This document shows positions 1-64,000 of a stretch of 64,000 nucleotides of DNA, one piece after another. The first letter of the stretch is position 1; each line of letters begins with the position of its first letter. The notes under the pieces are model-generated. The model saw only the letters and a program-made list of their open reading frames with translations. It did not search any database and was not told the DNA's origin. Source of the DNA: Prevotella sp. (GTDB lineage Bacteria > Bacteroidota > Bacteroidia > Bacteroidales > Bacteroidaceae); the NCBI GenBank assembly GCA_017623155.1, contig JAGAPR010000051.1, positions 1-64,000 on the forward strand, in the 5' to 3' direction. A program made the translations under genes and the position numbers.

Positions 1-290
1 AACCTACCATCCCTACGCCCCCTACACACCCTCTTCATTTCCAATTAGGCCGTAATTGCATTCCAATTAGGCCGTAATTGGAACGCAATAAGGCCGTAAA
101 TGCAATGCAATTACGGCCTTATTGCAGGGCAAAAACACCCGGAAATCATGCTCAACCCCGAATAATTGCAGCCCAACCCCGAAATAATGACACGAAAATG
201 TCAATTTAAATTCTCGGCTTTTTCTAAACGGTGACTTCAAGTCGCACTTTTTGCGTTTAACAATTACCCCTTAATTTTTACATTTATTAA
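1..290. repeat. Long intergenic repeat, copy 1 (truncated by the window edge)
   Basis: This segment is nearly identical to 12319-12608, with only scattered substitutions over about 275 bases before the two copies drift apart. It contains a four-unit GGCC array (41-128), short C-rich units around 131-185, and a small inverted repeat TGACA/TGTCA near 188-203. The other copy resembles this one from its first base here, so the true left end may lie outside the window. No open reading frame of note lies in it. Confidence 0.9.
41..128. repeat. Four-unit 22-bp GGCC array A
   Basis: Four consecutive 22-bp units run 41-62, 63-84, 85-106 and 107-128. Each carries GGCC flanked by AATTA/AATAA and GTAAT/GTAAA. 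The fourth unit reads in the opposite orientation, so GGCC centres fall at 49.5, 71.5, 93.5 and 116.5. The same design recurs at four other places in the window. Confidence 0.9.
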
Positions 291-360
291 AGAAAAGCCT
301 CTTTTTAATTTTCCCAAAGTGGAGAAACGAAGTGCAGGGTGAAGATTACCTTTATATTTA

Positions 361-432
361 GAATTCATAATTCATAATTCATAATTTAAGCTTTTAGCTT
401 AGAATTAATAATTCATAATTCACAATTTAATT
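361..432. repeat. AT-rich short tandem and inverted repeats
   Basis: Units of the type AATTCATAATTC recur about five times around a central AAGCTTTTAGCTT core, giving a weak hairpin. The rest of the 1-490 spacer holds array A and a probable -7 promoter box, TATTTTTG at 458-465, for the reductase gene. No gene is visible in the spacer. Confidence 0.6.
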
Positions 433-490
433 AATCAGCTAATTAATTAATATTTTGTATTTTTGCAAACAACGATAACAACAAAAGAAA

Positions 491-1477
491 ATGGAACAAT
501 ACACGGCAGACGGAAACAGATACGACGGACGGATGGAATACGCCCGATGCGGACGCAGCGGAGTGCTGCTGCCAAAGGTGAGTCTGGGCTTCTGGCACAA
601 CTTCGGCGGAACGGACGATTACGGCCGATGCCGAAAAATAGCACGCTACGCGTTTGACAACGGCATCACCCACTTTGACCTCGCAAACAACTACGGACCG
701 CCATACGGCAGTGCCGAGGAGACTCTGGGGCGGATGATGGACGACGATTTCCGACCATATCGCGACGAACTGTTCATCAGCACGAAAGCGGGATACGACA
801 TGTGGCCGGGACCATACGGCAACTGGGGGTCGAGAAAATATCTCATGGCGAGTCTCGACCAGAGTCTGCTACGAATGAAAATAGATTATGTAGACCTGTT
901 TTACAGTCACCGATACGACCCCGAGACACCGCTCGAAGAGACTTTACAGGCTCTCGCAGACACCGTGAAAGCGGGAAAGGCTCTCTACGTGGGTATATCG
1001 CGCTGGCCGTTGCACGCACTGAAAACAGCAGTGAAATACCTGCGCGAGCGCGACGTGCCGCTGCTCATCTATCAGGGACGGCTCAACATGATAGACAACG
1101 CGCCCGTGGACGAGGGGATAACCGAACTGTGCGAGCGCGAGGGAATAGGCTTCATATCGTTCTCACCGCTGGCACAGGGACTGCTCACCGACCGCTATCT
1201 GAACGGTATTCCCGCCGACAGCCGAATGTCGAAAGGAAAATTTCTGAAAGCCGACATGCTCACTCCCGAACTGCTCGAACAACTGAGAGCACTCAACGAC
1301 ACCGCCGCCAAGCGCGGAGAGACACTGGCCGAGATGGCACTGGCATGGGTGTTGCAGCACAAGGCGGTGACATCGGTGCTCGTGGGGGCAAGCAGCACCG
1401 GACAGCTTGCGGCCAACTTGAAATGTCTTAAAGCGGAGAAGATTCACCATTCACCGCTCACCATTCATCATGTATAG
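491..1477 (+). CDS. Aldo/keto reductase, YghZ/GapR-like
   Basis: NADPH-dependent aldo/keto reductase of 328 residues. The classic catalytic tetrad is visible: Asp63 and Tyr68 in the FDLANNYG segment, Lys99 in STKAG, and His140 in YSHRYD. The GPPYGSAEE and NWGSRKYL stretches are typical of the YghZ branch, whose E. coli member reduces L-glyceraldehyde 3-phosphate and methylglyoxal. The substrate here is not proven. The protein is cytosolic, with no signal peptide. A promoter-like TATTTTTG lies at 458-465. The last dozen codons (IHHSPLTIHHV) are written by a CATTCACC-type intergenic repeat rather than family sequence, and they overlap the start of the next gene by 8 bases, suggesting co-transcription. 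Confidence 0.9.
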   Translation: MEQYTADGNRYDGRMEYARCGRSGVLLPKVSLGFWHNFGGTDDYGRCRKIARYAFDNGITHFDLANNYGPPYGSAEETLGRMMDDDFRPYRDELFISTKAGYDMWPGPYGNWGSRKYLMASLDQSLLRMKIDYVDLFYSHRYDPETPLEETLQALADTVKAGKALYVGISRWPLHALKTAVKYLRERDVPLLIYQGRLNMIDNAPVDEGITELCEREGIGFISFSPLAQGLLTDRYLNGIPADSRMSKGKFLKADMLTPELLEQLRALNDTAAKRGETLAEMALAWVLQHKAVTSVLVGASSTGQLAANLKCLKAEKIHHSPLTIHHV

Positions 1478-2111
1478 AACAACAACGATAATAATACTGC
1501 TTCTCGCCCTGTGCGCCACGCAGGCCGTGGCACAGAAAAACGGGAAGACAAACCCGGAAGACAGGGAACCGGACATGGACAACCCCACGTTTGTACCGAT
1601 GGTAAAGGTGGGGAAGGTGCTCGACGGTGGCGACAGCATACAGTATATGGAGATGAACAACGTATACGTGTATCCCGAACCGGTGTTTAAAAACGAGCGA
1701 CAGGCACGAAACTACTCGCTGCTGGTGAGAAACGTGAAGAAAGTGCTGCCCATAGCGAAGGAAGTAAACCGGATTATCATCGAGACATACGAATATCTCG
1801 AGACGCTGCCCGACAAGAAATCGCGCGACGAACACTTGAAAAAGGTGGAAGACGGAATATACAAACAGTATAAGCCGAGGATGAAAAAACTGACCTACTC
1901 GCAGGGCAAACTGCTCATAAAACTCGTTTACCGCGAGTGCAACTCATCGTCGTACGACATCCTCAAAGCATTTCTCGGACCAATCCGCGCCGGCATGTGG
2001 CAGGCGTTCTCGTCTATCTTCGGCGCCAACCTCAACAAGGAATACAAGCCGGAAGAAACCGACCGCCTCACCGAACGCGTGGTGCTGATGGTGGAATCGG
2101 GACAGATTTGA
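1470..2111 (+). CDS. DUF4294 family exported protein
   Basis: A 213-residue protein with an N-terminal signal peptide (hydrophobic run IIILLLALCATQAVA, likely cleaved before QKNG). The mature part matches the Bacteroidetes DUF4294 family, with the block VYVYPEPVFKNERQARNY followed by a basic, helical middle and the conserved LIKLVYRECNSSSYDILK segment. The function is unknown; the predicted location is periplasm or outer envelope. It overlaps the reductase gene by 8 bases, so the two probably form a small operon. The family is widespread in Bacteroidetes and usually single-copy. Confidence 0.8.
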   Translation: MYRTTTIIILLLALCATQAVAQKNGKTNPEDREPDMDNPTFVPMVKVGKVLDGGDSIQYMEMNNVYVYPEPVFKNERQARNYSLLVRNVKKVLPIAKEVNRIIIETYEYLETLPDKKSRDEHLKKVEDGIYKQYKPRMKKLTYSQGKLLIKLVYRECNSSSYDILKAFLGPIRAGMWQAFSSIFGANLNKEYKPEETDRLTERVVLMVESGQI

Positions 2112-2126
2112 ATTACGAATTCGTAA

Positions 2127-2774
2127 TTAATAAAAGTATTCTTTCAGCTGCGAAGCATAAGAAGCAAGAGCCTCGCAACTGCTGTTGCCAAAACGTTTCC
2201 ATATCTGTTGGCAGGGCAGAAGATACGGACTGAACACCACGTCGGCACGATTAAGATATGGGTCGCAATGCTGATATACATCCATTATGTCGGAAACATC
2301 GGACGGACGCAGGCCGATGAGCCGCGAAAGCTCGACAATCTCGGGCGTATCGGGCACCATAGTAATCGGTGTGAGGCGGAAATAAAGGTCGAGAATGAGT
2401 ATGAGCATCACCGGAGTGACAGGCAGACCGTCGGCCACGGGGCGGAAATCGCACTCGAAAGTCTCGTTTGTCTCCACGCCGTCATAGAAGTGCCCCGAGC
2501 TGTTAAAGCCGCTCATGGCACGCAAAAGAGCCACGGCACGGGACAGTTTCCGGGGATTTGAACCGTAAGTACGCCACAGACGCTCCATCCGCGGAGTGTC
2601 CGCATTGGCAATGGAACACATCCGGGCAAACAAGACAACGGGAGGAATATGCAGCTCAAGGCACAATTCCACCATCGGGCGACTGTACATCGGCTTCACG
2701 CCGACAGGACGACGAAGATACAACTGCATAAGCATCAGCCAATAATCATCGTGCCATACATACGGTTTTGACAT
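2127..2774 (-). CDS. Conserved-looking protein of unknown function
   Basis: A 215-residue protein that I do not recognise. It is rich in Leu, Arg and Met, with no signal peptide and no clear membrane segment. It looks helical, with repeated LxxL patterns and a Cys-containing C-terminal half (HCDPYLNRADVVFSPYLLP). Codon usage matches the neighbouring housekeeping genes, and the frame is open over its full length, which supports a real gene. It is divergent from the phosphatase gene at 2901. The shared 126-bp spacer has back-to-back TATATTTG boxes, one on each strand (minus-strand box at 2809-2816). Confidence 0.7.
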   Translation of the reverse strand: MSKPYVWHDDYWLMLMQLYLRRPVGVKPMYSRPMVELCLELHIPPVVLFARMCSIANADTPRMERLWRTYGSNPRKLSRAVALLRAMSGFNSSGHFYDGVETNETFECDFRPVADGLPVTPVMLILILDLYFRLTPITMVPDTPEIVELSRLIGLRPSDVSDIMDVYQHCDPYLNRADVVFSPYLLPCQQIWKRFGNSSCEALASYASQLKEYFY

Positions 2775-2804
2775 AGTTCTTTATTATAATTATGGTAGGT
2801 TAGT

Positions 2805-2836
2805 TTTGCAAATATACGATTTATTTTCTATATTTG
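2805..2836 (+). promoter_or_regulatory. Bacteroidetes-type promoter for the phosphatase gene
   Basis: TTTG at 2805-2808 (-33 box) lies 20 bp upstream of TATATTTG at 2829-2836 (-7 box). A minus-strand TATATTTG (2816-2809) faces the other way, forming a near-symmetric divergent promoter pair. Confidence 0.7.
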
Positions 2837-2900
2837 CAGTGTCGGTAGGTCTTTTATTGCCGCAATACCGACAAATTACTACCTATAAAACAACATAAAC

Positions 2901-4193
2901 ATGAGAAAAACATTCATCGCCGCCATAATACTGTTGGCATCGTTAAGCGCCGGAGCACAATCGGTGCGCAAGGAAATAAGCGAGAACCTGCACCTCTCGG
3001 CAAGCAACCATCTCGCATATCCAAACCCGATACCGGGCGCAATGACACCTGCCCCGAACAATAAAAAACCGTTTTACATCAGCCACTACGGTCGACACGG
3101 GTCGAGATTTCTCATCGGACGCGACGAATATGACGAGCCATACGACATACTGGCCAAGGCCGACAGCGCAGGAGCACTCACCGACACGGGGCGCGACGTG
3201 CTCAAACGGATTGCCGCACTGCGCGAGGAGGCGAGCGGACGGCTCGGCGAACTGACACCGCTCGGAGCGAGACAGCACCGGGACATCGCCAAAAGAATGT
3301 ATCAACGGTTTCCCGAAATATTCGCCGGCAACGCCAACGTGGACGCCAAGAGCACCGTGGTGATAAGGTGCATTCTCTCGATGGAGAACGAACTGCTGCA
3401 ACTCACGGCTCTCAACCCGGAAATAAACACAAGGCACGACGCCAGCGAACACGACATGTACTACATGAATTTCAACGACAAAAAGCTGAAAAAGAAGCGG
3501 ATGCCGAAAAACGCAGAGCAGGTATACAAAGACTTCTGCAAGGCTTATCCCACACATGCAAGGCTCATGACGGTGCTGTTCGGCGACACGGCGTATGTCA
3601 ACAAAAACGTGAATGCCGAAAAGTTGAGCGACCGACTGTTCAAGATTGCATCCAACATACAGAACTGCGAGTCGAGAAGCGACATCACGCTATACGACAT
3701 TTTCACCGATGAAGAACTCTATCTGAACTGGAAAAAAAACAACGTGAGGTGGTATATGACGTACGGCGCGTGCCCGTTAAACGGCGGGACACAACCTTTC
3801 ACGCAGCGAAACCTGCTCAGACGCATCATCGAAGAGGCCGACAGTTGCATCGCGCTGCCCAAACCGGGAGCCACATTGCGCTTCGGACACGAGACAATGG
3901 TGCTGCCGCTGACATGCCTTCTCGGCATAAACGGTTATGACATGGCGGTGGACGACATGGAAAAACTCGAGAAAAAAGGATGGGTAAACTACCGGATATT
4001 CCCGATGGGAGCCAACATCCAGCTGGTTTTCTACCGCGAAAACCCACAGGATGACGACGTGATATTCAAGATATTACTCAACGAAAACGAGGCAACGCTG
4101 CCCATAAAGACCAACATCGCCCCGTATTATCACTGGAAAGATTTTCGCGAATACTATCTGAACAAAATCAAATCGTTCGAATTAAAGGAATGA
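2901..4193 (+). CDS. Secreted histidine acid phosphatase (MINPP/phytase-like)
   Basis: A 430-residue exported phosphatase of the histidine phosphatase superfamily, branch 2. The signal peptide is MRKTFIAAIILLASLSAGAQ. The catalytic RHGSR motif lies at residues 65-69, with His66 the expected phospho-acceptor. The proton-donor region LRFGHE is at 326-331, the HE form used by MINPP-type enzymes. Bacteroides MINPP homologues remove phosphate from inositol hexakisphosphate, and a similar periplasmic or surface phosphate-scavenging role is likely. The length fits the family. It is transcribed alone from the promoter at 2805-2836 and ends at a strong hairpin shared with the convergent sufE-like gene. 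Confidence 0.85.
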   Translation: MRKTFIAAIILLASLSAGAQSVRKEISENLHLSASNHLAYPNPIPGAMTPAPNNKKPFYISHYGRHGSRFLIGRDEYDEPYDILAKADSAGALTDTGRDVLKRIAALREEASGRLGELTPLGARQHRDIAKRMYQRFPEIFAGNANVDAKSTVVIRCILSMENELLQLTALNPEINTRHDASEHDMYYMNFNDKKLKKKRMPKNAEQVYKDFCKAYPTHARLMTVLFGDTAYVNKNVNAEKLSDRLFKIASNIQNCESRSDITLYDIFTDEELYLNWKKNNVRWYMTYGACPLNGGTQPFTQRNLLRRIIEEADSCIALPKPGATLRFGHETMVLPLTCLLGINGYDMAVDDMEKLEKKGWVNYRIFPMGANIQLVFYRENPQDDDVIFKILLNENEATLPIKTNIAPYYHWKDFREYYLNKIKSFELKE

Positions 4194-4200
4194 AGAGTAA

Positions 4201-4276
4201 AAGAATTTGCTGCCGCGGTGGCTTTGTATATCTGTTTTTAGATTACAAAATAATGTCACTGCGGCAGCAAATTCTT
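4201..4276. terminator. Bidirectional hairpin terminator
   Basis: A 20-bp stem pairs 4201-4220 with 4257-4276, containing one G-T wobble, around a 36-nt loop. It sits between the stop codons of two convergent genes (2901 + and 4283 -). Adjacent GAAGAATGAAGA-type repeats extend the pairing. Confidence 0.7.
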
Positions 4277-4282
4277 CATTCT

Positions 4283-4708
4283 TCACTCTTCATTCTTCAT
4301 TTTATAAGCCAGCGCATACATTCTCATCTGCTTCACCATGGCCAGCAATCCGTTGCTGCGCGTGGGGCTCAGATGCTCTTTCAAGCCGATACGGTCGATG
4401 AAATACAGGTCGGCATCGAGTATTTCGGCCGGCGTGTGACCGCTGAGAACACGGATGAGCAACGCCACTATGCCCTTGACAATGAGTGCGTCGCTCTCTG
4501 CCGTGAAGTCTATCACACCGTCATGATAGTCGGCTTGCAGCCACACACGGCTCTGACAGCCGTCAATCAGGTTGTTTTCCGTCTTGTACTTGTCGTCCAA
4601 CGGTGCCTGTTCGTTGCCCAAATCGATGAGCAACTGATACTTGTCCATCCAATCGGTGAAGTCTGAAAACTCCTCGATTATCTCGTCTTGAAGTTCGTTT
4701 ATTGTCAT
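4283..4708 (-). CDS. sufE: SufE family cysteine-desulfurase partner
   Basis: A 141-residue cytosolic SufE-type protein that accepts sulfur from a SufS-like cysteine desulfurase for Fe-S cluster assembly. The persulfide-forming Cys51 lies in the family motif LIDGCQSRVW, followed by the expected DGVIDFTAESDALIVKG and GLKEHLSPTRSNGL segments. Length is normal. It stands alone, with no suf operon nearby. Its last codons (KMKNEE-stop) coincide with a GAAGAATGAAGAG repeat that continues downstream. Confidence 0.9.
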   Translation of the reverse strand: MTINELQDEIIEEFSDFTDWMDKYQLLIDLGNEQAPLDDKYKTENNLIDGCQSRVWLQADYHDGVIDFTAESDALIVKGIVALLIRVLSGHTPAEILDADLYFIDRIGLKEHLSPTRSNGLLAMVKQMRMYALAYKMKNEE

Positions 4709-4746
4709 TGTCGTAGCTATTATTCTATCTGCTGATATTGTTTTTA

Positions 4747-5727
4747 TTATATATCACTCGCTATAATGTTGTCCGGACAAATCCCATCAAACTCTTTTGG
4801 CATCGCGCTCGGCATGAGAATATCCATAAGCCGCTTGCCTTTGGGCTTCCTTCCATAAGAGAACTTAAACCGGTTATGACTTATAAACATGGCATAAAAC
4901 AGTTTTTCACGCAGTGTCATATCTCTTTTGGGTATGAGAACGGTAATGTTTGAATTAGGAACGAAATCGCAAACAGACACGTATGAATAGGTGTGACTGC
5001 CCTGTCCGTCGGTGGAGACATAGAGAGTACCTGCGGGATATATCTCATCAGGTGCAAACATATTCTTGTTTACATATGCATCGATACTCGTGGATTGCTT
5101 GTATGACGGGCGGATATACGGTATCCAATTCTCGTTTTTCTTATAAGATAAGCGCTTAACGCCGCCCGAAAAGATGCCGTTCCGCGGCTTGAAAAGCGAA
5201 GAAAGAGGCACCATCTCCGGCTCACCGGTTGCCACGTCGTCACTCTTAACATGCAAATCTGACAAATCAAGCCTGCCTATCATTGCCTGTTCCGTATCTT
5301 TTATCGAGAAGTTTGCCACAAATATCTCTGCTTCTTCGAGCGTCGGCACTTTTATAAACGGTAGCGTTATATTTGCCTGACGCCCGTATGAGTACTTAAA
5401 TTTATTCATGCGCAGGCAATGGCAATAGAACAATTTAACCTCGTCTGACATATCTTTCTTAGGCGAAAGCACCATTATATGATATGCAGTTATAAACTTT
5501 TCCGTTTGCAAAAATGCTTCCATCACACTTCCACTTACGGCAACTGTTATCAGTCCTTCATCGAAAAGAGGCGTAATTAAAGGCTTTCTCACCTTTGCTA
5601 CTACACCATTGTTCTTTGAAGTTCGTGCAATAAAACTTACTCCAATATTGCTTTTCTTCAAAGCATTAAGTTCAAGTCCATTACCATACCTTACATCAAA
5701 AAGTTCTTCCAAAGCACATGTCTTCAT
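4747..5727 (-). CDS. Specificity (S) subunit of a BcgI-like type IIB restriction-modification system
   Basis: A 326-residue protein built as two similar halves, each a target-recognition module. The first half ends with NKFKYSYGRQANITLPFIKVP-like sequence (about residues 108-128) and the second with NRFKFSYGRKPKGKRLMDILMP-like sequence (about 290-311), an internal duplication typical of specificity subunits. The size is close to the BcgI B subunit. Its ATG overlaps the stop of the upstream nuclease-methylase gene by 4 bases (ATGA), so the two are translationally coupled. Together they should recognise a bipartite DNA site. The region is AT-richer than its neighbours, which fits horizontal acquisition. 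Confidence 0.8.
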   Translation of the reverse strand: MKTCALEELFDVRYGNGLELNALKKSNIGVSFIARTSKNNGVVAKVRKPLITPLFDEGLITVAVSGSVMEAFLQTEKFITAYHIMVLSPKKDMSDEVKLFYCHCLRMNKFKYSYGRQANITLPFIKVPTLEEAEIFVANFSIKDTEQAMIGRLDLSDLHVKSDDVATGEPEMVPLSSLFKPRNGIFSGGVKRLSYKKNENWIPYIRPSYKQSTSIDAYVNKNMFAPDEIYPAGTLYVSTDGQGSHTYSYVSVCDFVPNSNITVLIPKRDMTLREKLFYAMFISHNRFKFSYGRKPKGKRLMDILMPSAMPKEFDGICPDNIIASDI

Positions 5728-7586
5728 TCCCCGTCCTCCTTTTCATCTTCGTTTTCACCTGTATTCTCGTTGCATTTAAGTTTGAAGAGAATGAAATTCT
5801 TAACCGTTTCCTCAAAGTCCGACAGACTCAGCTTGTCGTAATCGGCATCCAGATATGCTTCGGCACACCATTCCATATCAGCCGTAACCTCCTGCATAAC
5901 ACTGAATTCCTTTATCACTTCATGGTTGATATAGGCATTAACCCATGACTTCCTTATATTGTCCCAAACGTGATTGGCATCAACCCGGCCGACGTTCTTC
6001 TTCTTTACAAACCCGTCGTTGCGGCAATAGCCGAACCATGTCTTCTTTCCAGCAGGATGAGGAATACCCGCCGTTATTACGACAGCACACGTAACGGTAT
6101 TTACTTTGGAGTTTACGAAAAGTTCTTCGGGGAGTGAAAGCACAGCCTCAAGCGTATTATTTTCGAGTATTTTGCCCTTCAATACACATGAAGCACCCTT
6201 TGTATCGTTGACACAACTTATAGGCATTATGGCCACACACTTGCCTCCACGCTTTAACATCGACAGGTTGTTGAGCACAAACTCCAACTCTTCGACTCCC
6301 TTTCCTTTATTCTTATAAGGAGGATTGAGCAACCCGACGGTCGGTCCGAACTTGCTTTTTATGGCTTCAGCATCTTGTTTGAAGCAATCGCCGAGCGTTA
6401 TATTGGTACGCCCGTCGCGATGGATTATCATGTTTGAGATGAGCAACGTATATATGTCATCATCGTATTCTATGCCTAAAAGCTGCCTGTTCTTTATCTC
6501 ATCTTCCTTCCTTATGTCACCGTTGGCATCTTCGAGCATCTTTTTCATCGCGCTCACGAGGAAGCCTCCCGTTCCGGCACAGTTGTCGATAACCACGCTA
6601 TCCTTATCCACTCCGGCCAATTCCACAAACAGCTGGGTTATGTGCGGCGGCGTGAGAACGATGCCGAGACCTTTGTCGTTGTTGGCATAGCGCAGAAACT
6701 CCACATAGAACTGGCTTACGGTGTCTATATATTTATGCGTCACCATAAACCCGTTTATACGTTTATCGGCCTCAGAAATAAGGTCTGTAAGAAACGCCTT
6801 GCCATCTTTTTCGTTGTTTATGCCAGAATTGGTAGTTATAAAATCGTATCCTTTCTTCAAGGCTTCTTTGTTTCTTTCAGGCACATCCGACTTGTCAAGC
6901 TCCACACATATCGCACCGTAAAGATTGCCGACAAGTTTGTCTACGGTATCATAATCTTTGTATTCGGCCTTGAAACGCTCATTCCTCAGTGCCATGAGTA
7001 TTCCGCTTATGAGTAGCGCACGCTTAGATTCTTTTATCTTCCGCTCATGCAACTCCTCGTTAAGATCTTTCGTATAGCCTATAAGTTCGTTAAAATCCTG
7101 ATTGAATTTATAGGTGCTGGAGTTCAATCCATCACGATAACTTCCAAAAGGTAATATGGTATTATTGAAGTATTTGTGCGCCTTTGAGGTATCACGTATC
7201 TGTATATAGTGGGAAATGGAAACAAGATTTTTGCTCTCACCGCTAAAGCCGATGGCTATTACATCATATTCTTTCGACAAAAACGATGCGTATAACAATG
7301 CACCGTCAACAGCATAATCCTTGAAACTGTCTTGTGACGGAGACTCATGCTTAGCTATATCAGCCTTGCATTCCACCACGATTACGATATCGGTATGTTC
7401 CGTTGAGGTGATAATAAAGTCCGGGAATCCTTTTCCTATACCCGATTTTGAAGCATTTCTCAGTAGCTTCTGTATCTTCTTATTATCTGATTTCTGCTCC
7501 TCCACTATCATATGTTCATTATTATAATAGCCGGTCGCACGCAGAAGCTCACGAAAAACATTCATTGTCTTTGCTTCGTTTGCCAT
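5724..7586 (-). CDS. Nuclease-methyltransferase (A) subunit of a BcgI-like type IIB system
   Basis: About 620 residues combining cleavage and modification in one chain. N-terminal PD-(D/E)xK nuclease: GFPDF with Asp56, then VVECKAD with Glu72 and Lys74. A helical linker follows, then an N6-adenine methyltransferase with SAM motif DNCAGTGGF (334-342) and catalytic NPPY (421-424). The order and length match BcgI A, whose partner is a separate specificity subunit, as here. I chose the ATG at 7586 over the upstream in-frame ATG at 7652, because a minus-strand TATCTTTG promoter box (7616-7609) lies between them. Expected activity: methylates adenine in a bipartite site and cuts unmodified DNA on both sides. 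A plain type I HsdM is less likely because of the fused nuclease motif. Confidence 0.85.
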   Translation of the reverse strand: MANEAKTMNVFRELLRATGYYNNEHMIVEEQKSDNKKIQKLLRNASKSGIGKGFPDFIITSTEHTDIVIVVECKADIAKHESPSQDSFKDYAVDGALLYASFLSKEYDVIAIGFSGESKNLVSISHYIQIRDTSKAHKYFNNTILPFGSYRDGLNSSTYKFNQDFNELIGYTKDLNEELHERKIKESKRALLISGILMALRNERFKAEYKDYDTVDKLVGNLYGAICVELDKSDVPERNKEALKKGYDFITTNSGINNEKDGKAFLTDLISEADKRINGFMVTHKYIDTVSQFYVEFLRYANNDKGLGIVLTPPHITQLFVELAGVDKDSVVIDNCAGTGGFLVSAMKKMLEDANGDIRKEDEIKNRQLLGIEYDDDIYTLLISNMIIHRDGRTNITLGDCFKQDAEAIKSKFGPTVGLLNPPYKNKGKGVEELEFVLNNLSMLKRGGKCVAIMPISCVNDTKGASCVLKGKILENNTLEAVLSLPEELFVNSKVNTVTCAVVITAGIPHPAGKKTWFGYCRNDGFVKKKNVGRVDANHVWDNIRKSWVNAYINHEVIKEFSVMQEVTADMEWCAEAYLDADYDKLSLSDFEETVKNFILFKLKCNENTGENEDEKEDGE

Positions 7587-7608
7587 AACATAATATTCTT
7601 TTATTTCA

Positions 7609-7616
7609 CAAAGATA
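7609..7616 (-). promoter_or_regulatory. -7 box for the restriction-modification operon
   Basis: TATCTTTG on the minus strand, about 22 bases upstream of the chosen start. A degenerate -33 element (GTTG) lies about 18 bp further upstream. Confidence 0.5.
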
Positions 7617-7751
7617 GCGTTTTTTGTATAAAAACAACACGCTCCGATACATTTTATTTTTTATGTATCGAGAAATGTATATGGATATTTTTTTGTATTT
7701 AGTGCCATTGTCGCAAAGAGGCGCAATTGATTGGTGTTTTTTTTGAACACG

Positions 7752-9011
7752 TCAGTTGGTCTCACCGCCCACCTTATCCACCCTGAACAGCTTGTCGCTC
7801 GGCCTCACCTTGTCAGGAACGGCGACGGATACGCGCGTGCCTTTGCGGGCAATGTCGATCGGTCCGTGGTCGCCGTGTATCTCGGCGGCGTCGATATACA
7901 TCGCGCCGGTGGTGGGACCGGTGACAAGCAGCTTGTCGCCCACGGCAAACTCGGCGGCATCTACGGTGAACTCGGCAACGCCGAGGCGGCTGAAATACTT
8001 CACTCCGCGGCCCACGTATACCTTGCGCTCGGTGGCGCATGAGCCGTAGTGGCGGTTCCATTCGCCGAGCGTCTGCCCCTGATAGTATCCGTCCCAGAAT
8101 CCGCGGTTGAACACTGTGGCGAGCCGTTCGTCCCATTTGTCTTTCTTTTCCTCGGTGAACGTGCCGTCGAGAACGGAGGCAATGGCCTCCTTGTAGCATC
8201 TCACGACGGTGGAAACATATTCCGGTCCGCGGGCGCGCCCCTCTATCTTGAACACCCGCACGCCCGCTTTCATCATCCGGTCGATGAAGCGCACGGTTTT
8301 CAAATCCTTGGGACTCATGATATATTTGTTGTCTATGGCGAGCTGCTCGTTTGTCTCGTTGTCGGTGACAGTGTACGAGCGGCGGCATATCTGCACGCAT
8401 TCGCCGCGGTTTGCGCTGCGGTTTGCCTCGTGAAGACTCATATAGCACTTGCCGCTGATGGCCATGCACAGCGCGCCGTGGCAGAACATTTCTATGCGCA
8501 CGAGGTTGCCGGAAGGTCCGCAGATATGTTCTCGCTCGATGGCACGGTGTATTTCTTCCACCTGCTCCATGCGCAGTTCGCGTGCCAATACCACCACATC
8601 GGCAAAGCGGGCATAGAAGCGCAGTGCCTCGACATTGCCGATATTAAGCTGCGTGCTGAGGTGAACCTCCACTCCTACTTCGCGACAATACGTCATCACG
8701 GCCACGTCGCCGGCTATAACCGCCGATATTCCCGCTTCCTTGGCGGCATCTATCGTGCGGCGCATTATGTCCATGTCCTCGTCGTATATGATGGTATTCA
8801 CCGTGAGATAGGTTTTTATTCCCTTACCGCGACATGTGTCGGCGATTTCCCGCAGGTCGTCGACAGTGAACTCGTTTGCCGAGTGTGCCCTCATGTTCAG
8901 CCGGCCGATGCCGAAATACACCGACCCCGCTCCGGCCTGTATTGCCGCTGCGAGACTGTCGCGTGAGCCTACGGGAGCCATTATTTCAAAATCGTTTATC
9001 GTATGTTCCAT
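7752..9011 (-). CDS. U32 family protein, TrhP/YegQ-like tRNA hydroxylation factor
   Basis: A 419-residue member of the peptidase U32 family. The family core motif is present: EMFCHGALCMAISGKCYMS at residues 174-192, with conserved His178 and cysteines, followed by NRGECVQICRR. The N-terminal barrel opens with MAPVGSRDSLAAAIQAGA. E. coli YegQ/TrhP acts in prephenate-dependent 5-hydroxylation of U34 in tRNA, and that role is the best guess; the old collagenase label is doubtful. It lies downstream of rnc on the same strand, separated by a strong hairpin, so it probably has its own transcript. Cytosolic. Confidence 0.85.
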   Translation of the reverse strand: MEHTINDFEIMAPVGSRDSLAAAIQAGAGSVYFGIGRLNMRAHSANEFTVDDLREIADTCRGKGIKTYLTVNTIIYDEDMDIMRRTIDAAKEAGISAVIAGDVAVMTYCREVGVEVHLSTQLNIGNVEALRFYARFADVVVLARELRMEQVEEIHRAIEREHICGPSGNLVRIEMFCHGALCMAISGKCYMSLHEANRSANRGECVQICRRSYTVTDNETNEQLAIDNKYIMSPKDLKTVRFIDRMMKAGVRVFKIEGRARGPEYVSTVVRCYKEAIASVLDGTFTEEKKDKWDERLATVFNRGFWDGYYQGQTLGEWNRHYGSCATERKVYVGRGVKYFSRLGVAEFTVDAAEFAVGDKLLVTGPTTGAMYIDAAEIHGDHGPIDIARKGTRVSVAVPDKVRPSDKLFRVDKVGGETN

Positions 9012-9033
9012 TGCTTTTTTGCTTAGTTAAGAG

Positions 9034-9110
9034 TTCATAGTGCAGAGTGATGAGTGATGATTACCATCATGGCTTGAAAGTAATCATCACTCATCACTCT
9101 GCACTATGAA
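9034..9110. terminator. 31-bp perfect hairpin built from inverted GTGATGAGT repeats
   Basis: 9034-9064 pairs perfectly with 9080-9110 around a 15-nt loop. It lies between the end of rnc and the start of the U32 gene, both on the minus strand, so it is placed to end rnc transcripts. The arms contain the GTGATGAGTGATGATTAC motif seen after several other genes. A further partial copy lies at 9111-9140. Confidence 0.65.
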
Positions 9111-9160
9111 TTCTGCACTCATCACTCTGTACTCTGAATTCATTTTCAAACAACCCCCTT

Positions 9161-10240
9161 TTACTCGTAAGCGGCTGCTTCCGCCGCGGCTATTATCTCT
9201 TCTTTCGACAGTTCCTTGGGCGTGGCGGTGATGTCGGAAAGGTCGAACTCGTCTTTTTCCGCCTTGCGGTTTTCTTTTTCCGCTTTGGCGGCAGTTTTCT
9301 TTGCGGTCTTTGTCCGTGTCGGTTTTGTGGGCGACGGTTGTGCTTTCGTGGTGCCGGGCTGTGCCTGTTGGGTCTCTGCGGTTTCCGTGGTGACTTCTGC
9401 GGCGGCTTGTTTCTCCGGCTCCTTATCCGTTGTTTCCTCTTCTTTTTCTTTCGCTCCTTTCTGTCTCTCGGCCTTTGCTGCAAACACGGCATCGATGAGT
9501 TGCGGCTCTCGGCGCAACCTTTGCAGTGCTTCCTTGGCCGCTGTCTGCTGTCCTTCTTTCTTGGAATATCCGCGTCCTGTTCCGGCTTCAATTCCCTCGA
9601 TTGTCACTTTGGTGAGGAATATGGGGCTTACGTTGTCTTTCTCCATCTCCTCGCCGGTGATGGAGAATTCCAATACGACTTTGTTTTTTTGCGACCACTC
9701 TATCAGTTTGCTCTTGAAGTTGACAACCTTATAGGCCACTTTGTCGATGTTCACGAGCTGTGCGAGTATGCGTTTCTGCATGAAACACATGCAGGCGTTG
9801 TAGCCACGGTCGAGATATATGGCTCCTACGAGTGCCTCAAACGCGTTGCCGCCCATGTAGCTGTTGTGCGCGCAACTATGTCCCGATGATTTTATGAGCC
9901 GTGATATTCCCATCTCGTCGGCGAGTTTGTTGAGCATGTCGCGCTGCACGAGTTTGCTCCGGGTGTTTGTCAGGAAGCCTTCGCGCTTGCCTTCGAAGTG
10001 TCGGTACACGATATCGCCCACGACGGCGTCGAGCACGGCGTCGCCGAGAAACTCGAGCCGCTCGTTGTTCAGCGGTTTTCCTTTTGCGTTTCTCTTTGCC
10101 ACGCTCTTGTGCATTAGTGCCAGTTTGTAGTATTCTATGTGCCGGGGATAGAAGCCCAAAATGCTGTAAAGAGAAGAAAAAAGCTCCTTATCCTTGCGGA
10201 AAGGGAGCTTTATTCTGTCTATTATGTTATTATTCAGCAT
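9161..10240 (-). CDS. rnc: Ribonuclease III with long C-terminal extension
   Basis: Double-strand-specific endoribonuclease that processes rRNA precursors and structured mRNAs. The signature NERLEFLGDAV (about residues 59-69, numbering from MLNNN) carries the catalytic acids, with a second acidic site at NAFEALVGAIYLD. A double-stranded RNA-binding domain follows (about 178-248, ending GYSKKEGQQTAAKEAL). Beyond it is an unusual tail of about 110 residues rich in Lys, Glu, Ala, Thr and Pro, ending SKEEIIAAAEAAAYE. Bacterial RNase III is usually near 230 residues, so at 359 this one is long. I took the ATG at 10240, giving an 11-base overlap with fabF; 10264 is an alternative. Confidence 0.9.
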   Translation of the reverse strand: MLNNNIIDRIKLPFRKDKELFSSLYSILGFYPRHIEYYKLALMHKSVAKRNAKGKPLNNERLEFLGDAVLDAVVGDIVYRHFEGKREGFLTNTRSKLVQRDMLNKLADEMGISRLIKSSGHSCAHNSYMGGNAFEALVGAIYLDRGYNACMCFMQKRILAQLVNIDKVAYKVVNFKSKLIEWSQKNKVVLEFSITGEEMEKDNVSPIFLTKVTIEGIEAGTGRGYSKKEGQQTAAKEALQRLRREPQLIDAVFAAKAERQKGAKEKEEETTDKEPEKQAAAEVTTETAETQQAQPGTTKAQPSPTKPTRTKTAKKTAAKAEKENRKAEKDEFDLSDITATPKELSKEEIIAAAEAAAYE

Positions 10241-11492
10241 ACTTCTTGAATACGACACAGGCATTGTGGCCGCCGAAGCCGAATGTGTTGCTTATCGCGG
10301 CGCGCACTTCGCGCTTCTGCGCCTTGTTGAAAGTGAAGTTCAAGTTGTAGTCTATCTCCTCGTCGCGGTCGTCCTCGTCGTGGTTGATTGTGGGCGGGAT
10401 GATGTCGTTCTTCACCGCGAGAACAGTAACCATGGCCTCCACTGCGCCGGCAGCACCGAGCAGGTGGCCTGTCATTGACTTGGTCGAGCTGATGTTCAGT
10501 TTGTAAGCGGCGTCGCCAAACACTTTCTGTATGGCCTTTGCCTCTGAGATGTCTCCCACGGGAGTCGATGTGCCGTGCACGTTGATGTAGTCGATATCCT
10601 CGGGTTTCAGTCCGGCGTCTTTCAGCGCGTTTTCCATTACGAGGCATGCTCCGAGTCCGTCGGGGTGCGATGCCGTGATGTGGTATGCGTCGGCGCTTGC
10701 GCCCTCGCCCACCATCTCGGCGTATATCTTGGCTCCGCGTGCCTTGGCGTGCTCAAGTTCTTCGAGGATGAGACAGCCGGCGCCCTCGCCCATTATAAAT
10801 CCGTCGCGGCTCTTGCTGAACGGGCGTGATGCGCGTGCGGGGTCGTCGTTGCGTGTCGAGAGCGCGTGCATGGCATTAAATCCGCCCACGCCCACGGCGC
10901 AGATGGCTGCCTCGGCGCCACCGCCCACGATTACGTCGGCCTTGCCGAGACGTATCTGGTTGAAGGCGTCTGCCAATGCGTTGCTCGATGATGCGCATGC
11001 CGATGTGGTGGCATAGTTGGGTCCGTGAAATCCGAAGTGTATCGAAATCTGGCCTGCGGCGATGTCGGCTATCATCTTGGGGATGAAGAACGGGTTGAAC
11101 TTGGGGCCGTTTTCCTCGTGCACTCCGTAATATTTCACCTCGTCCTCAAACGTTTTGATACCGCCGATGCCCACTCCGAAGATTACGCCCACGCGGTTTT
11201 TGTCGATAGTTTCGAGGTCCATTCCGCTGTCTTTCACGGCCTGAATGGCAGACACGAAAGCCAACTGGGTGTAACGGTCCATCTTGCGCATTTCCTTGCG
11301 GTCGATGTATTCGGCAAAGTTGATGCCTTTAACCTCGCATCCGAATTGTGTCTTGAACTTCGAAGCGTCAAACAATGTGATGGGTGCGGCGCCACTGACA
11401 CCGGCGAGGAGGTTGTTCCATGTCTCCTCGGGATTGTTACCTACGGGGGTAACGGCTCCCATACCCGTCACCACTACTCTTTTTAATTCCAT
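10230..11492 (-). CDS. fabF: 3-oxoacyl-[acyl-carrier-protein] synthase II
   Basis: Condensing enzyme that elongates fatty acids by joining malonyl-ACP to acyl-ACP. The Cys-His-His triad is visible: Cys in TTSACASSSNAL, His in VHGTSTPVGD and His in STKSMTGHLLGAAG. The protein is 420 residues, normal for FabF. The frame is open further upstream, but family alignment starts at MELKRVVVTG, so 11492 is the start. Gene order acpP-fabF-rnc on one strand is the common bacterial arrangement and supports one transcription unit. The acpP-fabF spacer of 183 bases holds a hairpin that could trim or attenuate the transcript. Confidence 0.95.
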   Translation of the reverse strand: MELKRVVVTGMGAVTPVGNNPEETWNNLLAGVSGAAPITLFDASKFKTQFGCEVKGINFAEYIDRKEMRKMDRYTQLAFVSAIQAVKDSGMDLETIDKNRVGVIFGVGIGGIKTFEDEVKYYGVHEENGPKFNPFFIPKMIADIAAGQISIHFGFHGPNYATTSACASSSNALADAFNQIRLGKADVIVGGGAEAAICAVGVGGFNAMHALSTRNDDPARASRPFSKSRDGFIMGEGAGCLILEELEHAKARGAKIYAEMVGEGASADAYHITASHPDGLGACLVMENALKDAGLKPEDIDYINVHGTSTPVGDISEAKAIQKVFGDAAYKLNISSTKSMTGHLLGAAGAVEAMVTVLAVKNDIIPPTINHDEDDRDEEIDYNLNFTFNKAQKREVRAAISNTFGFGGHNACVVFKKYAE

Positions 11493-11559
11493 GATGGTTG
11501 TTTTGTTTATGCGAAAAAACGGTGTGTCGACATATAATGCTGCTATCTTCAAAAACAGC

Positions 11560-11620
11560 AAAAGACGAGGGATGAAAGGTGTGAACGCAATGTGCATTCG
11601 GCTTTCAGCCTTCGTCTTTT
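11560..11620 (-). terminator. Possible attenuator hairpin between acpP and fabF
   Basis: AAAGACGA-type arms (11560-11568 and 11612-11620) pair perfectly and extend imperfectly inward. On the minus strand the stem is followed by TTTTGCTGTTTTT. It may lower fabF expression relative to acpP. Confidence 0.5.
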
Positions 11621-11675
11621 GTCTTCCAGTGACAGTCTTTCAACTCGCGTTTCCCGACTTTTCGCTTGAAAAATA

Positions 11676-11912
11676 TTATTTCGCGTTCTCCTCGATGTAA
11701 GCGATAGCGTCACCTACGGTAGCTATTTTCTCGGCCTTATCGTCCGGAATGGAGATACCGAACTCTTTCTCAAACTCCATGATGAGTTCTACTGTATCCA
11801 GAGAGTCGGCACCAAGGTCGTTTGTGAAGCTTGCTTCGGGCTTTACTTCTGCCTCGTCAACACCAAGTTTATCAACGATGATTGCCTTTACTTTTGATTC
11901 AATTTCTGACAT
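11676..11912 (-). CDS. acpP: Acyl carrier protein
   Basis: A 78-residue acidic helical protein that carries growing acyl chains on a phosphopantetheine arm. The attachment Ser37 is in the canonical [10 protein letters not shown] motif, followed by [15 protein letters not shown]. Length is typical. It is the first gene of the acpP-fabF-rnc set, with a promoter at 11965-11996. The A-rich leader before the ATG is typical of Bacteroidetes and lacks a strong Shine-Dalgarno. Confidence 0.97.
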
Positions 11913-11964
11913 AATTGTAATGTTTAAAATGTTAATAATTTCTTCTTTTTTGAAAATACGGCTG

Positions 11965-11996
11965 CAAAGTAACTAATTTTTATTTAGTTACGCAAA
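11965..11996 (-). promoter_or_regulatory. Promoter of the acpP operon
   Basis: On the minus strand, TTTG (11996-11993) is followed after 20 bp by TTACTTTG (11972-11965), close to the TAnnTTTG consensus. It lies 53 bases upstream of the acpP start. Confidence 0.6.
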
Positions 11997-12318
11997 TTAT
12001 TTTGAGGAAAAAGCATATTTCGTTGCACATTATATGGGTATTTGTGCATTATTTTAACGCTTTAAACCATAAAATGAGCTCAAAATAATGAATTATACGT
12101 TTCTGCACTTCTCCTTCACCTTGATGTAGTAGCGATGGGGCTGATACAATGATGGGGCTTTCCTTAATATTTATTAATCTCATTAACAATTCTGATATTA
12201 TATTTACAAAATAAGGCCTCATAATTGCGTTCTTTTCAAAAAATAATTTCCTCGGCGAAAAAAACGCATTTTCAGAGCATTTTACGTAAAATGTTGTCTG
12301 TCAACCTTTTACCTACAA
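11997..12318. other. Non-coding spacer upstream of repeat copy 2
   Basis: AT-rich and without a convincing reading frame. A perfect 16-bp palindrome (CATTTTAC/GTAAAATG) lies at 12278-12293. Nothing else stands out before the long repeat begins at about 12319. Confidence 0.5.
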
Positions 12319-12608
12319 AACCTACCGTCCCTACGCCCCCTACACACCCTCCTCATTTCCAATTAGGCCGTAATTGCATTCCAATTAGGCCGTAATTGGA
12401 ACGCAATAAGGCCGTAAATGCAATGCAATTACGGCCTTATTGCAGGGCAAAAACACCCGAAAATCATGCTCAACCCCGAATAATTGCATCTCAACCCCGA
12501 AATAATGACACGAAAATGTCAATTTAAATTCTCGCCTTTTTCTAAACGGTGACTTCAAGTCGCGCTTTTTGCGTTTAACAATTGCCTCGCGCTTTTTACA
12601 TTTTTTAA
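12319..12608. repeat. Long intergenic repeat, copy 2
   Basis: Direct-orientation copy of 1-290, offset by exactly 12,318 bases, with a few substitutions and no indel over the first 275 bases. The two copies flank the block from the reductase gene to acpP. Confidence 0.9.
12359..12446. repeat. Four-unit 22-bp GGCC array A'
   Basis: The same four units as array A, with GGCC centres at 12367.5, 12389.5, 12411.5 and 12434.5. All four units are intact. Confidence 0.9.
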
Positions 12609-12618
12609 ATGTAAAGGT

Positions 12619-12658
12619 CGCAAAGGTCGCAAAACTTTGCGTCTTTGCGACCTTTGCG
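12619..12658. repeat. 15-bp perfect inverted repeat
   Basis: CGCAAAGGTCGCAAA (12619-12633) pairs with 12644-12658 around a 10-nt loop. It lies immediately after repeat copy 2, in the leader side of the following gene. A -7-like TACATTTG box for that gene is at 12798-12805. Confidence 0.7.
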
Positions 12659-12848
12659 TTTAAAGTTTACTCCGCAGTTTTTACACTTTTTCAAGGAATA
12701 ACATCCATAACTTGGAATTCATAATAGAATTTCAAATTCGTAATCGTTTACGTTTAAAAAAGTTTGTCGAAGTGTGCATAATATCAGTAAAATACCGTAC
12801 ATTTGTCCGGTAATTAATCTGCGAAATCTATTAAAACTGTTTATCAAT

Positions 12849-13214
12849 ATGAAAAAGAAGTACATGCTTTCCGCATGTCTTGCCATGCTCGCCATTGCGG
12901 GACAGGCAGACACCGGCGAGACGGTCATGGTGAACGGCTCTGTTGTCGAGGGCTTCGTGACCAAGATTACATTTGATGGCGACAATGCTGTGATGCTCTT
13001 TGCCGATGGCAAAACACAGGCTGCCGACATGTCGCAAGTGAACATCGAGCTCTCTTACGATGGCGGCGACGTGGCCATAAAAGACGTTACCGCCGCGCAG
13101 GGCAAGGTCGACGGCCGCATATACACCATCGGCGGACAATATGCCGGCGACTCGCCCGACGGCCTGTCGAAAGGTATTTATATCGTGAACGGAAAGAAAA
13201 TCGTAATCAAATAA
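12849..13214 (+). CDS. Small secreted protein with a Prevotella-type C-terminal module
   Basis: A 121-residue protein with a signal peptide (MKKKYMLSACLAMLAIAGQA). After a short beta-rich middle (VMVNGSVVEGFVTKITFDGD) it ends in GRIYTIGGQY...KGIYIVNGKKIVIK, a module commonly seen at the C-termini of large secreted Prevotella proteins and reminiscent of type IX secretion sorting domains. Here it is nearly the whole protein. I chose the ATG at 12849 over the upstream in-frame one because it begins the signal peptide. It lies 8 bases before the pectate lyase gene, so the two are probably co-transcribed. Function is unknown; a role in localising or assisting the lyase is only a guess. Confidence 0.75.
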   Translation: MKKKYMLSACLAMLAIAGQADTGETVMVNGSVVEGFVTKITFDGDNAVMLFADGKTQAADMSQVNIELSYDGGDVAIKDVTAAQGKVDGRIYTIGGQYAGDSPDGLSKGIYIVNGKKIVIK

Positions 13215-13222
13215 CATAAATC

Positions 13223-15619
13223 ATGAAGAAGCATACATATATTATATACAGCGTCATGGCGCTGATGATGCTCGTGCCGCTGTCCGGCATGGCGCAGACA
13301 TGGGATTTCTCGTATGTGAGCGATGCCGACAAGGCCAACCTCGCCGCCGACGCGACGGGATGGGACCACGAGTCGACTTCGAGCAACGACAGATATAAGA
13401 ACAAGACCACATACAGTGCCGAGCCGCTGAAAGCCAACGGAGCAGAACTCGAGTTCACAAAGGGACTCGTATTCACCATCGGCGAGGCCGACGCGGTGCG
13501 CGTGGACATCAAGGGTAAGCGCATGGCGATGAACAAAGTGATGAAACTGACCGTCGCCGGACTGAAGAAAGGAATGACGCTGACCATGAAGTGCAAGACA
13601 TCGAGCAAGACGACGGCACGAGGAATTAACGTCACAAACCTCACACCTGTGTCGGGATACTTCGGAACGACGACCACCGACGACCAGACAAACGTGGCAA
13701 CGGTGACGGAAGACGGCAGCGTGACACTTGAAAACACCGGCGGAATGTATGTCTATTCCATCAGCGTAAGCGACGGACAAGGCGGTGGTGGCGGCGGAAC
13801 GACACCGGCAGGCGACCACTCGGTGGCTCTCAGCGTGTCGAAAAATCAGGCCCGGCTCACCACGGCAGGAAACGAAGTGAAATACTACAACACCGAGGAC
13901 GTTAGCTCGATAGACATCGACAAGGCAGCAGGCACGGTGACAGTAACTCCGAAGCAGGGCGACTGGACCGATGTGTACACAAAGAGCGTGAGCGGCATCG
14001 GTTTCTCGAAGAAAAGCGACGAGGGACAGGGCGGCGACATACAGAATGGCGACGTGGAGATAACCGAAGCCAAGGGATGGAACGAGTCGCTTTATGCAAA
14101 GTGGAATTTGTATGCCGGAGCCACATCATACAGGGTATACGTGAAAGGCGGAAAATATGCCGACTACACGAAAATAGACAATGAGTTGGTGAGAAACTAC
14201 GGCACATACGGACGTGCCGACGTGCCCGGACTGACCGCCGGAACAGGATATGCCGTGAAGGTGGTGCCCGTGATTGGCGGCGCGGAGGACGAGAGCAAGG
14301 CCAGCACGGCCGAAAACCTTGTTGTGGCGGCATACGACCGCTCGGGCTTCGCGCACCTGAACTACAGCGGAGTGGGAGCCTATAACGACGACGGCACGCT
14401 GAAAGCAGATGCCCGCGTGATATACGTCACCGCGCAGACGGCAAAGACCGTGAGCCTCGACGTTATAACGGGTAGCGGCGGAAAGAAAGAGACTTTCACC
14501 GGATTGCAGGCCATCATCACCGCATATCAGAAAGGACTGGAGACCCGGCCGCTCGCCGTGCGCTTCGTAGGACTTATCAAAGACACCGACATGGACCGCT
14601 TCGACAGTAAGGCCGAAGGCTTGCAGGTTAAAGGAAAGAACAACACGATACCGATGAACATCACCATCGAGGGTATCGGCGACGATGCCACCGTGCACGG
14701 ATTTGGCTTCCTGTTGCGCAACGCCGTGAGCGTGGAGCTGCGAAACTTCGCCATCATGCTCTGCATGGACGACTGTATTTCGCTCGACACCGACAACAAA
14801 TATTGCTGGGTACACCATATCGACCTCTTCTACGGAAAATCCGGAAGTGATTCAGATCAGATTAAAGGCGACGGCACTATCGACGTCAAGGGCAACTCGC
14901 AATATATCACAGTATCGTACAACCACATGTTCGACAGCGGCAAGTCGTCGCTCTGCGGAATGACAGGCGAGAGCGGACCGAACTATATCGACTACCACCA
15001 CAACTGGTTTGACCACAGCGACTCGCGCCATCCGCGTATCCGCACGATGACCGTTCACGTGTGGAACAACTACTACGACGGCTGCGCGAAGTACGGAGTG
15101 GGCGCGACAATGGGGTCGAACGTGTTCGTGGAGAACAACTATTTCCGCCACACCAAAGACCCGATGATGATTTCCATGCAGGGAACGGACGCCAAAGGCA
15201 ACGGCACTTTCAGCGGCGAGGACGGCGGAATGATAAAGAGCTACGGCAATGTATACGCCGAAAAGGGCGCAAGCAGCAACTATACGCCGATTACCCACAA
15301 CGCGAGTGCAGTCAACTTCGATTGCTATGAGGCCGCCACCCGTGACGAGCAGGTGCCCGCTTCGTTCAAAACCGTGGCCGGAGGCACTACATACAGCAAT
15401 TTCGACACCGACAGCAAACTGATGTACAGCTACACCCCGGTGCCGGCAGAAGACGTGCCCGCCGTTGTGACAGGTTACTATGGAGCCGGCCGACTGAACA
15501 AGGGCGACTTCAAATGGTCGTTCAACAACGCCGCGGAAGACACCAACTATGACTTGATAACATCTTTGAAAGAGGCTGTCGTAAGCTATAAGGGCACGCT
15601 CGTGGGATGGTTTGAATAA
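13223..15619 (+). CDS. Secreted pectate lyase, PL1 family, multidomain
   Basis: A 798-residue secreted enzyme expected to cleave polygalacturonan by beta-elimination. The signal peptide ends near SGMAQ. Residues about 25-180 form a beta-rich N-terminal domain closed by a glycine-rich linker (GQGGGGGG). A further beta domain follows, then a fibronectin-III-like stretch around 275-370 (WNESLYAKWNLYAGATSYRVYV). The PL1 right-handed beta-helix makes up the C-terminal half, with VHHIDLFYGKSGSDSDQIKG, VSYNHMFDSGKSSL and FDHSDSRHPRIR, where the RHPR arginine is the expected catalytic base. It ends without the GIYIVNGK module that its upstream neighbour carries. A strong terminator follows. Confidence 0.88.
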   Translation: MKKHTYIIYSVMALMMLVPLSGMAQTWDFSYVSDADKANLAADATGWDHESTSSNDRYKNKTTYSAEPLKANGAELEFTKGLVFTIGEADAVRVDIKGKRMAMNKVMKLTVAGLKKGMTLTMKCKTSSKTTARGINVTNLTPVSGYFGTTTTDDQTNVATVTEDGSVTLENTGGMYVYSISVSDGQGGGGGGTTPAGDHSVALSVSKNQARLTTAGNEVKYYNTEDVSSIDIDKAAGTVTVTPKQGDWTDVYTKSVSGIGFSKKSDEGQGGDIQNGDVEITEAKGWNESLYAKWNLYAGATSYRVYVKGGKYADYTKIDNELVRNYGTYGRADVPGLTAGTGYAVKVVPVIGGAEDESKASTAENLVVAAYDRSGFAHLNYSGVGAYNDDGTLKADARVIYVTAQTAKTVSLDVITGSGGKKETFTGLQAIITAYQKGLETRPLAVRFVGLIKDTDMDRFDSKAEGLQVKGKNNTIPMNITIEGIGDDATVHGFGFLLRNAVSVELRNFAIMLCMDDCISLDTDNKYCWVHHIDLFYGKSGSDSDQIKGDGTIDVKGNSQYITVSYNHMFDSGKSSLCGMTGESGPNYIDYHHNWFDHSDSRHPRIRTMTVHVWNNYYDGCAKYGVGATMGSNVFVENNYFRHTKDPMMISMQGTDAKGNGTFSGEDGGMIKSYGNVYAEKGASSNYTPITHNASAVNFDCYEAATRDEQVPASFKTVAGGTTYSNFDTDSKLMYSYTPVPAEDVPAVVTGYYGAGRLNKGDFKWSFNNAAEDTNYDLITSLKEAVVSYKGTLVGWFE

Positions 15620-15641
15620 TACATACGACGACAATAAAAAC

Positions 15642-15678
15642 ACAACGGCACGCAAGATACAGTCTTGCGTGCCGTTGT
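15642..15678. terminator. 16-bp perfect hairpin terminator
   Basis: 15642-15657 pairs perfectly with 15663-15678 around a 5-nt loop (TACAG), followed by CGTTTTG. It lies between convergent genes (pectate lyase + and GT4 -) and can serve both. Confidence 0.85.
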
Positions 15679-15707
15679 CGTTTTGCCGTTTGCCGGATAT
15701 TACGGAC

Positions 15708-16865
15708 TCATCTGTCTGCCGTCACGGCCTTATACACATCGTAAAGCGAGGCGAAAAGCCTGTCGTCGGTGAATTTTTCGGCGTGTTTCCTGCCCTCATC
15801 GCCCATCTTCTGCCGCAGTGCGGCATCGCTCCACACCCTCGTAATCGCATCGGCCATGGCCCGGTCGTCGTCGGGGCGGGTATAGATGGAACCCGGTCCG
15901 CCCGCCTCTTCGAGGCAGGAACCCGTGCAACCGATTGCCGGCAGGCCCGCGCTCACGGCTTCGAGCAGCGGAATGCCGAACCCCTCGATGCGCGACGGAT
16001 ACACAAACGCGTCGGCATTCTTGTAGAACGACGGCAAATCGGCATAGGGAACGTTGTTGTGAAACATGAACGCGTCGGTCAATCCGTTGTCGGCGAGGAA
16101 CCGTTTTATCCGGTCTTCGTATGCTGTATGCCGTCCCACGGCCACCACCCGGATATCGTCTGCCGCACTGTTGCCCTCCTTTTTCATCGCGGCGAGCGCC
16201 CGGGCAACGAGCATCAGGTTTTTTCTCTCCTCGATGCTGCCCACATATAAGATATATCTTTCGGGCAGATTGTAGCGTGCTTTCACGTCTTTCAGTGTCT
16301 CGGAAGCGATATCTTGCGCGAAAACGGGGTCGCACCCCTGATACACCACACTTATTTTCTCGGCCGGAGTGCCGTATATCCGCATGATTTCTTGCTTGGT
16401 GTATTCGCTCACGGCAATGATTTTGTCGGCCAGTCGGCACGCCCTTTTAAACTTATATCCGTATATCAGGCGGTCGACGAGGTGGTAATATTGCGGATGA
16501 GTGACAAATATCAGGTCGTGAATGGTGACGATGGTCTTACAGCCGGCGCGCGTGATGTTCAGCGGCAGCTCGTTGCTCAGCCCGTGGAAAATATCCATTC
16601 CGTCGCGTCTTATGTCTGCCGTGACGCCCCATATCCGCCATATCGAGCGCAGACCGCGCCATATCCCGGCAGCGGGGAAGTGCTGTTTGAGCGCGGCGAG
16701 CGTGGGAATTTCGTTCAGATAAGGCGTGCGCCGCTCGTCGGGAATATACAGATGATACCCGTTTTCAGGCTTGTGTTCCGATAAAATCCTCAGCACAAAG
16801 CGGCTGTAATTGCCCAGTCCGGTGCGGTTTTGTGCCGCACGCTTGGCGTCAAATCCTATTTTCAT
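15708..16865 (-). CDS. Glycosyltransferase family 4
   Basis: A 385-residue GT-B fold retaining glycosyltransferase. The N-terminal acceptor domain starts MKIGFDAKRAAQNRTGLGNYSR. The C-terminal nucleotide-sugar domain shows RYILYVGSIEERKNL and the EX7E-type segment PSRIEGFGIPLLEAVSAGLP. It is probably mannosyl- or similar transfer onto a surface glycan; donor and acceptor cannot be read from sequence. It is cytosolic, facing the inner membrane. A minus-strand TAGATTTG box at 16899-16892 is a likely -7 element. It opens the cell-envelope block that runs to 29929. Confidence 0.9.
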   Translation of the reverse strand: MKIGFDAKRAAQNRTGLGNYSRFVLRILSEHKPENGYHLYIPDERRTPYLNEIPTLAALKQHFPAAGIWRGLRSIWRIWGVTADIRRDGMDIFHGLSNELPLNITRAGCKTIVTIHDLIFVTHPQYYHLVDRLIYGYKFKRACRLADKIIAVSEYTKQEIMRIYGTPAEKISVVYQGCDPVFAQDIASETLKDVKARYNLPERYILYVGSIEERKNLMLVARALAAMKKEGNSAADDIRVVAVGRHTAYEDRIKRFLADNGLTDAFMFHNNVPYADLPSFYKNADAFVYPSRIEGFGIPLLEAVSAGLPAIGCTGSCLEEAGGPGSIYTRPDDDRAMADAITRVWSDAALRQKMGDEGRKHAEKFTDDRLFASLYDVYKAVTADR

Positions 16866-16969
16866 CCTCTTGAAACGTTTTAATTCGCAGACAAATCTAA
16901 ATAAAAAAAACGAGAAGACGCCGCAGGCAGTTCAAAAAAATGCGTTACGAAGCGAATTAAGACGATATT

Positions 16970-17001
16970 TTTGGCCGTTCGTTTCGTTTTAGCTACTTTT
17001 G
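16970..17001 (+). promoter_or_regulatory. Promoter of the GT87-like/sulfatase pair
   Basis: TTTG at 16970-16973, a 20-bp spacer, then TACTTTTG at 16994-17001. This lies inside the open frame upstream of 17034 and rules out a start at 16971. Confidence 0.75.
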
Positions 17002-17033
17002 CAAGTATTAAGAACTTATGTTATGATAGAGCG

Positions 17034-18239
17034 ATGGTGAAGACTGATTTTTCTGCCTCTTTGAGGCGCATTTTCGGCAAACCGTTTTTCAGCGACCCCC
17101 GAACATTGTGCGGGTTGTGGCTTCTTCTGCCTGTGATATCCGGTCTGCTGAAAATCAACAAGTGCAATAATTTTCTGATATTCAAGGGTGTTTTCTGGCA
17201 TACATGGCATGGGCTGCCGCTCTACGAACACTATCCCGCCGAGTATTTTGACCTCAATCACTACGGTCCGCTGTTCAGTTTGGTGATAGCTCCTTTTGCC
17301 GTTCTGCCGCATCCCGCCGGTCTTATCCTATGGCTCGTGGTCATGTCGGTGTTGCTTTATTATGCCGTCGGCCGCTTGGAGCTGTCGTGGGGCAAGCTGG
17401 TGTTTATCTATTGGTTTTGCGCCCACGAACTTCTCACGGCCCTGTTCATGAGCCAGTTCAACATCGCCATCGCCGCGATAGTCATAGCTTCGTTCTGTTG
17501 CGTGCAGCGGGAGCGCGATGCCACGGCCACGTTTCTGATTGTTCTCGGCACGTTTGTCAAGCTGTACGGTATCGTGGGACTGGCGTTTTTCTTCTTCTCG
17601 CGCCACAAAACGCGGTTCATCTTGTCGTTCGTCGGCTGGTCGTTGCTGCTTTTCGTGCTGCCGATGGCAATCAGCAGTCCCGACTATATCATCGAACAAT
17701 ACAAGGAATGGGCACTCTGTCTGGGCGAGAAAAACTCCGAAAATCTGCTTAGCGGCGGGCAAAATATCTCATTGCTCGGCCTCGTGCGCAAGCTGACGGG
17801 CTGCCTTTCATACTCCGACCTGTGGCTTATCGTTCCCGGATTAGTGGCCTTTGCCATGCCTTATCTGCGCATATCGCAATACCGCAATCTCGCTTTCCGC
17901 CACGCTTTTCTGGCATCCGTGCTGCTGTTTGTCGTGCTGTTCAGCACCGGAAGCGAGTCGAGTTCCTACATCATCGCGCTGCTCGGGGCTGCGATATGGT
18001 ATGTGTCGGCACCTTGGAAGCGTGGAAGCGCCGACTTGTGGCTGATGGTTTTCGCCTTCATACTCACCAGTATGTCGCCGTCCGACCTCTTTCCGGCGTT
18101 CATTCGCAAGACATACGTGCAGCCGTATGCCCTAAAAGCGTTGCCGTGCGTGTTGATATGGCTTAAACTTGTATACGAGATGATGACCCGCGATTATGCC
18201 CAATCGCCCGCCGCCGACAACCGGATAAACGAAGAATAA
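17034..18239 (+). CDS. Polytopic membrane glycosyltransferase, GT87/DUF2029-like
   Basis: A 401-residue integral membrane protein with about ten hydrophobic segments. The first periplasmic loop holds acidic and aromatic residues (LPLYEHYPAEYFDLNHYGPLF), as in the DUF2029/GT87 polyprenyl-phosphate-mannose-dependent transferases. It probably adds a sugar from a lipid-linked donor on the periplasmic side. I took the ATG at 17034 because the promoter at 16970-17001 excludes the upstream start. The stop is one base before the next ATG, indicating tight coupling with the sulfatase-family gene. Confidence 0.75.
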   Translation: MVKTDFSASLRRIFGKPFFSDPRTLCGLWLLLPVISGLLKINKCNNFLIFKGVFWHTWHGLPLYEHYPAEYFDLNHYGPLFSLVIAPFAVLPHPAGLILWLVVMSVLLYYAVGRLELSWGKLVFIYWFCAHELLTALFMSQFNIAIAAIVIASFCCVQRERDATATFLIVLGTFVKLYGIVGLAFFFFSRHKTRFILSFVGWSLLLFVLPMAISSPDYIIEQYKEWALCLGEKNSENLLSGGQNISLLGLVRKLTGCLSYSDLWLIVPGLVAFAMPYLRISQYRNLAFRHAFLASVLLFVVLFSTGSESSSYIIALLGAAIWYVSAPWKRGSADLWLMVFAFILTSMSPSDLFPAFIRKTYVQPYALKALPCVLIWLKLVYEMMTRDYAQSPAADNRINEE

Positions 18240-18240
18240 C

Positions 18241-20223
18241 ATGAAACCGATGATAAAGAGAGATAATTTTCTGCGCTCGCCGCTGTGCATGCTGCTCAAC
18301 ATCGCGCTCGTTTACGCGGCTTACGAGATATGCCGTTTCGCCTATTTGCTTGAGAATTGGAGCGCGTTCGCTCCCAACATGACATGGAGATCCCTGTCGG
18401 AGATACTGCGCGGAGGACTTGTGTTCGACACTTCGGCAATACTTTATACCAACGCTTTGTACATTCTCATGATGATTTTGCCGCTGCACTGGAAAGAGAC
18501 AGTGGCGTGGCAGCGCGTGGCCAAGTGGATATTCATCGTCTGCAACGCCCTTTGCGTGGCCGCCAACCTTGCCGATGCCGTGTATTTCAAGTACACCGGC
18601 CGCCGGACAACGGTCACGGTGTTCTCCGAATTCGGCAGCGAGGGCAACATCGGCAAGGTCATCGGCGTGGAGTTTCTGAGCCATTGGTATCTCGTGTTGC
18701 TCGCGGTGCTCGTCGTTTACGGTCTTTGGCGGCTGTATGTGAGTCCGAAAGGCGGCATGCCCGAGGCTTTCCGCCGGCCCGTGAAGTGGCGCACCGTGGC
18801 GATATATTATGCCGCCAACATCGTGTTTCTCCTCATTATCGTGCCCCTTTGCGTCTTCGGCATGCGCGGCGGCGCCACTACCGCGGTGCGCCCGATAACC
18901 ATCAGCAACGCCAATCAGTATGTCGACCGGCCGCTCGAAGCCGCCGTTGTGCTCAACACACCGTTCTCTCTGATACGTACATTCAACAAAAAGATATTCA
19001 CCGTGCCCGATTACTATGCTCAGAAAGAGCTCGAACACATCTATACGCCGGTACATACGCCGCGGGCAGATGCCGTGGTGAGGCGGAAAAACGTGGTCGT
19101 GCTCATCGTCGAGAGTTTCGGACGGGAGTATATCGGCGGATACAACAAGTGGCTCGACGGCGGCAATTACAAGGGCTACACCCCGTTCACAGACTCGCTC
19201 ATGCAGCACAGTGCCACGTGGCTCTACTCCTATTGCAACGGCAGAAAGAGCATCGACGGCATGCCGAGCATACTTTCCGGCATACCGATGTTCGTCGAAC
19301 CGTTTTTCCTCACGCCGGCATCGATGAACGATGTCAGCGGCATTGCGGGCGAATTGAAGAACAAAGGCTATTACTCCGCGTTCTTCCACGGAGCCGAGAA
19401 TGGCTCGATGGGCTTTCAGGCATTTGCCCGCACCACAGGATTTGCCGATTATTTCGGCCGCACGGAGTTCAATGCCGACAAGCGTTTCCGTGGCGACGAT
19501 GATTTCGACGGCATGTGGGCGATATGGGACGAGCCTTTTTTGCAGTTCTATGCGTTGAAGATGTCGGAGTTCAAGCAACCGTTTGTGTCGGCCGTTTTCA
19601 CGGCATCCTCGCATCATCCCTACACCATTCCCGACGAGTATAAAGACGTATATCCCGAGGAAGGCATTGTCATACACAAGTGCATACGATATACCGACAA
19701 TGCCCTGCGACGCTTTTTCGACACCGCAAAACGCCAGCCGTGGTACGAAAATACGCTGTTTGTAATCACATCCGACCACACAAACCTCAGCGACCACGAC
19801 TATTATCAGACCGATCTGGGCGGATTTTGCTCGCCGATAATGTTCTTCGACCCGAGCGGCGACATCGCTCCGGGCATGCGCGACGGCATCGCCCAGCAGA
19901 CAGACATCATGCCCACGGTGCTCGGCTATCTCGGTTACGACCGGCCGTATGTGGCTTTCGGTTGCGACCTTTTCGGTACGTCGGACGAAGATACATGGGC
20001 GGTGAACTATCTTGGCGGCATATATCAGTATGTGAAAGGCGACTGGCTGTTGCAGTTTGACGGTCAAAAAACAAAGGCGATATACCGTTATCGCACCGAC
20101 TTGCTGCTCAAGAACAATCTCGCGGGGCAGGTTCCGGAGCAGCGACAAATGGAGAAAGAGCTCAAAGCCATCATCCAACAGTACATGAGTCGCATGGTTG
20201 AGAACGAATTGATTGTTAAATGA
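18241..20223 (+). CDS. LTA synthase/phosphoglycerol transferase-type sulfatase, membrane
   Basis: A 660-residue protein with about five N-terminal membrane helices (to about residue 208) and a periplasmic alkaline-phosphatase-fold domain. Metal-site residues are visible in VVVLIVESFGREY (Glu291), the nucleophile region NGRKSIDGMPSILSG (Ser337 stands where many relatives have Thr), SSHHPYT and ITSDHTN. Relatives move phosphoglycerol or phosphoethanolamine from phospholipid to glycans or lipid A. In this neighbourhood of glycan enzymes, phospho-decoration of a surface glycolipid is the likely role. It follows the GT87-like gene by one base. Confidence 0.85.
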   Translation: MKPMIKRDNFLRSPLCMLLNIALVYAAYEICRFAYLLENWSAFAPNMTWRSLSEILRGGLVFDTSAILYTNALYILMMILPLHWKETVAWQRVAKWIFIVCNALCVAANLADAVYFKYTGRRTTVTVFSEFGSEGNIGKVIGVEFLSHWYLVLLAVLVVYGLWRLYVSPKGGMPEAFRRPVKWRTVAIYYAANIVFLLIIVPLCVFGMRGGATTAVRPITISNANQYVDRPLEAAVVLNTPFSLIRTFNKKIFTVPDYYAQKELEHIYTPVHTPRADAVVRRKNVVVLIVESFGREYIGGYNKWLDGGNYKGYTPFTDSLMQHSATWLYSYCNGRKSIDGMPSILSGIPMFVEPFFLTPASMNDVSGIAGELKNKGYYSAFFHGAENGSMGFQAFARTTGFADYFGRTEFNADKRFRGDDDFDGMWAIWDEPFLQFYALKMSEFKQPFVSAVFTASSHHPYTIPDEYKDVYPEEGIVIHKCIRYTDNALRRFFDTAKRQPWYENTLFVITSDHTNLSDHDYYQTDLGGFCSPIMFFDPSGDIAPGMRDGIAQQTDIMPTVLGYLGYDRPYVAFGCDLFGTSDEDTWAVNYLGGIYQYVKGDWLLQFDGQKTKAIYRYRTDLLLKNNLAGQVPEQRQMEKELKAIIQQYMSRMVENELIVK

Positions 20224-20283
20224 GAACTCGAAAACTCTGATGGTCCGGGGTTCTCCGAGCTATCGGAGAGCTCCGAGCCACCT
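20222..20283. repeat. CTCCGAG-type palindromic spacer
   Basis: Short palindromic pieces (CTCCGAGCTATCGGAG and CGGAGAGCTCCG) fill the gap between two convergent sulfatase-family genes and may terminate both. Related GAGCTCTC/CTCCGAG sequences recur at 34505-34540 and 36650-36690. Confidence 0.55.
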
Positions 20284-20288
20284 TTACT

Positions 20289-22130
20289 TTATCTTCTTCC
20301 CAAGTCGTCGTATATGCTCTGCATGATGGCTTTGCCGATGTTTGTGCGTCTGTCGGCGGCCTTGTCGCTGTCGGAAGAGTTTTCCTTTATCCTGTTGCCG
20401 ATGATGTCGTAGACGGTGTATCCAGTGCTGTCGGCAAAGCCGAAACCCTCCTTGAAAGTGAAGAAAGCAAACGGATAGCGGTATTCCCTGCTCAGAATAT
20501 CGCGGCTGAAAGTATATTCGGAGTGGTCTATGGCCATCTGTCCGAGCAGTGTGGCGGCCATGTCGCTTTGGTTCATGAGCGTGTCTACGGTCTTATGACT
20601 TTTCACCGCGCCGCCAATCCACAGCATGGTGTTGTGATGGTGCTGCTCGTGCGATATGCCGGCGGGGTAGGCGAAACCGTGGTCGGGGATGCAGATGATG
20701 AGCAGATTGTCCCAAAGCGGGGTCTTGCGGATGCGCTCCACAAACCGTCCGAGACACTCGTCGGTGTATGCGAATGCGTTGGCCACGGGGTTGTCGAGCC
20801 GTTTGTACGGCACCTCAAACGGCTCGTGGCTGCTGAGTGTGAGGAAGCCCACATGCCACGGGCTGTGCTTTTGCGTGCCGATGACGGTGAACAGGCTGTC
20901 GAATGTCACGTCGTCGTTGGCTCCCCACGGGTTGTCTTTCTTCTTCGAGGCCGGAAAATCGACATCGCTTATTATCGTTCCGTAGCCTCCCGTGCGCAGA
21001 TAGCTCTGCATGTTGGTGAAGTTTATGTCGCCGCCGTAAAGGAACGTGCTCCTGTATCCCGCAGCGTTAAGGCTGTTTGCCACGCAGGGAAGCGTGCGGC
21101 TCTTTATCGGCAGTTTCATGACCGATAGCGTGGGGAATGCCGGATGGCCGCTCAGGGCAGACACCATGCCGCGGTCTGTGCGGAAACTGTTGGAGTAGCA
21201 GTGTGTGAATATCACGCCTTCAGCGGCGAGCCGGTTGTAGTTTGGAGTGATGTCGGGGTTTCCGCCCACGGCTTCCACTATCCGGCCGCCGAAACTTTCC
21301 ATCAGTATCAGCAGCACGTTGGGGCGCCGGGTGTTGAGCAGTGTCACGGTGTCGGTGGGTGTGGGCGGATAGAGCCCCGTGAAAATATCGGCCCGCACAT
21401 GTTCGTCGAAATAGTCGAACTCGTCGGCATAGTTCTCGGCCTTGCCCAGAGAGTAGAGCATGCTGAACATCGGATTGACGGCAGAATGGTTGAGATACTC
21501 GTCTTCACTGAAATAAACCTTGCCTATGTTGGCGGTCGACTCGCCCAGTCCGCCGCGTATCGAGATGCCGAGAGGGAGCATTGTTATGATGAGAGCGGCC
21601 GTGACGGCACTCTTGCGACGCACGGAGATACCGGCCGCCGTCGGTATATAGCGCGGCGTCGCGGCACGAAGAGCGATGAAAATGGCGGCCGTATAGGCTG
21701 CGACGGCGGCCGCCCTGATTATGAGATACCACGCCGACACGCTGGCGAAAGCGTCTTTCGGCGAGTCGATATAATAGAATATGGTGGCGTCGAGCTTGAA
21801 TTTCCAGAACGGATACAATGACGTGTCGGCTGTGAAGGCAAGCGACATGAGCACGGCCACGGGCATATAGTACCACGATGCGACGCGCCGGAGCGGCAAT
21901 CGCGCCGGTATCCACACGGAAGCCATGACAAACAGCAGCGGCAGAGCGATGAGATAGCCCGTCACGGGGATGTCGAGCAGCAGTCCGTGAGCCATCACCG
22001 CGAGCGTGTCGGCCATTCCGTACGATGAGTTTTCGGCACGGTCGAGCCATAGAAACATCGGTTTTTGAATGACGAACAGTGCGAGTATCGTCGCATATAG
22101 CTTTATAATGTATGTCAATCTTGTCTTCAT
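20289..22130 (-). CDS. Second LTA synthase-type sulfatase, membrane
   Basis: A 613-residue relative of the preceding convergent gene but clearly diverged. It has about five N-terminal membrane helices (to about residue 195) and a periplasmic catalytic domain. Motifs: NVLLILMESFGG (Glu278), FRTDRGMVSALSG with a canonical Thr318 nucleophile, LSSHEPFEVP, and CIPDHGFAYP. The expected chemistry is phosphoglycerol or phosphoethanolamine transfer. A TAATTTTG box at 22143-22136 (minus strand) lies very close to the start codon, implying a very short or absent leader if it is the -7 element. Confidence 0.85.
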   Translation of the reverse strand: MKTRLTYIIKLYATILALFVIQKPMFLWLDRAENSSYGMADTLAVMAHGLLLDIPVTGYLIALPLLFVMASVWIPARLPLRRVASWYYMPVAVLMSLAFTADTSLYPFWKFKLDATIFYYIDSPKDAFASVSAWYLIIRAAAVAAYTAAIFIALRAATPRYIPTAAGISVRRKSAVTAALIITMLPLGISIRGGLGESTANIGKVYFSEDEYLNHSAVNPMFSMLYSLGKAENYADEFDYFDEHVRADIFTGLYPPTPTDTVTLLNTRRPNVLLILMESFGGRIVEAVGGNPDITPNYNRLAAEGVIFTHCYSNSFRTDRGMVSALSGHPAFPTLSVMKLPIKSRTLPCVANSLNAAGYRSTFLYGGDINFTNMQSYLRTGGYGTIISDVDFPASKKKDNPWGANDDVTFDSLFTVIGTQKHSPWHVGFLTLSSHEPFEVPYKRLDNPVANAFAYTDECLGRFVERIRKTPLWDNLLIICIPDHGFAYPAGISHEQHHHNTMLWIGGAVKSHKTVDTLMNQSDMAATLLGQMAIDHSEYTFSRDILSREYRYPFAFFTFKEGFGFADSTGYTVYDIIGNRIKENSSDSDKAADRRTNIGKAIMQSIYDDLGRR

Positions 22131-22182
22131 GTGTGCAAAATTAAGAAGTTTTCGGGTATAAACGGTATAAAGAAAGGCAAAA

Positions 22183-22214
22183 TTTGGAGTATTGGCGGAA
22201 AAGGATTACTTTTG
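22183..22214 (+). promoter_or_regulatory. Promoter of the WaaE-like glycosyltransferase
   Basis: TTTG at 22183-22186, a 20-bp spacer, then TACTTTTG at 22207-22214, 26 bases before the start codon. Confidence 0.8.
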
Positions 22215-22240
22215 CAAATACACCATATTACATATAGATA

Positions 22241-23023
22241 ATGGAAGACAAACACGGCAGACGGATTTCGGTTGTGATAAATACCTACAATGCTTCGGCG
22301 CACTTGCAGCGGGTGATAGAGTCGGTAAAAGACTTCGACGAGATACTTGTCTGCGACATGGAGAGCACCGACGATACGGTGGATATTGCCCGCCGCAGCG
22401 GTTGCAGGGTGGTGACATTCGCCAAAAACGGTTGCGACATAGTGGAGCCGGCACGCCAGTTCGCGATAGACAGTGCCTCGTACGACCACGTTTTGGTGGT
22501 GGATGCCGACGAACTCGTGCCCGCCGCGCTGCGAAAATATCTCTACGCCGCGCTGGCCGCCGACTCGTGTCCCGACGGGATAGCCGTTCCGCGCCGCAAT
22601 TATTTCATGGGGCGCTTCATGCACAGCGCATATCCCGACTACGTATTGCGCTTTTTCGACCGCCGGGTGACCGTTTGGCCGCCCGTGATACACACCTCGC
22701 CGCAGGTAGACGGCACAGTGGAGCGCATACCGGCGGCGCGCCGCGACCTCGCGTTCGAGCATCTCGCAAACGACTCCGTGGGCACAATTATACGTAAAGC
22801 CGATACCTATTCGACCCACGAACTGCCCCGCCGACGGCATAAGAACTACGGATGTTGTGCCATCATCTACCGTCCCGCGTTCCGATTCTTCAAGTCTTAC
22901 GTCCTGAAAAAGGGCTTTCTCGACGGCATGCCCGGCCTTATCCACGCGTGTCTCGATGCGATATATCAGTTTGTCATAGTGGCGAAACTGACAGAAGAGA
23001 AAGGGAAAGAGAATTCTAAATGA
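22241..23023 (+). CDS. Glycosyltransferase family 2, WaaE/KdtX-like
   Basis: A 260-residue GT-A enzyme. The start ISVVINTYNASAHLQRVIESV and the acidic pairs VCDMESTDDT and VVDADELVP (the metal-binding DxD equivalent) are those of the WaaE/KdtX group, which adds a sugar to the lipopolysaccharide inner core in Proteobacteria. The C-terminus is basic and aromatic (FFKSYVLKKGFLDGMPGL), fitting membrane association. It has its own promoter (22183-22214) and is monocistronic, convergent with the gene at 23061. The precise sugar is unknown. Confidence 0.87.
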   Translation: MEDKHGRRISVVINTYNASAHLQRVIESVKDFDEILVCDMESTDDTVDIARRSGCRVVTFAKNGCDIVEPARQFAIDSASYDHVLVVDADELVPAALRKYLYAALAADSCPDGIAVPRRNYFMGRFMHSAYPDYVLRFFDRRVTVWPPVIHTSPQVDGTVERIPAARRDLAFEHLANDSVGTIIRKADTYSTHELPRRRHKNYGCCAIIYRPAFRFFKSYVLKKGFLDGMPGLIHACLDAIYQFVIVAKLTEEKGKENSK

Positions 23024-23044
23024 TACATTTTCGAAATGTGACGC

Positions 23045-23132
23045 GGCCGTTGTAACGTCATTACAAGGCCGTTGTAACATCATTACAAGGCCGTTGTAAC
23101 ATCATTACAAGACCGTTGTACACCGCAATCTT
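23045..23132. repeat. 22-bp GGCC array B
   Basis: Units of 22 bp run 23045-23066, 23067-23088 and 23089-23110, and a fourth starts as GACC at 23111 and decays after about 10 bases. Each unit is GGCC-GTTGTAAC followed by CATTACAA, so neighbouring units form TTACAA-GGCC-TTGTAA palindromes. GGCC centres are exactly 22 bp apart. The array overlaps the last codons of the minus-strand gene at 23061. Confidence 0.92.
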
Positions 23133-23987
23133 ATACGTCAGCTTGTGGATGAATGAGTTTCGCGCTGCTTCCGCAAGCCTTTCGGGCGATAAAGGCACAT
23201 TGTTTTTCGCCCATTCCTGTATTGTGTGCATGGCCTTGTCGTCCATGTGCGGCATTGACTCATATTCTTTTCTTGCCCGTTCGTCCACTGTTATCATTGC
23301 CTTGAACATCAGATGATGCTGAAAATAGTGCAGCAGTCGGCACTCTTCGCGCCATAATGCGGTCATCAGTTGTGCCCATCGTGTGATGAGATAATTGCCT
23401 TTTGCGGCGTGTATGAAGCAGTTTTGTATCAGCGTATAGGCAAATTCGCCCTGCGAATGATACATGAAAAAGGGTTGTTCCGATATTTCTTCGGGGAAAG
23501 AACCTGTCATGAGGCATGTCGCGTCTATCCAGTATCCGCCGTAAGCGGCAAGCAGATATACGCGGATAATGTCGGCAAAGTGTGCGTTGCCTATCGTTCC
23601 CTGCCGCCGTTGGGTCACGATGAAGTCGGGTAGTGTGATGTATTGCGCGTGGTTTTCTTCGGTGATGATGAATATCTGTTGGTTTTCTGTCTTGTGTTTT
23701 TCCACCGAGTGCACGCATCTTTTCACCAGTTCGGGCATCTGCCGCTCGCCTTGCAGCCAGCACATCCACAGCGGTTCCGAGCCGGCGGGCAATGTCCGGG
23801 CGGGCGTTATGGCAAAATCACGGCCGGCATAGCGCGCCGCATAACGCTTCGCGAAATACGAAACGCATCTTTTGTCGTTCAAAGGATTGAGCATGTACCG
23901 CACCTTGTGACGCCATTTCCTTACCGGCACGAGTGCGGAAACAACCGTGCAGCACAGCTTTTGAATGCCCGTCAGCGATTTGTTCAT
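23061..23987 (-). CDS. Capsular polysaccharide synthesis-type glycosyltransferase (GT32-like)
   Basis: A 308-residue cytosolic enzyme of the capsular polysaccharide synthesis family. Diagnostic pieces are EPLWMCWLQGERQMPELVKRCV and HFADIIRVYLLAAYGGYWIDATCLM, where the AYGGYWID segment provides the DxD-like metal site seen in GT32 enzymes. It is the last gene of a minus-strand run beginning with the LpxL-like gene. Its final residues (CNDVTTAL-stop) are encoded by the GGCC array B, so the natural C-terminus appears to have been replaced by repeat sequence. Confidence 0.82.
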   Translation of the reverse strand: MNKSLTGIQKLCCTVVSALVPVRKWRHKVRYMLNPLNDKRCVSYFAKRYAARYAGRDFAITPARTLPAGSEPLWMCWLQGERQMPELVKRCVHSVEKHKTENQQIFIITEENHAQYITLPDFIVTQRRQGTIGNAHFADIIRVYLLAAYGGYWIDATCLMTGSFPEEISEQPFFMYHSQGEFAYTLIQNCFIHAAKGNYLITRWAQLMTALWREECRLLHYFQHHLMFKAMITVDERARKEYESMPHMDDKAMHTIQEWAKNNVPLSPERLAEAARNSFIHKLTYKIAVYNGLVMMLQRPCNDVTTAL

Positions 23988-24023
23988 GTGTTTCAGTCGT
24001 GTTATGTGTGTATGCCTGTGTGT

Positions 24024-24827
24024 TCAGAGATACTTGCTTATCCCGTCGTCGCACCGCTGCAACCGTTCGCTTTTCACCCTCTCGATGGCCTCGAAGTGCG
24101 TATGCTCGTTGTCGCGCGACGCTTCTTTGTGATAGAGATGATACACGCAACCGCCCATTTTCAACGCCTTCTTCCTCACTCCGGCGTTGGTGAGCCGATA
24201 AGCGAGCTCGGCATCCTCGTGCCCCCACGATGTCAATGCCTCGTTATATCCGTTCACCGCTATCATGTCGGCTTTCCAATAAGCCATGTTGCAGCCCCGC
24301 AGGTGGTCGATTTTGCGGCCGTACCGCGTGGCCATGAACTTGCGGAGCAGGCGCGAGCGGAGGCTGTTGAGCATGAAACTCGGCGGCATGTCCCATACGC
24401 GGAGGCGGTAGATGCCGCCGGCGAGCAGCTTTTCCGATGTCGCCGGATTCAGTTTTACCCTGCTGCCGCATACGAAACAGCCGCGTTCGGCAAGTTCGAG
24501 GTGGTCGCTGACGAAGTGAACGGGCATTATCACGTCGCCGTCTACCTGTATGATGTAGTCGCCCTTGGCCGCGGCAATAGCCTTGTTGCGTATCGTGGCG
24601 AGCCGGAAACCGTCGTCTTCCTGCCACAGATGCACCATCGGCACGTGACTGTCTTCCCGCAACCGCTCCACGAGCAGGCGCGTCTCTTCGCCCGAGCCGT
24701 CGTCGGCAATGATAATCTCGTCGGGCAATACCGTCTGCGCGAGCGCGCTCCTCACCGATTGTTCAAGCGCTTTCGGCCAGTTATAGGTGGTTATCACGAG
24801 TGTTGTCTTGAAGTGCTTGCGTCTCAT
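24024..24827 (-). CDS. Glycosyltransferase family 2 with galactosyltransferase-type C-terminus
   Basis: A 267-residue GT-A enzyme. The N-terminus KTTLVITTYNWPKALEQSV and IIIADDGSG are the nucleotide-binding start, and YIIQVDGDVIMP gives the DxD metal site. The segment SWGHEDAELAYRLTNAGVRK is the ED-containing catalytic block of the chondroitin-polymerising and beta-galactosyltransferase-like C-terminal domain. It probably adds a hexose to LPS core or a surface glycan. It lies in the same run as 25677, 24858 and 23061, with spacings of about 30-40 bases. Confidence 0.88.
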   Translation of the reverse strand: MRRKHFKTTLVITTYNWPKALEQSVRSALAQTVLPDEIIIADDGSGEETRLLVERLREDSHVPMVHLWQEDDGFRLATIRNKAIAAAKGDYIIQVDGDVIMPVHFVSDHLELAERGCFVCGSRVKLNPATSEKLLAGGIYRLRVWDMPPSFMLNSLRSRLLRKFMATRYGRKIDHLRGCNMAYWKADMIAVNGYNEALTSWGHEDAELAYRLTNAGVRKKALKMGGCVYHLYHKEASRDNEHTHFEAIERVKSERLQRCDDGISKYL

Positions 24828-24857
24828 ATAGTCGGTAGTTTTGATTGTTGTCGCCTG

Positions 24858-25673
24858 TCAGATTATCATGAACAGGTCGTTGAAATGTTTGAAACAGTCT
24901 TCCGTTATGCTGTCGTCTTTGTTTTCTATCCAGTGTATGGGCACGTCGTTGTAGAACGAAGCCACGAGCGAGAAACTGCTTCTCGGCCCGATGATATAGT
25001 CGCATTGCGATAGCACGAATAGGTCTTCGCCGGGATTTCCGTCGCTGACGAACACGTCGTTCACTCCCGATATGCGCCTGATGAGTTCGATATCCGTCTT
25101 TCTGTCGTTCGTGGCGATGAGCACCCGGATGCTTTTCCCGGTGTGAAGAGCCTTGAAGCGGCTTATCATTCCGGCGTAGACATCATCTTCGAAATATGCT
25201 ATTCCGCCGAGCCATGTGGCGTAGTCGCCCCGACGTATGTGCACGCCGAGTGTTATCTCGGCTTCGGGCAGAGTGTCGAGCCATGCTCTTTTCGCCGCCA
25301 CGGTGTTCTCGCGGAACGCGAACAGCCGCCTCAGGTCGTCACTGTGCTTTATCATCAGCTCCGGTTGGCGGAACGCCCAGCCGTCGAAAGCTATCAACGG
25401 CGTGTTTCTCAGGGCGGATATCACGTCGTCTTTCAGCGCATCTTCCCTCGAATGGGGCAGCAGACACTTCATCAGCCGTGTCTTGATGAGCAGCTTGGCC
25501 AGCAGATATGTGAATGTGTTATGGTCGCGGCGTTCCGATATTTTGAAATACTTATACTTATATGAGAAGCGCATGGAGACCACTCTGACGTTGTTTTCGA
25601 GTCCCCAAACATACAGATGGGCATACTGCAACCAGTTGTTGCACATCTGTCCGTAGCCTTTTACGAATATCAT
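24858..25673 (-). CDS. GT11-like (alpha-1,2-fucosyltransferase-type) glycosyltransferase
   Basis: A 271-residue protein. The N-terminal GYGQMCNNWLQYAHLYVWG resembles the glycine-rich GLGNQMFQYA start of GT11 enzymes, and VHIRRGDYATW carries the HxRRGDY motif that binds GDP-fucose in fucosyltransferases. The later segment SQCDYIIGPRSSFSLVASFY matches the conserved SxFSWW-like region in a weaker form. The donor is therefore likely GDP-fucose or a related sugar. It is separated by 3 bases from the LpxL-like gene upstream. It is more diverged than typical GT11 proteins, so the sugar is uncertain. Confidence 0.7.
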   Translation of the reverse strand: MIFVKGYGQMCNNWLQYAHLYVWGLENNVRVVSMRFSYKYKYFKISERRDHNTFTYLLAKLLIKTRLMKCLLPHSREDALKDDVISALRNTPLIAFDGWAFRQPELMIKHSDDLRRLFAFRENTVAAKRAWLDTLPEAEITLGVHIRRGDYATWLGGIAYFEDDVYAGMISRFKALHTGKSIRVLIATNDRKTDIELIRRISGVNDVFVSDGNPGEDLFVLSQCDYIIGPRSSFSLVASFYNDVPIHWIENKDDSITEDCFKHFNDLFMII

Positions 25674-25676
25674 TGC

Positions 25677-26642
25677 TTATTTTTTGTTTTTTGCTTTCCA
25701 CTCGTCGAGTTTCCTCAAATCGCCGAGAAACACCTTGCCCGTGTCCTTGTCATAGCGTTTGTTGAACTCCTCGTGTGTGCGTTTCCATCGGTTGTGGGTC
25801 CACAGATAACACTCGGGGTCGCGGCGTATCGACTTTTCGAGCAGTGCGAAATACGTGTCTGTGAGCTGCCATTGTTCTGTCTTCTCGGGATGTCGCGCCA
25901 TCGGGATAAACTCGCATTCGTAGTGTCCGCGGCGTGTCCGGCGCACATCGGCATAGAACGCCGCCTCGCCCGATGCCCGTATCAGCTTCTCCGTGCCCGT
26001 GAGCACGGGCGTGTCGTGGTTGAGAAAGTCGAGCCAGTGATGTATGTTGTTCCAAAACGGCACCTGATCGGATATATATCCGATGACGATGGGCCGGTTT
26101 TCCTGCTTGTAGTGCACAATCCGGCGCAGTGTCTCGGCCATCGGTATACACTCGGCACCGAAGCGCTGGCGCAGGTTGAGGAGCAAAGTGTCGAACGACT
26201 TGTTTTCCAGTACGTGATAAATCTGTGCGCATTGAGCCTCGGGCGACACCCAGAGGGGCAGCGATGTGATCCATTCCCAGTTGCAGTAGTGGCCGAGAAG
26301 CACTCCGCACGATTGCCCTTCGGCTATGCATCTGTTTATCTCTTCCGTGCCTTTGAACGTCATGCGCCGCCTTATCTGCCGCTCGCTCATTGAGAAGAGC
26401 TTCACCGTCTCCACGATATAATCGCAGAACCACGAGTAGAAACCTTTTTCTATCCGTGTTATCTCGGCATCGTTTTTTTCGGGGAAAGAGTCTTTCAGGT
26501 GTTTGCGCACCAGCGGGCGGCGGTATTTCGCGATATGATATACCAAGTGGTATATACCGTCCGATACGCGATATAGCACCCATAGCGGAAGCAATGAGAT
26601 GAGATATGCTATTGTATGGATGATAAAGTATGTTACTTTCAT
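25677..26642 (-). CDS. LpxL/HtrB-like lipid A acyltransferase
   Basis: A 321-residue inner-membrane protein of the lysophospholipid acyltransferase family that adds a secondary acyl chain to lipid A. It has one N-terminal membrane segment (FIIHTIAYLISLLPLWVLYRV). The catalytic block LLGHYCNWEWITSLP has His followed five residues later by Glu, the H(x4)E form seen in Bacteroidetes. A promoter box TATCTTTG at 26710-26703 lies inside the longer open frame, so I take the ATG at 26642. It heads the run of four genes down to 23061, tying those transferases to lipid A or LPS assembly. Confidence 0.87.
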   Translation of the reverse strand: MKVTYFIIHTIAYLISLLPLWVLYRVSDGIYHLVYHIAKYRRPLVRKHLKDSFPEKNDAEITRIEKGFYSWFCDYIVETVKLFSMSERQIRRRMTFKGTEEINRCIAEGQSCGVLLGHYCNWEWITSLPLWVSPEAQCAQIYHVLENKSFDTLLLNLRQRFGAECIPMAETLRRIVHYKQENRPIVIGYISDQVPFWNNIHHWLDFLNHDTPVLTGTEKLIRASGEAAFYADVRRTRRGHYECEFIPMARHPEKTEQWQLTDTYFALLEKSIRRDPECYLWTHNRWKRTHEEFNKRYDKDTGKVFLGDLRKLDEWKAKNKK

Positions 26643-26895
26643 TGTGTGATATGGTTTTGGCGGACTTTCGTCCGTATTTCCGTCCACGTCGCTTATCTTC
26701 TGCAAAGATAATGAATAAACTTGACATAAGGATAATGTGATGCGGTAAAGTTGATAATTTGGGCGTGCCGGGGCGTAAAAACGCGAATACGCAAAGGCAC
26801 AGATGCTATTTTCAGGATATCATAAACACGGAGACACAGAGGCTTTTTTATTGTATTTTTCGTATATTTGCAACAGCTTTTTTATTGCTAATAAA

Positions 26896-27918
26896 ATGGG
26901 TAAAGATACTACGACGCAACTTAAAGGAATTGCGATATTGCTGATGTTGTGGCTCCACCTGTTCAGTAACGAGGAGCAGACATTGGCTTGCATCAACACG
27001 ATATGGTTTTGGAACGGTATGCCGTTGGCCGTCGTTCTTAAAAAGATATGCTCCATTTGCGTGCAGATGTATATCTTCTTGGGCGGTTACGGACTGGCCA
27101 AGACATACGAGCGAGCCGCCGTCACAGGCGGGAATATGGGCAATGCGAAGCGGGTGTGGCGGCTTTATGTGAACTATTGGGTGGTGTTTCTGCTCTTTTA
27201 TCCGTTGGGAATGATTTTCAATCCTGCACTGTTCCGCACCGACATCGCGGATTTTCTTTTGAATTTCAGCAGTTTGAAATATTCGATAAACGGCGCGTGG
27301 TGGTTCCTTCTGCCATACGCCATGCTCACGTTGCTGTCAGGAGCGATGATAAAGCGGTTATACTTGTCGGGAAAAGCGTTCTCTGCCGTCACGCTTCTCG
27401 CCACATTGTTGCTGTATGTCTCGGCATATCTGCTGCTCGACATTGTCGGGAGCGGCGACGATTTGCCGCGGCTTTGCGCCCGTGCCGGGTTGCGGTTTTT
27501 CACTCTTCTCTTCGTTTTTGTCGTGGGAATACTGTTTGCCAAGCACGGGATATTCGAGCGGTTGAAAGCCCGGGCGTATGCCGATGCGAAGAGCTCTACC
27601 GTCAACACCGTGATATCGGTGTTGGCACTGTTGCTTGTCTTGCTGAAATTATCCATCGGCTCGTCGAGTCTTCTAAACCCGTGGTTTGTCTTCATTCTCA
27701 TTCCCTGTTATGCCGTTTGCCGGCATCCGGCGTGTGTAGAGAGTGTATTGGGCTTTTTCGGACGGCACAGCACGAATATGTGGCTCACGCATTACTTTTT
27801 CTGTCACTATATCTTCGGCGACATGATATACACTTTACGTTACCCGCTTCTGATATATTTCGTGCTCTGCCTGTTGTCGTTGGCGGCTTCGTATGTAATT
27901 ATAAAGGTAAAAAGGTAA
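26896..27918 (+). CDS. Membrane acyltransferase, family 3
   Basis: A 340-residue polytopic protein with about ten membrane segments. The opening TTQLKGIAILLMLWLHLF is typical of acyltransferase 3 (OafA/WecH-like) proteins, though the expected catalytic His-Arg arrangement is only loosely matched. It likely O-acetylates a surface sugar. I use the ATG at 26896, after the -7 box TATATTTG at 26863-26870. The final codons (IKVKR-stop) run into an AAGGTAAAAA tandem repeat. Confidence 0.75.
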   Translation: MGKDTTTQLKGIAILLMLWLHLFSNEEQTLACINTIWFWNGMPLAVVLKKICSICVQMYIFLGGYGLAKTYERAAVTGGNMGNAKRVWRLYVNYWVVFLLFYPLGMIFNPALFRTDIADFLLNFSSLKYSINGAWWFLLPYAMLTLLSGAMIKRLYLSGKAFSAVTLLATLLLYVSAYLLLDIVGSGDDLPRLCARAGLRFFTLLFVFVVGILFAKHGIFERLKARAYADAKSSTVNTVISVLALLLVLLKLSIGSSSLLNPWFVFILIPCYAVCRHPACVESVLGFFGRHSTNMWLTHYFFCHYIFGDMIYTLRYPLLIYFVLCLLSLAASYVIIKVKR

Positions 27919-28047
27919 AAAGGTAAAAAGGTAAAAAGGTAAAAAGGTAAAAAAGTAAAAAGGTAAAAAAGTAAAAAGGTAAAAAACGTGCGGCGTGACT
28001 CTAAGCGCAGCCTTTTTACCTTTTTACTTTTTTACCTTTTTACTTTT
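27904..28047. terminator. Tandem AAGGTAAAAA tract forming a 35-bp perfect hairpin
   Basis: A roughly 10-bp tandem unit fills 27904-27986. The segment 27951-27985 is perfectly complementary to 28013-28047, with a 27-nt loop. It sits between convergent genes and contains the stop codon of the plus-strand one and abuts the stop of the minus-strand one, so it probably ends both transcripts. U-runs lie on both strands. The tandem tract should be prone to copy-number change. Confidence 0.75.
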
Positions 28048-28048
28048 A

Positions 28049-29929
28049 TTACACGTTCTGCATGTCGTTGAGCTTTTTATAATATCCGTCGAGGGCTATC
28101 AGCTCGTCGTGCGTGCCGCGCTCCACGATGCGTCCTTCGTGCAGCACGCATATCTCGTCGGCCTGCCTGATGGTAGACAGTCGGTGGGCGATGGCCACCG
28201 TCGTGCGTGTCTTCATGAGTCGTTCGAGTGCGTCTTGCACGAGTCTTTCGCTTTCGGTGTCGAGTGCCGATGTCGCTTCGTCGAGGATAAGTATCGGCGG
28301 ATTTTTGAGAATGGCGCGTGCGATGCTCACCCGTTGGCGCTGTCCGCCGGAGAGCCGGCCTCCGCGTTCGCCGATGTTTGTGTCAAACTTGTTTTCCGAT
28401 TCCATGATGAAGTCGTAGGCATTGGCTATCTTCGCCGCCTCCTCTATCTGTTCCAGCGTGGCGTTTTCCACTCCGAAGCTGATGTTGTTGCGGAAAGTGT
28501 CGTTGAAGAGTATCGCCTCCTGATTTACGTTGCCCATCAACCGGCGCAAATCCTGTATGCCGAGGTCTTTCACGTTGATGCCGTCGATGAGCACTTCACC
28601 CTCCTGCACGTCGTAATATCGCGGTATCAGGTCTACGAGTGTCGACTTTCCGCTGCCGCTCTGGCCCACGAGAGCCACCGTTTTCCCTTTTTCTATCGTC
28701 AGGTTTATGTCTCGCAGCACCCATCGGATGTTGTCATTCTGCGGTGATTGCGTGTCTTTTTCCTTTGCGTCGGTGTCGGCGTTGTATGCAAACGACACGT
28801 TCCGGAACTCTATCTTGCCTGTAAACTCCCTGATATGCTTCGGACTTTCCGGCTCTTTGATGTGGTTTTCGGCTTTCAGAATTCTGTTTACTCGCTCCAT
28901 GGAAGCCAGTCCTTTCGGTATGTTATATCCCGCTTTGGAAAACTCTTTGAGCGGATTGATGATGCTGTAAAGTATCACGAGATAGTATATGAACACCGGT
29001 CCGGACAGTGTCGAGTTGTTGAGCACGAGTATTCCGCCGAACCATAGTACGATGACAATCATCACCGTGCCGAGAAATTCGCTCATGGGGTGTGCCATTT
29101 GCTGCCTTATGTTCACCCACATGATAGTGTTTCGGTGTTCGTTGTTGACATTGTTGAAGCGCGTGTTCATCTTTTCTTCGGCGCAGAATGCCTTTATTAT
29201 GCGCAGTCCGCCGAGTGTTTCCTCCACCTGACTCATCGCGTCGCTCCATAGTGCCTGCGCTTTCAGCGAGCGGGCTTTCAGTTTTCGGCCCACGGCCCCC
29301 ATCACCCAGCCCATTGCCGGCACTATTGCGAGGGTGAAAAGAGTAAGCTCCCAACTGATGAAAAGGAGCATCGAGAAATACGCTATGATGAGTATCGGGT
29401 TCTTGAAAAGCATGTCGAGCGATGACATTATGGAGTTTTCAATTTCTCCCACGTCGCCCGTTATCCGCGCGATTATGTCTCCTTTGCGCTCTTCGGTGAA
29501 GAATCCGAGTGGCAGCGATGTGATTTTTTTGTACAGTTGGTTACGGATGTCGCGCACGATACCTGTGCGGATTGGTATTATCGAGGCCGAGCTGAAGAAG
29601 TAGGCGGCCGTCTTCGCGAATGTCATTAATGCGAGAAGCAGTCCTATCACGAGCAGTGTTGTCGTCGCTCCCACGCTGTCTATCAGTTGGGTCACGTAGT
29701 AGTTGGCGTTGTTCATGGCCGCCTCTTTCATGTTTTCCCAGCCCATAGGCATCAGTTCCGTCACCCTTTTGTTGTCTTCCGTCTTGAAAAGGATGTTCAG
29801 TATCGGTATGAGTGCCATGAACGAGAATATGTTCAGCACGGCCGAGAGGATGTTGAACACTATCGAAGCAAACAGATATTTCTTGTATGGCGGCACAAAC
29901 CGGCGCATCACCTGTATAAATTCTTTCAT
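28049..29929 (-). CDS. MsbA-like ABC exporter (fused permease and ATPase)
   Basis: A 626-residue half-transporter that works as a homodimer. Residues 1-340 are the six-helix transmembrane domain. The nucleotide-binding domain has Walker A GQSGSGKST (422-430), signature LSGGQRQRVSIARA, Walker B ILILDEATSALD and the switch His in AIAHRLSTI. Closest in type to MsbA/LmrA-family lipid flippases. Given the adjoining lipid A and glycan genes, export of a lipid-linked glycan or lipid A is a reasonable guess. A linker (DTDAKEKDTQSPQNDN) between the first strand of the ATPase and Walker A is longer than usual. Confidence 0.87.
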   Translation of the reverse strand: MKEFIQVMRRFVPPYKKYLFASIVFNILSAVLNIFSFMALIPILNILFKTEDNKRVTELMPMGWENMKEAAMNNANYYVTQLIDSVGATTTLLVIGLLLALMTFAKTAAYFFSSASIIPIRTGIVRDIRNQLYKKITSLPLGFFTEERKGDIIARITGDVGEIENSIMSSLDMLFKNPILIIAYFSMLLFISWELTLFTLAIVPAMGWVMGAVGRKLKARSLKAQALWSDAMSQVEETLGGLRIIKAFCAEEKMNTRFNNVNNEHRNTIMWVNIRQQMAHPMSEFLGTVMIVIVLWFGGILVLNNSTLSGPVFIYYLVILYSIINPLKEFSKAGYNIPKGLASMERVNRILKAENHIKEPESPKHIREFTGKIEFRNVSFAYNADTDAKEKDTQSPQNDNIRWVLRDINLTIEKGKTVALVGQSGSGKSTLVDLIPRYYDVQEGEVLIDGINVKDLGIQDLRRLMGNVNQEAILFNDTFRNNISFGVENATLEQIEEAAKIANAYDFIMESENKFDTNIGERGGRLSGGQRQRVSIARAILKNPPILILDEATSALDTESERLVQDALERLMKTRTTVAIAHRLSTIRQADEICVLHEGRIVERGTHDELIALDGYYKKLNDMQNV

Positions 29930-30003
29930 TTTTTCTTTTTATGGGAGTTTATGGGAATTTATGGGAGTTAATTGGTGTTTACGACAAATGCTTGTTTAGG
30001 AGT

Positions 30004-30060
30004 TAAGGAGCCAAATGTTTTCAAGGCTTATTGGTAATCATAACTCATCACTCTTCACTA
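30004..30060 (-). repeat. 3'-end repeat after miaB
   Basis: Read on the minus strand, this is GTGATGAGTTATGATTACC followed by CCTTGAAAACATTTGG. It is almost the same as the sequence after the DUF3737 gene (32657-32700) and is in sense orientation to miaB. It encodes the last residues SDEL and the stop of MiaB. Confidence 0.8.
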
Positions 30061-31375
30061 ATGTTCCCATCAGCGTGGCACTTGTGCTGCCTGTTATCTT
30101 CACTTTCACGGTCTGTCCGATGTGGCAGTCGCCCTTGTCGAACACCACCATCTTGTTTTGTTCGGTGCGTCCGCAGAGCTGTTCGCGTGAGCGCTTGCTG
30201 TAACCCTCGATCAGAACGTCGAATGTTTTGCCCTCGTCGCGTTTGTTGGCTGCGGCAGAAAGCTCGGTCTGGAGACGTATCATCTCGTTGAGGCGGCGTA
30301 TCTTCACGTCTTCGGGCACATCGTCGGGCAGATGCTTCGATGCGTACGTGCCCGGCCGCTCGCTGTATTTGAACATGAAAGCCGAGTCGTATCCCACCTC
30401 GCGCATCAGCGAGAGCGACATCCGGTGGTCTTCTTCCGTCTCGCTGTGGTAGCCCACAAATATATCCGTCGTGATGGCACAGTCGGGCACTATCCGCCGT
30501 ATCGCCGCCACACGCTCCATATACCACTCTCGGGTATACTTGCGGTTCATCAGTTTCAGTATTCTGTCGCTGCCGCTCTGCACTGGCAGATGTATGTGCT
30601 TGCACACATTGGGCTCTTCGGCTATCACGCGCAGCGTCTCGTCGCTCATGTCCTTTGGGTGGCTGGTGGTGAAGCGCACGCGCATCTCCGGCACGGCTTC
30701 GGCCACCGTGCGCAGCAGCGAGGCGAATGAGGAGCCCCCCTCAGTCCCCCCAAGGGTGGCTCTATACGAATTGACATTCTGCCCCAGCAGCGTCACTTCC
30801 TTGTATCCTTTGTCTCTCAGATCGCGCACTTCGCGCAGTATGCTCTCCACGTCGCGGCTGCGCTCGCGTCCTCTTGTATAGGGCACGATGCAGTAGTGGC
30901 AGAAGTTGTCGCAGCCCCGCATGATGCTCACGAACCCCCCGATTTTGGTGCCGTGGAGCCGTTGCGGCACGATGTCGCGATATGTCTCGGTGGTCGAAAG
31001 CTCCGTGTTTATCGCTTTGTGGCCCGCTTCGGCCTGTGCGATGAGGTCGGGCAGGGTGAGATAAGCGTCGGGGCCGGCCACGAGATCAGCGTGATGGTTT
31101 TCGAGCAGGTCTTCTTTTGCCCGCTCGGCCATGCAGCCGAGCACCCCGATTATGAGCCGCCGGTCTTTCTTCCGCATGGCGTTGAGCGTGTCAAGCCGGT
31201 TGTATATCTTTTGTTCTGCGTTGTCGCGCACCGAGCATGTGTTCAGAAACACGGCATCGGCCTCGTCGATTGTGTCGCAAACATCGTAGTCTGCCATCTT
31301 CATCACCGACGCGACAACCTCCGAGTCTGCCACGTTCATCTGGCATCCGTAGGTCTCGATAAACAGTTTTTTCAT
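30038..31375 (-). CDS. miaB: tRNA-2-methylthio-N6-isopentenyladenosine synthase
   Basis: A radical-SAM methylthiotransferase that converts i6A37 to ms2i6A37 in tRNA. The N-terminal domain starts KLFIETYGCQMN, with cluster-binding cysteines at NTCSVRDNA and LGCMAERAK. The radical SAM motif is RGCDNFCHYCIVP (CxxxCxxC). A C-terminal TRAM domain follows. It is 445 residues, normal. I took the ATG at 31375; the longer upstream frame runs through repeats. Residues about 205-215 (TLGGTEGGSS) are encoded by a C-rich repeat like those found between genes, an apparent in-frame insertion at a variable loop. The last residues SDEL come from a 3'-end repeat. Confidence 0.95.
   Translation of the reverse strand: MKKLFIETYGCQMNVADSEVVASVMKMADYDVCDTIDEADAVFLNTCSVRDNAEQKIYNRLDTLNAMRKKDRRLIIGVLGCMAERAKEDLLENHHADLVAGPDAYLTLPDLIAQAEAGHKAINTELSTTETYRDIVPQRLHGTKIGGFVSIMRGCDNFCHYCIVPYTRGRERSRDVESILREVRDLRDKGYKEVTLLGQNVNSYRATLGGTEGGSSFASLLRTVAEAVPEMRVRFTTSHPKDMSDETLRVIAEEPNVCKHIHLPVQSGSDRILKLMNRKYTREWYMERVAAIRRIVPDCAITTDIFVGYHSETEEDHRMSLSLMREVGYDSAFMFKYSERPGTYASKHLPDDVPEDVKIRRLNEMIRLQTELSAAANKRDEGKTFDVLIEGYSKRSREQLCGRTEQNKMVVFDKGDCHIGQTVKVKITGSTSATLMGTLVKSDEL
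30731..30763. repeat. C-rich intergenic-type repeat inside miaB
   Basis: GGAGCCCCCCTCAGTCC and CCAAGGGTGGC match the family of CCCC/GGGG hairpin spacers at 34563-34594, 38043-38104 and 46340-46380, but lie in frame inside a coding region. Confidence 0.6.
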
Positions 31376-31410
31376 TATCTTATAATATATTTTGTATGCA
31401 AAGGTAAGAA

Positions 31411-31446
31411 TAAGAATGAAGAATGAAGAATGAAGAATGAAGAATT
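31411..31446. repeat. AGAATGAAGAATGA short tandem repeat
   Basis: About four copies of a 7-bp GAATGAA unit upstream of miaB. The same motif, in the other orientation, lies at 4272-4300. The rest of the 31376-31793 spacer holds GGCC array C and a -7 box, TACTTTTG at 31732-31739, for the DUF3737 gene. No gene is visible there. Confidence 0.6.
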
Positions 31447-31507
31447 TTCGATTGTCAGCGGCCGCGGCGGGTTGCAAAAAGGTCGCAGACGAAGTTTTTT
31501 TTGAAAT

Positions 31508-31594
31508 GTTACTCGGTCGACGTAACATCGTTACTCGGCCTACATAACAATGTTACGCGGCCCAAATCACAATGTTACTTCGGCCGCGTAACGA
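31508..31594. repeat. Four-unit 22-bp GGCC array C
   Basis: Units run 31508-31529, 31530-31551, 31552-31573 and 31574-31594. Each begins GTTAC, has GGCC (GGTC in the first) eight or nine bases in, and ends in a GTAAC or ATAAC-like element. GGCC centres are at 31516.5, 31538.5, 31560.5 and 31583.5. The flanking sequence differs from arrays A and D, but the unit length and count are the same. Confidence 0.88.
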
Positions 31595-31793
31595 ATTCAT
31601 TAACGAATTCTGCAATAATCGTAAGGCACAAACAATTATCCGGAGAGGGCTTTTCATGTTTTTTGCCGTACAACAATGAAATTGTTTAATCAATCGGTAA
31701 AACGGTTACATCGATATTGAAAAAAACTTGTTACTTTTGCAATCGTAAAACGAAATACCGGTAAAAGGAATTGGAAAATAACAAAAACAGGAT

Positions 31794-32672
31794 ATGATGA
31801 AAGAGATTAGAAACAAGACTTTCGGTGGCGAGCGCCCTCTGTTCGAGCATCATGACGTGCTGCTCGACAATGTTACGATAACCGAAGGCGAGTCGGCCAT
31901 AAAGGAGTGTAGCGACATTACGGCCGTGAATTGCCGTTTCGAGGGCAATTATCCGTTCTGGCACGTGCATCGTTTCAGCATCGCCGACTGCTATTTTGCT
32001 GTCGGTGCACGGTCGGCATTGTGGTATTCGTCGGGTCTTAAAATGACTGATACGGTGATAGACGCTCCGAAAATGTTCAGGGAGATGACCGACCTGACGC
32101 TTGATAATGTTACGATGAACGATGCCGACGAGACATTCTGGCGCTGCTCGGGGCTGCGATTGAAGAACGTGACACTGCACGGCGGCACCTATCCGTTCAT
32201 GTTCGGCAGCGACATACGGGTGGACGGACTTGTGAGCGACAGCAAGTATGTGTTCCAATATGTGCGCGACGTTGAGATACACAACGCCAAGATAACCACG
32301 AAAGACGCTTTCTGGGAGGTGGAGAACGTGACGATATACGACTCGGAACTGAACGGAGAGTATCTCGGGTGGCACTCGAAAAATCTGCGGCTCGTGCGCT
32401 GCCACATCACCGGCGAGCAGCCGTTGTGCTATGCCCGCGACCTTGTGATTGAAGACTGCACGTTCGGTGCCGACTGCGACCGGGCGTTTGAGTACTCTAC
32501 CGTGCAAGCCGACATACGCGGCGCGATAACAAACATCAAGAACCCGATGTCGGGACGCATCACGGCCGACAGCATTGGCAGCGTCACCATCGACGAGAAC
32601 ATCAAGGCACCGGGCGATTGCGAGATTGTATCAAGAAGCCCCCTCACGGGAGTGGTGAGTGATGAGTTATGA
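31794..32672 (+). CDS. DUF3737 family beta-helix protein
   Basis: A 292-residue protein of the DUF3737 family. The sequence is a series of about 20-residue turns with the pattern (I/V)xxCxF or LxNVT (for example CSDITAVNCRFEGNYPFWHVH and LTLDNVTMNDADETFWRC), predicting a right-handed beta-helix. The function is unknown. There is no signal peptide, so it is probably cytosolic. It could share an operon with the C-S lyase gene 53 bases downstream. The last residues (VVSDEL) and the stop come from the GTGATGAGTTATGATTACC repeat. A -7 box TACTTTTG lies at 31732-31739. Confidence 0.82.
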   Translation: MMKEIRNKTFGGERPLFEHHDVLLDNVTITEGESAIKECSDITAVNCRFEGNYPFWHVHRFSIADCYFAVGARSALWYSSGLKMTDTVIDAPKMFREMTDLTLDNVTMNDADETFWRCSGLRLKNVTLHGGTYPFMFGSDIRVDGLVSDSKYVFQYVRDVEIHNAKITTKDAFWEVENVTIYDSELNGEYLGWHSKNLRLVRCHITGEQPLCYARDLVIEDCTFGADCDRAFEYSTVQADIRGAITNIKNPMSGRITADSIGSVTIDENIKAPGDCEIVSRSPLTGVVSDEL

Positions 32673-32700
32673 TTACCATTAAGTCTTGAAAGCATTTGGT
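32657..32700 (+). repeat. 3'-end repeat after the DUF3737 gene
   Basis: GTGATGAGTTATGATTACC at 32659-32677 is followed by TTAAGTCTTGAAAGCATTTGG. It is in sense orientation to the gene it follows and matches the miaB 3' end closely. Confidence 0.8.
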
Positions 32701-32725
32701 TTAACTTCTTAACTTCTTAAAAACA

Positions 32726-33886
32726 ATGACCAACGATTTCGACAACCCGATAATCCGCCGCGGCACAGGGTCCTACAAGTGGGACGAGGCTCCGGCCGAT
32801 GACATAATACCTATGTGGGTGGCCGACATGGACTTCCGTGCGGCACAACCGATAATCGACGCGCTGCAACGGCGCATAGACCATGGCGTGTTCGGATATA
32901 CGCTTGTGGACGACGAGTACTATAAAGCCGTGACGTCATGGTTTGAGCGCCGCCACGGATGGCGCATCGAGCGCGAGTGGATACAGTATACTTCGGGCGT
33001 GGTGCCTGCCGTTTCGGCCGTGATAAAGGCGCTGACGATGCCCGGCGACAAGGTAATCGTCGCCACACCGGTGTACAACTGTTTCTTCTCTTCGATAAGA
33101 AACAACGGTTGCGAGGCGGCCGAGAGTCCGCTGATATGCAGAAACGGGCGTTACGAAGCAGACTATGACGACATCGAGAGGCTTGCAGCCGACCCGCGCT
33201 CGCGCATCTTCCTGCTCTGCAACCCGCACAATCCGGGCGGCCGTGTGTGGACGAGGGAGGAACTGTTGCGCATCAACGACATCTGCATGAGGCACGGAGT
33301 GACGGTCGTTTCGGACGAAATACACTGCGAACTGGTGTTCAACGGGCACCGCTATACGCCTTTCGCATCCATAGACAGCGATTGCCTTGCCAACTCGGTG
33401 ACGTGCTGCTCGCCGTCGAAAGCGTTTAACACGGCCGGTCTTCAGATTGCAAACATAATATCGTCATCGCCGGAAACGCGCGCGAAAATAGACCGGGCGA
33501 TAAACATCAATGAGGTTTGCGACGTCAACCCGTTCGGAGTGGCAGCCCTGAAAGCGGCATACAACGAGGGCGAAGAGTGGCTCGAAGCGTTGCTTGAATA
33601 TATCGCCGGCAACTATGCGGCGCTGAAAGCATATTTCGACGAGCATCTGCCCGGAGTGCGGCTGATGCCTCTCGAGGGCACATATCTCGTGTGGGCAGAC
33701 ATTAGAAGCACCGGACTCACATCCGGCGAAGCCGCGAAACGACTCGAGACCGAGGGCCGGGTGATGGTCAGCAGCGGCACGATCTACGGTGGGGCAGGCG
33801 AGGGTTACATAAGAATAAACATCGCCTGTCCGCGCGAGAGAATGATGGAGGGCGTGCGGCGGATATGCCGTGTGCTCGCCGAATGA
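32726..33886 (+). CDS. PLP-dependent C-S lyase, MalY/PatB family
   Basis: A 386-residue fold-type I aminotransferase-like enzyme. MalY/PatB hallmarks are present: PMWVADMDF near the N-terminus, the CNPHNPGGRVW block, and the PLP-binding Lys232 in SPSKAFNTAGL. Members are usually cystathionine beta-lyases that cleave C-S bonds to pyruvate, ammonia and a thiol; MalY in E. coli also moonlights as a repressor partner. The likely role is methionine or sulfur metabolism. Cytosolic homodimer, normal length. Confidence 0.9.
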   Translation: MTNDFDNPIIRRGTGSYKWDEAPADDIIPMWVADMDFRAAQPIIDALQRRIDHGVFGYTLVDDEYYKAVTSWFERRHGWRIEREWIQYTSGVVPAVSAVIKALTMPGDKVIVATPVYNCFFSSIRNNGCEAAESPLICRNGRYEADYDDIERLAADPRSRIFLLCNPHNPGGRVWTREELLRINDICMRHGVTVVSDEIHCELVFNGHRYTPFASIDSDCLANSVTCCSPSKAFNTAGLQIANIISSSPETRAKIDRAININEVCDVNPFGVAALKAAYNEGEEWLEALLEYIAGNYAALKAYFDEHLPGVRLMPLEGTYLVWADIRSTGLTSGEAAKRLETEGRVMVSSGTIYGGAGEGYIRINIACPRERMMEGVRRICRVLAE

Positions 33887-33919
33887 CGGGATTGTTTGGC
33901 AGATTTGCGCCTTTTTTAT

Positions 33920-33950
33920 TTTGTTTTCATCGGAATTTAGGTTACCTTTG
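33920..33950 (+). promoter_or_regulatory. Promoter of the C_GCAxxG_C_C gene
   Basis: TTTG at 33920-33923, a 19-bp spacer, then TACCTTTG at 33943-33950. It is 28 bases upstream of the ATG at 33979. Confidence 0.8.
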
Positions 33951-33978
33951 CGACCGTATAATAATATAAAAGGTAACA

Positions 33979-34485
33979 ATGCATATTGACAAGGAACAGC
34001 GGGTGCGCCGCGCCGAGGAACTTTTCATGCAGGGATTTAACTGCTCACAGTCGGTGGTGGCGGCATTCGCGGACATTTACGGATACACGGAAGAACAGGC
34101 GTTGAGGCTCAGCGCCGGTTTCGGAGGCGGCATCGGACGTATGAGACTTACGTGCGGTGCCGCTTGTGGTATGTTTACTCTTGCCGGAATGGACTGCGGT
34201 TCGGTGACGCCCGGCGACAGGGAGGGCAAGTCTCACAACTATAAGGTGGTGCAAAGCCTTGCCGAACGTTTCGTCGCCGAGCACGGTTCGCTCACGTGCG
34301 CCGAGCTTCTGAAGCTCAAAAAGGGTGCTCCCATCACATACGAGGCATCCGAACGCACGGCCGAGTACTACAAGAAGCGCCCTTGTGTCAACCAGATAAT
34401 ATCCGCCGCAAGGATATTCGCGGAGTATTTGGAGAGGGGAGCCCATCTTGATCTTCCCAAAGGTGAGAATTGGAATGCAGAGTGA
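33979..34485 (+). CDS. C_GCAxxG_C_C family protein
   Basis: A 168-residue cysteine-rich protein named for its cysteine pattern: NCSQSV (Cys22), TCGAACG (Cys59 and Cys63), a further Cys at MDCGS (73), TCAELL (107) and RPCVNQI (136). Members are thought to bind a metal or Fe-S centre and are often next to transport or redox genes, but no function is established. It has its own promoter and is followed, across a repeat-filled gap, by an OPT transporter. The stop codon lies in the GTGATGAGTGAG repeat. Confidence 0.87.
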   Translation: MHIDKEQRVRRAEELFMQGFNCSQSVVAAFADIYGYTEEQALRLSAGFGGGIGRMRLTCGAACGMFTLAGMDCGSVTPGDREGKSHNYKVVQSLAERFVAEHGSLTCAELLKLKKGAPITYEASERTAEYYKKRPCVNQIISAARIFAEYLERGAHLDLPKGENWNAE

Positions 34486-34594
34486 TGAGTGAGTGGAATG
34501 TGATTGGCTCCGGGAACTCAGAGCCCTCCGAGACTGTCGAATGATAAATAATTTAGCTCCGTCTCCTCCCCCATGGGGAGGTAGGGTGGGGCTC
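34482..34594. repeat. Composite repeat spacer
   Basis: Three repeat families lie in a row: GTGATGAGTGAG (34482-34493), GGGAACTCAGAG/CTCCGAG (34510-34535) and a CCCC/GGGG hairpin (34563-34594, CTCCCCCATGGGGAGG core). The last could be a terminator for the gene upstream. Confidence 0.65.
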
Positions 34595-34613
34595 AACAAC
34601 AAAACAACATTAT

Positions 34614-36608
34614 ATGGAACAAAACGAAAAACAAATGCTTCAACTGCCGGAAAACGCGTTCCGTGAGTTGAAAGACGGAGAGAAGTATGTGCCGATCATG
34701 AAGCCGGGAGAGAATTATCCCGAGGTAAACGCGTGGTCGGTGACGTGGGGTGTGATAATGGCGATGCTCTTCTCGGCTGCCGCCGCATACCTCGGTCTGA
34801 AAGTGGGACAGGTGTTTGAGGCGGCGATACCCATCGCCATTATCGCCGTCGGTGTGTCTACGGCCGCCAAACGGAGCAAGGCTCTCGGCGAGAATGTCAT
34901 CATACAGAGCATCGGTGCGTGCTCGGGAGCCGTGGTGGCGGGTGCCATTTTCACCCTGCCGGCAATATATATACTTCAAGCGAAGTACCCGGAGATAACC
35001 GTTTCGTTCATAAAAATATTCATATCGTCGCTGCTCGGAGGCATTATCGGGATACTTTTTCTAATACCGTTCCGTAAATATTTCGTCAGCGACATGCACG
35101 GAAAATATCCTTTCCCCGAGGCCACGGCCACCACGCAGGTGCTTGTCAGCGGAGCACAGGGCGGAAATCAGTCGAAACCGCTGCTCATAGCGGGACTCGT
35201 AGGCGGTCTTTACGACTTCATCGTAGGCACGTTCGGCCTTTGGAACGAGAATTTCACGACGCGCATTTGTGGTCTTGGCGAGCAGATAGCAGACAAGGCC
35301 AAGCTCGTGTTCAAGGTCAATACCGGCGCGGCGGTGTTCGGATTGGGATACATCGTGGGCCTCAAATATGCCCTTATCATCACACTCGGTTCGCTGGCGG
35401 TGTGGTGGCTGATTGTGCCGGGCATGGCCTTGCTCTTCCACGACACCGTTCTCAACGCGTGGAACCCCGCAATCACCGACACCGTGGGCGCAATGAGCCC
35501 CGAGCAGATATTCAAGGAATACGGCAAGTCGATAGGCATCGGCGGTATCGCCATGGCCGGAATAATAGGCATCATCAAGTCGTGGGGCATCATAAAACAG
35601 AGCATAAGCCGCATTGCGGGAGGCTCTTCAAAGTCTCAATCGGTGCAGGCGGAAGCCAAATCGACCGGAAACTCCAAAGACACCGACATACCGTTCAAGG
35701 TCATAGGCGTGGCCACGGTGCTCACGATAATCGTCACTTTCTTCTTTTTCTGGTTCGGAGTGATGGACGGCAACATGCTTTTCGCCCTCGTGGCGATAGT
35801 CCTTGTGTCGGTTATCGCGTTCCTGTTCACCACCGTGGCGGCAAATGCCATTGCCATAGTGGGCAGTAACCCCGTATCGGGAATGACTCTGATGACTCTC
35901 ATCCTTGCATCTGTCGTGATGGTGGGTGTGGGACTCAGCGGCACGAGCGGCATGGTGGCGGCTCTTGTCATGGGCGGTGTGGTGTGCACGGCACTGTCGA
36001 TGGCGGGCGCGTTCATCACCGACTTGAAAATCGGTTACTGGCTCGGCACAACGCCGCGTAAACAGGAGTCGTGGAAGTTTCTCGGCACTTTGGTGTCGGC
36101 CGCTACCGTTGGCGGTGTGATGATGCTGCTCAACGAGGCCTATGGATTTGACTCCGGCAAGCTGTCGGCACCGCAGGCTAATGCCATGGCGGCCGTCATC
36201 GAACCGTTGATGAACGGTATCAGTGCGCCGTGGATACTCTATGCGATAGGTGCCGCCATCGCCGTGGTGCTCACTTGGTGCCGTGTTCCGGCACTGGCTT
36301 TCGCCCTCGGCATGTTCATTCCGCTGGAACTCAACACCCCGTTGCTCGTCGGCGGAGCTATAAACTGGTTTGTGACGACACGCAGCAAAGACGACAATAT
36401 AAACAAGGAGCGCGGCGAGAAGGGTAATCTGATAGCATCGGGATTTATCGCCGGCGGTGCCCTTATGGGCGTGGTGAGTGCGTTGCTGCGCTTCGGAGGC
36501 ATCGATTTCGCTTACGACGCATGGTGGGCTAACCCGCTTTCGGAAATTCTCTCGCTCGGAGCATACGCCCTGTTGATAGTTTACTTTATCAGAGCAACGA
36601 GGAAATGA
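34614..36608 (+). CDS. OPT family oligopeptide transporter
   Basis: A 664-residue integral membrane protein with about 15 hydrophobic segments. Family features include the N-terminal VTWGVIMAMLFSAAAAYLGLKVGQVFEAAIP stretch (seen in pieces) and the middle GMTLMTLILASVVMVG region. OPT proteins take up oligopeptides or metal chelates with protons. Bacterial members are close to this length. There is no adjacent peptidase. It is probably transcribed alone, and the downstream spacer carries the same 3'-end repeats as its neighbours. Confidence 0.9.
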   Translation: MEQNEKQMLQLPENAFRELKDGEKYVPIMKPGENYPEVNAWSVTWGVIMAMLFSAAAAYLGLKVGQVFEAAIPIAIIAVGVSTAAKRSKALGENVIIQSIGACSGAVVAGAIFTLPAIYILQAKYPEITVSFIKIFISSLLGGIIGILFLIPFRKYFVSDMHGKYPFPEATATTQVLVSGAQGGNQSKPLLIAGLVGGLYDFIVGTFGLWNENFTTRICGLGEQIADKAKLVFKVNTGAAVFGLGYIVGLKYALIITLGSLAVWWLIVPGMALLFHDTVLNAWNPAITDTVGAMSPEQIFKEYGKSIGIGGIAMAGIIGIIKSWGIIKQSISRIAGGSSKSQSVQAEAKSTGNSKDTDIPFKVIGVATVLTIIVTFFFFWFGVMDGNMLFALVAIVLVSVIAFLFTTVAANAIAIVGSNPVSGMTLMTLILASVVMVGVGLSGTSGMVAALVMGGVVCTALSMAGAFITDLKIGYWLGTTPRKQESWKFLGTLVSAATVGGVMMLLNEAYGFDSGKLSAPQANAMAAVIEPLMNGISAPWILYAIGAAIAVVLTWCRVPALAFALGMFIPLELNTPLLVGGAINWFVTTRSKDDNINKERGEKGNLIASGFIAGGALMGVVSALLRFGGIDFAYDAWWANPLSEILSLGAYALLIVYFIRATRK

Positions 36609-36617
36609 ATGGTGTGT

Positions 36618-36690
36618 GGTGAATGGTGAGTTATTATTACCAACAAGAATTATCCGAGCTCTCAGAGTCCTCTGAGCTCTCCGAGAACTC
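36618..36690 (+). repeat. 3'-end repeats after the OPT gene
   Basis: GGTGAGTTATTATTACC at 36626-36642 is a variant of the GTGATGAGTTATGATTACC family in sense orientation. It is followed by a GAGCTCTC/CTCTGAG/CTCCGAG cluster similar to 34510-34535 and 20222-20283. Confidence 0.65.
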
Positions 36691-36707
36691 CTAAATAACA
36701 AACAACA

Positions 36708-38045
36708 ATGAACCTAAGAACGAATTTAGCCTTTTTTGCTGTGCTCGGCTTCATGAATGCCTCAGCCGCAGACTATCGTATTACCGATTTCGGTGCGGTG
36801 AACGATACCGCAAAACTGAGCACCGCCGCCGTGCAACAGGCCATCGATGCCTGTTCGCAGGCCGGAGGCGGGCGCGTGGTGGTGCCCACGGGAAGTTATA
36901 AAATCGGAACAATAGTGCTCAGAAGCAATGTCAACCTGCATCTCGAGCACGGTGCCACGCTGTATGGCAGCACCGATTTGGCCGACTACAAGCCCGTGAA
37001 GTCGGATTTCCTGTCGCTGCGCACGCAGACAGAGACAATACAGCTTGTATATGCCGACAATGTCGACAACGTGGTGATAGACGGCTACGGAACAATCGAC
37101 GGACGGGGAAAGGCTTTCAAAAAACTATCGTGGAACGATGAGGGCATCACACGCCCGCATCTGCTCCGCTTCATACAGAGCCGCGACATCACCGTGAAAG
37201 ATATCACCCTGCGCAACAGCGGATGCTGGATGCAGCACTATTTGGCATGCGACCGCGTCAGGATAGACGGCATCAAGGTGAAGAACCGCAACAACTTCAA
37301 CAACGACGCGCTCGACATCGACGGATGCCACGACGTGGTGGTGACGGGAATGACGGCCGACAGCGACGACGACGCCATCACATTGAAGAGCACATCGCCG
37401 CGGCTGTGCGAGAACGTGACTATCGCCAACTGTGTGGTGAGCAGCCACTGCAACGCCATAAAGCTCGGTACCGAGACCAACGGCGGCTTCCGCAACATCA
37501 ATATCAGCGGCATCGCCGTGAAACCGTCGGAAGACCAGACGTCGCAATACTTCGGATTGCCGCGCGGCATATCGGCTCTGTCGCTTGAGATAGTAGACGG
37601 TGGTGTGCTCGAGAACGTCAGCGTGAGCGGCATCACCGTAGAGGGCACTGAGGCTCCGATATTCGTCAGGCTCGGCAATCGTGCCCGCGGATACTACAAC
37701 GGACAGGTGATAAGCAACGTGGGAACAATCCGCGACGTGCACATCGACAACATCATAGTGCGCAATGCGGGCAATACCGGTTGCTCGGTAACGGGTCTTC
37801 CCGGCCATCCGGTGGAGAATATCCGGCTGAGCAACATACTGATATGCCACAAGGGTGGCGCGAAGAAGACTCCCGTGCCGGCCGACGAGAAAGAGAAAGA
37901 CTACCCCGAGGCCACGATGTGGAACACTCTTCCGGCCAAAGGCTTTTTCGTGCGACACGCCCGTAACGTGGTGTTCGACAACGTTGAGATACGCACCGAC
38001 GAGCCCGACGAGCGACCGGAGTTCGTATGCGAGGATGCAATGTGA
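36708..38045 (+). CDS. Glycoside hydrolase family 28 (polygalacturonase-like)
   Basis: A 445-residue exported beta-helix hydrolase acting on galacturonan. The signal peptide ends near MNASA. GH28 motifs: NNDALDID (200-205, equivalent to NTD), the catalytic pair at SDDDAI (220-223), SSHCNAIKLG with His247 and Lys252 (equivalents of GHG and RIK). The N-terminal ITDFGAVNDTAKLSTAAVQQAID is typical. It pairs functionally with the PL1 lyase at 13223 and the neighbouring GH2 and GH43 enzymes. There is no SusC/D pair beside it, so the transport partner lies elsewhere or is absent. Confidence 0.9.
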   Translation: MNLRTNLAFFAVLGFMNASAADYRITDFGAVNDTAKLSTAAVQQAIDACSQAGGGRVVVPTGSYKIGTIVLRSNVNLHLEHGATLYGSTDLADYKPVKSDFLSLRTQTETIQLVYADNVDNVVIDGYGTIDGRGKAFKKLSWNDEGITRPHLLRFIQSRDITVKDITLRNSGCWMQHYLACDRVRIDGIKVKNRNNFNNDALDIDGCHDVVVTGMTADSDDDAITLKSTSPRLCENVTIANCVVSSHCNAIKLGTETNGGFRNINISGIAVKPSEDQTSQYFGLPRGISALSLEIVDGGVLENVSVSGITVEGTEAPIFVRLGNRARGYYNGQVISNVGTIRDVHIDNIIVRNAGNTGCSVTGLPGHPVENIRLSNILICHKGGAKKTPVPADEKEKDYPEATMWNTLPAKGFFVRHARNVVFDNVEIRTDEPDERPEFVCEDAM

Positions 38046-38104
38046 AGCCCCAAGGCCTCACCCGGCCTCCTCTAATTCCTTCTCCTCTCCTTGGGGAGTG
38101 GGGC
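38043..38104. terminator. CCCC/GGGG hairpin spacer
   Basis: AAGCCCC at 38043-38049 can pair with GGGGCTT at 38098-38104, with an internal CTCCTTGGGGAG. It lies between convergent GH28 (+) and GH2 (-) genes. Confidence 0.6.
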
Positions 38105-38135
38105 TTACTTTGGGGAGACCGGGAAGAGTCCTCTT

Positions 38136-41009
38136 TCACTCTTTATTTACAATATTCTCATATCGCATCAGATACGTGTCGTATTGTGTTTCAAACGGTT
38201 TGAAAGCCTCGGGCACGGCGGCCGGAGAACCGAACAGGCGGGTTATTATCTCCGGTGTTCTCGCCGCATCGACACGGTAAAGGAGGAATGTTCCGCTCAC
38301 CGTGCCCACTTTGTCGGCCACAACGGGAAATGCCGTGCGGGCGAATTTCGGTCCTTGTCCCGCCACGGCGGCGTTGCAGCTGAGGATTATTCCGCGGTCG
38401 GTCTGTTCGAAAGAGATGTCGCCGCCGTCGCAGAAAATCAGAAGTCCGTTACCGTCTTTGTCGGTGAGCAGGGCAGCATCCACGCTGCGCCGGTTGCCTT
38501 CGAGATAGATATCGTCCTTGCGTAGAGCCCAAAAACCGTAGCGTCCGGCGCGATAACGTCCCGGGTAGGTGGGCATAATGCCGTTTCCTATCCATCTCAC
38601 GCGGTCGATACTGCTGTCGAGGGGTAGGGCGATACCGAGCTCAGAGAGGAAAGCATCGGTGCTGTCGGGAGTCAGCGAGAAGTCTACCCGTGTGGCATTG
38701 CCCTCTTTCGATGTCTTTATGTCGGCCTTGATGCAGATGCTGTCGCCTTTTGCCGTGAAGCCCTTGCGGCTGTCGCCCGTCATGGTGAGCAGGTATTTGT
38801 CGAGTCGTTTGTCGCCCACTTTCAGCCGTTCGGCCATCGTTGCCTTTCTGCCTGCCCGCACGAGCGGCTCGGCTTGCAGCCTTGTCATGGGGTCGTCGGT
38901 GGCAATGTCCAGTCCGGCGAGCAGTCGTGGAGTGAGCCGTTTCGGGTTTATGCGTATGGATTGGTTGTTGAACACGATGCCCTTGGCGTTGCAGATGTCG
39001 ATGTTCAGCAGTGCCGTCTGTTCATCTCCCACGGCAGCCATGGGCAGACGGAGCGCATGTTTTGCCGTGGAGCGCGGTTCGCAGGAAGGTGAGAAAGCTC
39101 CCTGTGCCACGGTGTCGCGGTCGGCCGTGAGTGTCCATCGGAATGTGATGTTGTCTTTCAGGTTGATGAAGTCGTGGCGGTTTCTCACTGTCAGCATCAC
39201 CGTGGCGTCGTCGCCGGCGGGCACGTCAATCACGGTATCGGTGACGGAAGCCTGTGCGTAGTTGTGGCGCAGCTCGTAATAGTTGGGCAGCGGTGTGCGG
39301 TCGGCATATAACAGACCGTCTGTGCCGGCGTTTCCCGCCATTTCGAAACCGCCGCTTGTCGAGGTGAACACCCGCTCTTCATATCCGTATCGGTCTTTAA
39401 GCGGTGCCTTGAACGGCATGCCTTGGTCTACCCATTCCCACACGCTGCCGCCCGCTATGCACGGTGTGCGCTCGATATGCTCCCACTGGCGGTCGTGATC
39501 TTCAAGCGAGATGCCGAGAGTGTGGCAGTATTCGGTGAATATCACCGGTCTGTCGGCGCGTTGATAGAAGCCCGCTATCTGTCCCGTGGTGGGGTAGTGG
39601 GGCGCGTAGATGTCGGCCACGGCGGGGAAGTCGTAGTTGAACTTGCGGAAATACGAGCCCACTTGTGGGTAGCATATCGGTCGCGAAGAGTCGAGACTGT
39701 CTTTCACATAGCTGCCGAGCCGCTTGCATATTTCTGTCAGCGGGTTCTCGTTTCCGAGACTCCAGATGAGCACTGAGGCATGGTTCTTGTCGCGGCGGAT
39801 GGTGGCCTGCGCCCTCTGTTGCAGCACGGGATAGAACGATTTGCGGCTCAGGTTCTTGTCGCCGAAGCCGAAAGGCACCTCGTCGATGATGTAGAAGCCG
39901 AGCGAGTCGGCCAGTTCGTAGAAGCGGGGTTCGCGCGGATAGTGCGATGTGCGGATGTAATTCACCGATGCCGCTTTCATCATCTTCATGTCGAGCAGTG
40001 TCAGTGAGTCGTCGATAACCTTGCCCGTGACGGGACTTGTGGCGTGACATGTGACTCCGCGTAACTTTATCGGCCGGCCGTTCAGTTTGATAATGTTGCC
40101 CTCTATTGTCAGTTTTCTGATGCCGAAGCGGTCTTCAAACGTCTGCAACAGCTTGTTCTTGTTCCATACGCTGTACCGTATCTTGTATAAAAAAGGTGTC
40201 TCTGCCGTCCATGTCTTGGGCTTTGTGATGTTTGTTACCGTGCTTCCGCAGCCTCCGTCGAGTGTCGGAGAGAACGATAATATCCGTCTGCCGTCGGGCG
40301 AGAATATGTCGGCTTTCACCGTCGTCACTTTCTTTGCGCCCGCCACTTTGAAGTCGAACTTCATGGTGGCTGAGCCTTCGCTCAGCTCCTTTGTCTCTAT
40401 CTTGAAGTCGGACAGATGCGTTTCCGGCACACAGAACAGCGTCACGTCGCGGAAAATACCGCTCGGAGCCCAGTCGTCGTTGTAGTCGAAATCGCTGCCG
40501 GGAAATGTCGTTATCACTCTCATGGCCAGCTCCTGTGCCTCTCCTTTGTTGAGAAACGGCGTGATGTCGAACAGTGCCGTGTTGTAGCCTGAGTGCCATT
40601 TGCCGGCATATTTGCCGTTTATCCACAGGTCGTAGCCGTACAGTACGCCGTCGAAACGGAGCACGGTTCGCCCGTCGTGCCACTCTTTCGGCACGTTGAA
40701 CTCCGTGCGGTAGTATCCCGTCAGCGGCGCGGCTTTCTTGTATGTGGATTTGCAGAAGCCGTAAACCTCCCAGCATCCGGGCACGGGGATTGACTTCCAA
40801 CTGTTGTCTTTTGCGGGAACGATGCTGTCACGGCTCGTTCCTTCGGTCACTTTCAGGCTCCATGTGCCGTTGAGGCAGATGGTTTTTGCGTGGTCGTCGA
40901 CCGGCCAGATGTCACTGAAAGCGTCTCGCACGTTGCTGTCTTGTGCATTGGCACATAGCGCCGTGGCCGCCATCAACAGGCCGCAGATTGTCTTTTTTGT
41001 TATGTTCAT
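38136..41009 (-). CDS. Glycoside hydrolase family 2 (beta-galactosidase-like)
   Basis: A 957-residue exported enzyme. The signal peptide is MNITKKTICGLLMAATALCANA. The order is sugar-binding jelly roll, immunoglobulin-like domain and a TIM barrel. The acid/base is Glu421 in SLGNEN and the nucleophile is Glu493 in IFTEYCH; RTSHYP and IDEVPFG are also characteristic. The C-terminal third is beta-rich and resembles the small chain of LacZ-type enzymes. Substrate is probably beta-galactoside side chains of pectin or hemicellulose, inferred from neighbours. A -7 box TAATTTTG lies at 41107-41100. Confidence 0.88.
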   Translation of the reverse strand: MNITKKTICGLLMAATALCANAQDSNVRDAFSDIWPVDDHAKTICLNGTWSLKVTEGTSRDSIVPAKDNSWKSIPVPGCWEVYGFCKSTYKKAAPLTGYYRTEFNVPKEWHDGRTVLRFDGVLYGYDLWINGKYAGKWHSGYNTALFDITPFLNKGEAQELAMRVITTFPGSDFDYNDDWAPSGIFRDVTLFCVPETHLSDFKIETKELSEGSATMKFDFKVAGAKKVTTVKADIFSPDGRRILSFSPTLDGGCGSTVTNITKPKTWTAETPFLYKIRYSVWNKNKLLQTFEDRFGIRKLTIEGNIIKLNGRPIKLRGVTCHATSPVTGKVIDDSLTLLDMKMMKAASVNYIRTSHYPREPRFYELADSLGFYIIDEVPFGFGDKNLSRKSFYPVLQQRAQATIRRDKNHASVLIWSLGNENPLTEICKRLGSYVKDSLDSSRPICYPQVGSYFRKFNYDFPAVADIYAPHYPTTGQIAGFYQRADRPVIFTEYCHTLGISLEDHDRQWEHIERTPCIAGGSVWEWVDQGMPFKAPLKDRYGYEERVFTSTSGGFEMAGNAGTDGLLYADRTPLPNYYELRHNYAQASVTDTVIDVPAGDDATVMLTVRNRHDFINLKDNITFRWTLTADRDTVAQGAFSPSCEPRSTAKHALRLPMAAVGDEQTALLNIDICNAKGIVFNNQSIRINPKRLTPRLLAGLDIATDDPMTRLQAEPLVRAGRKATMAERLKVGDKRLDKYLLTMTGDSRKGFTAKGDSICIKADIKTSKEGNATRVDFSLTPDSTDAFLSELGIALPLDSSIDRVRWIGNGIMPTYPGRYRAGRYGFWALRKDDIYLEGNRRSVDAALLTDKDGNGLLIFCDGGDISFEQTDRGIILSCNAAVAGQGPKFARTAFPVVADKVGTVSGTFLLYRVDAARTPEIITRLFGSPAAVPEAFKPFETQYDTYLMRYENIVNKE

Positions 41010-41131
41010 TTGTTTTTAGTATTATAGTTTGTTTGATTTGTTGAGTTATTCCTTTTGTCGTTATAATCTTCTTTGCTTGGTTTTAGATTGCTTTTGCTGC
41101 AAAATTACTTATTCTATGCCCTATAAAAAAG

Positions 41132-41171
41132 GTAAATCCGTACAGAAAGAGGTGTTTCTGTACGGATTTAC
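41132..41171 (-). terminator. Intrinsic terminator of the GH43 gene
   Basis: A 17-bp perfect stem (41132-41148 with 41155-41171) has a 6-nt loop. On the minus strand it is followed by CCTTTTTTAT, and it lies 70 bases after the GH43 stop. Confidence 0.9.
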
Positions 41172-41240
41172 GGTGATAAATATCTTTTTGCGGGGGCTAT
41201 GCCGTGAGGCAAAACATTTGTCGGTGATGTCGCTTCATGC

Positions 41241-42830
41241 TCATTGTTTGCCGCAAGCGGTGAGCTCGTAGCGGAAGAAATCGAACAGCGCCGTGCCGCC
41301 GTTTCCTTTTGTGTTATAGCAGAACAGGCCGGGGCGCGTGCCTTTCCAGTAGCCGTCGAGCATGGGAAACGAAGCCCCCGCAGGCACAAAACGCTTGCCG
41401 TCGGTGCTGTAATAAAAGCGGTTGATATTGTTATTGTTGTCTATCTCCGCGCGCAGATAGACAACGCAAGGTTTGTTTTTCACTGCCTTCACCTTGCTGT
41501 CGACAATCATTCTCTTGCCGTTTGCCTCGATAAAGATACCGTCGCGGCAAACACCGACGGCTCTGAAAGTCTTTCCTATGAGCAGAAGTCCGGCGTAAGT
41601 GTCCGGCGTTATGCCCGAGCAGTCTATTGCCGTGGTCACCGTTCCGGGCTGTCCTATGCTCTTTTGTGTGAGCATGTTGCGGCAAAAACGCAGGCTGTCG
41701 GCTCGCATTGCGTGCAACGTCAGCCATCCGTCGCGCTCGGTGAGGCTCCATGCGCTGTCCACCGGGTTGTGACACCACTGCCATTGCAGGCCGAGGGCAC
41801 TTTGCTTTTGCCCTCTCCAAAACAGTCCGTTGCCCGTAAACTCGTCGCTCATGGCCGGTATTTCTGGTCTCATGTTGCTCTCGGATATCGGTTTTGAGTA
41901 TGCTGTCACCGGCTCTCCGACGCCGTTTCCGTCGTAGTCTTCGCCTATTTCTATCCATCCGTCGCGCCATCTTGCCGGTTGCAGATGTACCACCCGGCCG
42001 GTAGATGTCACCGATTGGAAATGTATAAACCACCATTCTCCGTTCGGAGTGTCTATCAAACTTCCCTGATGAGGGCCGTTAATGGCCGTGGAGCCTTGCT
42101 CGAGAACGATGCGTCGTTCGTAAGGTCCGTATATGTTTCGTGCCCGGAGCATCGTCTGCCAGCCTGTGCGCACGCCTCCTTCGGGGATGCTCAGGTAGTA
42201 ATAGCCGTCTCGTTTGAGCCATTTCGTGCCCTCAGCCACCGGCCCTTGGTATACGGTGATACCGTCGTCGAGCAACCGTTTGCCGTCTGCGCTCATCCGA
42301 TGTACGATTATCGGACCGGCTCCATGCACGCTGTGGCCGAGATATGCCTGCCCGTCTTCGTCCCATATCGGGCACGGATCTTCCCATTTTTCTACCTTTT
42401 TCACGCAGTGGAGCGGTGTCCACGGTCCTCTCGGATTACTTGCGGTGCTCATGAAAAGTCCCTCGTGCGGAGTGCAGAAAAACACGTAATACAGTCCGTC
42501 GTGATAGCGGATGCTCGGTGCCCACGAGCCTCCCGCATACCGCTTATTGCTGTCCCATCCCGGAAAGTCGAACATGTCGTACACCTGACTGATAATCCGC
42601 CAGTTGACAAGATCTTCCGATTCGAGCACCTGCATGCCAGTGAAATGGAAGTCGGAAGCCACCATATAGTATTTGTTCCCCACCCGGATGGCATCCGGGT
42701 CACTGTAATCGGCGTTCAGTATGGGGTTACGGTATGTGCCGTCGCCCATGTCACCCCATGTCGTTTGCTGCTGTGCCCGGCACAGAATGGCGCATAACGA
42801 CATTATTATAATAATGGTATTGTATCTCAT
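41241..42830 (-). CDS. Glycoside hydrolase family 43 (beta-xylosidase/arabinosidase-like)
   Basis: A 529-residue exported five-bladed propeller enzyme. The signal peptide ends about CRAQ. The general base Asp44 lies in YSDPDAIRVG. The transition-state Asp is probably in WEDPCPIWDEDG and the acid is the Glu in GPVAEGTKW. From about residue 330 a concanavalin-like beta-sandwich domain follows (as in beta-xylosidase C-terminal domains). The specificity within GH43, xylose or arabinose, cannot be fixed. It lies upstream of the GH2 gene on the same strand, but a strong terminator separates them. Confidence 0.88.
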   Translation of the reverse strand: MRYNTIIIIMSLCAILCRAQQQTTWGDMGDGTYRNPILNADYSDPDAIRVGNKYYMVASDFHFTGMQVLESEDLVNWRIISQVYDMFDFPGWDSNKRYAGGSWAPSIRYHDGLYYVFFCTPHEGLFMSTASNPRGPWTPLHCVKKVEKWEDPCPIWDEDGQAYLGHSVHGAGPIIVHRMSADGKRLLDDGITVYQGPVAEGTKWLKRDGYYYLSIPEGGVRTGWQTMLRARNIYGPYERRIVLEQGSTAINGPHQGSLIDTPNGEWWFIHFQSVTSTGRVVHLQPARWRDGWIEIGEDYDGNGVGEPVTAYSKPISESNMRPEIPAMSDEFTGNGLFWRGQKQSALGLQWQWCHNPVDSAWSLTERDGWLTLHAMRADSLRFCRNMLTQKSIGQPGTVTTAIDCSGITPDTYAGLLLIGKTFRAVGVCRDGIFIEANGKRMIVDSKVKAVKNKPCVVYLRAEIDNNNNINRFYYSTDGKRFVPAGASFPMLDGYWKGTRPGLFCYNTKGNGGTALFDFFRYELTACGKQ

Positions 42831-42879
42831 GTAGCGGCGTTGTTGTTTGTTTTTAGGTCTGTATCAGACCATGATTTCA

Positions 42880-44580
42880 TTATGCTCCCTTTTGTCTTGT
42901 GCCCATACGAGCCTCCACAACGTTCACCACATAGTCGCCCAATTTCTCGCATTCGCTCACGATATCCATGTATATGGCACCCATGGCGTATGTATATTCA
43001 TGATTGTTCACGTCGTTGATATTCTGGTTTTTGAGCTGTGTGCGGTAGTTGTTGATTTCGTTTTCGATGTTGAACGAGCGGTTTACGTCGAAGTTATCCT
43101 TGCGCCCGCTGAGCAATGAGTTCATCTGTGTGAGCGAGTCGTCGGTGAGTTCGAGCATCTGATGCAGCCGTTCGTATTGCTTTTCGGTGAAATCCTCCTT
43201 GCCGGAGTTCTTTCTGCTGATGGCTCTGGCGATGTTGTAACAGCTGTCTCCGATGCTTTCGATTTCCGAAATCTCTCTTAGCATGGTGCGGATTTTGGCT
43301 TTTGTGTTGTCGCTCAGGTGTCCGTTGCTCACGTTGTCGAGATATTTTGCGATTTCAATCTCCATGTTGTCGCTGATGCTCTCGTACTTCTCAATGCGCG
43401 AAAAAAGTTTGGCGAATGCCGCTTCGTCTTTCTTCATGCCGAGCAGTTCGCGTACAAATCCGAACATCCTTTGTATGCGATTGGCAAACGATTGTATCTC
43501 TTTCTGTGCCTCGAGCACCGACAACTCCGGCGTTTTCATGATATTGTCGCCACCGATGTAGCACAGGCGGAACTCGTCTTCCTCATCGTTTTTCTTCGGT
43601 TTTATCGCCCAATTACAGAATCTTTCTATTTGTGGTATAAACCATATCAGTATCGCTGTGTTGGTGATATTGAACGCTGTGTGGAATGCCGCCAAGACGA
43701 ATGACAGTCGCACGGGATTGATGTGCGCGGTCATCGGGTTGATTCCAACCGTGGAGCACACGGTGTTTACGAACGGATAGAAGCATGCAAGCACCCATAA
43801 TACGCCGAATACGTTGAAGAACAGATGGGCCATTGCCGCACGTCTGGCTTGCGTGTTTCCCGTGAGAGCGGCAAGGTTTGCGGTAAGTGTGGTTCCTATG
43901 TTCTCGCCCATTACGAGCGCAATGCCGTGATATATGGACAATACGCCGCTCGTGCAGAGCACCATTGTTATGGCCATAAGTGCGGCAGACGACTGCACTA
44001 TGCATGTGAGTATGGTGCCGATGGCAAGGAAGAGTACTATGGTTATGAAACTGTTTTGGTCGAACGAGGCGAAGAAAGACGTCAGTTCGGCGTTGTGTCC
44101 CAAATCCATCTCCTTGCCCGTCTGGCTCAGTGCGCCAAGTGAGAAGAACATAAATGCCACTCCGAAGAGAAAGTCGCCTATGTACCTGTGTCTGCGCATG
44201 TATATAAGTATGATTCCAATGAAGAATGCCGGCCAAACAAAGTCCGTTATGTTGAGTGAGAAACCGGCACTCATTATCCATGCGGTGAGTGTGGTTCCGA
44301 TGTTGGCACCCATGATAACAGATATGGCTTGCGCCAAAGTCAGCAGTCCCGCATTTACGAATGACACGGTCATGACCGTTGTAGCGGATGAAGATTGCAC
44401 CGATACGGTTATGAACATGCCCGTAAGCATCCCCGTAAACCGATTTGTGGTCATGGCTCCGAGGATATGGCGCAATTGCGATCCGGCCATCTTTTGGAGT
44501 GCCTCACTCATCACTTTCATTCCATAGATTAGCAGCGCCAAGGCTCCAATCAACTTAAAAATAATAATAATCGACGACAT
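42880..44580 (-). CDS. Na/Pi cotransporter family protein with PhoU-like domain
   Basis: A 566-residue protein. Its first 330 residues hold two inverted NptA-type repeats, each with a QSSSATT/QSSAAL signature (VSVQSSSATTVM and CIVQSSAALMAI), the sodium and phosphate site. The C-terminal about 200 residues are a cytosolic PhoU-like helical bundle (IEKYESISDNMEIEIAKY). It probably imports or exports phosphate. Divergent from the nucleoside kinase gene. It may work with the phosphatase at 2901, but no linkage is visible. Confidence 0.92.
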   Translation of the reverse strand: MSSIIIIFKLIGALALLIYGMKVMSEALQKMAGSQLRHILGAMTTNRFTGMLTGMFITVSVQSSSATTVMTVSFVNAGLLTLAQAISVIMGANIGTTLTAWIMSAGFSLNITDFVWPAFFIGIILIYMRRHRYIGDFLFGVAFMFFSLGALSQTGKEMDLGHNAELTSFFASFDQNSFITIVLFLAIGTILTCIVQSSAALMAITMVLCTSGVLSIYHGIALVMGENIGTTLTANLAALTGNTQARRAAMAHLFFNVFGVLWVLACFYPFVNTVCSTVGINPMTAHINPVRLSFVLAAFHTAFNITNTAILIWFIPQIERFCNWAIKPKKNDEEDEFRLCYIGGDNIMKTPELSVLEAQKEIQSFANRIQRMFGFVRELLGMKKDEAAFAKLFSRIEKYESISDNMEIEIAKYLDNVSNGHLSDNTKAKIRTMLREISEIESIGDSCYNIARAISRKNSGKEDFTEKQYERLHQMLELTDDSLTQMNSLLSGRKDNFDVNRSFNIENEINNYRTQLKNQNINDVNNHEYTYAMGAIYMDIVSECEKLGDYVVNVVEARMGTRQKGA

Positions 44581-44672
44581 ATTTTGTTAATTTTAAATGC
44601 TTTTACCGGCCGATATCAAATATTCTGAGTATATTTACAGCTGTAAATGTTTAACCAGTAATTTGTTTCGAT

Positions 44673-46334
44673 ATGGAAAAGATGTTACAAATACGTTGCA
44701 AAAATAATAAAAAAATCAAAAACTTTCGCATCGGAAGTACACTTTCTGAGATATTTAATGAATTTGAGCTGGATATGCCGTTCGGTCCGGTGAGCGCGAG
44801 AGTGAACAACAAAGTGGAGGGATTGAATTACAGGGTGTACCACAATAAAGACGTGGAGTTTCTCGACATGAGCTCTGCTTCGGGGCAACGGGCCTACACC
44901 CGCACGCTGTTTTTCGTGCTTTGCAAGGCTGTCAGCGACCTTTATCCCGGTTGTCACGTGAAGATAGACATTCCGGTGTCGAACGGTTATTATTGCGACA
45001 TGTCGATAGGACACCCCGTCAGCGATGCCGATGCTGCCGCCATACTCGACCGCATGCGCCGGATAGTGGCCGATGCCTGCCCCATCCGTCGCCATGAGAC
45101 CACCACCGAGGAGGCAATAGAAATGTTTCGTGCCGAAGGCCGGATGTCGAAGGTGAAGCTCCTCGAAAGCGTGGGCGACCTCTATACCGTATATTATGAC
45201 ATAGACGGATACCGCGATTATTATTACGGGTCGCTGCTTACAAATACCGCCGACCTGTATCTCTTCGACCTCGTGCGCTATTACGACGGTCTGCTGCTGC
45301 GCATTCCGTCGCGTCGCGACCCGTCGGTGCTCGGCGAATTGGTGCGTCAGGACAAGATGTTCGAGATATTCAAGGAGCACCATCACTGGCAGGATATTCT
45401 CGGGATGAGCACCATCGGCGACCTCAACGAGGTGATAACATCGGGCAACAGCATGGAACTTATAAACGTGTCGGAGGCTTTGCAGGAAAACAAGATAGTG
45501 AAAATCGCCGAGCAGATAGCGGCGCGGAAAGACGTGAGGATGGTGCTCATCGCCGGTCCGTCGTCGAGCGGCAAGACCACGACGTGCAAACGACTGTCCA
45601 TCCAACTGCTCGCAAACGGCATCCGGCCGATAGGCATCTCGCTCGACGATTACTTCGTAGACCGTGAGAAAAGCCCCCGCGACGCGTCGGGCGATTATGA
45701 TTTCGAGAGTCTGTATGCGTTGAACATCCCGTTGCTCAACGAGCAGATGAACGCTCTTTTCGCCGGCGAGGAGATTGAGTTGCCGCGCTATAATTTCCAG
45801 ACGGGATGCAGCGAGAAGAGCGGCCGGCATCTTAAACTGAAAGGGAACGAGGTGCTTGTGGTGGAAGGCATACACGCCCTGAACCCCGAGTTGACGGCAT
45901 CCATCCCCGAAGAACAGAAGTTCAGGGTTTATGCTTCTGCGCTTACGACAATTCTTATTGACACTCACAACTATGTTCCCACTACCGACAACCGTCTGTT
46001 GCGCCGCATAATACGCGATTACAAATATCGCGGCGTGAGTGCCCGTGAAACCATTCGCCGCTGGCCGTCTGTGCGTTCGGGCGAGGATAAATGGATTTTC
46101 CCTTATCAGGAGAATGCCGATGTGATGTTTAATACGGCCATGCTTTTCGAACTTGCCGTGATAAAGACGCAGGCAGAGCCGCTTCTCGAACTTGTGCCGG
46201 AGAATGCTCCTGAGTACAGTGAGGCGCGTCGTCTGCTCCGTTTCCTGCGCTATATCAAGCCGATAACCAACGAAGAGGTGCCCGCGACATCGCTGTTGCG
46301 CGAGTTTCTCGGGGGAAGCTCGTTTAGGTATTAG
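44673..46334 (+). CDS. TGS-domain nucleoside kinase (uridine kinase-like)
   Basis: A 553-residue cytosolic protein. An N-terminal TGS-like fold (KIKNFRIGSTLSEIFNEF) and a threonyl-tRNA-synthetase-editing-like region (NGYYCDMSIGHPVSD) precede a P-loop kinase domain with Walker A AGPSSSGKTTTCKRLS (GPSSSGKT at 295-302). The ISLDDYFVDREKSPRD segment is the uridine kinase substrate region. This fused architecture is common in Bacteroidetes and Firmicutes. The substrate is probably a pyrimidine nucleoside. It ends at a hairpin convergent with the LolC-like gene. Confidence 0.9.
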   Translation: MEKMLQIRCKNNKKIKNFRIGSTLSEIFNEFELDMPFGPVSARVNNKVEGLNYRVYHNKDVEFLDMSSASGQRAYTRTLFFVLCKAVSDLYPGCHVKIDIPVSNGYYCDMSIGHPVSDADAAAILDRMRRIVADACPIRRHETTTEEAIEMFRAEGRMSKVKLLESVGDLYTVYYDIDGYRDYYYGSLLTNTADLYLFDLVRYYDGLLLRIPSRRDPSVLGELVRQDKMFEIFKEHHHWQDILGMSTIGDLNEVITSGNSMELINVSEALQENKIVKIAEQIAARKDVRMVLIAGPSSSGKTTTCKRLSIQLLANGIRPIGISLDDYFVDREKSPRDASGDYDFESLYALNIPLLNEQMNALFAGEEIELPRYNFQTGCSEKSGRHLKLKGNEVLVVEGIHALNPELTASIPEEQKFRVYASALTTILIDTHNYVPTTDNRLLRRIIRDYKYRGVSARETIRRWPSVRSGEDKWIFPYQENADVMFNTAMLFELAVIKTQAEPLLELVPENAPEYSEARRLLRFLRYIKPITNEEVPATSLLREFLGGSSFRY

Positions 46335-46339
46335 GAGCG

Positions 46340-46380
46340 AAGCCCCTCTTAATCTCCCCTTTGGGAAGGTTGGGTGGGGC
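46340..46380. terminator. CCCC/GGGG hairpin spacer
   Basis: GCCCC at 46342-46346 can pair with GGGGC at 46376-46380, with TCCCC/GGGA inside. It separates the convergent kinase (+) and permease (-) genes and resembles 34563-34594. Confidence 0.6.
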
Positions 46381-46383
46381 CTC

Positions 46384-47610
46384 TCACAGCAGCCTCTTCG
46401 TGAAATATCTCACCGGATACCATACCGAGGCGAAGCCCACGGCAATCACGGTGACGAATATTATTATTATGTCGTCGGGATGCACGCTCACCGGATAGGC
46501 GTCTACCACGAACGAGCCGCTCGAACGGCCCAAGCCCACGATGCCGTATGTCTGCTGCAGCCAGCACAGAAGCAGGCCAAGCACGATGCCGGCCACCGAG
46601 CCTATGATTGTGATTATGCGTCCTTCGAAGAGGAAAATCCGTGTTATCAGTTTGTCGCTCGCGCCCAAGCTCCGCAGCGTGGCCACGTCGTTTTTCTTCT
46701 CTATCATCAGCATCGACAGGCTTCCGATAATGTTGAAGCATGCCACGATGAGTATAAACGTCAGAAAGATGTATGCGATGAGTTTTTCTATTTTCATTAT
46801 CCTGAACGTGTCTTCCTGTTGTTCGTATCTGTCGTGCACATGGTATTTGCCACCGGCGATGCTTTTCATCTCGGCTTTCACGGCGTCGAAGTCGCTTCCC
46901 GGTTTCAGTCTCAGTTCGAGCGATGTTATCATTCCCTGCCGGTCGAAGAGCCTTCGGGCAAATGCTATATTTGTCAGTATGTGGCTTTTGTCGTATTTCG
47001 CCTGCTTCACGCAGAATATCACGCCCGGCGAGTAGAGCTCGTCCTCCACAAATCCGCTTTCCACGTCGGTCATGCTCAGTTGTCCCTCGCGCCTTGGGGC
47101 GAATATTTTTATCGGCTTGTTATATCTGTATCCCGTGCCGAGAGCCTCGGCGAGGCGTATTCCCGGTATGCCGTATGATATGTCGGCGGCATGCAGCTCG
47201 TATGTGCCGTCGCCCAAGAGTATTTCCCTTATGTGCGTCAGACTGTCGAAATTGTCCTCCACGCCCATTATTCTTACCATCGCCTGCCGTCCTTCGTATA
47301 TGGCCAACGCCATGTCTTCCACCACTTCCGTGGCCACTTCCACCTGCGGCATGGTCTTTATCCGTGTCAGCACCGGGTCGTCGGCCGGAGCGTCCCTGCC
47401 CGTGACGGGCGTGACTTTTATCTGAGGGTCGAACGTGGTGAAGAACGATGCCACCAGATCGTGAAACCCGTTGAAAACGCTCAGCGTCACCACGAGTGCC
47501 ATCGTGGCCACGGCCACGCCCACCACGCTGATGCCGCTGATGATGTTTATGGCGTGCGTGCTCTTCTTCGAGAACAGGTATCGTCGCGATATATACAGCG
47601 GCAGTATCAT
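46384..47610 (-). CDS. LolC/E-like ABC transporter permease (FtsX family)
   Basis: A 408-residue membrane protein with one N-terminal helix, a large periplasmic MacB-type domain and three C-terminal helices, the FtsX/LolC topology. The N-terminal ISRRYLFSKKSTHAINIISGISVVGVAV is typical of lipoprotein-releasing permeases. It would lift lipoproteins from the inner membrane. The ATPase partner is not adjacent. It overlaps rbfA by 4 bases (ATGA), so the two are co-translated. Confidence 0.9.
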   Translation of the reverse strand: MILPLYISRRYLFSKKSTHAINIISGISVVGVAVATMALVVTLSVFNGFHDLVASFFTTFDPQIKVTPVTGRDAPADDPVLTRIKTMPQVEVATEVVEDMALAIYEGRQAMVRIMGVEDNFDSLTHIREILLGDGTYELHAADISYGIPGIRLAEALGTGYRYNKPIKIFAPRREGQLSMTDVESGFVEDELYSPGVIFCVKQAKYDKSHILTNIAFARRLFDRQGMITSLELRLKPGSDFDAVKAEMKSIAGGKYHVHDRYEQQEDTFRIMKIEKLIAYIFLTFILIVACFNIIGSLSMLMIEKKNDVATLRSLGASDKLITRIFLFEGRIITIIGSVAGIVLGLLLCWLQQTYGIVGLGRSSGSFVVDAYPVSVHPDDIIIIFVTVIAVGFASVWYPVRYFTKRLL

Positions 47611-47945
47611 TCTTCTTTCAGTAGTTCGTCTATACGTTCGATGTAGTCGAGCGAGTCGTCGATGAAGAAGCGCAACTCGGGGATAATCCTCAGCTGGTGT
47701 CTTGTGCGCGTGCCGAGCTCGTATCGTATTGTCTTGTCACTCGATTTGATGTTTTTCAGTATCTCATCGGCCTTGTCGCTCGGGAAGATGCTGAGGTATG
47801 CCGTGCAGATACTGAGGTCCGGCGACACTTTCACCCGTGTCACCGACACCATCACACCGTGCGTCATCCGTGTCTGTTGCTGAAAGATGATGCTCAGTTC
47901 TTTTTGCAGCAGTCTTGCTATTTTGTTCTGTCTTGTCTCTTGCAT
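47607..47945 (-). CDS. rbfA: Ribosome-binding factor A
   Basis: A 112-residue KH-fold protein that binds the 30S subunit during 16S rRNA maturation. The family pattern RQNKIARLLQKELSIIFQQ, VSVTRVKVSPDLSICTAYLSIFP and LGTRTRHQLRIIPELRFFIDDSLDYIERID is intact. Normal length. Upstream gene of the rbfA-permease pair. Confidence 0.95.
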   Translation of the reverse strand: MQETRQNKIARLLQKELSIIFQQQTRMTHGVMVSVTRVKVSPDLSICTAYLSIFPSDKADEILKNIKSSDKTIRYELGTRTRHQLRIIPELRFFIDDSLDYIERIDELLKEE

Positions 47946-48071
47946 GATGCGTATATTATAATGTTTAATGTAATATGAATTGAAAAAAATATATCGTTTT
48001 CGTTCTATTTTGCCAAATATCCTAAGAATCTAATCCGGGCGTTATGTCCAAAACTTGATTGTATATGGCTG

Positions 48072-49247
48072 TTATATTGTATTATTATAGAGTTGAACCA
48101 ATTTTGTTTTTATATCATTAAATGACAGACTTATGCTAAAATCCGTTGTCAATCCTGTGTTAATGACATATACAAAAGACTCTTTCCTATAATATTTATC
48201 TCCAAATTGCAGCAGAGATTTTTCTATACTGTCTGTTTTTGCCAGCAAGCACACTAATTGGTAATCCTTGTTTATTTGTTGTGTCTTGTTGTTAGGATGA
48301 GCTTTTGTATTATGTTGTGTTGCAGTGAGTAAAATCAAATTCTCAACATAGTGGGCAATTTGAGGAAATTGAGATTTTGGGAAAATGTGATGAACTTGTG
48401 TCGCTTCACCATTCCCCCAACTGTCATTTACTTCACTGACAGTGTGTATCTTTTTTATCAGTGCAATGGCTTTCTGTACGTAGTATGTGTTAATGGCTGC
48501 TTGCTTTTCTTCCTTTTCCGGATTTATTGCTTCTTGACGGGTTATTGTTTTGTCTTTATACACGTCTCGCCAATTCTTCTTGTTATACATCAAGTCCGAA
48601 TAGTATGTTGTCTTTCCGTTGCTTCCAAGCAAATGATGTTCTGCGGCATACACATTAAAAACTTTATGAAACATGCGTCTTATGTCCAGTCGTGAATGAG
48701 AGGGAGTGTTGCCATTGATTAAAAGATAATACTTGTTGTAGATTTCTTCTCTTGCAGCGACAGGCTCATTGGCGCAGTTTTTGGAGTATTCTTCGAAGTG
48801 TTTTGTGAAGCCACTGTCCGACATTACTTTCATGAAGTAGCAATAGAGGAAGTTGTAGGCGTTACGGTCTTTGCGTGAAATGTAGTCTAACAAATCCTCG
48901 TTGGCAACAGAGAATGTTAATGTTCCGTCAGTCATTCTCACATTTAGGATATGTGCGTATGCCAATAACTTTAAAGGTTGGGACAACACTTTGTTGTATT
49001 CATTGTATGCTTTTTTGTCGTTGGCCCACGGTTTATTGAAAACAACTCTTGTGTTTTGAATGAAATACTGTGTCTCCCATATATCGCTTATTGCGAAAAC
49101 AGGCTTTGTCGCTATCATGTTCATGACACAATCCGCCATAAAGCATACTATATCGGGCGTACATTTTTGATCGACAAATCTTGCATCATGTGATTTGCGT
49201 ATGTCGAGATCAAATTTGTTGAGATATTCATTGATTATATTTCTCAT
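48072..49247 (-). CDS. HNH-type restriction endonuclease, partner of the fused methyltransferase
   Basis: A 391-residue protein that is AT-rich like its upstream neighbour and unlike the surrounding genes. Near the C-terminus it has an HNH (beta-beta-alpha metal) motif: VHHIFPKSQF (His286 and His287), ENLILL (Asn303) and TQHNTKAH (His312 or His317). The N-terminal 270 residues match nothing I know and may bind DNA. The ATG at 49247 is chosen because it starts 4 bases after the stop of the methyltransferase gene; the longer open frame would overlap that gene by over 100 bases. Its position beside a DNA methyltransferase implies restriction. HphI and MnlI are known HNH restriction enzymes. Confidence 0.8.
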   Translation of the reverse strand: MRNIINEYLNKFDLDIRKSHDARFVDQKCTPDIVCFMADCVMNMIATKPVFAISDIWETQYFIQNTRVVFNKPWANDKKAYNEYNKVLSQPLKLLAYAHILNVRMTDGTLTFSVANEDLLDYISRKDRNAYNFLYCYFMKVMSDSGFTKHFEEYSKNCANEPVAAREEIYNKYYLLINGNTPSHSRLDIRRMFHKVFNVYAAEHHLLGSNGKTTYYSDLMYNKKNWRDVYKDKTITRQEAINPEKEEKQAAINTYYVQKAIALIKKIHTVSEVNDSWGNGEATQVHHIFPKSQFPQIAHYVENLILLTATQHNTKAHPNNKTQQINKDYQLVCLLAKTDSIEKSLLQFGDKYYRKESFVYVINTGLTTDFSISLSFNDIKTKLVQLYNNTI

Positions 49248-49251
49248 GTCA

Positions 49252-51810
49252 TTATTGTTTGAGTTTCCCGAAAAAGAAAACGGAGTTGTTGTCAATATTA
49301 AGTGAACGTGTGCCCAAGTTACGGGCGATGGCATAGAATTTCGTAAAACTGTCGGTTGCGTAAAACGCCAAATCCTCATTTGTTATAATGTCGCCGTCGT
49401 TTGTCAATGTAAGGATTGCCACCGAACCGTCGGCGATACATCCTTTCGGTAAGAAGCAAGCACGGGGATTGTATGTCAGATTTGGGAGCAGAACACAATT
49501 TGCCTGATTAAGATATTTGGCGACATCCAGATTTTCTATATCGTCTATATAACAGTCATAATCGGGAATATTGATAATCTCATTGTTGCCGATGTTTCGG
49601 GATTTCAGGACTCTTATTTTCCCGTTGTGCTTTGTTATGGCCTTGGTAATAACTCTGTCACGATATGCTTTAAACACATTAAATTCCATTTTGTCGGCAA
49701 CTTTGTCAAACGTTTCGTTGCGATAGATAATCCAATAAGGGAATTTGTTGTCTGTCAAGTATGTTTGCCGGTGACAGATAACTTCATTGGTGATATAAGA
49801 TTCCACAATTGTGTTTTGCGGTTTCTTGCGAGTATCGAGTATGAAACAAATTGTTTCTATCTTTACTCCTTTAAATCCTTTTTCCCCGAAATCGATTATG
49901 CGAGAAATGTTTTTCTCTTTCATAAGTGCACGTGTCGCATCAAATTCAGGAGCGTTTATCAGGCTTTTGGGAACAATCAGTGATACCACATTCCCTATTT
50001 TCATTGCTTTTTCGATGAAGAAAGAGAATATGTTGTTGGTGTTCTTGTTGAAAACGTCGGCCTTATACTTTGCCAACAGTTGCTTTTCTTTTGTGAGTTT
50101 TTTGTAGGGAGGGTTGCCTACCACTATATCATACTTCTTGTTGAAGTCGTATAATAAGAAATCTGCGTTTATGTAACTAATATGGATGTTGGCGGGAATA
50201 TCAATCTTTGCTACCAGTTCTTTTAAGGTCTCAATGCTGTTTGCATCAATGTCAACCACATCGATATTCACATCTTGCACGCTTGCGTACTTCAATATAA
50301 GTGCAGGAAGGAAGTTGCCGACTCCGATGGATGGCTCCAAGATATTCAGCTCGGTAAAGTTTTTCGCATCGGGAAGACTCTTTACGATTGTATAACAAAC
50401 ATCCTGTCTCGTGTAATATGCGGCGTTGTTTTCTCTTTGGGCGTTTGCCAACTCGGCTATTTTGGATAACTCGGCAAAACCGGAATGATTATTCTTGCGG
50501 ATATAATCAGTAAGGCAAGTGTGTGTTGTCAGTCTTTTCTTGTCGATCAATGCTTTTATTTCTTGTTCGGATAGGAACGGTCTGCATAGCAACTTGCGGA
50601 TTTTAGATGCAATTTGTCTGAAAATGACGGTAGGAACAGCCTCGCCAAGATTTTGGCGAATGTTCATTTCCTCTTTCTTTAAGAACAGTTCTTTCTCTTT
50701 CAATGGCATCTTGTTCAAATCATCAAAGGAGATATCGCTCCATTTGAATGATGGAGGTACCGACATCATGAGCATGATTTCTCTGATGCTGAACACTCGG
50801 TTGTCGACAGGGTGAACTGTATTCTGACTTGCCATAATGTCATTGCGAGTGTGAATGCACGGTGCCACCTTGTCCCAATATTGTCGGGTATACTTGTCGC
50901 CGTTCTTGCGGGCATTGTAGACGATAACTCCATCTTTGATGCTATGAGGAATTTTGTTGGCGTCTGTATTATCAAAAGCGGATTGTCCTTCTTTGATATC
51001 CGCAATCCAAGATTCCATGCGTGGCGAGTATTTCCGGAAACTATGATATATGTCGTCTTCCGAAATATCTCCCATCTTTTTTAATGATGGTAAATGGCCG
51101 ATAACCTGTCTCAGTGTCCTTTCGGGGTGTTTGTCGGGAAATATGTCGTATGGTGTAATCTCTTTCAAATCTTTTCGTACACCGATGACCAATGTCCTTG
51201 TCCTGCTTGACGGGTTGCCGTAATCCTTAAAATTCACTACTTTGTATAGTATATTGTACGAGCCGGCCAAATCGTATTCTATCGCTTCTCTTATGGATTT
51301 GTCTTGCCCGTCGATGTCGGTACATACTGATGTGAGGAAAGCCCGAACATTCTCGAATACAAAAAACTTCGGTTTGATCAGCCGTGTCATCTTGATAGAC
51401 TCTATGACCAGCGAATTACGTTTTAACTCGTCTTTCTTTTTATGGTTGGCAACAGACATTCCCTGACATGGAGGTGTCGCTATCAGCACGTCCAAATCTG
51501 TCAGGTTGAAAGTCTTTTTCCACATTTCCAACTCAGCAAAGACTTTGTCTTTTGTTTCTTGTGCAGTCATGTCGCCACATATATAACCGCTGTTATACGC
51601 ACATTTTAGGTTGAACTTTTGTATTTTCAATCTGCGTTCCAGCAGTTCGACAGTGGCAACACAGTGAAAATTCTCTTCCTTAAATCCGTAGCATCCCACG
51701 CCTGCGCTGCTGAAAAGGCTGATGTATGTTTTCAGTCCATACGCAGAATTCCGATCTGCCAATAGCATTTCGGGTGTATCAAGTTCCGTGTACAACTTCT
51801 TTTTTGTCAT
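49252..51810 (-). CDS. Bifunctional DNA methyltransferase: C5-cytosine plus N6-adenine domains
   Basis: An 852-residue single chain with two methyltransferases. Residues about 25-408 are a C5-cytosine enzyme: FSSAGVG SAM motif (33-39), catalytic PPCQ with Cys115, FENV (152-155), SSRTR (201-205) and the closing GEAVPTVIFRQIASKI. Residues about 455-852 are an N6-adenine enzyme of Eco57I style: YYTRQDV, LEPSIGVGNF (491-500) and NPPY (566-569). No frameshift separates them. A natural reading is an asymmetric target with cytosine methylated on one strand and adenine on the other, as in Alw26I, Eco31I and Esp3I systems. The nuclease is the next gene. AT-rich, suggesting transfer. A minus-strand TATTTTTG box lies at 51893-51886. 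Confidence 0.9.
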   Translation of the reverse strand: MTKKKLYTELDTPEMLLADRNSAYGLKTYISLFSSAGVGCYGFKEENFHCVATVELLERRLKIQKFNLKCAYNSGYICGDMTAQETKDKVFAELEMWKKTFNLTDLDVLIATPPCQGMSVANHKKKDELKRNSLVIESIKMTRLIKPKFFVFENVRAFLTSVCTDIDGQDKSIREAIEYDLAGSYNILYKVVNFKDYGNPSSRTRTLVIGVRKDLKEITPYDIFPDKHPERTLRQVIGHLPSLKKMGDISEDDIYHSFRKYSPRMESWIADIKEGQSAFDNTDANKIPHSIKDGVIVYNARKNGDKYTRQYWDKVAPCIHTRNDIMASQNTVHPVDNRVFSIREIMLMMSVPPSFKWSDISFDDLNKMPLKEKELFLKKEEMNIRQNLGEAVPTVIFRQIASKIRKLLCRPFLSEQEIKALIDKKRLTTHTCLTDYIRKNNHSGFAELSKIAELANAQRENNAAYYTRQDVCYTIVKSLPDAKNFTELNILEPSIGVGNFLPALILKYASVQDVNIDVVDIDANSIETLKELVAKIDIPANIHISYINADFLLYDFNKKYDIVVGNPPYKKLTKEKQLLAKYKADVFNKNTNNIFSFFIEKAMKIGNVVSLIVPKSLINAPEFDATRALMKEKNISRIIDFGEKGFKGVKIETICFILDTRKKPQNTIVESYITNEVICHRQTYLTDNKFPYWIIYRNETFDKVADKMEFNVFKAYRDRVITKAITKHNGKIRVLKSRNIGNNEIINIPDYDCYIDDIENLDVAKYLNQANCVLLPNLTYNPRACFLPKGCIADGSVAILTLTNDGDIITNEDLAFYATDSFTKFYAIARNLGTRSLNIDNNSVFFFGKLKQ

Positions 51811-51893
51811 AAATTAATCAACCATTTCTTGTTTTCAGCAGACATACTGCCTAATTAAGATTGCCGAGGTGCAGCTTATCTCATGCAAAAATA

Positions 51894-52189
51894 CTCAAAA
51901 ATCCCGTAATAACAGGTCTTTCGTGACAAAAAAAGACGGATTTTGGGTTCACCCCGATATTTGGAGTGACATATATGTCTGTTTGCCCGTAGGGATGCGC
52001 GAGCCGTGGTGTTAACATATTGATTTTGTGTTTAACTTAAAATATGCAAACAGAAAGTAAAAACTCGTGACAAAAGATTTTTGTGAAGTAGGTTTTGTTA
52101 ACTTAAAATATTTAACCAAAAAGGCGGTTGTTTAATATTTGTAAACAATTACATGCCGGCTTTTTCTCCTTTTCGTACATTTTTGCCTT
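51894..52189. other. AT-rich non-coding spacer
   Basis: This holds two GTTAACTTAAAATAT-like segments (near 52031 and 52097) that may be degenerate repeats. I see no gene or clear promoter pair. It marks the left end of a 1.2-kb gap between the second restriction system and the SusC/D locus. Confidence 0.5.
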
Positions 52190-52277
52190 GCAATAAGGCC
52201 GTAATTGCATTGCATTTACGGCCTAACGGGAGTGCAATTAGGCCGTAATTGGAATGTAATTACGGCCTAATTGGAAA
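52190..52277. repeat. Four-unit 22-bp GGCC array D
   Basis: Units run 52190-52211, 52212-52233, 52234-52255 and 52256-52277. Sequence is related to array A but orientation alternates, so GGCC centres fall at 52198.5, 52221.5, 52242.5 and 52265.5. Each unit holds the TTA-GGCC-GTAA core or its reverse. Confidence 0.9.
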
Positions 52278-52499
52278 ACAAGACGGTTTTTGAGGTGCTC
52301 AAAAACGGCGTAAATTCCTGTAATGCTCTTATATACAGTTGTTTGCGTAAAGTGCTTCATAATTCGCGTATTTGCGCCAAAAAAGATTTTCTTGGAAAAG
52401 AATCGATTCTCAGCGATGTTAACATAAAATATCACGACAGTTTATTTGTGTATTTTTAACTAAAAACGGATAATGTGTTAAAATCACAATCGCTTTATT

Positions 52500-52679
52500 T
52501 AACCTGCATTATTCATACAGTTCCGTTACGAAAAGGCTAACCGGCAGTGCGTCAGCGTGAGCGCAGCGATGACGACGGCGAATGTAGTAAATCCTACTTT
52601 CAAAGAGGAAGAGCGAGCATTGCGCTGAGGTCTGCCGGTTGGTCCTTGTGGTAGGAACGGGTATGAATAATGCAGGTTA
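52500..52679. mobile_element. MITE-like element with 19-bp terminal inverted repeats
   Basis: TAACCTGCATTATTCATAC at 52500-52518 is perfectly inverted at 52661-52679. Pairing continues inward imperfectly through CCGGCAG/CTGCCGG and TCAGCG/CGCTGA, so the whole 180 bp can fold as one long hairpin. There is no protein-coding capacity. I see no clear target-site duplication. It could be a small non-autonomous transposon or a structured RNA locus. Confidence 0.65.
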
Positions 52680-52994
52680 GGATAACGTGGAAAAGCCGTA
52701 CGTCTCTGCAAGGGATTGCGTTTCATGCACTACACTTTTCTGCGGGTAATGGAAGACTTCTTTAAGGGCAACGACAAGACTCCCTGCGAGCGACAAAATT
52801 CACCATCTGCAATGCTTGTCCGGTTATCACTCGAAATACAGGATGAATCTTTTGGTGTGGCAGATACACGATTTTTTGATACGAGATTTTTTTGCATTGA
52901 TGCTATTTAACAGGGGGCCGTACCTTTGTTAAGTGGTGTTATACTTTGATTTTTGATAAAATCATGAAGAATTATGTTTTTAGGTGAAATATAT
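52680..52994. other. Non-coding spacer before the SusC/D locus promoter
   Basis: A short frame (52716-52910) is open but has no recognisable features and atypical composition, so I do not call it a gene. A TACCTTTG box at 52921-52928 lacks a well-spaced -33 element. Nothing else stands out. Confidence 0.45.
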
Positions 52995-53025
52995 TTTGCA
53001 GAGTTTTTCATATTTTATATCTTTG
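52995..53025 (+). promoter_or_regulatory. Promoter of the SusC/D locus
   Basis: TTTG at 52995-52998, a 19-bp spacer, then TATCTTTG at 53018-53025. The transcript would have a leader of about 180 bases before the first fasciclin gene, containing a 41-codon ORF. Confidence 0.8.
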
Positions 53026-53089
53026 TACCGATTAATCACTAACAAACTACAAATATTATAAAACAATCTTGAAACGGAGAATTTCATAG

Positions 53090-53215
53090 ATGGAAATGTA
53101 CGATTGGGCGACATTCCGGCCGTTACGGTTCGCATGTGTCGGCTGCATACTTGATAATGACAGTCGAAGTTTCGGGGTTTATGGAGAATTACTAACAAAT
53201 ATTATAAACCAATGA
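53090..53215 (+). CDS. Candidate 41-residue leader peptide, coupled to the fasciclin gene
   Basis: An ATG at 53090 opens a 41-residue frame starting MEMYDWATFRPLRFAC and ending TNIINQ, with GGAG 12-15 bases upstream. Its TGA (53213-53215) overlaps the ATG of the fasciclin gene (53212-53214). An ACTAACAAA...AATATTATAAA element occurs both before this ORF (53038-53066) and before the fasciclin start (53191-53212). The leader also folds partly (ATTTC/GAAAT around the start; CGACA/TGTCG further on). It is too short to judge by family. It could regulate translation of the locus or be a chance frame. Confidence 0.4.
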   Translation: MEMYDWATFRPLRFACVGCILDNDSRSFGVYGELLTNIINQ

Positions 53216-55518
53216 ACAAAAAGAAACATTTGTTTATTTCGTTGGCAGCCGCTCTGCTGTTGGGAGGAGTTTGCTCGTGTAAGGACGACCTCTCCGAGGA
53301 CGATCACTACAAGTCGCCCGACTGGCTGAAAGGCAATGCCTACGGAGTGTTGCAGGGAGAAGGCAATCACGGCATCTTCCTCAGGGGAGTCGACTTATCC
53401 GACTACGCCCCTCTCGTGAAAGGTAACAGTATTGTTACTGTCATGGCTCCTGACGATAACGCGTTCAAGGCTTTCTTGCAAGAGAAAGGCTATGCGTCTA
53501 TCGACGAGCTTGACAAGGCAGACCATGAGTATCTCAACAAACTCATCGGTTATCATGTGATGTACTACGCTTACGATTGGGCGAAGATGGTGAACTTCCG
53601 TCCCAACGACGGAGACGGCGGTACCGATGAGGACAACGCAGTGGCTGCCGGTTACTTCTACAAGCACCGCACTCACAGCTCCGACCCGGTAGAGGAGGTG
53701 CGAGTGAAGCTGACGCCCAACGCGAGCAGCGACACCCTCATCAACATCTATCACTACGAGCGCTACCTGCCGGTGTTCTCGAACAAGATGTTTGAGACAA
53801 AGGGCATCGACGCCGCTTCAAACTACAACTACTTCTATCCCGGAACGGAGTGGAAGAGCGAGGGCGGAGCAAACGGCGTGTTCAATGTGGCCAACGCCAA
53901 AGTGAAAGACAGCCGTAACGTTGTCACCGACAACGGCTATCTGTATCATGTCGACCACGTGATAGAGCCGCTCAACACAATCTATGACGAGCTGGACAAC
54001 AACCCCGACTATTCGAAATACGTGGAGCTTTACAACAAATACTCCACATACGAGCCGGCATCGGACGAGGTGAACACCTCGCTCGGATACGTTGCATACG
54101 TGCATCGCCACGGTTCGCTGCCGCCAATCGCTTTGGAGTGGCCCGTGCTTGACTGGCAGCAAGCCTCCGTTCTCGAATATGCCGGATACAACGTTTTCGC
54201 CCCGTCAAACGCGGCGATAGACAACTTCTTCCGCACATACTGGACGGCCGACGGCGGATACACATCGCTCGACGACCTCGACCCGCTGATATTGGAGTAC
54301 TTCCTGCTTCAGTCGTTTGCCGAAGATAATTTCATCGTGTTCCCCGACGAGATAAAGAAGGGCGAAGTGCTCACGGCATACGGCACGCCGATAAACATCG
54401 ACCCGGCGACAGTGACAAACAGGAAGATATGTGCCAACGGTATATTATATGGTATGGACAACATGGATGCTCCCGCCATATTCTCATCGGTGGTGGGTCC
54501 GGCATTCAAGGACAAGAAGTTCGTGAACTACCTTTATACACTCAACGGCTCGAAGAGAATACTCTCGCTCTCGTCGAAAAACACAGACTTCGTGACCCTC
54601 ATACCGAACAACACGCAGTTTGAGAACACCGACCCGGCAATACGTCTGTACGAGACGACAAACGGAAAAGTGCTGCAACAGTACAGCAGCGATGCCGGTG
54701 ACTTCGTGGAAATGGGCTCGAGCGCCATGGAAAAAATTGTCGACATGCACACGGCTCAGAACGTCAAGAGCCTGAACATGAGCGGCACACAGGTGGTAGA
54801 GACCAACATGCCTTACAGCTACTGGTTCGTTCGCGACGGCAAGATAACGACAAACGCACTGTTCAACGAGCAGCTCGAGCCCACATACACCGGCTCGCCG
54901 TTCGTAGATCTGCACCCGCTGACAAACGGCGAGGAGGCATGGGACAACGGTAGCTCATACTCTTACGATGCCACAGCGATATTCGAAGCCGCAAGCGGCG
55001 ACGGACTGGGACACCGCCTTGCCGTTTGCAACGACAAGAACTATCCTTATTATATGTTCGCCCAACTGTTGCAGAAAGCAGGACTCGTGGAGGGAACCGA
55101 ACTGTCGCCGAGCGTTGTCATCTATGGTGACCGCTTCTTCACGTTCATACCCACGAACGACGCTATCGCGGCAAATCTCGACAAGATACCCGGCGCAGGC
55201 AAACTGAAAGTGACAGACGGCACGCTTTCCGGCAACCCGTCGACAGCCGAAAAGGCACAGTTGAGAAACTATCTGTGCTCATATTTCGTTACTGCAACAA
55301 TGAACACGTTTACGTCATATCCCTACGTGGGCTCTTCGTGCAAGGGTGAGTTCAATACCACCGGCTCGGACCGCATCAACGTTTCAGACGACGGAACCAA
55401 ACTGACAGTCAACTTCGCGGGCTCGACCACCGTTGCGAATGTCATTCCCGATTACAATTATCTGCCGTTCGCCTTCAATGACGGATGTTTCCATCTTATC
55501 GACGGTATACTGCAATGA
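53212..55518 (+). CDS. Fasciclin-domain outer-membrane lipoprotein
   Basis: A 768-residue lipoprotein. The signal peptide ends LLLGGVCSC, with Cys21 or Cys23 as the lipid anchor. At least two FAS1 domains are visible: the first from about residue 40 (VTVMAPDDNAFKAFLQEKG, YHVMYYA), and further copies with NVFAPSNAAIDNFFRTY (about residue 327) and FTFIPTNDAIAANL near the C-terminus (about 645). FAS1 modules mediate adhesion in other organisms. In Bacteroidetes such proteins accompany SusC/D systems and may help bind the substrate at the surface. It is the first gene of the locus and overlaps the susC-like start by 4 bases. Confidence 0.85.
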   Translation: MNKKKHLFISLAAALLLGGVCSCKDDLSEDDHYKSPDWLKGNAYGVLQGEGNHGIFLRGVDLSDYAPLVKGNSIVTVMAPDDNAFKAFLQEKGYASIDELDKADHEYLNKLIGYHVMYYAYDWAKMVNFRPNDGDGGTDEDNAVAAGYFYKHRTHSSDPVEEVRVKLTPNASSDTLINIYHYERYLPVFSNKMFETKGIDAASNYNYFYPGTEWKSEGGANGVFNVANAKVKDSRNVVTDNGYLYHVDHVIEPLNTIYDELDNNPDYSKYVELYNKYSTYEPASDEVNTSLGYVAYVHRHGSLPPIALEWPVLDWQQASVLEYAGYNVFAPSNAAIDNFFRTYWTADGGYTSLDDLDPLILEYFLLQSFAEDNFIVFPDEIKKGEVLTAYGTPINIDPATVTNRKICANGILYGMDNMDAPAIFSSVVGPAFKDKKFVNYLYTLNGSKRILSLSSKNTDFVTLIPNNTQFENTDPAIRLYETTNGKVLQQYSSDAGDFVEMGSSAMEKIVDMHTAQNVKSLNMSGTQVVETNMPYSYWFVRDGKITTNALFNEQLEPTYTGSPFVDLHPLTNGEEAWDNGSSYSYDATAIFEAASGDGLGHRLAVCNDKNYPYYMFAQLLQKAGLVEGTELSPSVVIYGDRFFTFIPTNDAIAANLDKIPGAGKLKVTDGTLSGNPSTAEKAQLRNYLCSYFVTATMNTFTSYPYVGSSCKGEFNTTGSDRINVSDDGTKLTVNFAGSTTVANVIPDYNYLPFAFNDGCFHLIDGILQ

Positions 55519-58500
55519 TAAAAACGACGATCATGAACAGAATTAAATCAATAAAAATAAACGTGAGATTATCACTTCTGCTGGTTATGCTGATATCATG
55601 CGGCATGACGGCTTACGCGCAGAAGGTGATATCGGGTGTCGTCACAGAGAAAGTGGGCAGCGGCAATGAACCGGTGCTCGGCGCCAACGTTGTGCTCGTG
55701 AACACCCAGAACCGATATATCAAAGGAGCGGTGACCGACTTCAACGGTAACTATACACTCCAAGTGCCGGCAAACGCAGGCAAATTGAAAGTGCGCGTGT
55801 CGTATATCGGTATGAAAACAAAGACAGTGAACTATACCGGACAGACCACACTCAACTTCCAGCTCGAAAGCGAGACAACGGTGAAAGAAATCAAGGTCGT
55901 TTCGCGTCGCTCCGACCGCATGGGTGTGTCGCGTCTCGAACAGACATCGTCAATGCAGACACTGCAAGTGGGCGAGATTGTGGAGCAAAGCCCTATCGGA
56001 ACAATCGAGGAGGCGCTGCAAGGACAAATCTCAGGTCTTGACATCAACCTCGGCGGTGACCCCGGAGCACGCAGCTCAATACGTATCCGCGGTACGAGTA
56101 CGCTCGACGGCGACGCCGAACCGCTTATCGTGGTCGACGGTGTGCCGTACGATGTGGACATCTCCAACGATTTCAGCTTCCAGACAGCCAATGAAGAAGA
56201 CTTCGGAGCCTTGCTGAACATCGCTCCGTCGAACATCGAGAGCATCGACGTGCTCAAAGACGCATCGGCCACAGCCATCTACGGCTCGAAGGGTGCCAAC
56301 GGTGTATTGCTTATCAATACCAAGCGCGGCACATACGGAAAGACACAGTTCTCGTTCTCTACAAAGTTCACCGTAAAGAAAGAGCCTGCATCAATCCCGT
56401 TGCTCAACGGCCGCCAGTACACGGCACTTATGCAGGACGAGCTTTGGAATGCCGCAAACTCGAAAGGTATATCAAACGCCGCTTCGGAAATGGATATGCT
56501 TTTCAATGCCGACGAGATAAACTACAACAAGGATTACAAATACTACGACGAGTATAACTGCGATACCGACTGGCTTGATGCCGTGAAGCAGGATGCCGTT
56601 ATTACGGATAACAACTTCTCGATGAGCGGTGGTGGCGAGAAAGCCACATATCGTTTCAGCCTCGGTTACTACAACGAGCAGGGAACGACAAAGGGAACAG
56701 GTCTCGACCGTCTCTCCACCCAATTCAAGATTACATACAACTTCTCCGACCGTCTGCGCGTGCACACCGACTTCTCGTTCACAAACACAGAGAAAGAGGC
56801 TAACGTGCTCGATAATGCCCGTGCCATGGCACAGACGAAGATGCCTAACCTCAGCCCTTATTGGATTGACGACGCTACGGGACAGGCAACAGGACGCTAC
56901 TTCACACAGGAAGAAGACTTCCAAGGTGCTTTCACGGGTATAAGCGACAAGAAAGGTTCTGCAAACTTCAACCCCGTGGCACTCGTAGACCTCGGTTTCA
57001 ACAAGACCACAATGCGCGAGGAGAAGATGAAGGTGCAGCTCGATTACGAATTCCCGTTCCATCTTCGTTTCCAAGGCTGGGTGTCTTTGAACATGAAGAC
57101 AAACAAGAACAAGCAGTTCCTGCCGCAGGAAGCTACCGGAGTGCTGTGGACAAGCAAGTATGCCAATCAGGCAACCGACGCCACTTCCGACGGATTTACA
57201 CTTCAATCCGAAGCCAAGTTGTTATATAATAATGTATTGGGCAAGAAGCACGGACTCACCGCGACAGCAATCTTCCGTACTTACCAGAGCCAGTCGTTCA
57301 ACAGTTCGAGCGTGACATACGGTAACGCGTCGTCCAATCTGTCCGACCCTGTGGTGGGCAGCGTCGTGAGCTCGTCAGGCTCAGGAAATTCGGAAGCACG
57401 CTCGGTATCGTTCATCGGACAGGCCGTTTACTCATACGACGAGCGTTATGTGCTCAAAGCATCTGTCAACTACGAGGGTAACTCGGCAATGGGTGGCAAG
57501 AACCGCTTCGGTACTTATCCGGCATTCGGTCTTGCATGGAACATCGAGAAAGAACACTTCTGGAGCGACTCGTTCCGTAAATGGTTTACCGAAGGTAAGT
57601 TGCGTTTCGGTCTCGGATGGGCCGGTAAGGCACCGTCGGGCGCAGCCAAGTACTACGGAGCATATACTTCGCTCGGACAGTATATGGACATGCAGGCCAT
57701 ACACGCCATACGCATGCAGCTCGAAAACCTCAAGTGGCAGTCTACCCGCGAGTATGACTTCGGTTTGGACGTGCGCCTGTGGGACAAGCTGAACATCACG
57801 TTCGACTACTACGACAAGAAGACTTCCGACCTGTTGCTCAAAGACACCAAGCTGCCTTCAACGACAGGTTACGACAAGATAGCATGGATCAACTCGGGTG
57901 TGCTCAGCAACAAGGGATTTGAGTTGCGCTTCGACTATCAGGTATTGAAGAAGAAAGACTGGTTCGTGAGCGTTAACGCCAATGTCAGCCGCAACGTGAA
58001 CAAGGTGGAGGAGCTTCCCTCTACATATAAATATGAGAACTACACGTTCGGAAACGGAAACTATGCGCTCCGCATTCTCGAGAACGCTCCTGTCGGTTCG
58101 TTCTACGGATACCGCTACAAGGGTGTATACCAGAATACCGAAGATACATACGCACGCGACAAGAGCGGAGAGGTGATGCGCGACTATAACGGCCGTCCAA
58201 TCGTCATGCGCAACGGTTCGGTGCAGGCTTTCCCGGGAGACGCGAAGTATGAGGATATCAACCATGACGGCGTTATCAACGAAAACGATATCGTGTATCT
58301 CGGCAATGCCAACCCGAAACTTATCGGTGGTGGCGGATTCCAAGTGAAGTGGAAAGACCTTACGCTTACCACATTCTTCTATGGCCGCTTCGGACAGAAG
58401 ATAATCAACAAGGCACGTATGAACCTTGAAAGCATGTACGGCACAGGAAACCAGAGTACAGCCGTGCTGAGCCGCTGGCGTGCCGAGGGCGACCAGACGG

Positions 58501-58811
58501 ATATTCCGCGCGCTCTTTATGGCATGGGTTACAACTATCTCGGCTCCGACCGATTTGTCGAGGATGCCACTTTCGTGCGTCTGAAGACTTTGTCGCTCAG
58601 CTGGAACGTGCCCAAGAAACTGCTTAAGAAACTTAATTGGGGCATATCGCGCGCCAACATATTCGTGACAGGATATGACCTCTTCACATGGACAGGTTAT
58701 AAGGGACAGGATCCCGAGGTGAGTCTGCCTTCGGCAACGAAACTTGTGGAAGACAACGCCACGACACCTGTTTCCAAGCGTTTCGCATTTGGTCTAACCG
58801 TTAATTTCTAA
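55515..58811 (+). CDS. SusC/RagA family TonB-linked outer-membrane transporter
   Basis: About 1098 residues. The signal peptide ends TAYAQ, then a carboxypeptidase-regulatory-like domain (VISGVVTEK...VLGANVVL...GAVTDFNGNY) and a plug domain (QTSSMQTLQVGEIVEQSPIGTIEEALQGQISG; IRIRGTSTL; PLIVVDGVPYD; IESIDVLKDASATAIYGSKGANGVLLI). The rest is a 22-strand beta-barrel. It takes up large ligands with the SusD-like lid encoded next. I use the ATG at 55515, which overlaps the fasciclin stop (ATGA); 55533 is possible. The SusD gene follows immediately after the stop. Confidence 0.92.
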   Translation: MIKTTIMNRIKSIKINVRLSLLLVMLISCGMTAYAQKVISGVVTEKVGSGNEPVLGANVVLVNTQNRYIKGAVTDFNGNYTLQVPANAGKLKVRVSYIGMKTKTVNYTGQTTLNFQLESETTVKEIKVVSRRSDRMGVSRLEQTSSMQTLQVGEIVEQSPIGTIEEALQGQISGLDINLGGDPGARSSIRIRGTSTLDGDAEPLIVVDGVPYDVDISNDFSFQTANEEDFGALLNIAPSNIESIDVLKDASATAIYGSKGANGVLLINTKRGTYGKTQFSFSTKFTVKKEPASIPLLNGRQYTALMQDELWNAANSKGISNAASEMDMLFNADEINYNKDYKYYDEYNCDTDWLDAVKQDAVITDNNFSMSGGGEKATYRFSLGYYNEQGTTKGTGLDRLSTQFKITYNFSDRLRVHTDFSFTNTEKEANVLDNARAMAQTKMPNLSPYWIDDATGQATGRYFTQEEDFQGAFTGISDKKGSANFNPVALVDLGFNKTTMREEKMKVQLDYEFPFHLRFQGWVSLNMKTNKNKQFLPQEATGVLWTSKYANQATDATSDGFTLQSEAKLLYNNVLGKKHGLTATAIFRTYQSQSFNSSSVTYGNASSNLSDPVVGSVVSSSGSGNSEARSVSFIGQAVYSYDERYVLKASVNYEGNSAMGGKNRFGTYPAFGLAWNIEKEHFWSDSFRKWFTEGKLRFGLGWAGKAPSGAAKYYGAYTSLGQYMDMQAIHAIRMQLENLKWQSTREYDFGLDVRLWDKLNITFDYYDKKTSDLLLKDTKLPSTTGYDKIAWINSGVLSNKGFELRFDYQVLKKKDWFVSVNANVSRNVNKVEELPSTYKYENYTFGNGNYALRILENAPVGSFYGYRYKGVYQNTEDTYARDKSGEVMRDYNGRPIVMRNGSVQAFPGDAKYEDINHDGVINENDIVYLGNANPKLIGGGGFQVKWKDLTLTTFFYGRFGQKIINKARMNLESMYGTGNQSTAVLSRWRAEGDQTDIPRALYGMGYNYLGSDRFVEDATFVRLKTLSLSWNVPKKLLKKLNWGISRANIFVTGYDLFTWTGYKGQDPEVSLPSATKLVEDNATTPVSKRFAFGLTVNF

Positions 58812-60389
58812 ATGAAAATGAAGAATAAGATAAATATATTGGTAGGTTTGCTCTGTATGATGCTCACAACATCGTGCAACGACTGGCTTGACCTTAAACC
58901 GAACAACGAGCAGGTCACCGATGATTACTGGAAATCGAAAGAGGACGTGGAATCGGTGGTGACATCGGGATATTATTACATGCGTGAGTGTGTGCCCTAT
59001 TACATCAAATGGGGTGAATTGCGCGGAGGAGCGTTCTACTCAATGAACAGCGACGATGTGAAATTGCAGGACTTCAACCTCACTCCGAGTTATAAGTTGT
59101 GCGAATACGCAAACTTCTATAAAGTGATAGACAACGCGAACTCAGTGCTGCACTATGCTCCGGCAGTGAGGAGCATAGACAACACTTACTATGAGTCTGT
59201 GATGAACTCGCATCTCTGCGAGGCTTATTTCCAGCGCGCTTACTCATATCTGATATTGTTGAAGAACTATCAGAGCGTGCCGCTGATAACAGAACCTTAT
59301 GTTGACGACTCACAGTCGTTCGATGTAAAGAAGTCTACCGAAGAGGAAATCGTGGGCCGTATAAAGAAAGACGTTGAGACAGCACTCGCCACCGGAGCCG
59401 CAAAAGGCTCGTATGAGGAGACATGGCAGACAAAAGGCCGTGTCACGAAGTGGGCACTTTACGCTCTTATGGCCGATGTGTGCCTGTGGAATGAAGATTA
59501 TGAAGAGTGCGTGAAGTATTGCGACATGATACTTAATGCCACGGATGCGTTCCGTCCGGTGTTTGTGTCAAATACCAACGATTGGTACACTCTGTTCTTT
59601 CCGGGAAACTCAAACGAGAGCATCTTTGAGCTGAACTGGGACTATAACATCGAGCTTAAAAACAATAACTTCGCCTCGTTGTGGTCGCAGTCGGCATCAT
59701 CGCGCCTGCGCTTCTCCCGTGAAGCTATCGAGAAGATGCGCGCCGAGACGGAAGAACTCGAAAAGGCCGGAATGCTGCTTGACGGACGTGCGGGACGTAT
59801 GTATCTCGCAACGTATGTTACCGATAACGGAGCACCGTATCAGACGGCAAACAACTTCTATTTCTGGAAGTATAACGGAAACGAAGTTGTGGATATTACC
59901 GGTGGTGTGCGTACTCATCAGGATGCCAACTTCATAATCTATCGTGTGGCTGAAATCATGATGATGAAAGCACAGGCCGAGATTATGTTGGGTCACAATC
60001 GTGAGGCTCTCACTCAAATCAACCGTATACGCAACCGTGCAGGATTGGCAAACTTTAAGGGTATAGACCTTGACGACCCTCTCATGGAAGAGGAGATAAA
60101 CAATCTTAGCAAGCTGGAATTGCTCGAAGAGGTGCTCGACCAGAAAGAACTCGAATTCATGGGAGAAGGCAAGCGCTGGTATGACTTGCTCTGGTTCGGA
60201 AGAATAGATAAAAACGCGTATGTCGATCTATTTGTCGATGAGGTGCTCAAAGGCAACCAGACAACCAACTTGTCGTGGATACGTTCGGTACTTGTGGACA
60301 AGAACGCGTGGTATATGCCTATACCGCAATCGGACATGGATCGCAACAGATTGCTCGAACAGAACCCCTATTATGAAATAGCAAACTAA
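58812..60389 (+). CDS. SusD/RagB family lipoprotein
   Basis: A 525-residue surface lipoprotein that caps the SusC pore and binds the ligand. The lipobox TTSCNDW places the anchor at Cys22. N-terminal LDLKPNNEQVTDDYWKSKEDVE and the TPR-like helices (HLCEAYFQRAYSYLILLKNY; ALYALMADVCLWNEDYEECVKYCD) are SusD hallmarks, as is the C-terminal GEGKRWYDLLWFGR. It starts at the base after the SusC-like stop. Ligand unknown. Confidence 0.93.
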   Translation: MKMKNKINILVGLLCMMLTTSCNDWLDLKPNNEQVTDDYWKSKEDVESVVTSGYYYMRECVPYYIKWGELRGGAFYSMNSDDVKLQDFNLTPSYKLCEYANFYKVIDNANSVLHYAPAVRSIDNTYYESVMNSHLCEAYFQRAYSYLILLKNYQSVPLITEPYVDDSQSFDVKKSTEEEIVGRIKKDVETALATGAAKGSYEETWQTKGRVTKWALYALMADVCLWNEDYEECVKYCDMILNATDAFRPVFVSNTNDWYTLFFPGNSNESIFELNWDYNIELKNNNFASLWSQSASSRLRFSREAIEKMRAETEELEKAGMLLDGRAGRMYLATYVTDNGAPYQTANNFYFWKYNGNEVVDITGGVRTHQDANFIIYRVAEIMMMKAQAEIMLGHNREALTQINRIRNRAGLANFKGIDLDDPLMEEEINNLSKLELLEEVLDQKELEFMGEGKRWYDLLWFGRIDKNAYVDLFVDEVLKGNQTTNLSWIRSVLVDKNAWYMPIPQSDMDRNRLLEQNPYYEIAN

Positions 60390-60401
60390 GGAGGGAATGA
60401 C

Positions 60402-62123
60402 ATGAAAATATTGAAAGTATTTAATAGAATAGCGGCCGGCGCAATCATCGCACTTACAATGTCGGCCTGCGACTCGGATGTGTTTAACATAAATGCCGAT
60501 CCTTTCAAGGACCAGACATACATAAACATCCTCAATTCACCGATTTCGGTGTATCTCGAAAGCGAGCCCGACTTCACGGAATACGTGAAAGCACTCAAAT
60601 ATTCGGATACATACAATGCGTTGAACCAGTCGACGACGGGTGTCAGCTTCACGGCATTCGCTCCCACGAACGAGGCCATGGCTGAGTTTTACAGCCGCAG
60701 AGGAGTTGAAAATCTTGAAGGATTGTCGAAGGACTACGTGCGCGCATTCGTGCTTTATCACACTTTGCCCGACTCTATACAGGCAGAGACTTTCGTGACA
60801 AAGACTTCTGTGACTAACCTTTCATCGGATAATATCAGCATAACCATCGACCCGGACAACGCGGGACAGGCTACGCTTAACGATGAGGGACAGGTAATCC
60901 AGATGGGTATCAGCGCTTACAACGGTAAGATTTACGTGCTGTCAAAGGCTATGACACCACTTGTGGAGACTGTATATGAGCGTGTACTGCTCACCGGAAA
61001 TTCAAGCATCATGGCTGCTGCCATGCGGGAGACCGGATGGGACAAGGAGCTGTCGGTGCTTGCAGATACGGTGATTGTTGACGGAAAGAAGATTATCAAT
61101 AAGCGTTATTATACTGTATTCAACGTATCCGACGCCGTATTCGGCGAGGCCGGTATCGGTAGTCTGGATGAGTTGAAAAACAAATTGCAGGCAAATGACG
61201 ACAGAGGATTGGCTGTCGACTCTCTCTTGCGCGAGTATGTGTCTTATCATGTAATGACAAACATGTACACAACGGCAAACCTCGGTGAGGTGAGCACCAC
61301 CGATACACGTATATGGAACTCGGCGGCAAAGAACCAAGTGTTTACCGTAAAGACGGATACGCTTACTACTGTCGAGGCTGATAAGTATGTGATAAACGGC
61401 GAGGGAGTGAGTGCCAAGTTTATTCCCGAAGCATCAAATGTATTGGCCAAGAACGGCTACATGCACCAACTGACATCGTGGCTCCCTGTATGGGAACCGC
61501 AACAGACAGTTGTCGTATGGGATTTGGGCGACTATACCGAGATAAAGAATATTGTTGCCCCCGAGGATTATCAGCCGAAAGAGCCGACAGCATCGGAGAG
61601 CAGAACGCGCGTGTCAACCGCCAAATGCTTCACTTACGAAGTGGGAGAGTCCGGCTCGAAAAACAACTCATTCTCCGATATCGACTACGTGACGAGCAAA
61701 TCCTATAAGGTAAGCGGCAACACCGTGACGGCAAACAACAACGACAAGATGGTGTTCAACGTAGGTTATATGGGATTTGTACAGATGCCGACACCTACTT
61801 TGGTGAAAGGAAAATATAAGGTGGAGCTTACTCTTATATATACCGCTACACAAAACTTTATGCGCCAGCAGACAAAAGGAAACGGAGGACTTCTGCGCAT
61901 GTCGTTTGATGATACGGAAGAAAGCACGATATTTACCGCGCCTTACACAAAAGTACCAAGCGCTCTACCCGGTATTTACACGTCTACTTTATATGATGAG
62001 ATAGAGTTTACGGAGACAGCGTCTCATAACTTCAAGTTTGTCGTATTGGATCCGGCCGCAAGTTCGGAGTCTGGCTTCAGCTTGCAGTTCGACTGTATCA
62101 CATTCACGCCGATTGATGAATAA
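60402..62123 (+). CDS. Fasciclin-domain lipoprotein
   Basis: A 573-residue lipoprotein (anchor Cys23 in TMSACDSD). A FAS1 domain covers about residues 50-195 (FTAFAPTNEAMAEFYSRRG; VRAFVLYHTLPDS; YVLSKAMTP). A second, more diverged FAS1-like region follows to about 360 (LREYVSYHVMTNMYT...NGYMHQLTSWLPV). The C-terminal part (about 420-573) is beta-rich and may be a carbohydrate-binding-like module (YKVSGNTVTANNNDKMVFNVGYMGFVQ). It lies 12 bases after the SusD gene in the same operon. Confidence 0.82.
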   Translation: MKILKVFNRIAAGAIIALTMSACDSDVFNINADPFKDQTYINILNSPISVYLESEPDFTEYVKALKYSDTYNALNQSTTGVSFTAFAPTNEAMAEFYSRRGVENLEGLSKDYVRAFVLYHTLPDSIQAETFVTKTSVTNLSSDNISITIDPDNAGQATLNDEGQVIQMGISAYNGKIYVLSKAMTPLVETVYERVLLTGNSSIMAAAMRETGWDKELSVLADTVIVDGKKIINKRYYTVFNVSDAVFGEAGIGSLDELKNKLQANDDRGLAVDSLLREYVSYHVMTNMYTTANLGEVSTTDTRIWNSAAKNQVFTVKTDTLTTVEADKYVINGEGVSAKFIPEASNVLAKNGYMHQLTSWLPVWEPQQTVVVWDLGDYTEIKNIVAPEDYQPKEPTASESRTRVSTAKCFTYEVGESGSKNNSFSDIDYVTSKSYKVSGNTVTANNNDKMVFNVGYMGFVQMPTPTLVKGKYKVELTLIYTATQNFMRQQTKGNGGLLRMSFDDTEESTIFTAPYTKVPSALPGIYTSTLYDEIEFTETASHNFKFVVLDPAASSESGFSLQFDCITFTPIDE

Positions 62124-62148
62124 TGAACAATAAATAATGTAAGCAGTT

Positions 62149-63885
62149 ATGAAAAGAATAGATATAAATATCTCACGTTGGGCTTCCCGGTTTTCATGCG
62201 TGGCAATGATGGCTTTCGCCTTTGCCGCATGTTCCGATTTGGAAGACAACGATCATTATGGAAACGGCTCTACGATAATCAAAAACAATGAATTGAAAAT
62301 CGTGAATATGAGTAGCTCCGCCTATATGAGCAGCCGTGAGGATTTGTCCGCAATGAACGAACTGTTCAAGGAGAACGGCATATATAGTGAGTTGAGCAAG
62401 AAAGGGCAGTTGAGCACCATGCTTGTGGTTACAGACGAGAACTACAGGCAGCCGGAAGGAGACGCAGAGAATGTGGCTTTCGTAACGAAGTCACATGTGA
62501 GCGATGTGTCGGTGTCTCCCGCCAACTTGCACAACGGCGACCGTCTGATGATGTGGCATGGCAAATATGTCAATGTCAACATGGACGAGGAAGGCGAGCA
62601 GGGAGCCATTGTTGACCACATAAAGTTCAACAATGCTTCCGTGAAAGAGGTTATCCAGACAAGCAACGGATACATTTATGTCATAGACGACATGATAACT
62701 ACTCCCACCTCTTTGTCTGATTTCATCAATTCGCTCGACGACAATTATTCTATATTCAAGGATTTGGTGCTGAGCAGCGGAGGCAAGGAATTCGACCGTG
62801 TGAACAGTAAGCCGATAGGAGTGAACAGCGAGGGTAATACCGTTTACGACACTGTCTGGATTTATACCAACGCACATTTCGACGAGCAGGGCTTCGACAT
62901 GAATTCGGAGTCTCTTACCGCCACAATGCTTCTTTTCTCCAACGATGTCATAAACACGGCAATGGAGGATGCACACGCCCGTTTGACTATGTGGAATATG
63001 GAGCGTCCTGACTCGGTCCTTCTCAATTGGATACGTGACGTTGCATTCTATAACAAACGATATACTGCCGATGAATTGCAAAACACCGAGACAGAGGATA
63101 TAAAGAGCATATTCAGCAAGCAGTGGCGTACGAACGTTAATCAGATAGACAAGGAAAATCCGATAGACTTGTCTAACGGTATCGTTTACAACGTGAAGAA
63201 GATACATATACCGAATAACGTGCTCATGTATCGTTTGAAAGACTGGTTCTACTATTACGAGAACTGTACCGACGAGCAGAAATCGGAATACTTCAAGATG
63301 ACCAACATGTTATTCAACAAGTGTAACACCGATGTGGCCGCATGGACACCGTTGGCCGGTGTATGGCCGTTGCATGAAGACCGCGTTCTTCTCGTTAAAC
63401 CCGGTGATGAGGGAACACAGAACAGTTTGCGTCTCGACTTCACACCTATCAGGTTAAAGAACAACGAGAATGGCGGAAAGTATGTCGAGCCTTATCTCAT
63501 CCCGCCGGGAGCATATCGCCTTGCGATGGGATTCAAGCAAAATCAGAATATGACAATAAAGGTCTCCGTATTGGTAAACGGTCAGGTGGTGTCGGTGTCA
63601 GATCAGGTACGATTGACAGACGCGACAACATATCATTACGACCGCGGTACATCATTGCCTGACAGATATCCGGAAGGTTATGACCCTTCGGTATTGTCAG
63701 ATAAAAAAGCCGGTAACTATGATACAGACGGTGGTCCGATAATAGACGAGGTTGTCATTCCCGATGTTAATGGCGATGGCTCGGCATCACAGATTGTCAT
63801 TCGTATTGAGGCAGATAACTGGAATGAGCAAACCGGTATGACCTTGTGTCACTGGTGTCTGCGTCCGACTGTAAACAACTACTAA
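62149..63885 (+). CDS. Putative fasciclin-related PUL lipoprotein
   Basis: A 578-residue lipoprotein (anchor Cys28 in FAACSD). The N-terminal half (STMLVVTDENYRQP; GDRLMMWHGKYVNV; NGYIYVIDDMIT) keeps the spacing of a FAS1 fold, but the family signature is weak. The C-terminal half ends with a beta-sandwich-like region (KYVEPYLIPPGAYRLAMGFKQNQNMTIKVSVLVNGQVV). It probably acts with the other lipoproteins of the locus in surface binding. Function is not established. The gap to the next gene is 15 bases. Confidence 0.7.
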   Translation: MKRIDINISRWASRFSCVAMMAFAFAACSDLEDNDHYGNGSTIIKNNELKIVNMSSSAYMSSREDLSAMNELFKENGIYSELSKKGQLSTMLVVTDENYRQPEGDAENVAFVTKSHVSDVSVSPANLHNGDRLMMWHGKYVNVNMDEEGEQGAIVDHIKFNNASVKEVIQTSNGYIYVIDDMITTPTSLSDFINSLDDNYSIFKDLVLSSGGKEFDRVNSKPIGVNSEGNTVYDTVWIYTNAHFDEQGFDMNSESLTATMLLFSNDVINTAMEDAHARLTMWNMERPDSVLLNWIRDVAFYNKRYTADELQNTETEDIKSIFSKQWRTNVNQIDKENPIDLSNGIVYNVKKIHIPNNVLMYRLKDWFYYYENCTDEQKSEYFKMTNMLFNKCNTDVAAWTPLAGVWPLHEDRVLLVKPGDEGTQNSLRLDFTPIRLKNNENGGKYVEPYLIPPGAYRLAMGFKQNQNMTIKVSVLVNGQVVSVSDQVRLTDATTYHYDRGTSLPDRYPEGYDPSVLSDKKAGNYDTDGGPIIDEVVIPDVNGDGSASQIVIRIEADNWNEQTGMTLCHWCLRPTVNNY

Positions 63886-63900
63886 GAAAAAATTAACGAT

Positions 63901-64000
63901 ATGAACGAAAATATAAAAAGATTTGTTCTGTGTCTGACTCTGTCGGCTGCTTTCGCAACCGATGGAGCGGCACAAAAGTTGACCGGTAGGGTGGTAAACT
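63901..64000 (+). CDS. Start of a second SusC-like transporter (cut by the window end)
   Basis: Only 33 codons are present: a signal peptide (IKRFVLCLTLSAAFATDGAA, likely cleaved before QKL) followed by LTGRVVN, the beginning of the carboxypeptidase-regulatory-like domain of SusC/RagA proteins. It would be the fifth large gene of the operon and give the locus a second SusC-like pore. Confidence 0.7.
   Translation, partial: MNENIKRFVLCLTLSAAFATDGAAQKLTGRVVN

Follow-up and report, generated by a model that had tools for sequence, protein, structure and literature searches.

The five 22-bp arrays of the window (the whole 64,000-nucleotide stretch analysed here) are probably the minisatellite cores of modular, non-autonomous repeats dispersed in the Prevotella group, and putatively act as a DNA-level platform of dyad sites. 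The modular part of this reading is very likely. The platform part, which calls for a putative binding protein, is a tentative proposal that we hold with less confidence. In its full form such a repeat would run from a head of about 135 bp with an inverted repeat, through about four 22-bp dyad units, to a tail, and headless forms would occur as well. The arrays are dispersed and mostly intergenic, share descent in register, and gain and lose whole units between sister species. A common head occurs across species with species-specific arrays, and in the genome that holds the window (G000) the arrays are far more alike than the heads.

The first-pass annotation had reported the five arrays, and all of them exist. 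The GGCC spacing was confirmed, and TRF, which is independent of the GGCC pattern, gives a period of 22 at each; the bounds given here improve on the earlier ones. Two kinds of array are present. The A kind (A1, A2 and the variant E) is built of units such as CCAATTAGGCCGTAATTG, and in A the fourth of these is inverted. A1 (39-127, + strand, unit orientation +++-) is the four-unit core of an A element from which the contig end has removed the head, as the window starts at base 1 of contig C21. The tail of this element (128-291, +) carries a conserved AACGGTGACTTCAAGTC at 227-243. Array A2 (12357-12445, +) also has four 22-bp units and is identical to A1. It is preceded by an inverted-repeat head of a type found across the genus (12182-12319, +; 73.4 bits and E 7e-21 with head model R1, of which this head, as L013, is one of the 30 training sequences) and followed by a tail (12446-12609, +) with the motif at 12545-12561. 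A1 and A2 belong to two 95%-identical copies (1-291 and 12319-12609) of a 291-bp repeat and thus are not independent. Array E (52188-52276, - strand, unit orientation +-+-) is a variant of the A array, 81% to A1. A possible decayed head lies at the expected place and strand (52319-52419, -; 12.2 bits, E 0.09, not significant), and the flank scores 30 against the A head side, with a shuffle maximum of 24. Array E looks like a decayed relative of the A element. On its head-distal side, an ORF at 49252-51810 carries two methylase domains, first one of the C-5 cytosine kind and then one of Eco57I/N6 type.

In the C/D kind, GGCC is flanked by arms of GTTAC or TTACAA. Array C (23035-23123, unstranded) consists of four TTACAA-type units, the fourth with GACC. 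It extends into two ORFs of the - strand, at the 3′ end of one of capsule-synthesis type (23061-23987) and at the 5′ end of the following one as listed (22127-23083). Array D (31506-31594, unstranded) has four GTTAC-type units, the first with GGTC, and sits between an ORF with MiaB-type domains (radical SAM, UPF0004, TRAM) and a DUF3737 ORF. Neither C nor D has a detectable head. The GGCC starts are spaced 22/22/23 in A1 and A2 and 23/21/23 in E; array C has three GGCC 22 apart, and in array D the GGTC unit is followed by GGCC steps of 22/23. GGCC is shifted by one base where a unit is inverted, and the 22-bp unit itself holds. The five arrays are neither one single element nor unrelated. Other repeats in the window include facing tracts of an 8-bp repeat (AAAGGTAA / CCTTTTTA) at 27903-28052, which form long inverted repeats; on other contigs, several A elements (L028, L031, L033) have similar tracts immediately beyond their ends. 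TRF also reports the heptamer repeats AATTCAT, ATTCTTC and AAGAATG at 362-386, 4271-4301 and 31406-31445.

Across G000 (2.74 Mb, 104 contigs, 84% complete) the pattern GGCCN17-19GGCCN17-19GGCC has 261 matches, against 7 for the pattern read backwards, which bears out the expectation of a genome-wide GGCC phase. A four-unit array gives two pattern matches, so these correspond to about 125-130 arrays, or roughly one per 20 kb. Among 27 places listed, two (L113:2350 and L123:2308) are unlike these arrays, and both are inside ORFs. We extracted 44 arrays, five from the window and 39 from 40 fetched loci; about half of the extracted loci were picked as A-element or C-type copies. The filter of three GGCC hides shorter or more decayed arrays, and L139 was lost this way. 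Four GGCC units are present in 38 of the 44, three with a decayed fourth in five (C, D, L118, L128, L144), and five in one (L137). Most arrays (41/44) are clear of ORFs of 130 aa or longer, two overlap in part, and array C alone overlaps an ORF by 0.73. Pfam families were found in 16 of 20 neighbouring ORFs scanned (60 listed), and we did not find a transposase or a common function among the 20. Terminators were rejected as an identity: where genes could be called to the left and right (41 arrays, by greedy ORF calls of which some may be spurious), five arrays are in convergent and 12 in divergent settings, and no T tracts were seen at the arrays.

Such scatter could point to a host chromosome-organising platform, i.e., dispersed sites of a nucleoid or segregation protein whose spacing is selected while the sequence drifts with the protein, as has been proposed for constant-size bacterial satellites (PMC8161180). 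The array density (from 261 overlapping matches in 2.74 Mb), the 41 arrays clear of ORFs of that length, the fixed phase, and the several array families with an equal step in one genome would all suit it. The distribution is patchy, however, with the GTTAC pattern in 7/398 genomes and the head not found at E<=0.01 in 72/120; orthologous loci vary in unit number, and the protein is only hypothetical. We regard this platform as rather unlikely.

The A element is about 430 bp, in the order head, array, tail. Its tail motif has 46 matches in G000 and none in the control, and the array is readable in 41 of these copies (19 exact, most others one to a few bases off). Over 38 copies the mean pairwise identity of the array is 0.976. 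The left (head) side is less alike, at 0.669 in its near part and 0.748 in its far part, as is the right (tail) side, at 0.819 and 0.913, where the 0.913 part holds the motif used for selection. An array so much more alike than its adjacent sequence needs exchange between arrays, or selection. A recent burst of the whole element would leave array and flanks equally alike, unlike what is seen. The likeness of the arrays could also reflect conversion without any function. At L116, L120, L122 and L131 the head side only was matched (scores 45-57 against shuffle maxima of 23-29), whereas at L117, L123 (at a contig end) and L127, also of A type, the flank comparison matched neither side, and no head was detected. 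RNAalifold on the 38 elements pairs the array mainly with itself. A whole-genus DNA search found the element in 2/398 genomes, its own and a 34-bp piece in G093; only two candidates were scored per genome, which makes the absence elsewhere weak. With 40 A copies scored, eight G000 contigs begin and eight end within 60 bases of an A array, and the contigs concerned are C3, C8, C21, C23, C26, C39, C62, C77, C85, C90, C95 and C102. The A element thus probably breaks the genome assembly.

We did not find terminal inverted repeats in the A element, where direct and inverted comparisons of the hand-set consensus ends both gave p 0.13. That no terminal inverted repeats or partner enzyme were found, and that neither a target duplication nor an empty site came to light, speaks against the element reading. 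An origin in phages or plasmids was also tried and rejected: window positions 12240-12620 have no blastn match in the phage and plasmid collections, and the exact core and the tail motif are absent from viral_contigs. Short palindromic intergenic repeats in many copies also recall REP/REPIN-type repeats, which are moved by a RAYT (Y1) transposase. Such an origin is very improbable, as Y1_Tnp was not found in G000 (four candidates, none with E<=0.001, in a genome 84% complete), unlike 25 of the other 35 genomes searched, in which it is present.

A head related to that of the A element is found well beyond G000. A 19-kb G152 query searched in G322 met a dispersed repeat of about 400 bp (G322-type) at at least 36 places besides the orthologous stretch, with 69-84% identity (40 candidates scored). 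When 18 copies are aligned, their ends are conserved and enclose an array that keeps the 22-bp step but differs in sequence. In contrast to G000, conservation per column is lower in this array (0.72-0.76) than in the head (0.88-0.92). A profile of the A left side matches the G322-type repeat (best E 1.5e-6; 7/18 copies with E<0.001), and the first 11 rows, to E 0.05, fall on the same strand and in the matching place. The A tail profile found nothing in the G322-type copies (best E 0.34). Terminal inverted repeats were not found in the G322-type element either, with p 0.11 for hand-set consensus ends. Direct repeats of about 30 bp are present at both ends of the G322-type element, with a score reached by 0/1000 shuffles (L356 10217-10658, L362 1499-1907).

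The head model, built from sequence only with 30 G000-type and G322-type heads as its training set, matches 48/120 genomes of the genus (Prevotella s.l.) at E<=0.01. At least 25-27 matches each were found in G000, G012, G016, G029, G083 and G099 (27 candidates scored). Among 81 sequences it was strong for window A2 and for L187, one of the best 80 named MiaB loci, which carries a G322-type element; the neighbourhood of array E gave the E 0.09 already mentioned. We fetched 40 head regions and looked behind the heads. The lag-22 autocorrelation there has z 4.1 in G016 (10 copies), 3.3 in G012 (10) and 2.9 in G099 (7), against 0.2, -0.6 and 1.0 in the head regions of the same genomes. In G016 lag 22 is also present in the stretch after the array (z 2.2). 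G029 gave an ambiguous z of 1.3, G083 has no 22-bp step behind the head (z -0.3), and one copy in G142 has a 22-bp array behind the head by eye. GGCC had been taken as the core of every unit, and this does not carry over: the arrays behind the heads in G012, G016 and G099 are by eye not GGCC-centred, and the array units of these head-bearing species have no mutual resemblance by eye.

The two arms of a head pair better with each other than with arms from other species (-15.9 vs -13.6 kcal/mol; n 53, Wilcoxon p 8e-5), in the same direction in 8/9 species. The set comprised 39 of the 40 fetched regions (L452, from G001, was left out), seven G000 heads and seven G322/G152-type heads. Values for the opposite strand are -13.8 for own and -11.7 for cross-species arms (p 0.004). 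Within a species, pairing with the arms of another copy is about as good as own pairing, so the signal lies between species, and as copies within a species are related the p-value is optimistic. G322 heads pair no better than cross-species heads, and RNAalifold on the alignment of 53 heads found no structure on either strand.

The C/D-type arrays allow descent to be followed. For four D-type arrays the in-register score is the highest in all six pairs (0.73-0.82), compared with 0.54-0.75 when rotated by whole units and 0.66-0.77 for the reverse complement. They therefore look like copies of one 88-bp module and not like the product of independent slippage. The 300-bp flanks of ten C/D arrays have a sole match, of 31 bp. 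The seven genomes among 398 with GTTACNNGGCCNNNGTAAC are G152 (89), G000 (54), G322 (13), G176 (7) and three genomes with 1-2. Array loci are common to G152 and G322, and to G152 and G176, with flanks mostly 90-98% identical, and we found no shared array locus between G322 and G176. Two G152 stretches (L356, L355) searched in G322 gave broken matches near arrays and no clean empty site. The four-unit count seen in G000 does not hold everywhere. By a strict unit rule, over the places listed, the mode is four in G322 (10/12 arrays) and G176 (4/5) and five in G152 (16/31). Eight of ten aligned orthologue pairs were used (L315/L329 and L319/L347 were dropped for poor alignment, and L307/L349 was left out since a contig ends there). 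Seven of the eight differ by whole units (for example 4 vs 5, 7 vs 5 or 4 vs 3), and in the remaining pair the numbers agree. The 22-bp phase persists through the gain or loss of units, as the first-pass annotation would lead one to expect. Four G152 GTTAC arrays (L325, L334, L344, L352) share short flanks of their own (35-43 bp, 95-100%), so that they may be part of a second modular element.

Substitutions between orthologues number 21/290 in the arms, 35/258 in the centre, 15/64 in the spacer and 189/2279 in the flank, and are mostly transitions (56 ts, 15 tv). At 7.2%, change in the arms is close to that in the partly coding flanks (8.3%), so the arms are conserved only relative to centre and spacer. 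The lower rate in arms than in centres and the in-register scores of the D-type copies agree with the earlier view that the arrays are more than simple slippage. Inverted end units (+ first, - last) are present in 19/42 arrays of at least four units in three species, by our own orientation rule. Covariation was not detected across the centre of 203 GTTAC-type units, where Watson-Crick pairs are at or below expectation (positions 6/12, 57 observed vs 100.3 expected; 5/13, 93 vs 106.7; 8/10, 115 vs 128.8). For the GTTAC family this favours reading as double-stranded DNA over reading as a folded strand. This bears on a transcribed RNA hairpin array, a sponge or attenuator in which every unit would form an RNA hairpin recognised at its loop. 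For the A units, stems of 6-7 bp around a 5-nt GGCCG loop can be drawn, and the inverted repeat of the head pairs somewhat more strongly on the + strand (-15.9 vs -13.8). The lack of excess Watson-Crick pairs in the 203 units, the presence of both unit orientations within one array, the lack of any match in the window at the Rfam gathering threshold and a single tRNA in 20 loci make such an RNA quite unlikely.

Periodic repeats of other kinds are found in relatives. A scan of named MiaB loci covered the best 80 of 465 (best 85% identity), in Prevotella, Prevotellaceae, Xylanibacter or Marseilla. Among 137 TRF rows in these regions (568 kb), the most frequent periods are 7 (24 rows), 22 (16), 21 (12), and 14 and 18 (11 each). 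In two relatives, about three dyad 22-bp units appear by eye to fall within the same coding region (L202 6634-6686, L231 6617-6681), and three 22-bp units keep the reading frame. In a set of 28 units drawn from G000 and relatives, a dyad reached by at most 2% of shuffles is present in 10 and absent at that level in 18, and G006, G007, G015 and G018 have 22-23-bp satellites without a dyad. Dyad-less satellites of this step are what neutral evolution might leave, with slippage and recombination building the arrays, template switching the dyads, and the copying machinery setting the 22 bp; the whole-unit length change between sister species and the excess of transitions (56 to 15) are in keeping with it. 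It accounts poorly for D-type copies in identical register, for an array identity of 0.976 against 0.67-0.91 in the flanks, for the inverted end units in 19/42 arrays, and for arms conserved over centres. We consider neutral satellites unlikely.

We return to modular dispersed repeats with a dyad platform. The first-pass annotation had proposed either a binding platform or a mobile or recombination element rich in hairpins, and the results support this in part. The repeats would have spread by one route or another, and concerted evolution, through exchange or conversion of units between copies, would maintain the likeness of the arrays in each species. A dimeric protein may read the array as double-stranded DNA, with one dyad every two helical turns, so that the dyad sites would lie in series on one helix face. 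The protein could be part of the spreading machinery of the element or of the host. Several findings run contrary to this reading: C, D, L117, L123 and L127 are headless, heads in G083 are without arrays, array arms change nearly as fast as flanks, and in G322 the arrays are less alike than the heads and own arms are not better paired. A variant with a fast co-evolving satellite-protein pair is also unlikely, about as much so as neutral satellites. In it, a structured head would be genus-wide while the array is replaced and homogenised in each species, and a sequence-specific oligomeric protein and the 22-bp dyad sites would chase each other, like eukaryotic centromere satellites. A common head with different arrays supplies comparable copies over many species, in which one can ask what is selected, what is converted and what is bound. 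The head also offers a means of recognising and naming such repeats, which seem to interrupt assemblies.

The first-pass annotation knew of no named element with such a design, and at least three published systems are comparable as they are described. What seems new is one head over many species with a different array in each, and we found no paper on this combination in the open-access literature. Satellites of constant length and variable sequence have been called enigmatic by their own describers (PMC8161180). These satellites of Subirana and Messeguer have a constant 20-23-nt step, a species-specific sequence, several families of the same length per genome and a mostly non-coding location, all of which recur here. 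The A and C/D arrays in G000 and other units in relatives have such a constant size. The satellites are described as tandem repeats alone, whereas some of the arrays here follow a structured head that they have in common. BOX elements of Streptococcus pneumoniae and S. suis consist of boxA, a variable tandem boxB and boxC, with predicted stem-loops (PMC3049150). They are likewise composite and scattered through the chromosome, but belong to Streptococcus and have other module sequences and sizes, as compared by description only. Seven of eight GTTAC-type pairs differ in unit number, but these arrays are headless, and the A element is nearly fixed at four units.

The other of the closest known designs, beside BOX, is the BrickBuilt MITE of Porphyromonas gingivalis, which has a leader, a tandem minisatellite without spacers and a tail, is intergenic, and differs between strains by entire repeat units (PMC4596501). 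As there, the repeats described here are in Bacteroidales and intergenic (41/44 arrays), combine a leader, an array and a tail, gain and lose whole units, and have no internal transposase remnant. A leader, an array of about 22-23 nt step and a tail are found in the A element (exact-core copies), in the G322-type element and in the arrays behind the G016, G012 and G099 heads. The BrickBuilt unit is 23 nt, compared with 22 here, and strain ATCC 33277 has 19 copies, compared with 46 copies of the tail motif in G000. The ends of BrickBuilt are inverted repeats resembling those of IS5-family elements, whereas no terminal inverted repeats were found here (A, p 0.13; G322-type, p 0.11). Unlike BrickBuilt, as far as its description allows the comparison, the head here crosses species and the array is species-specific.
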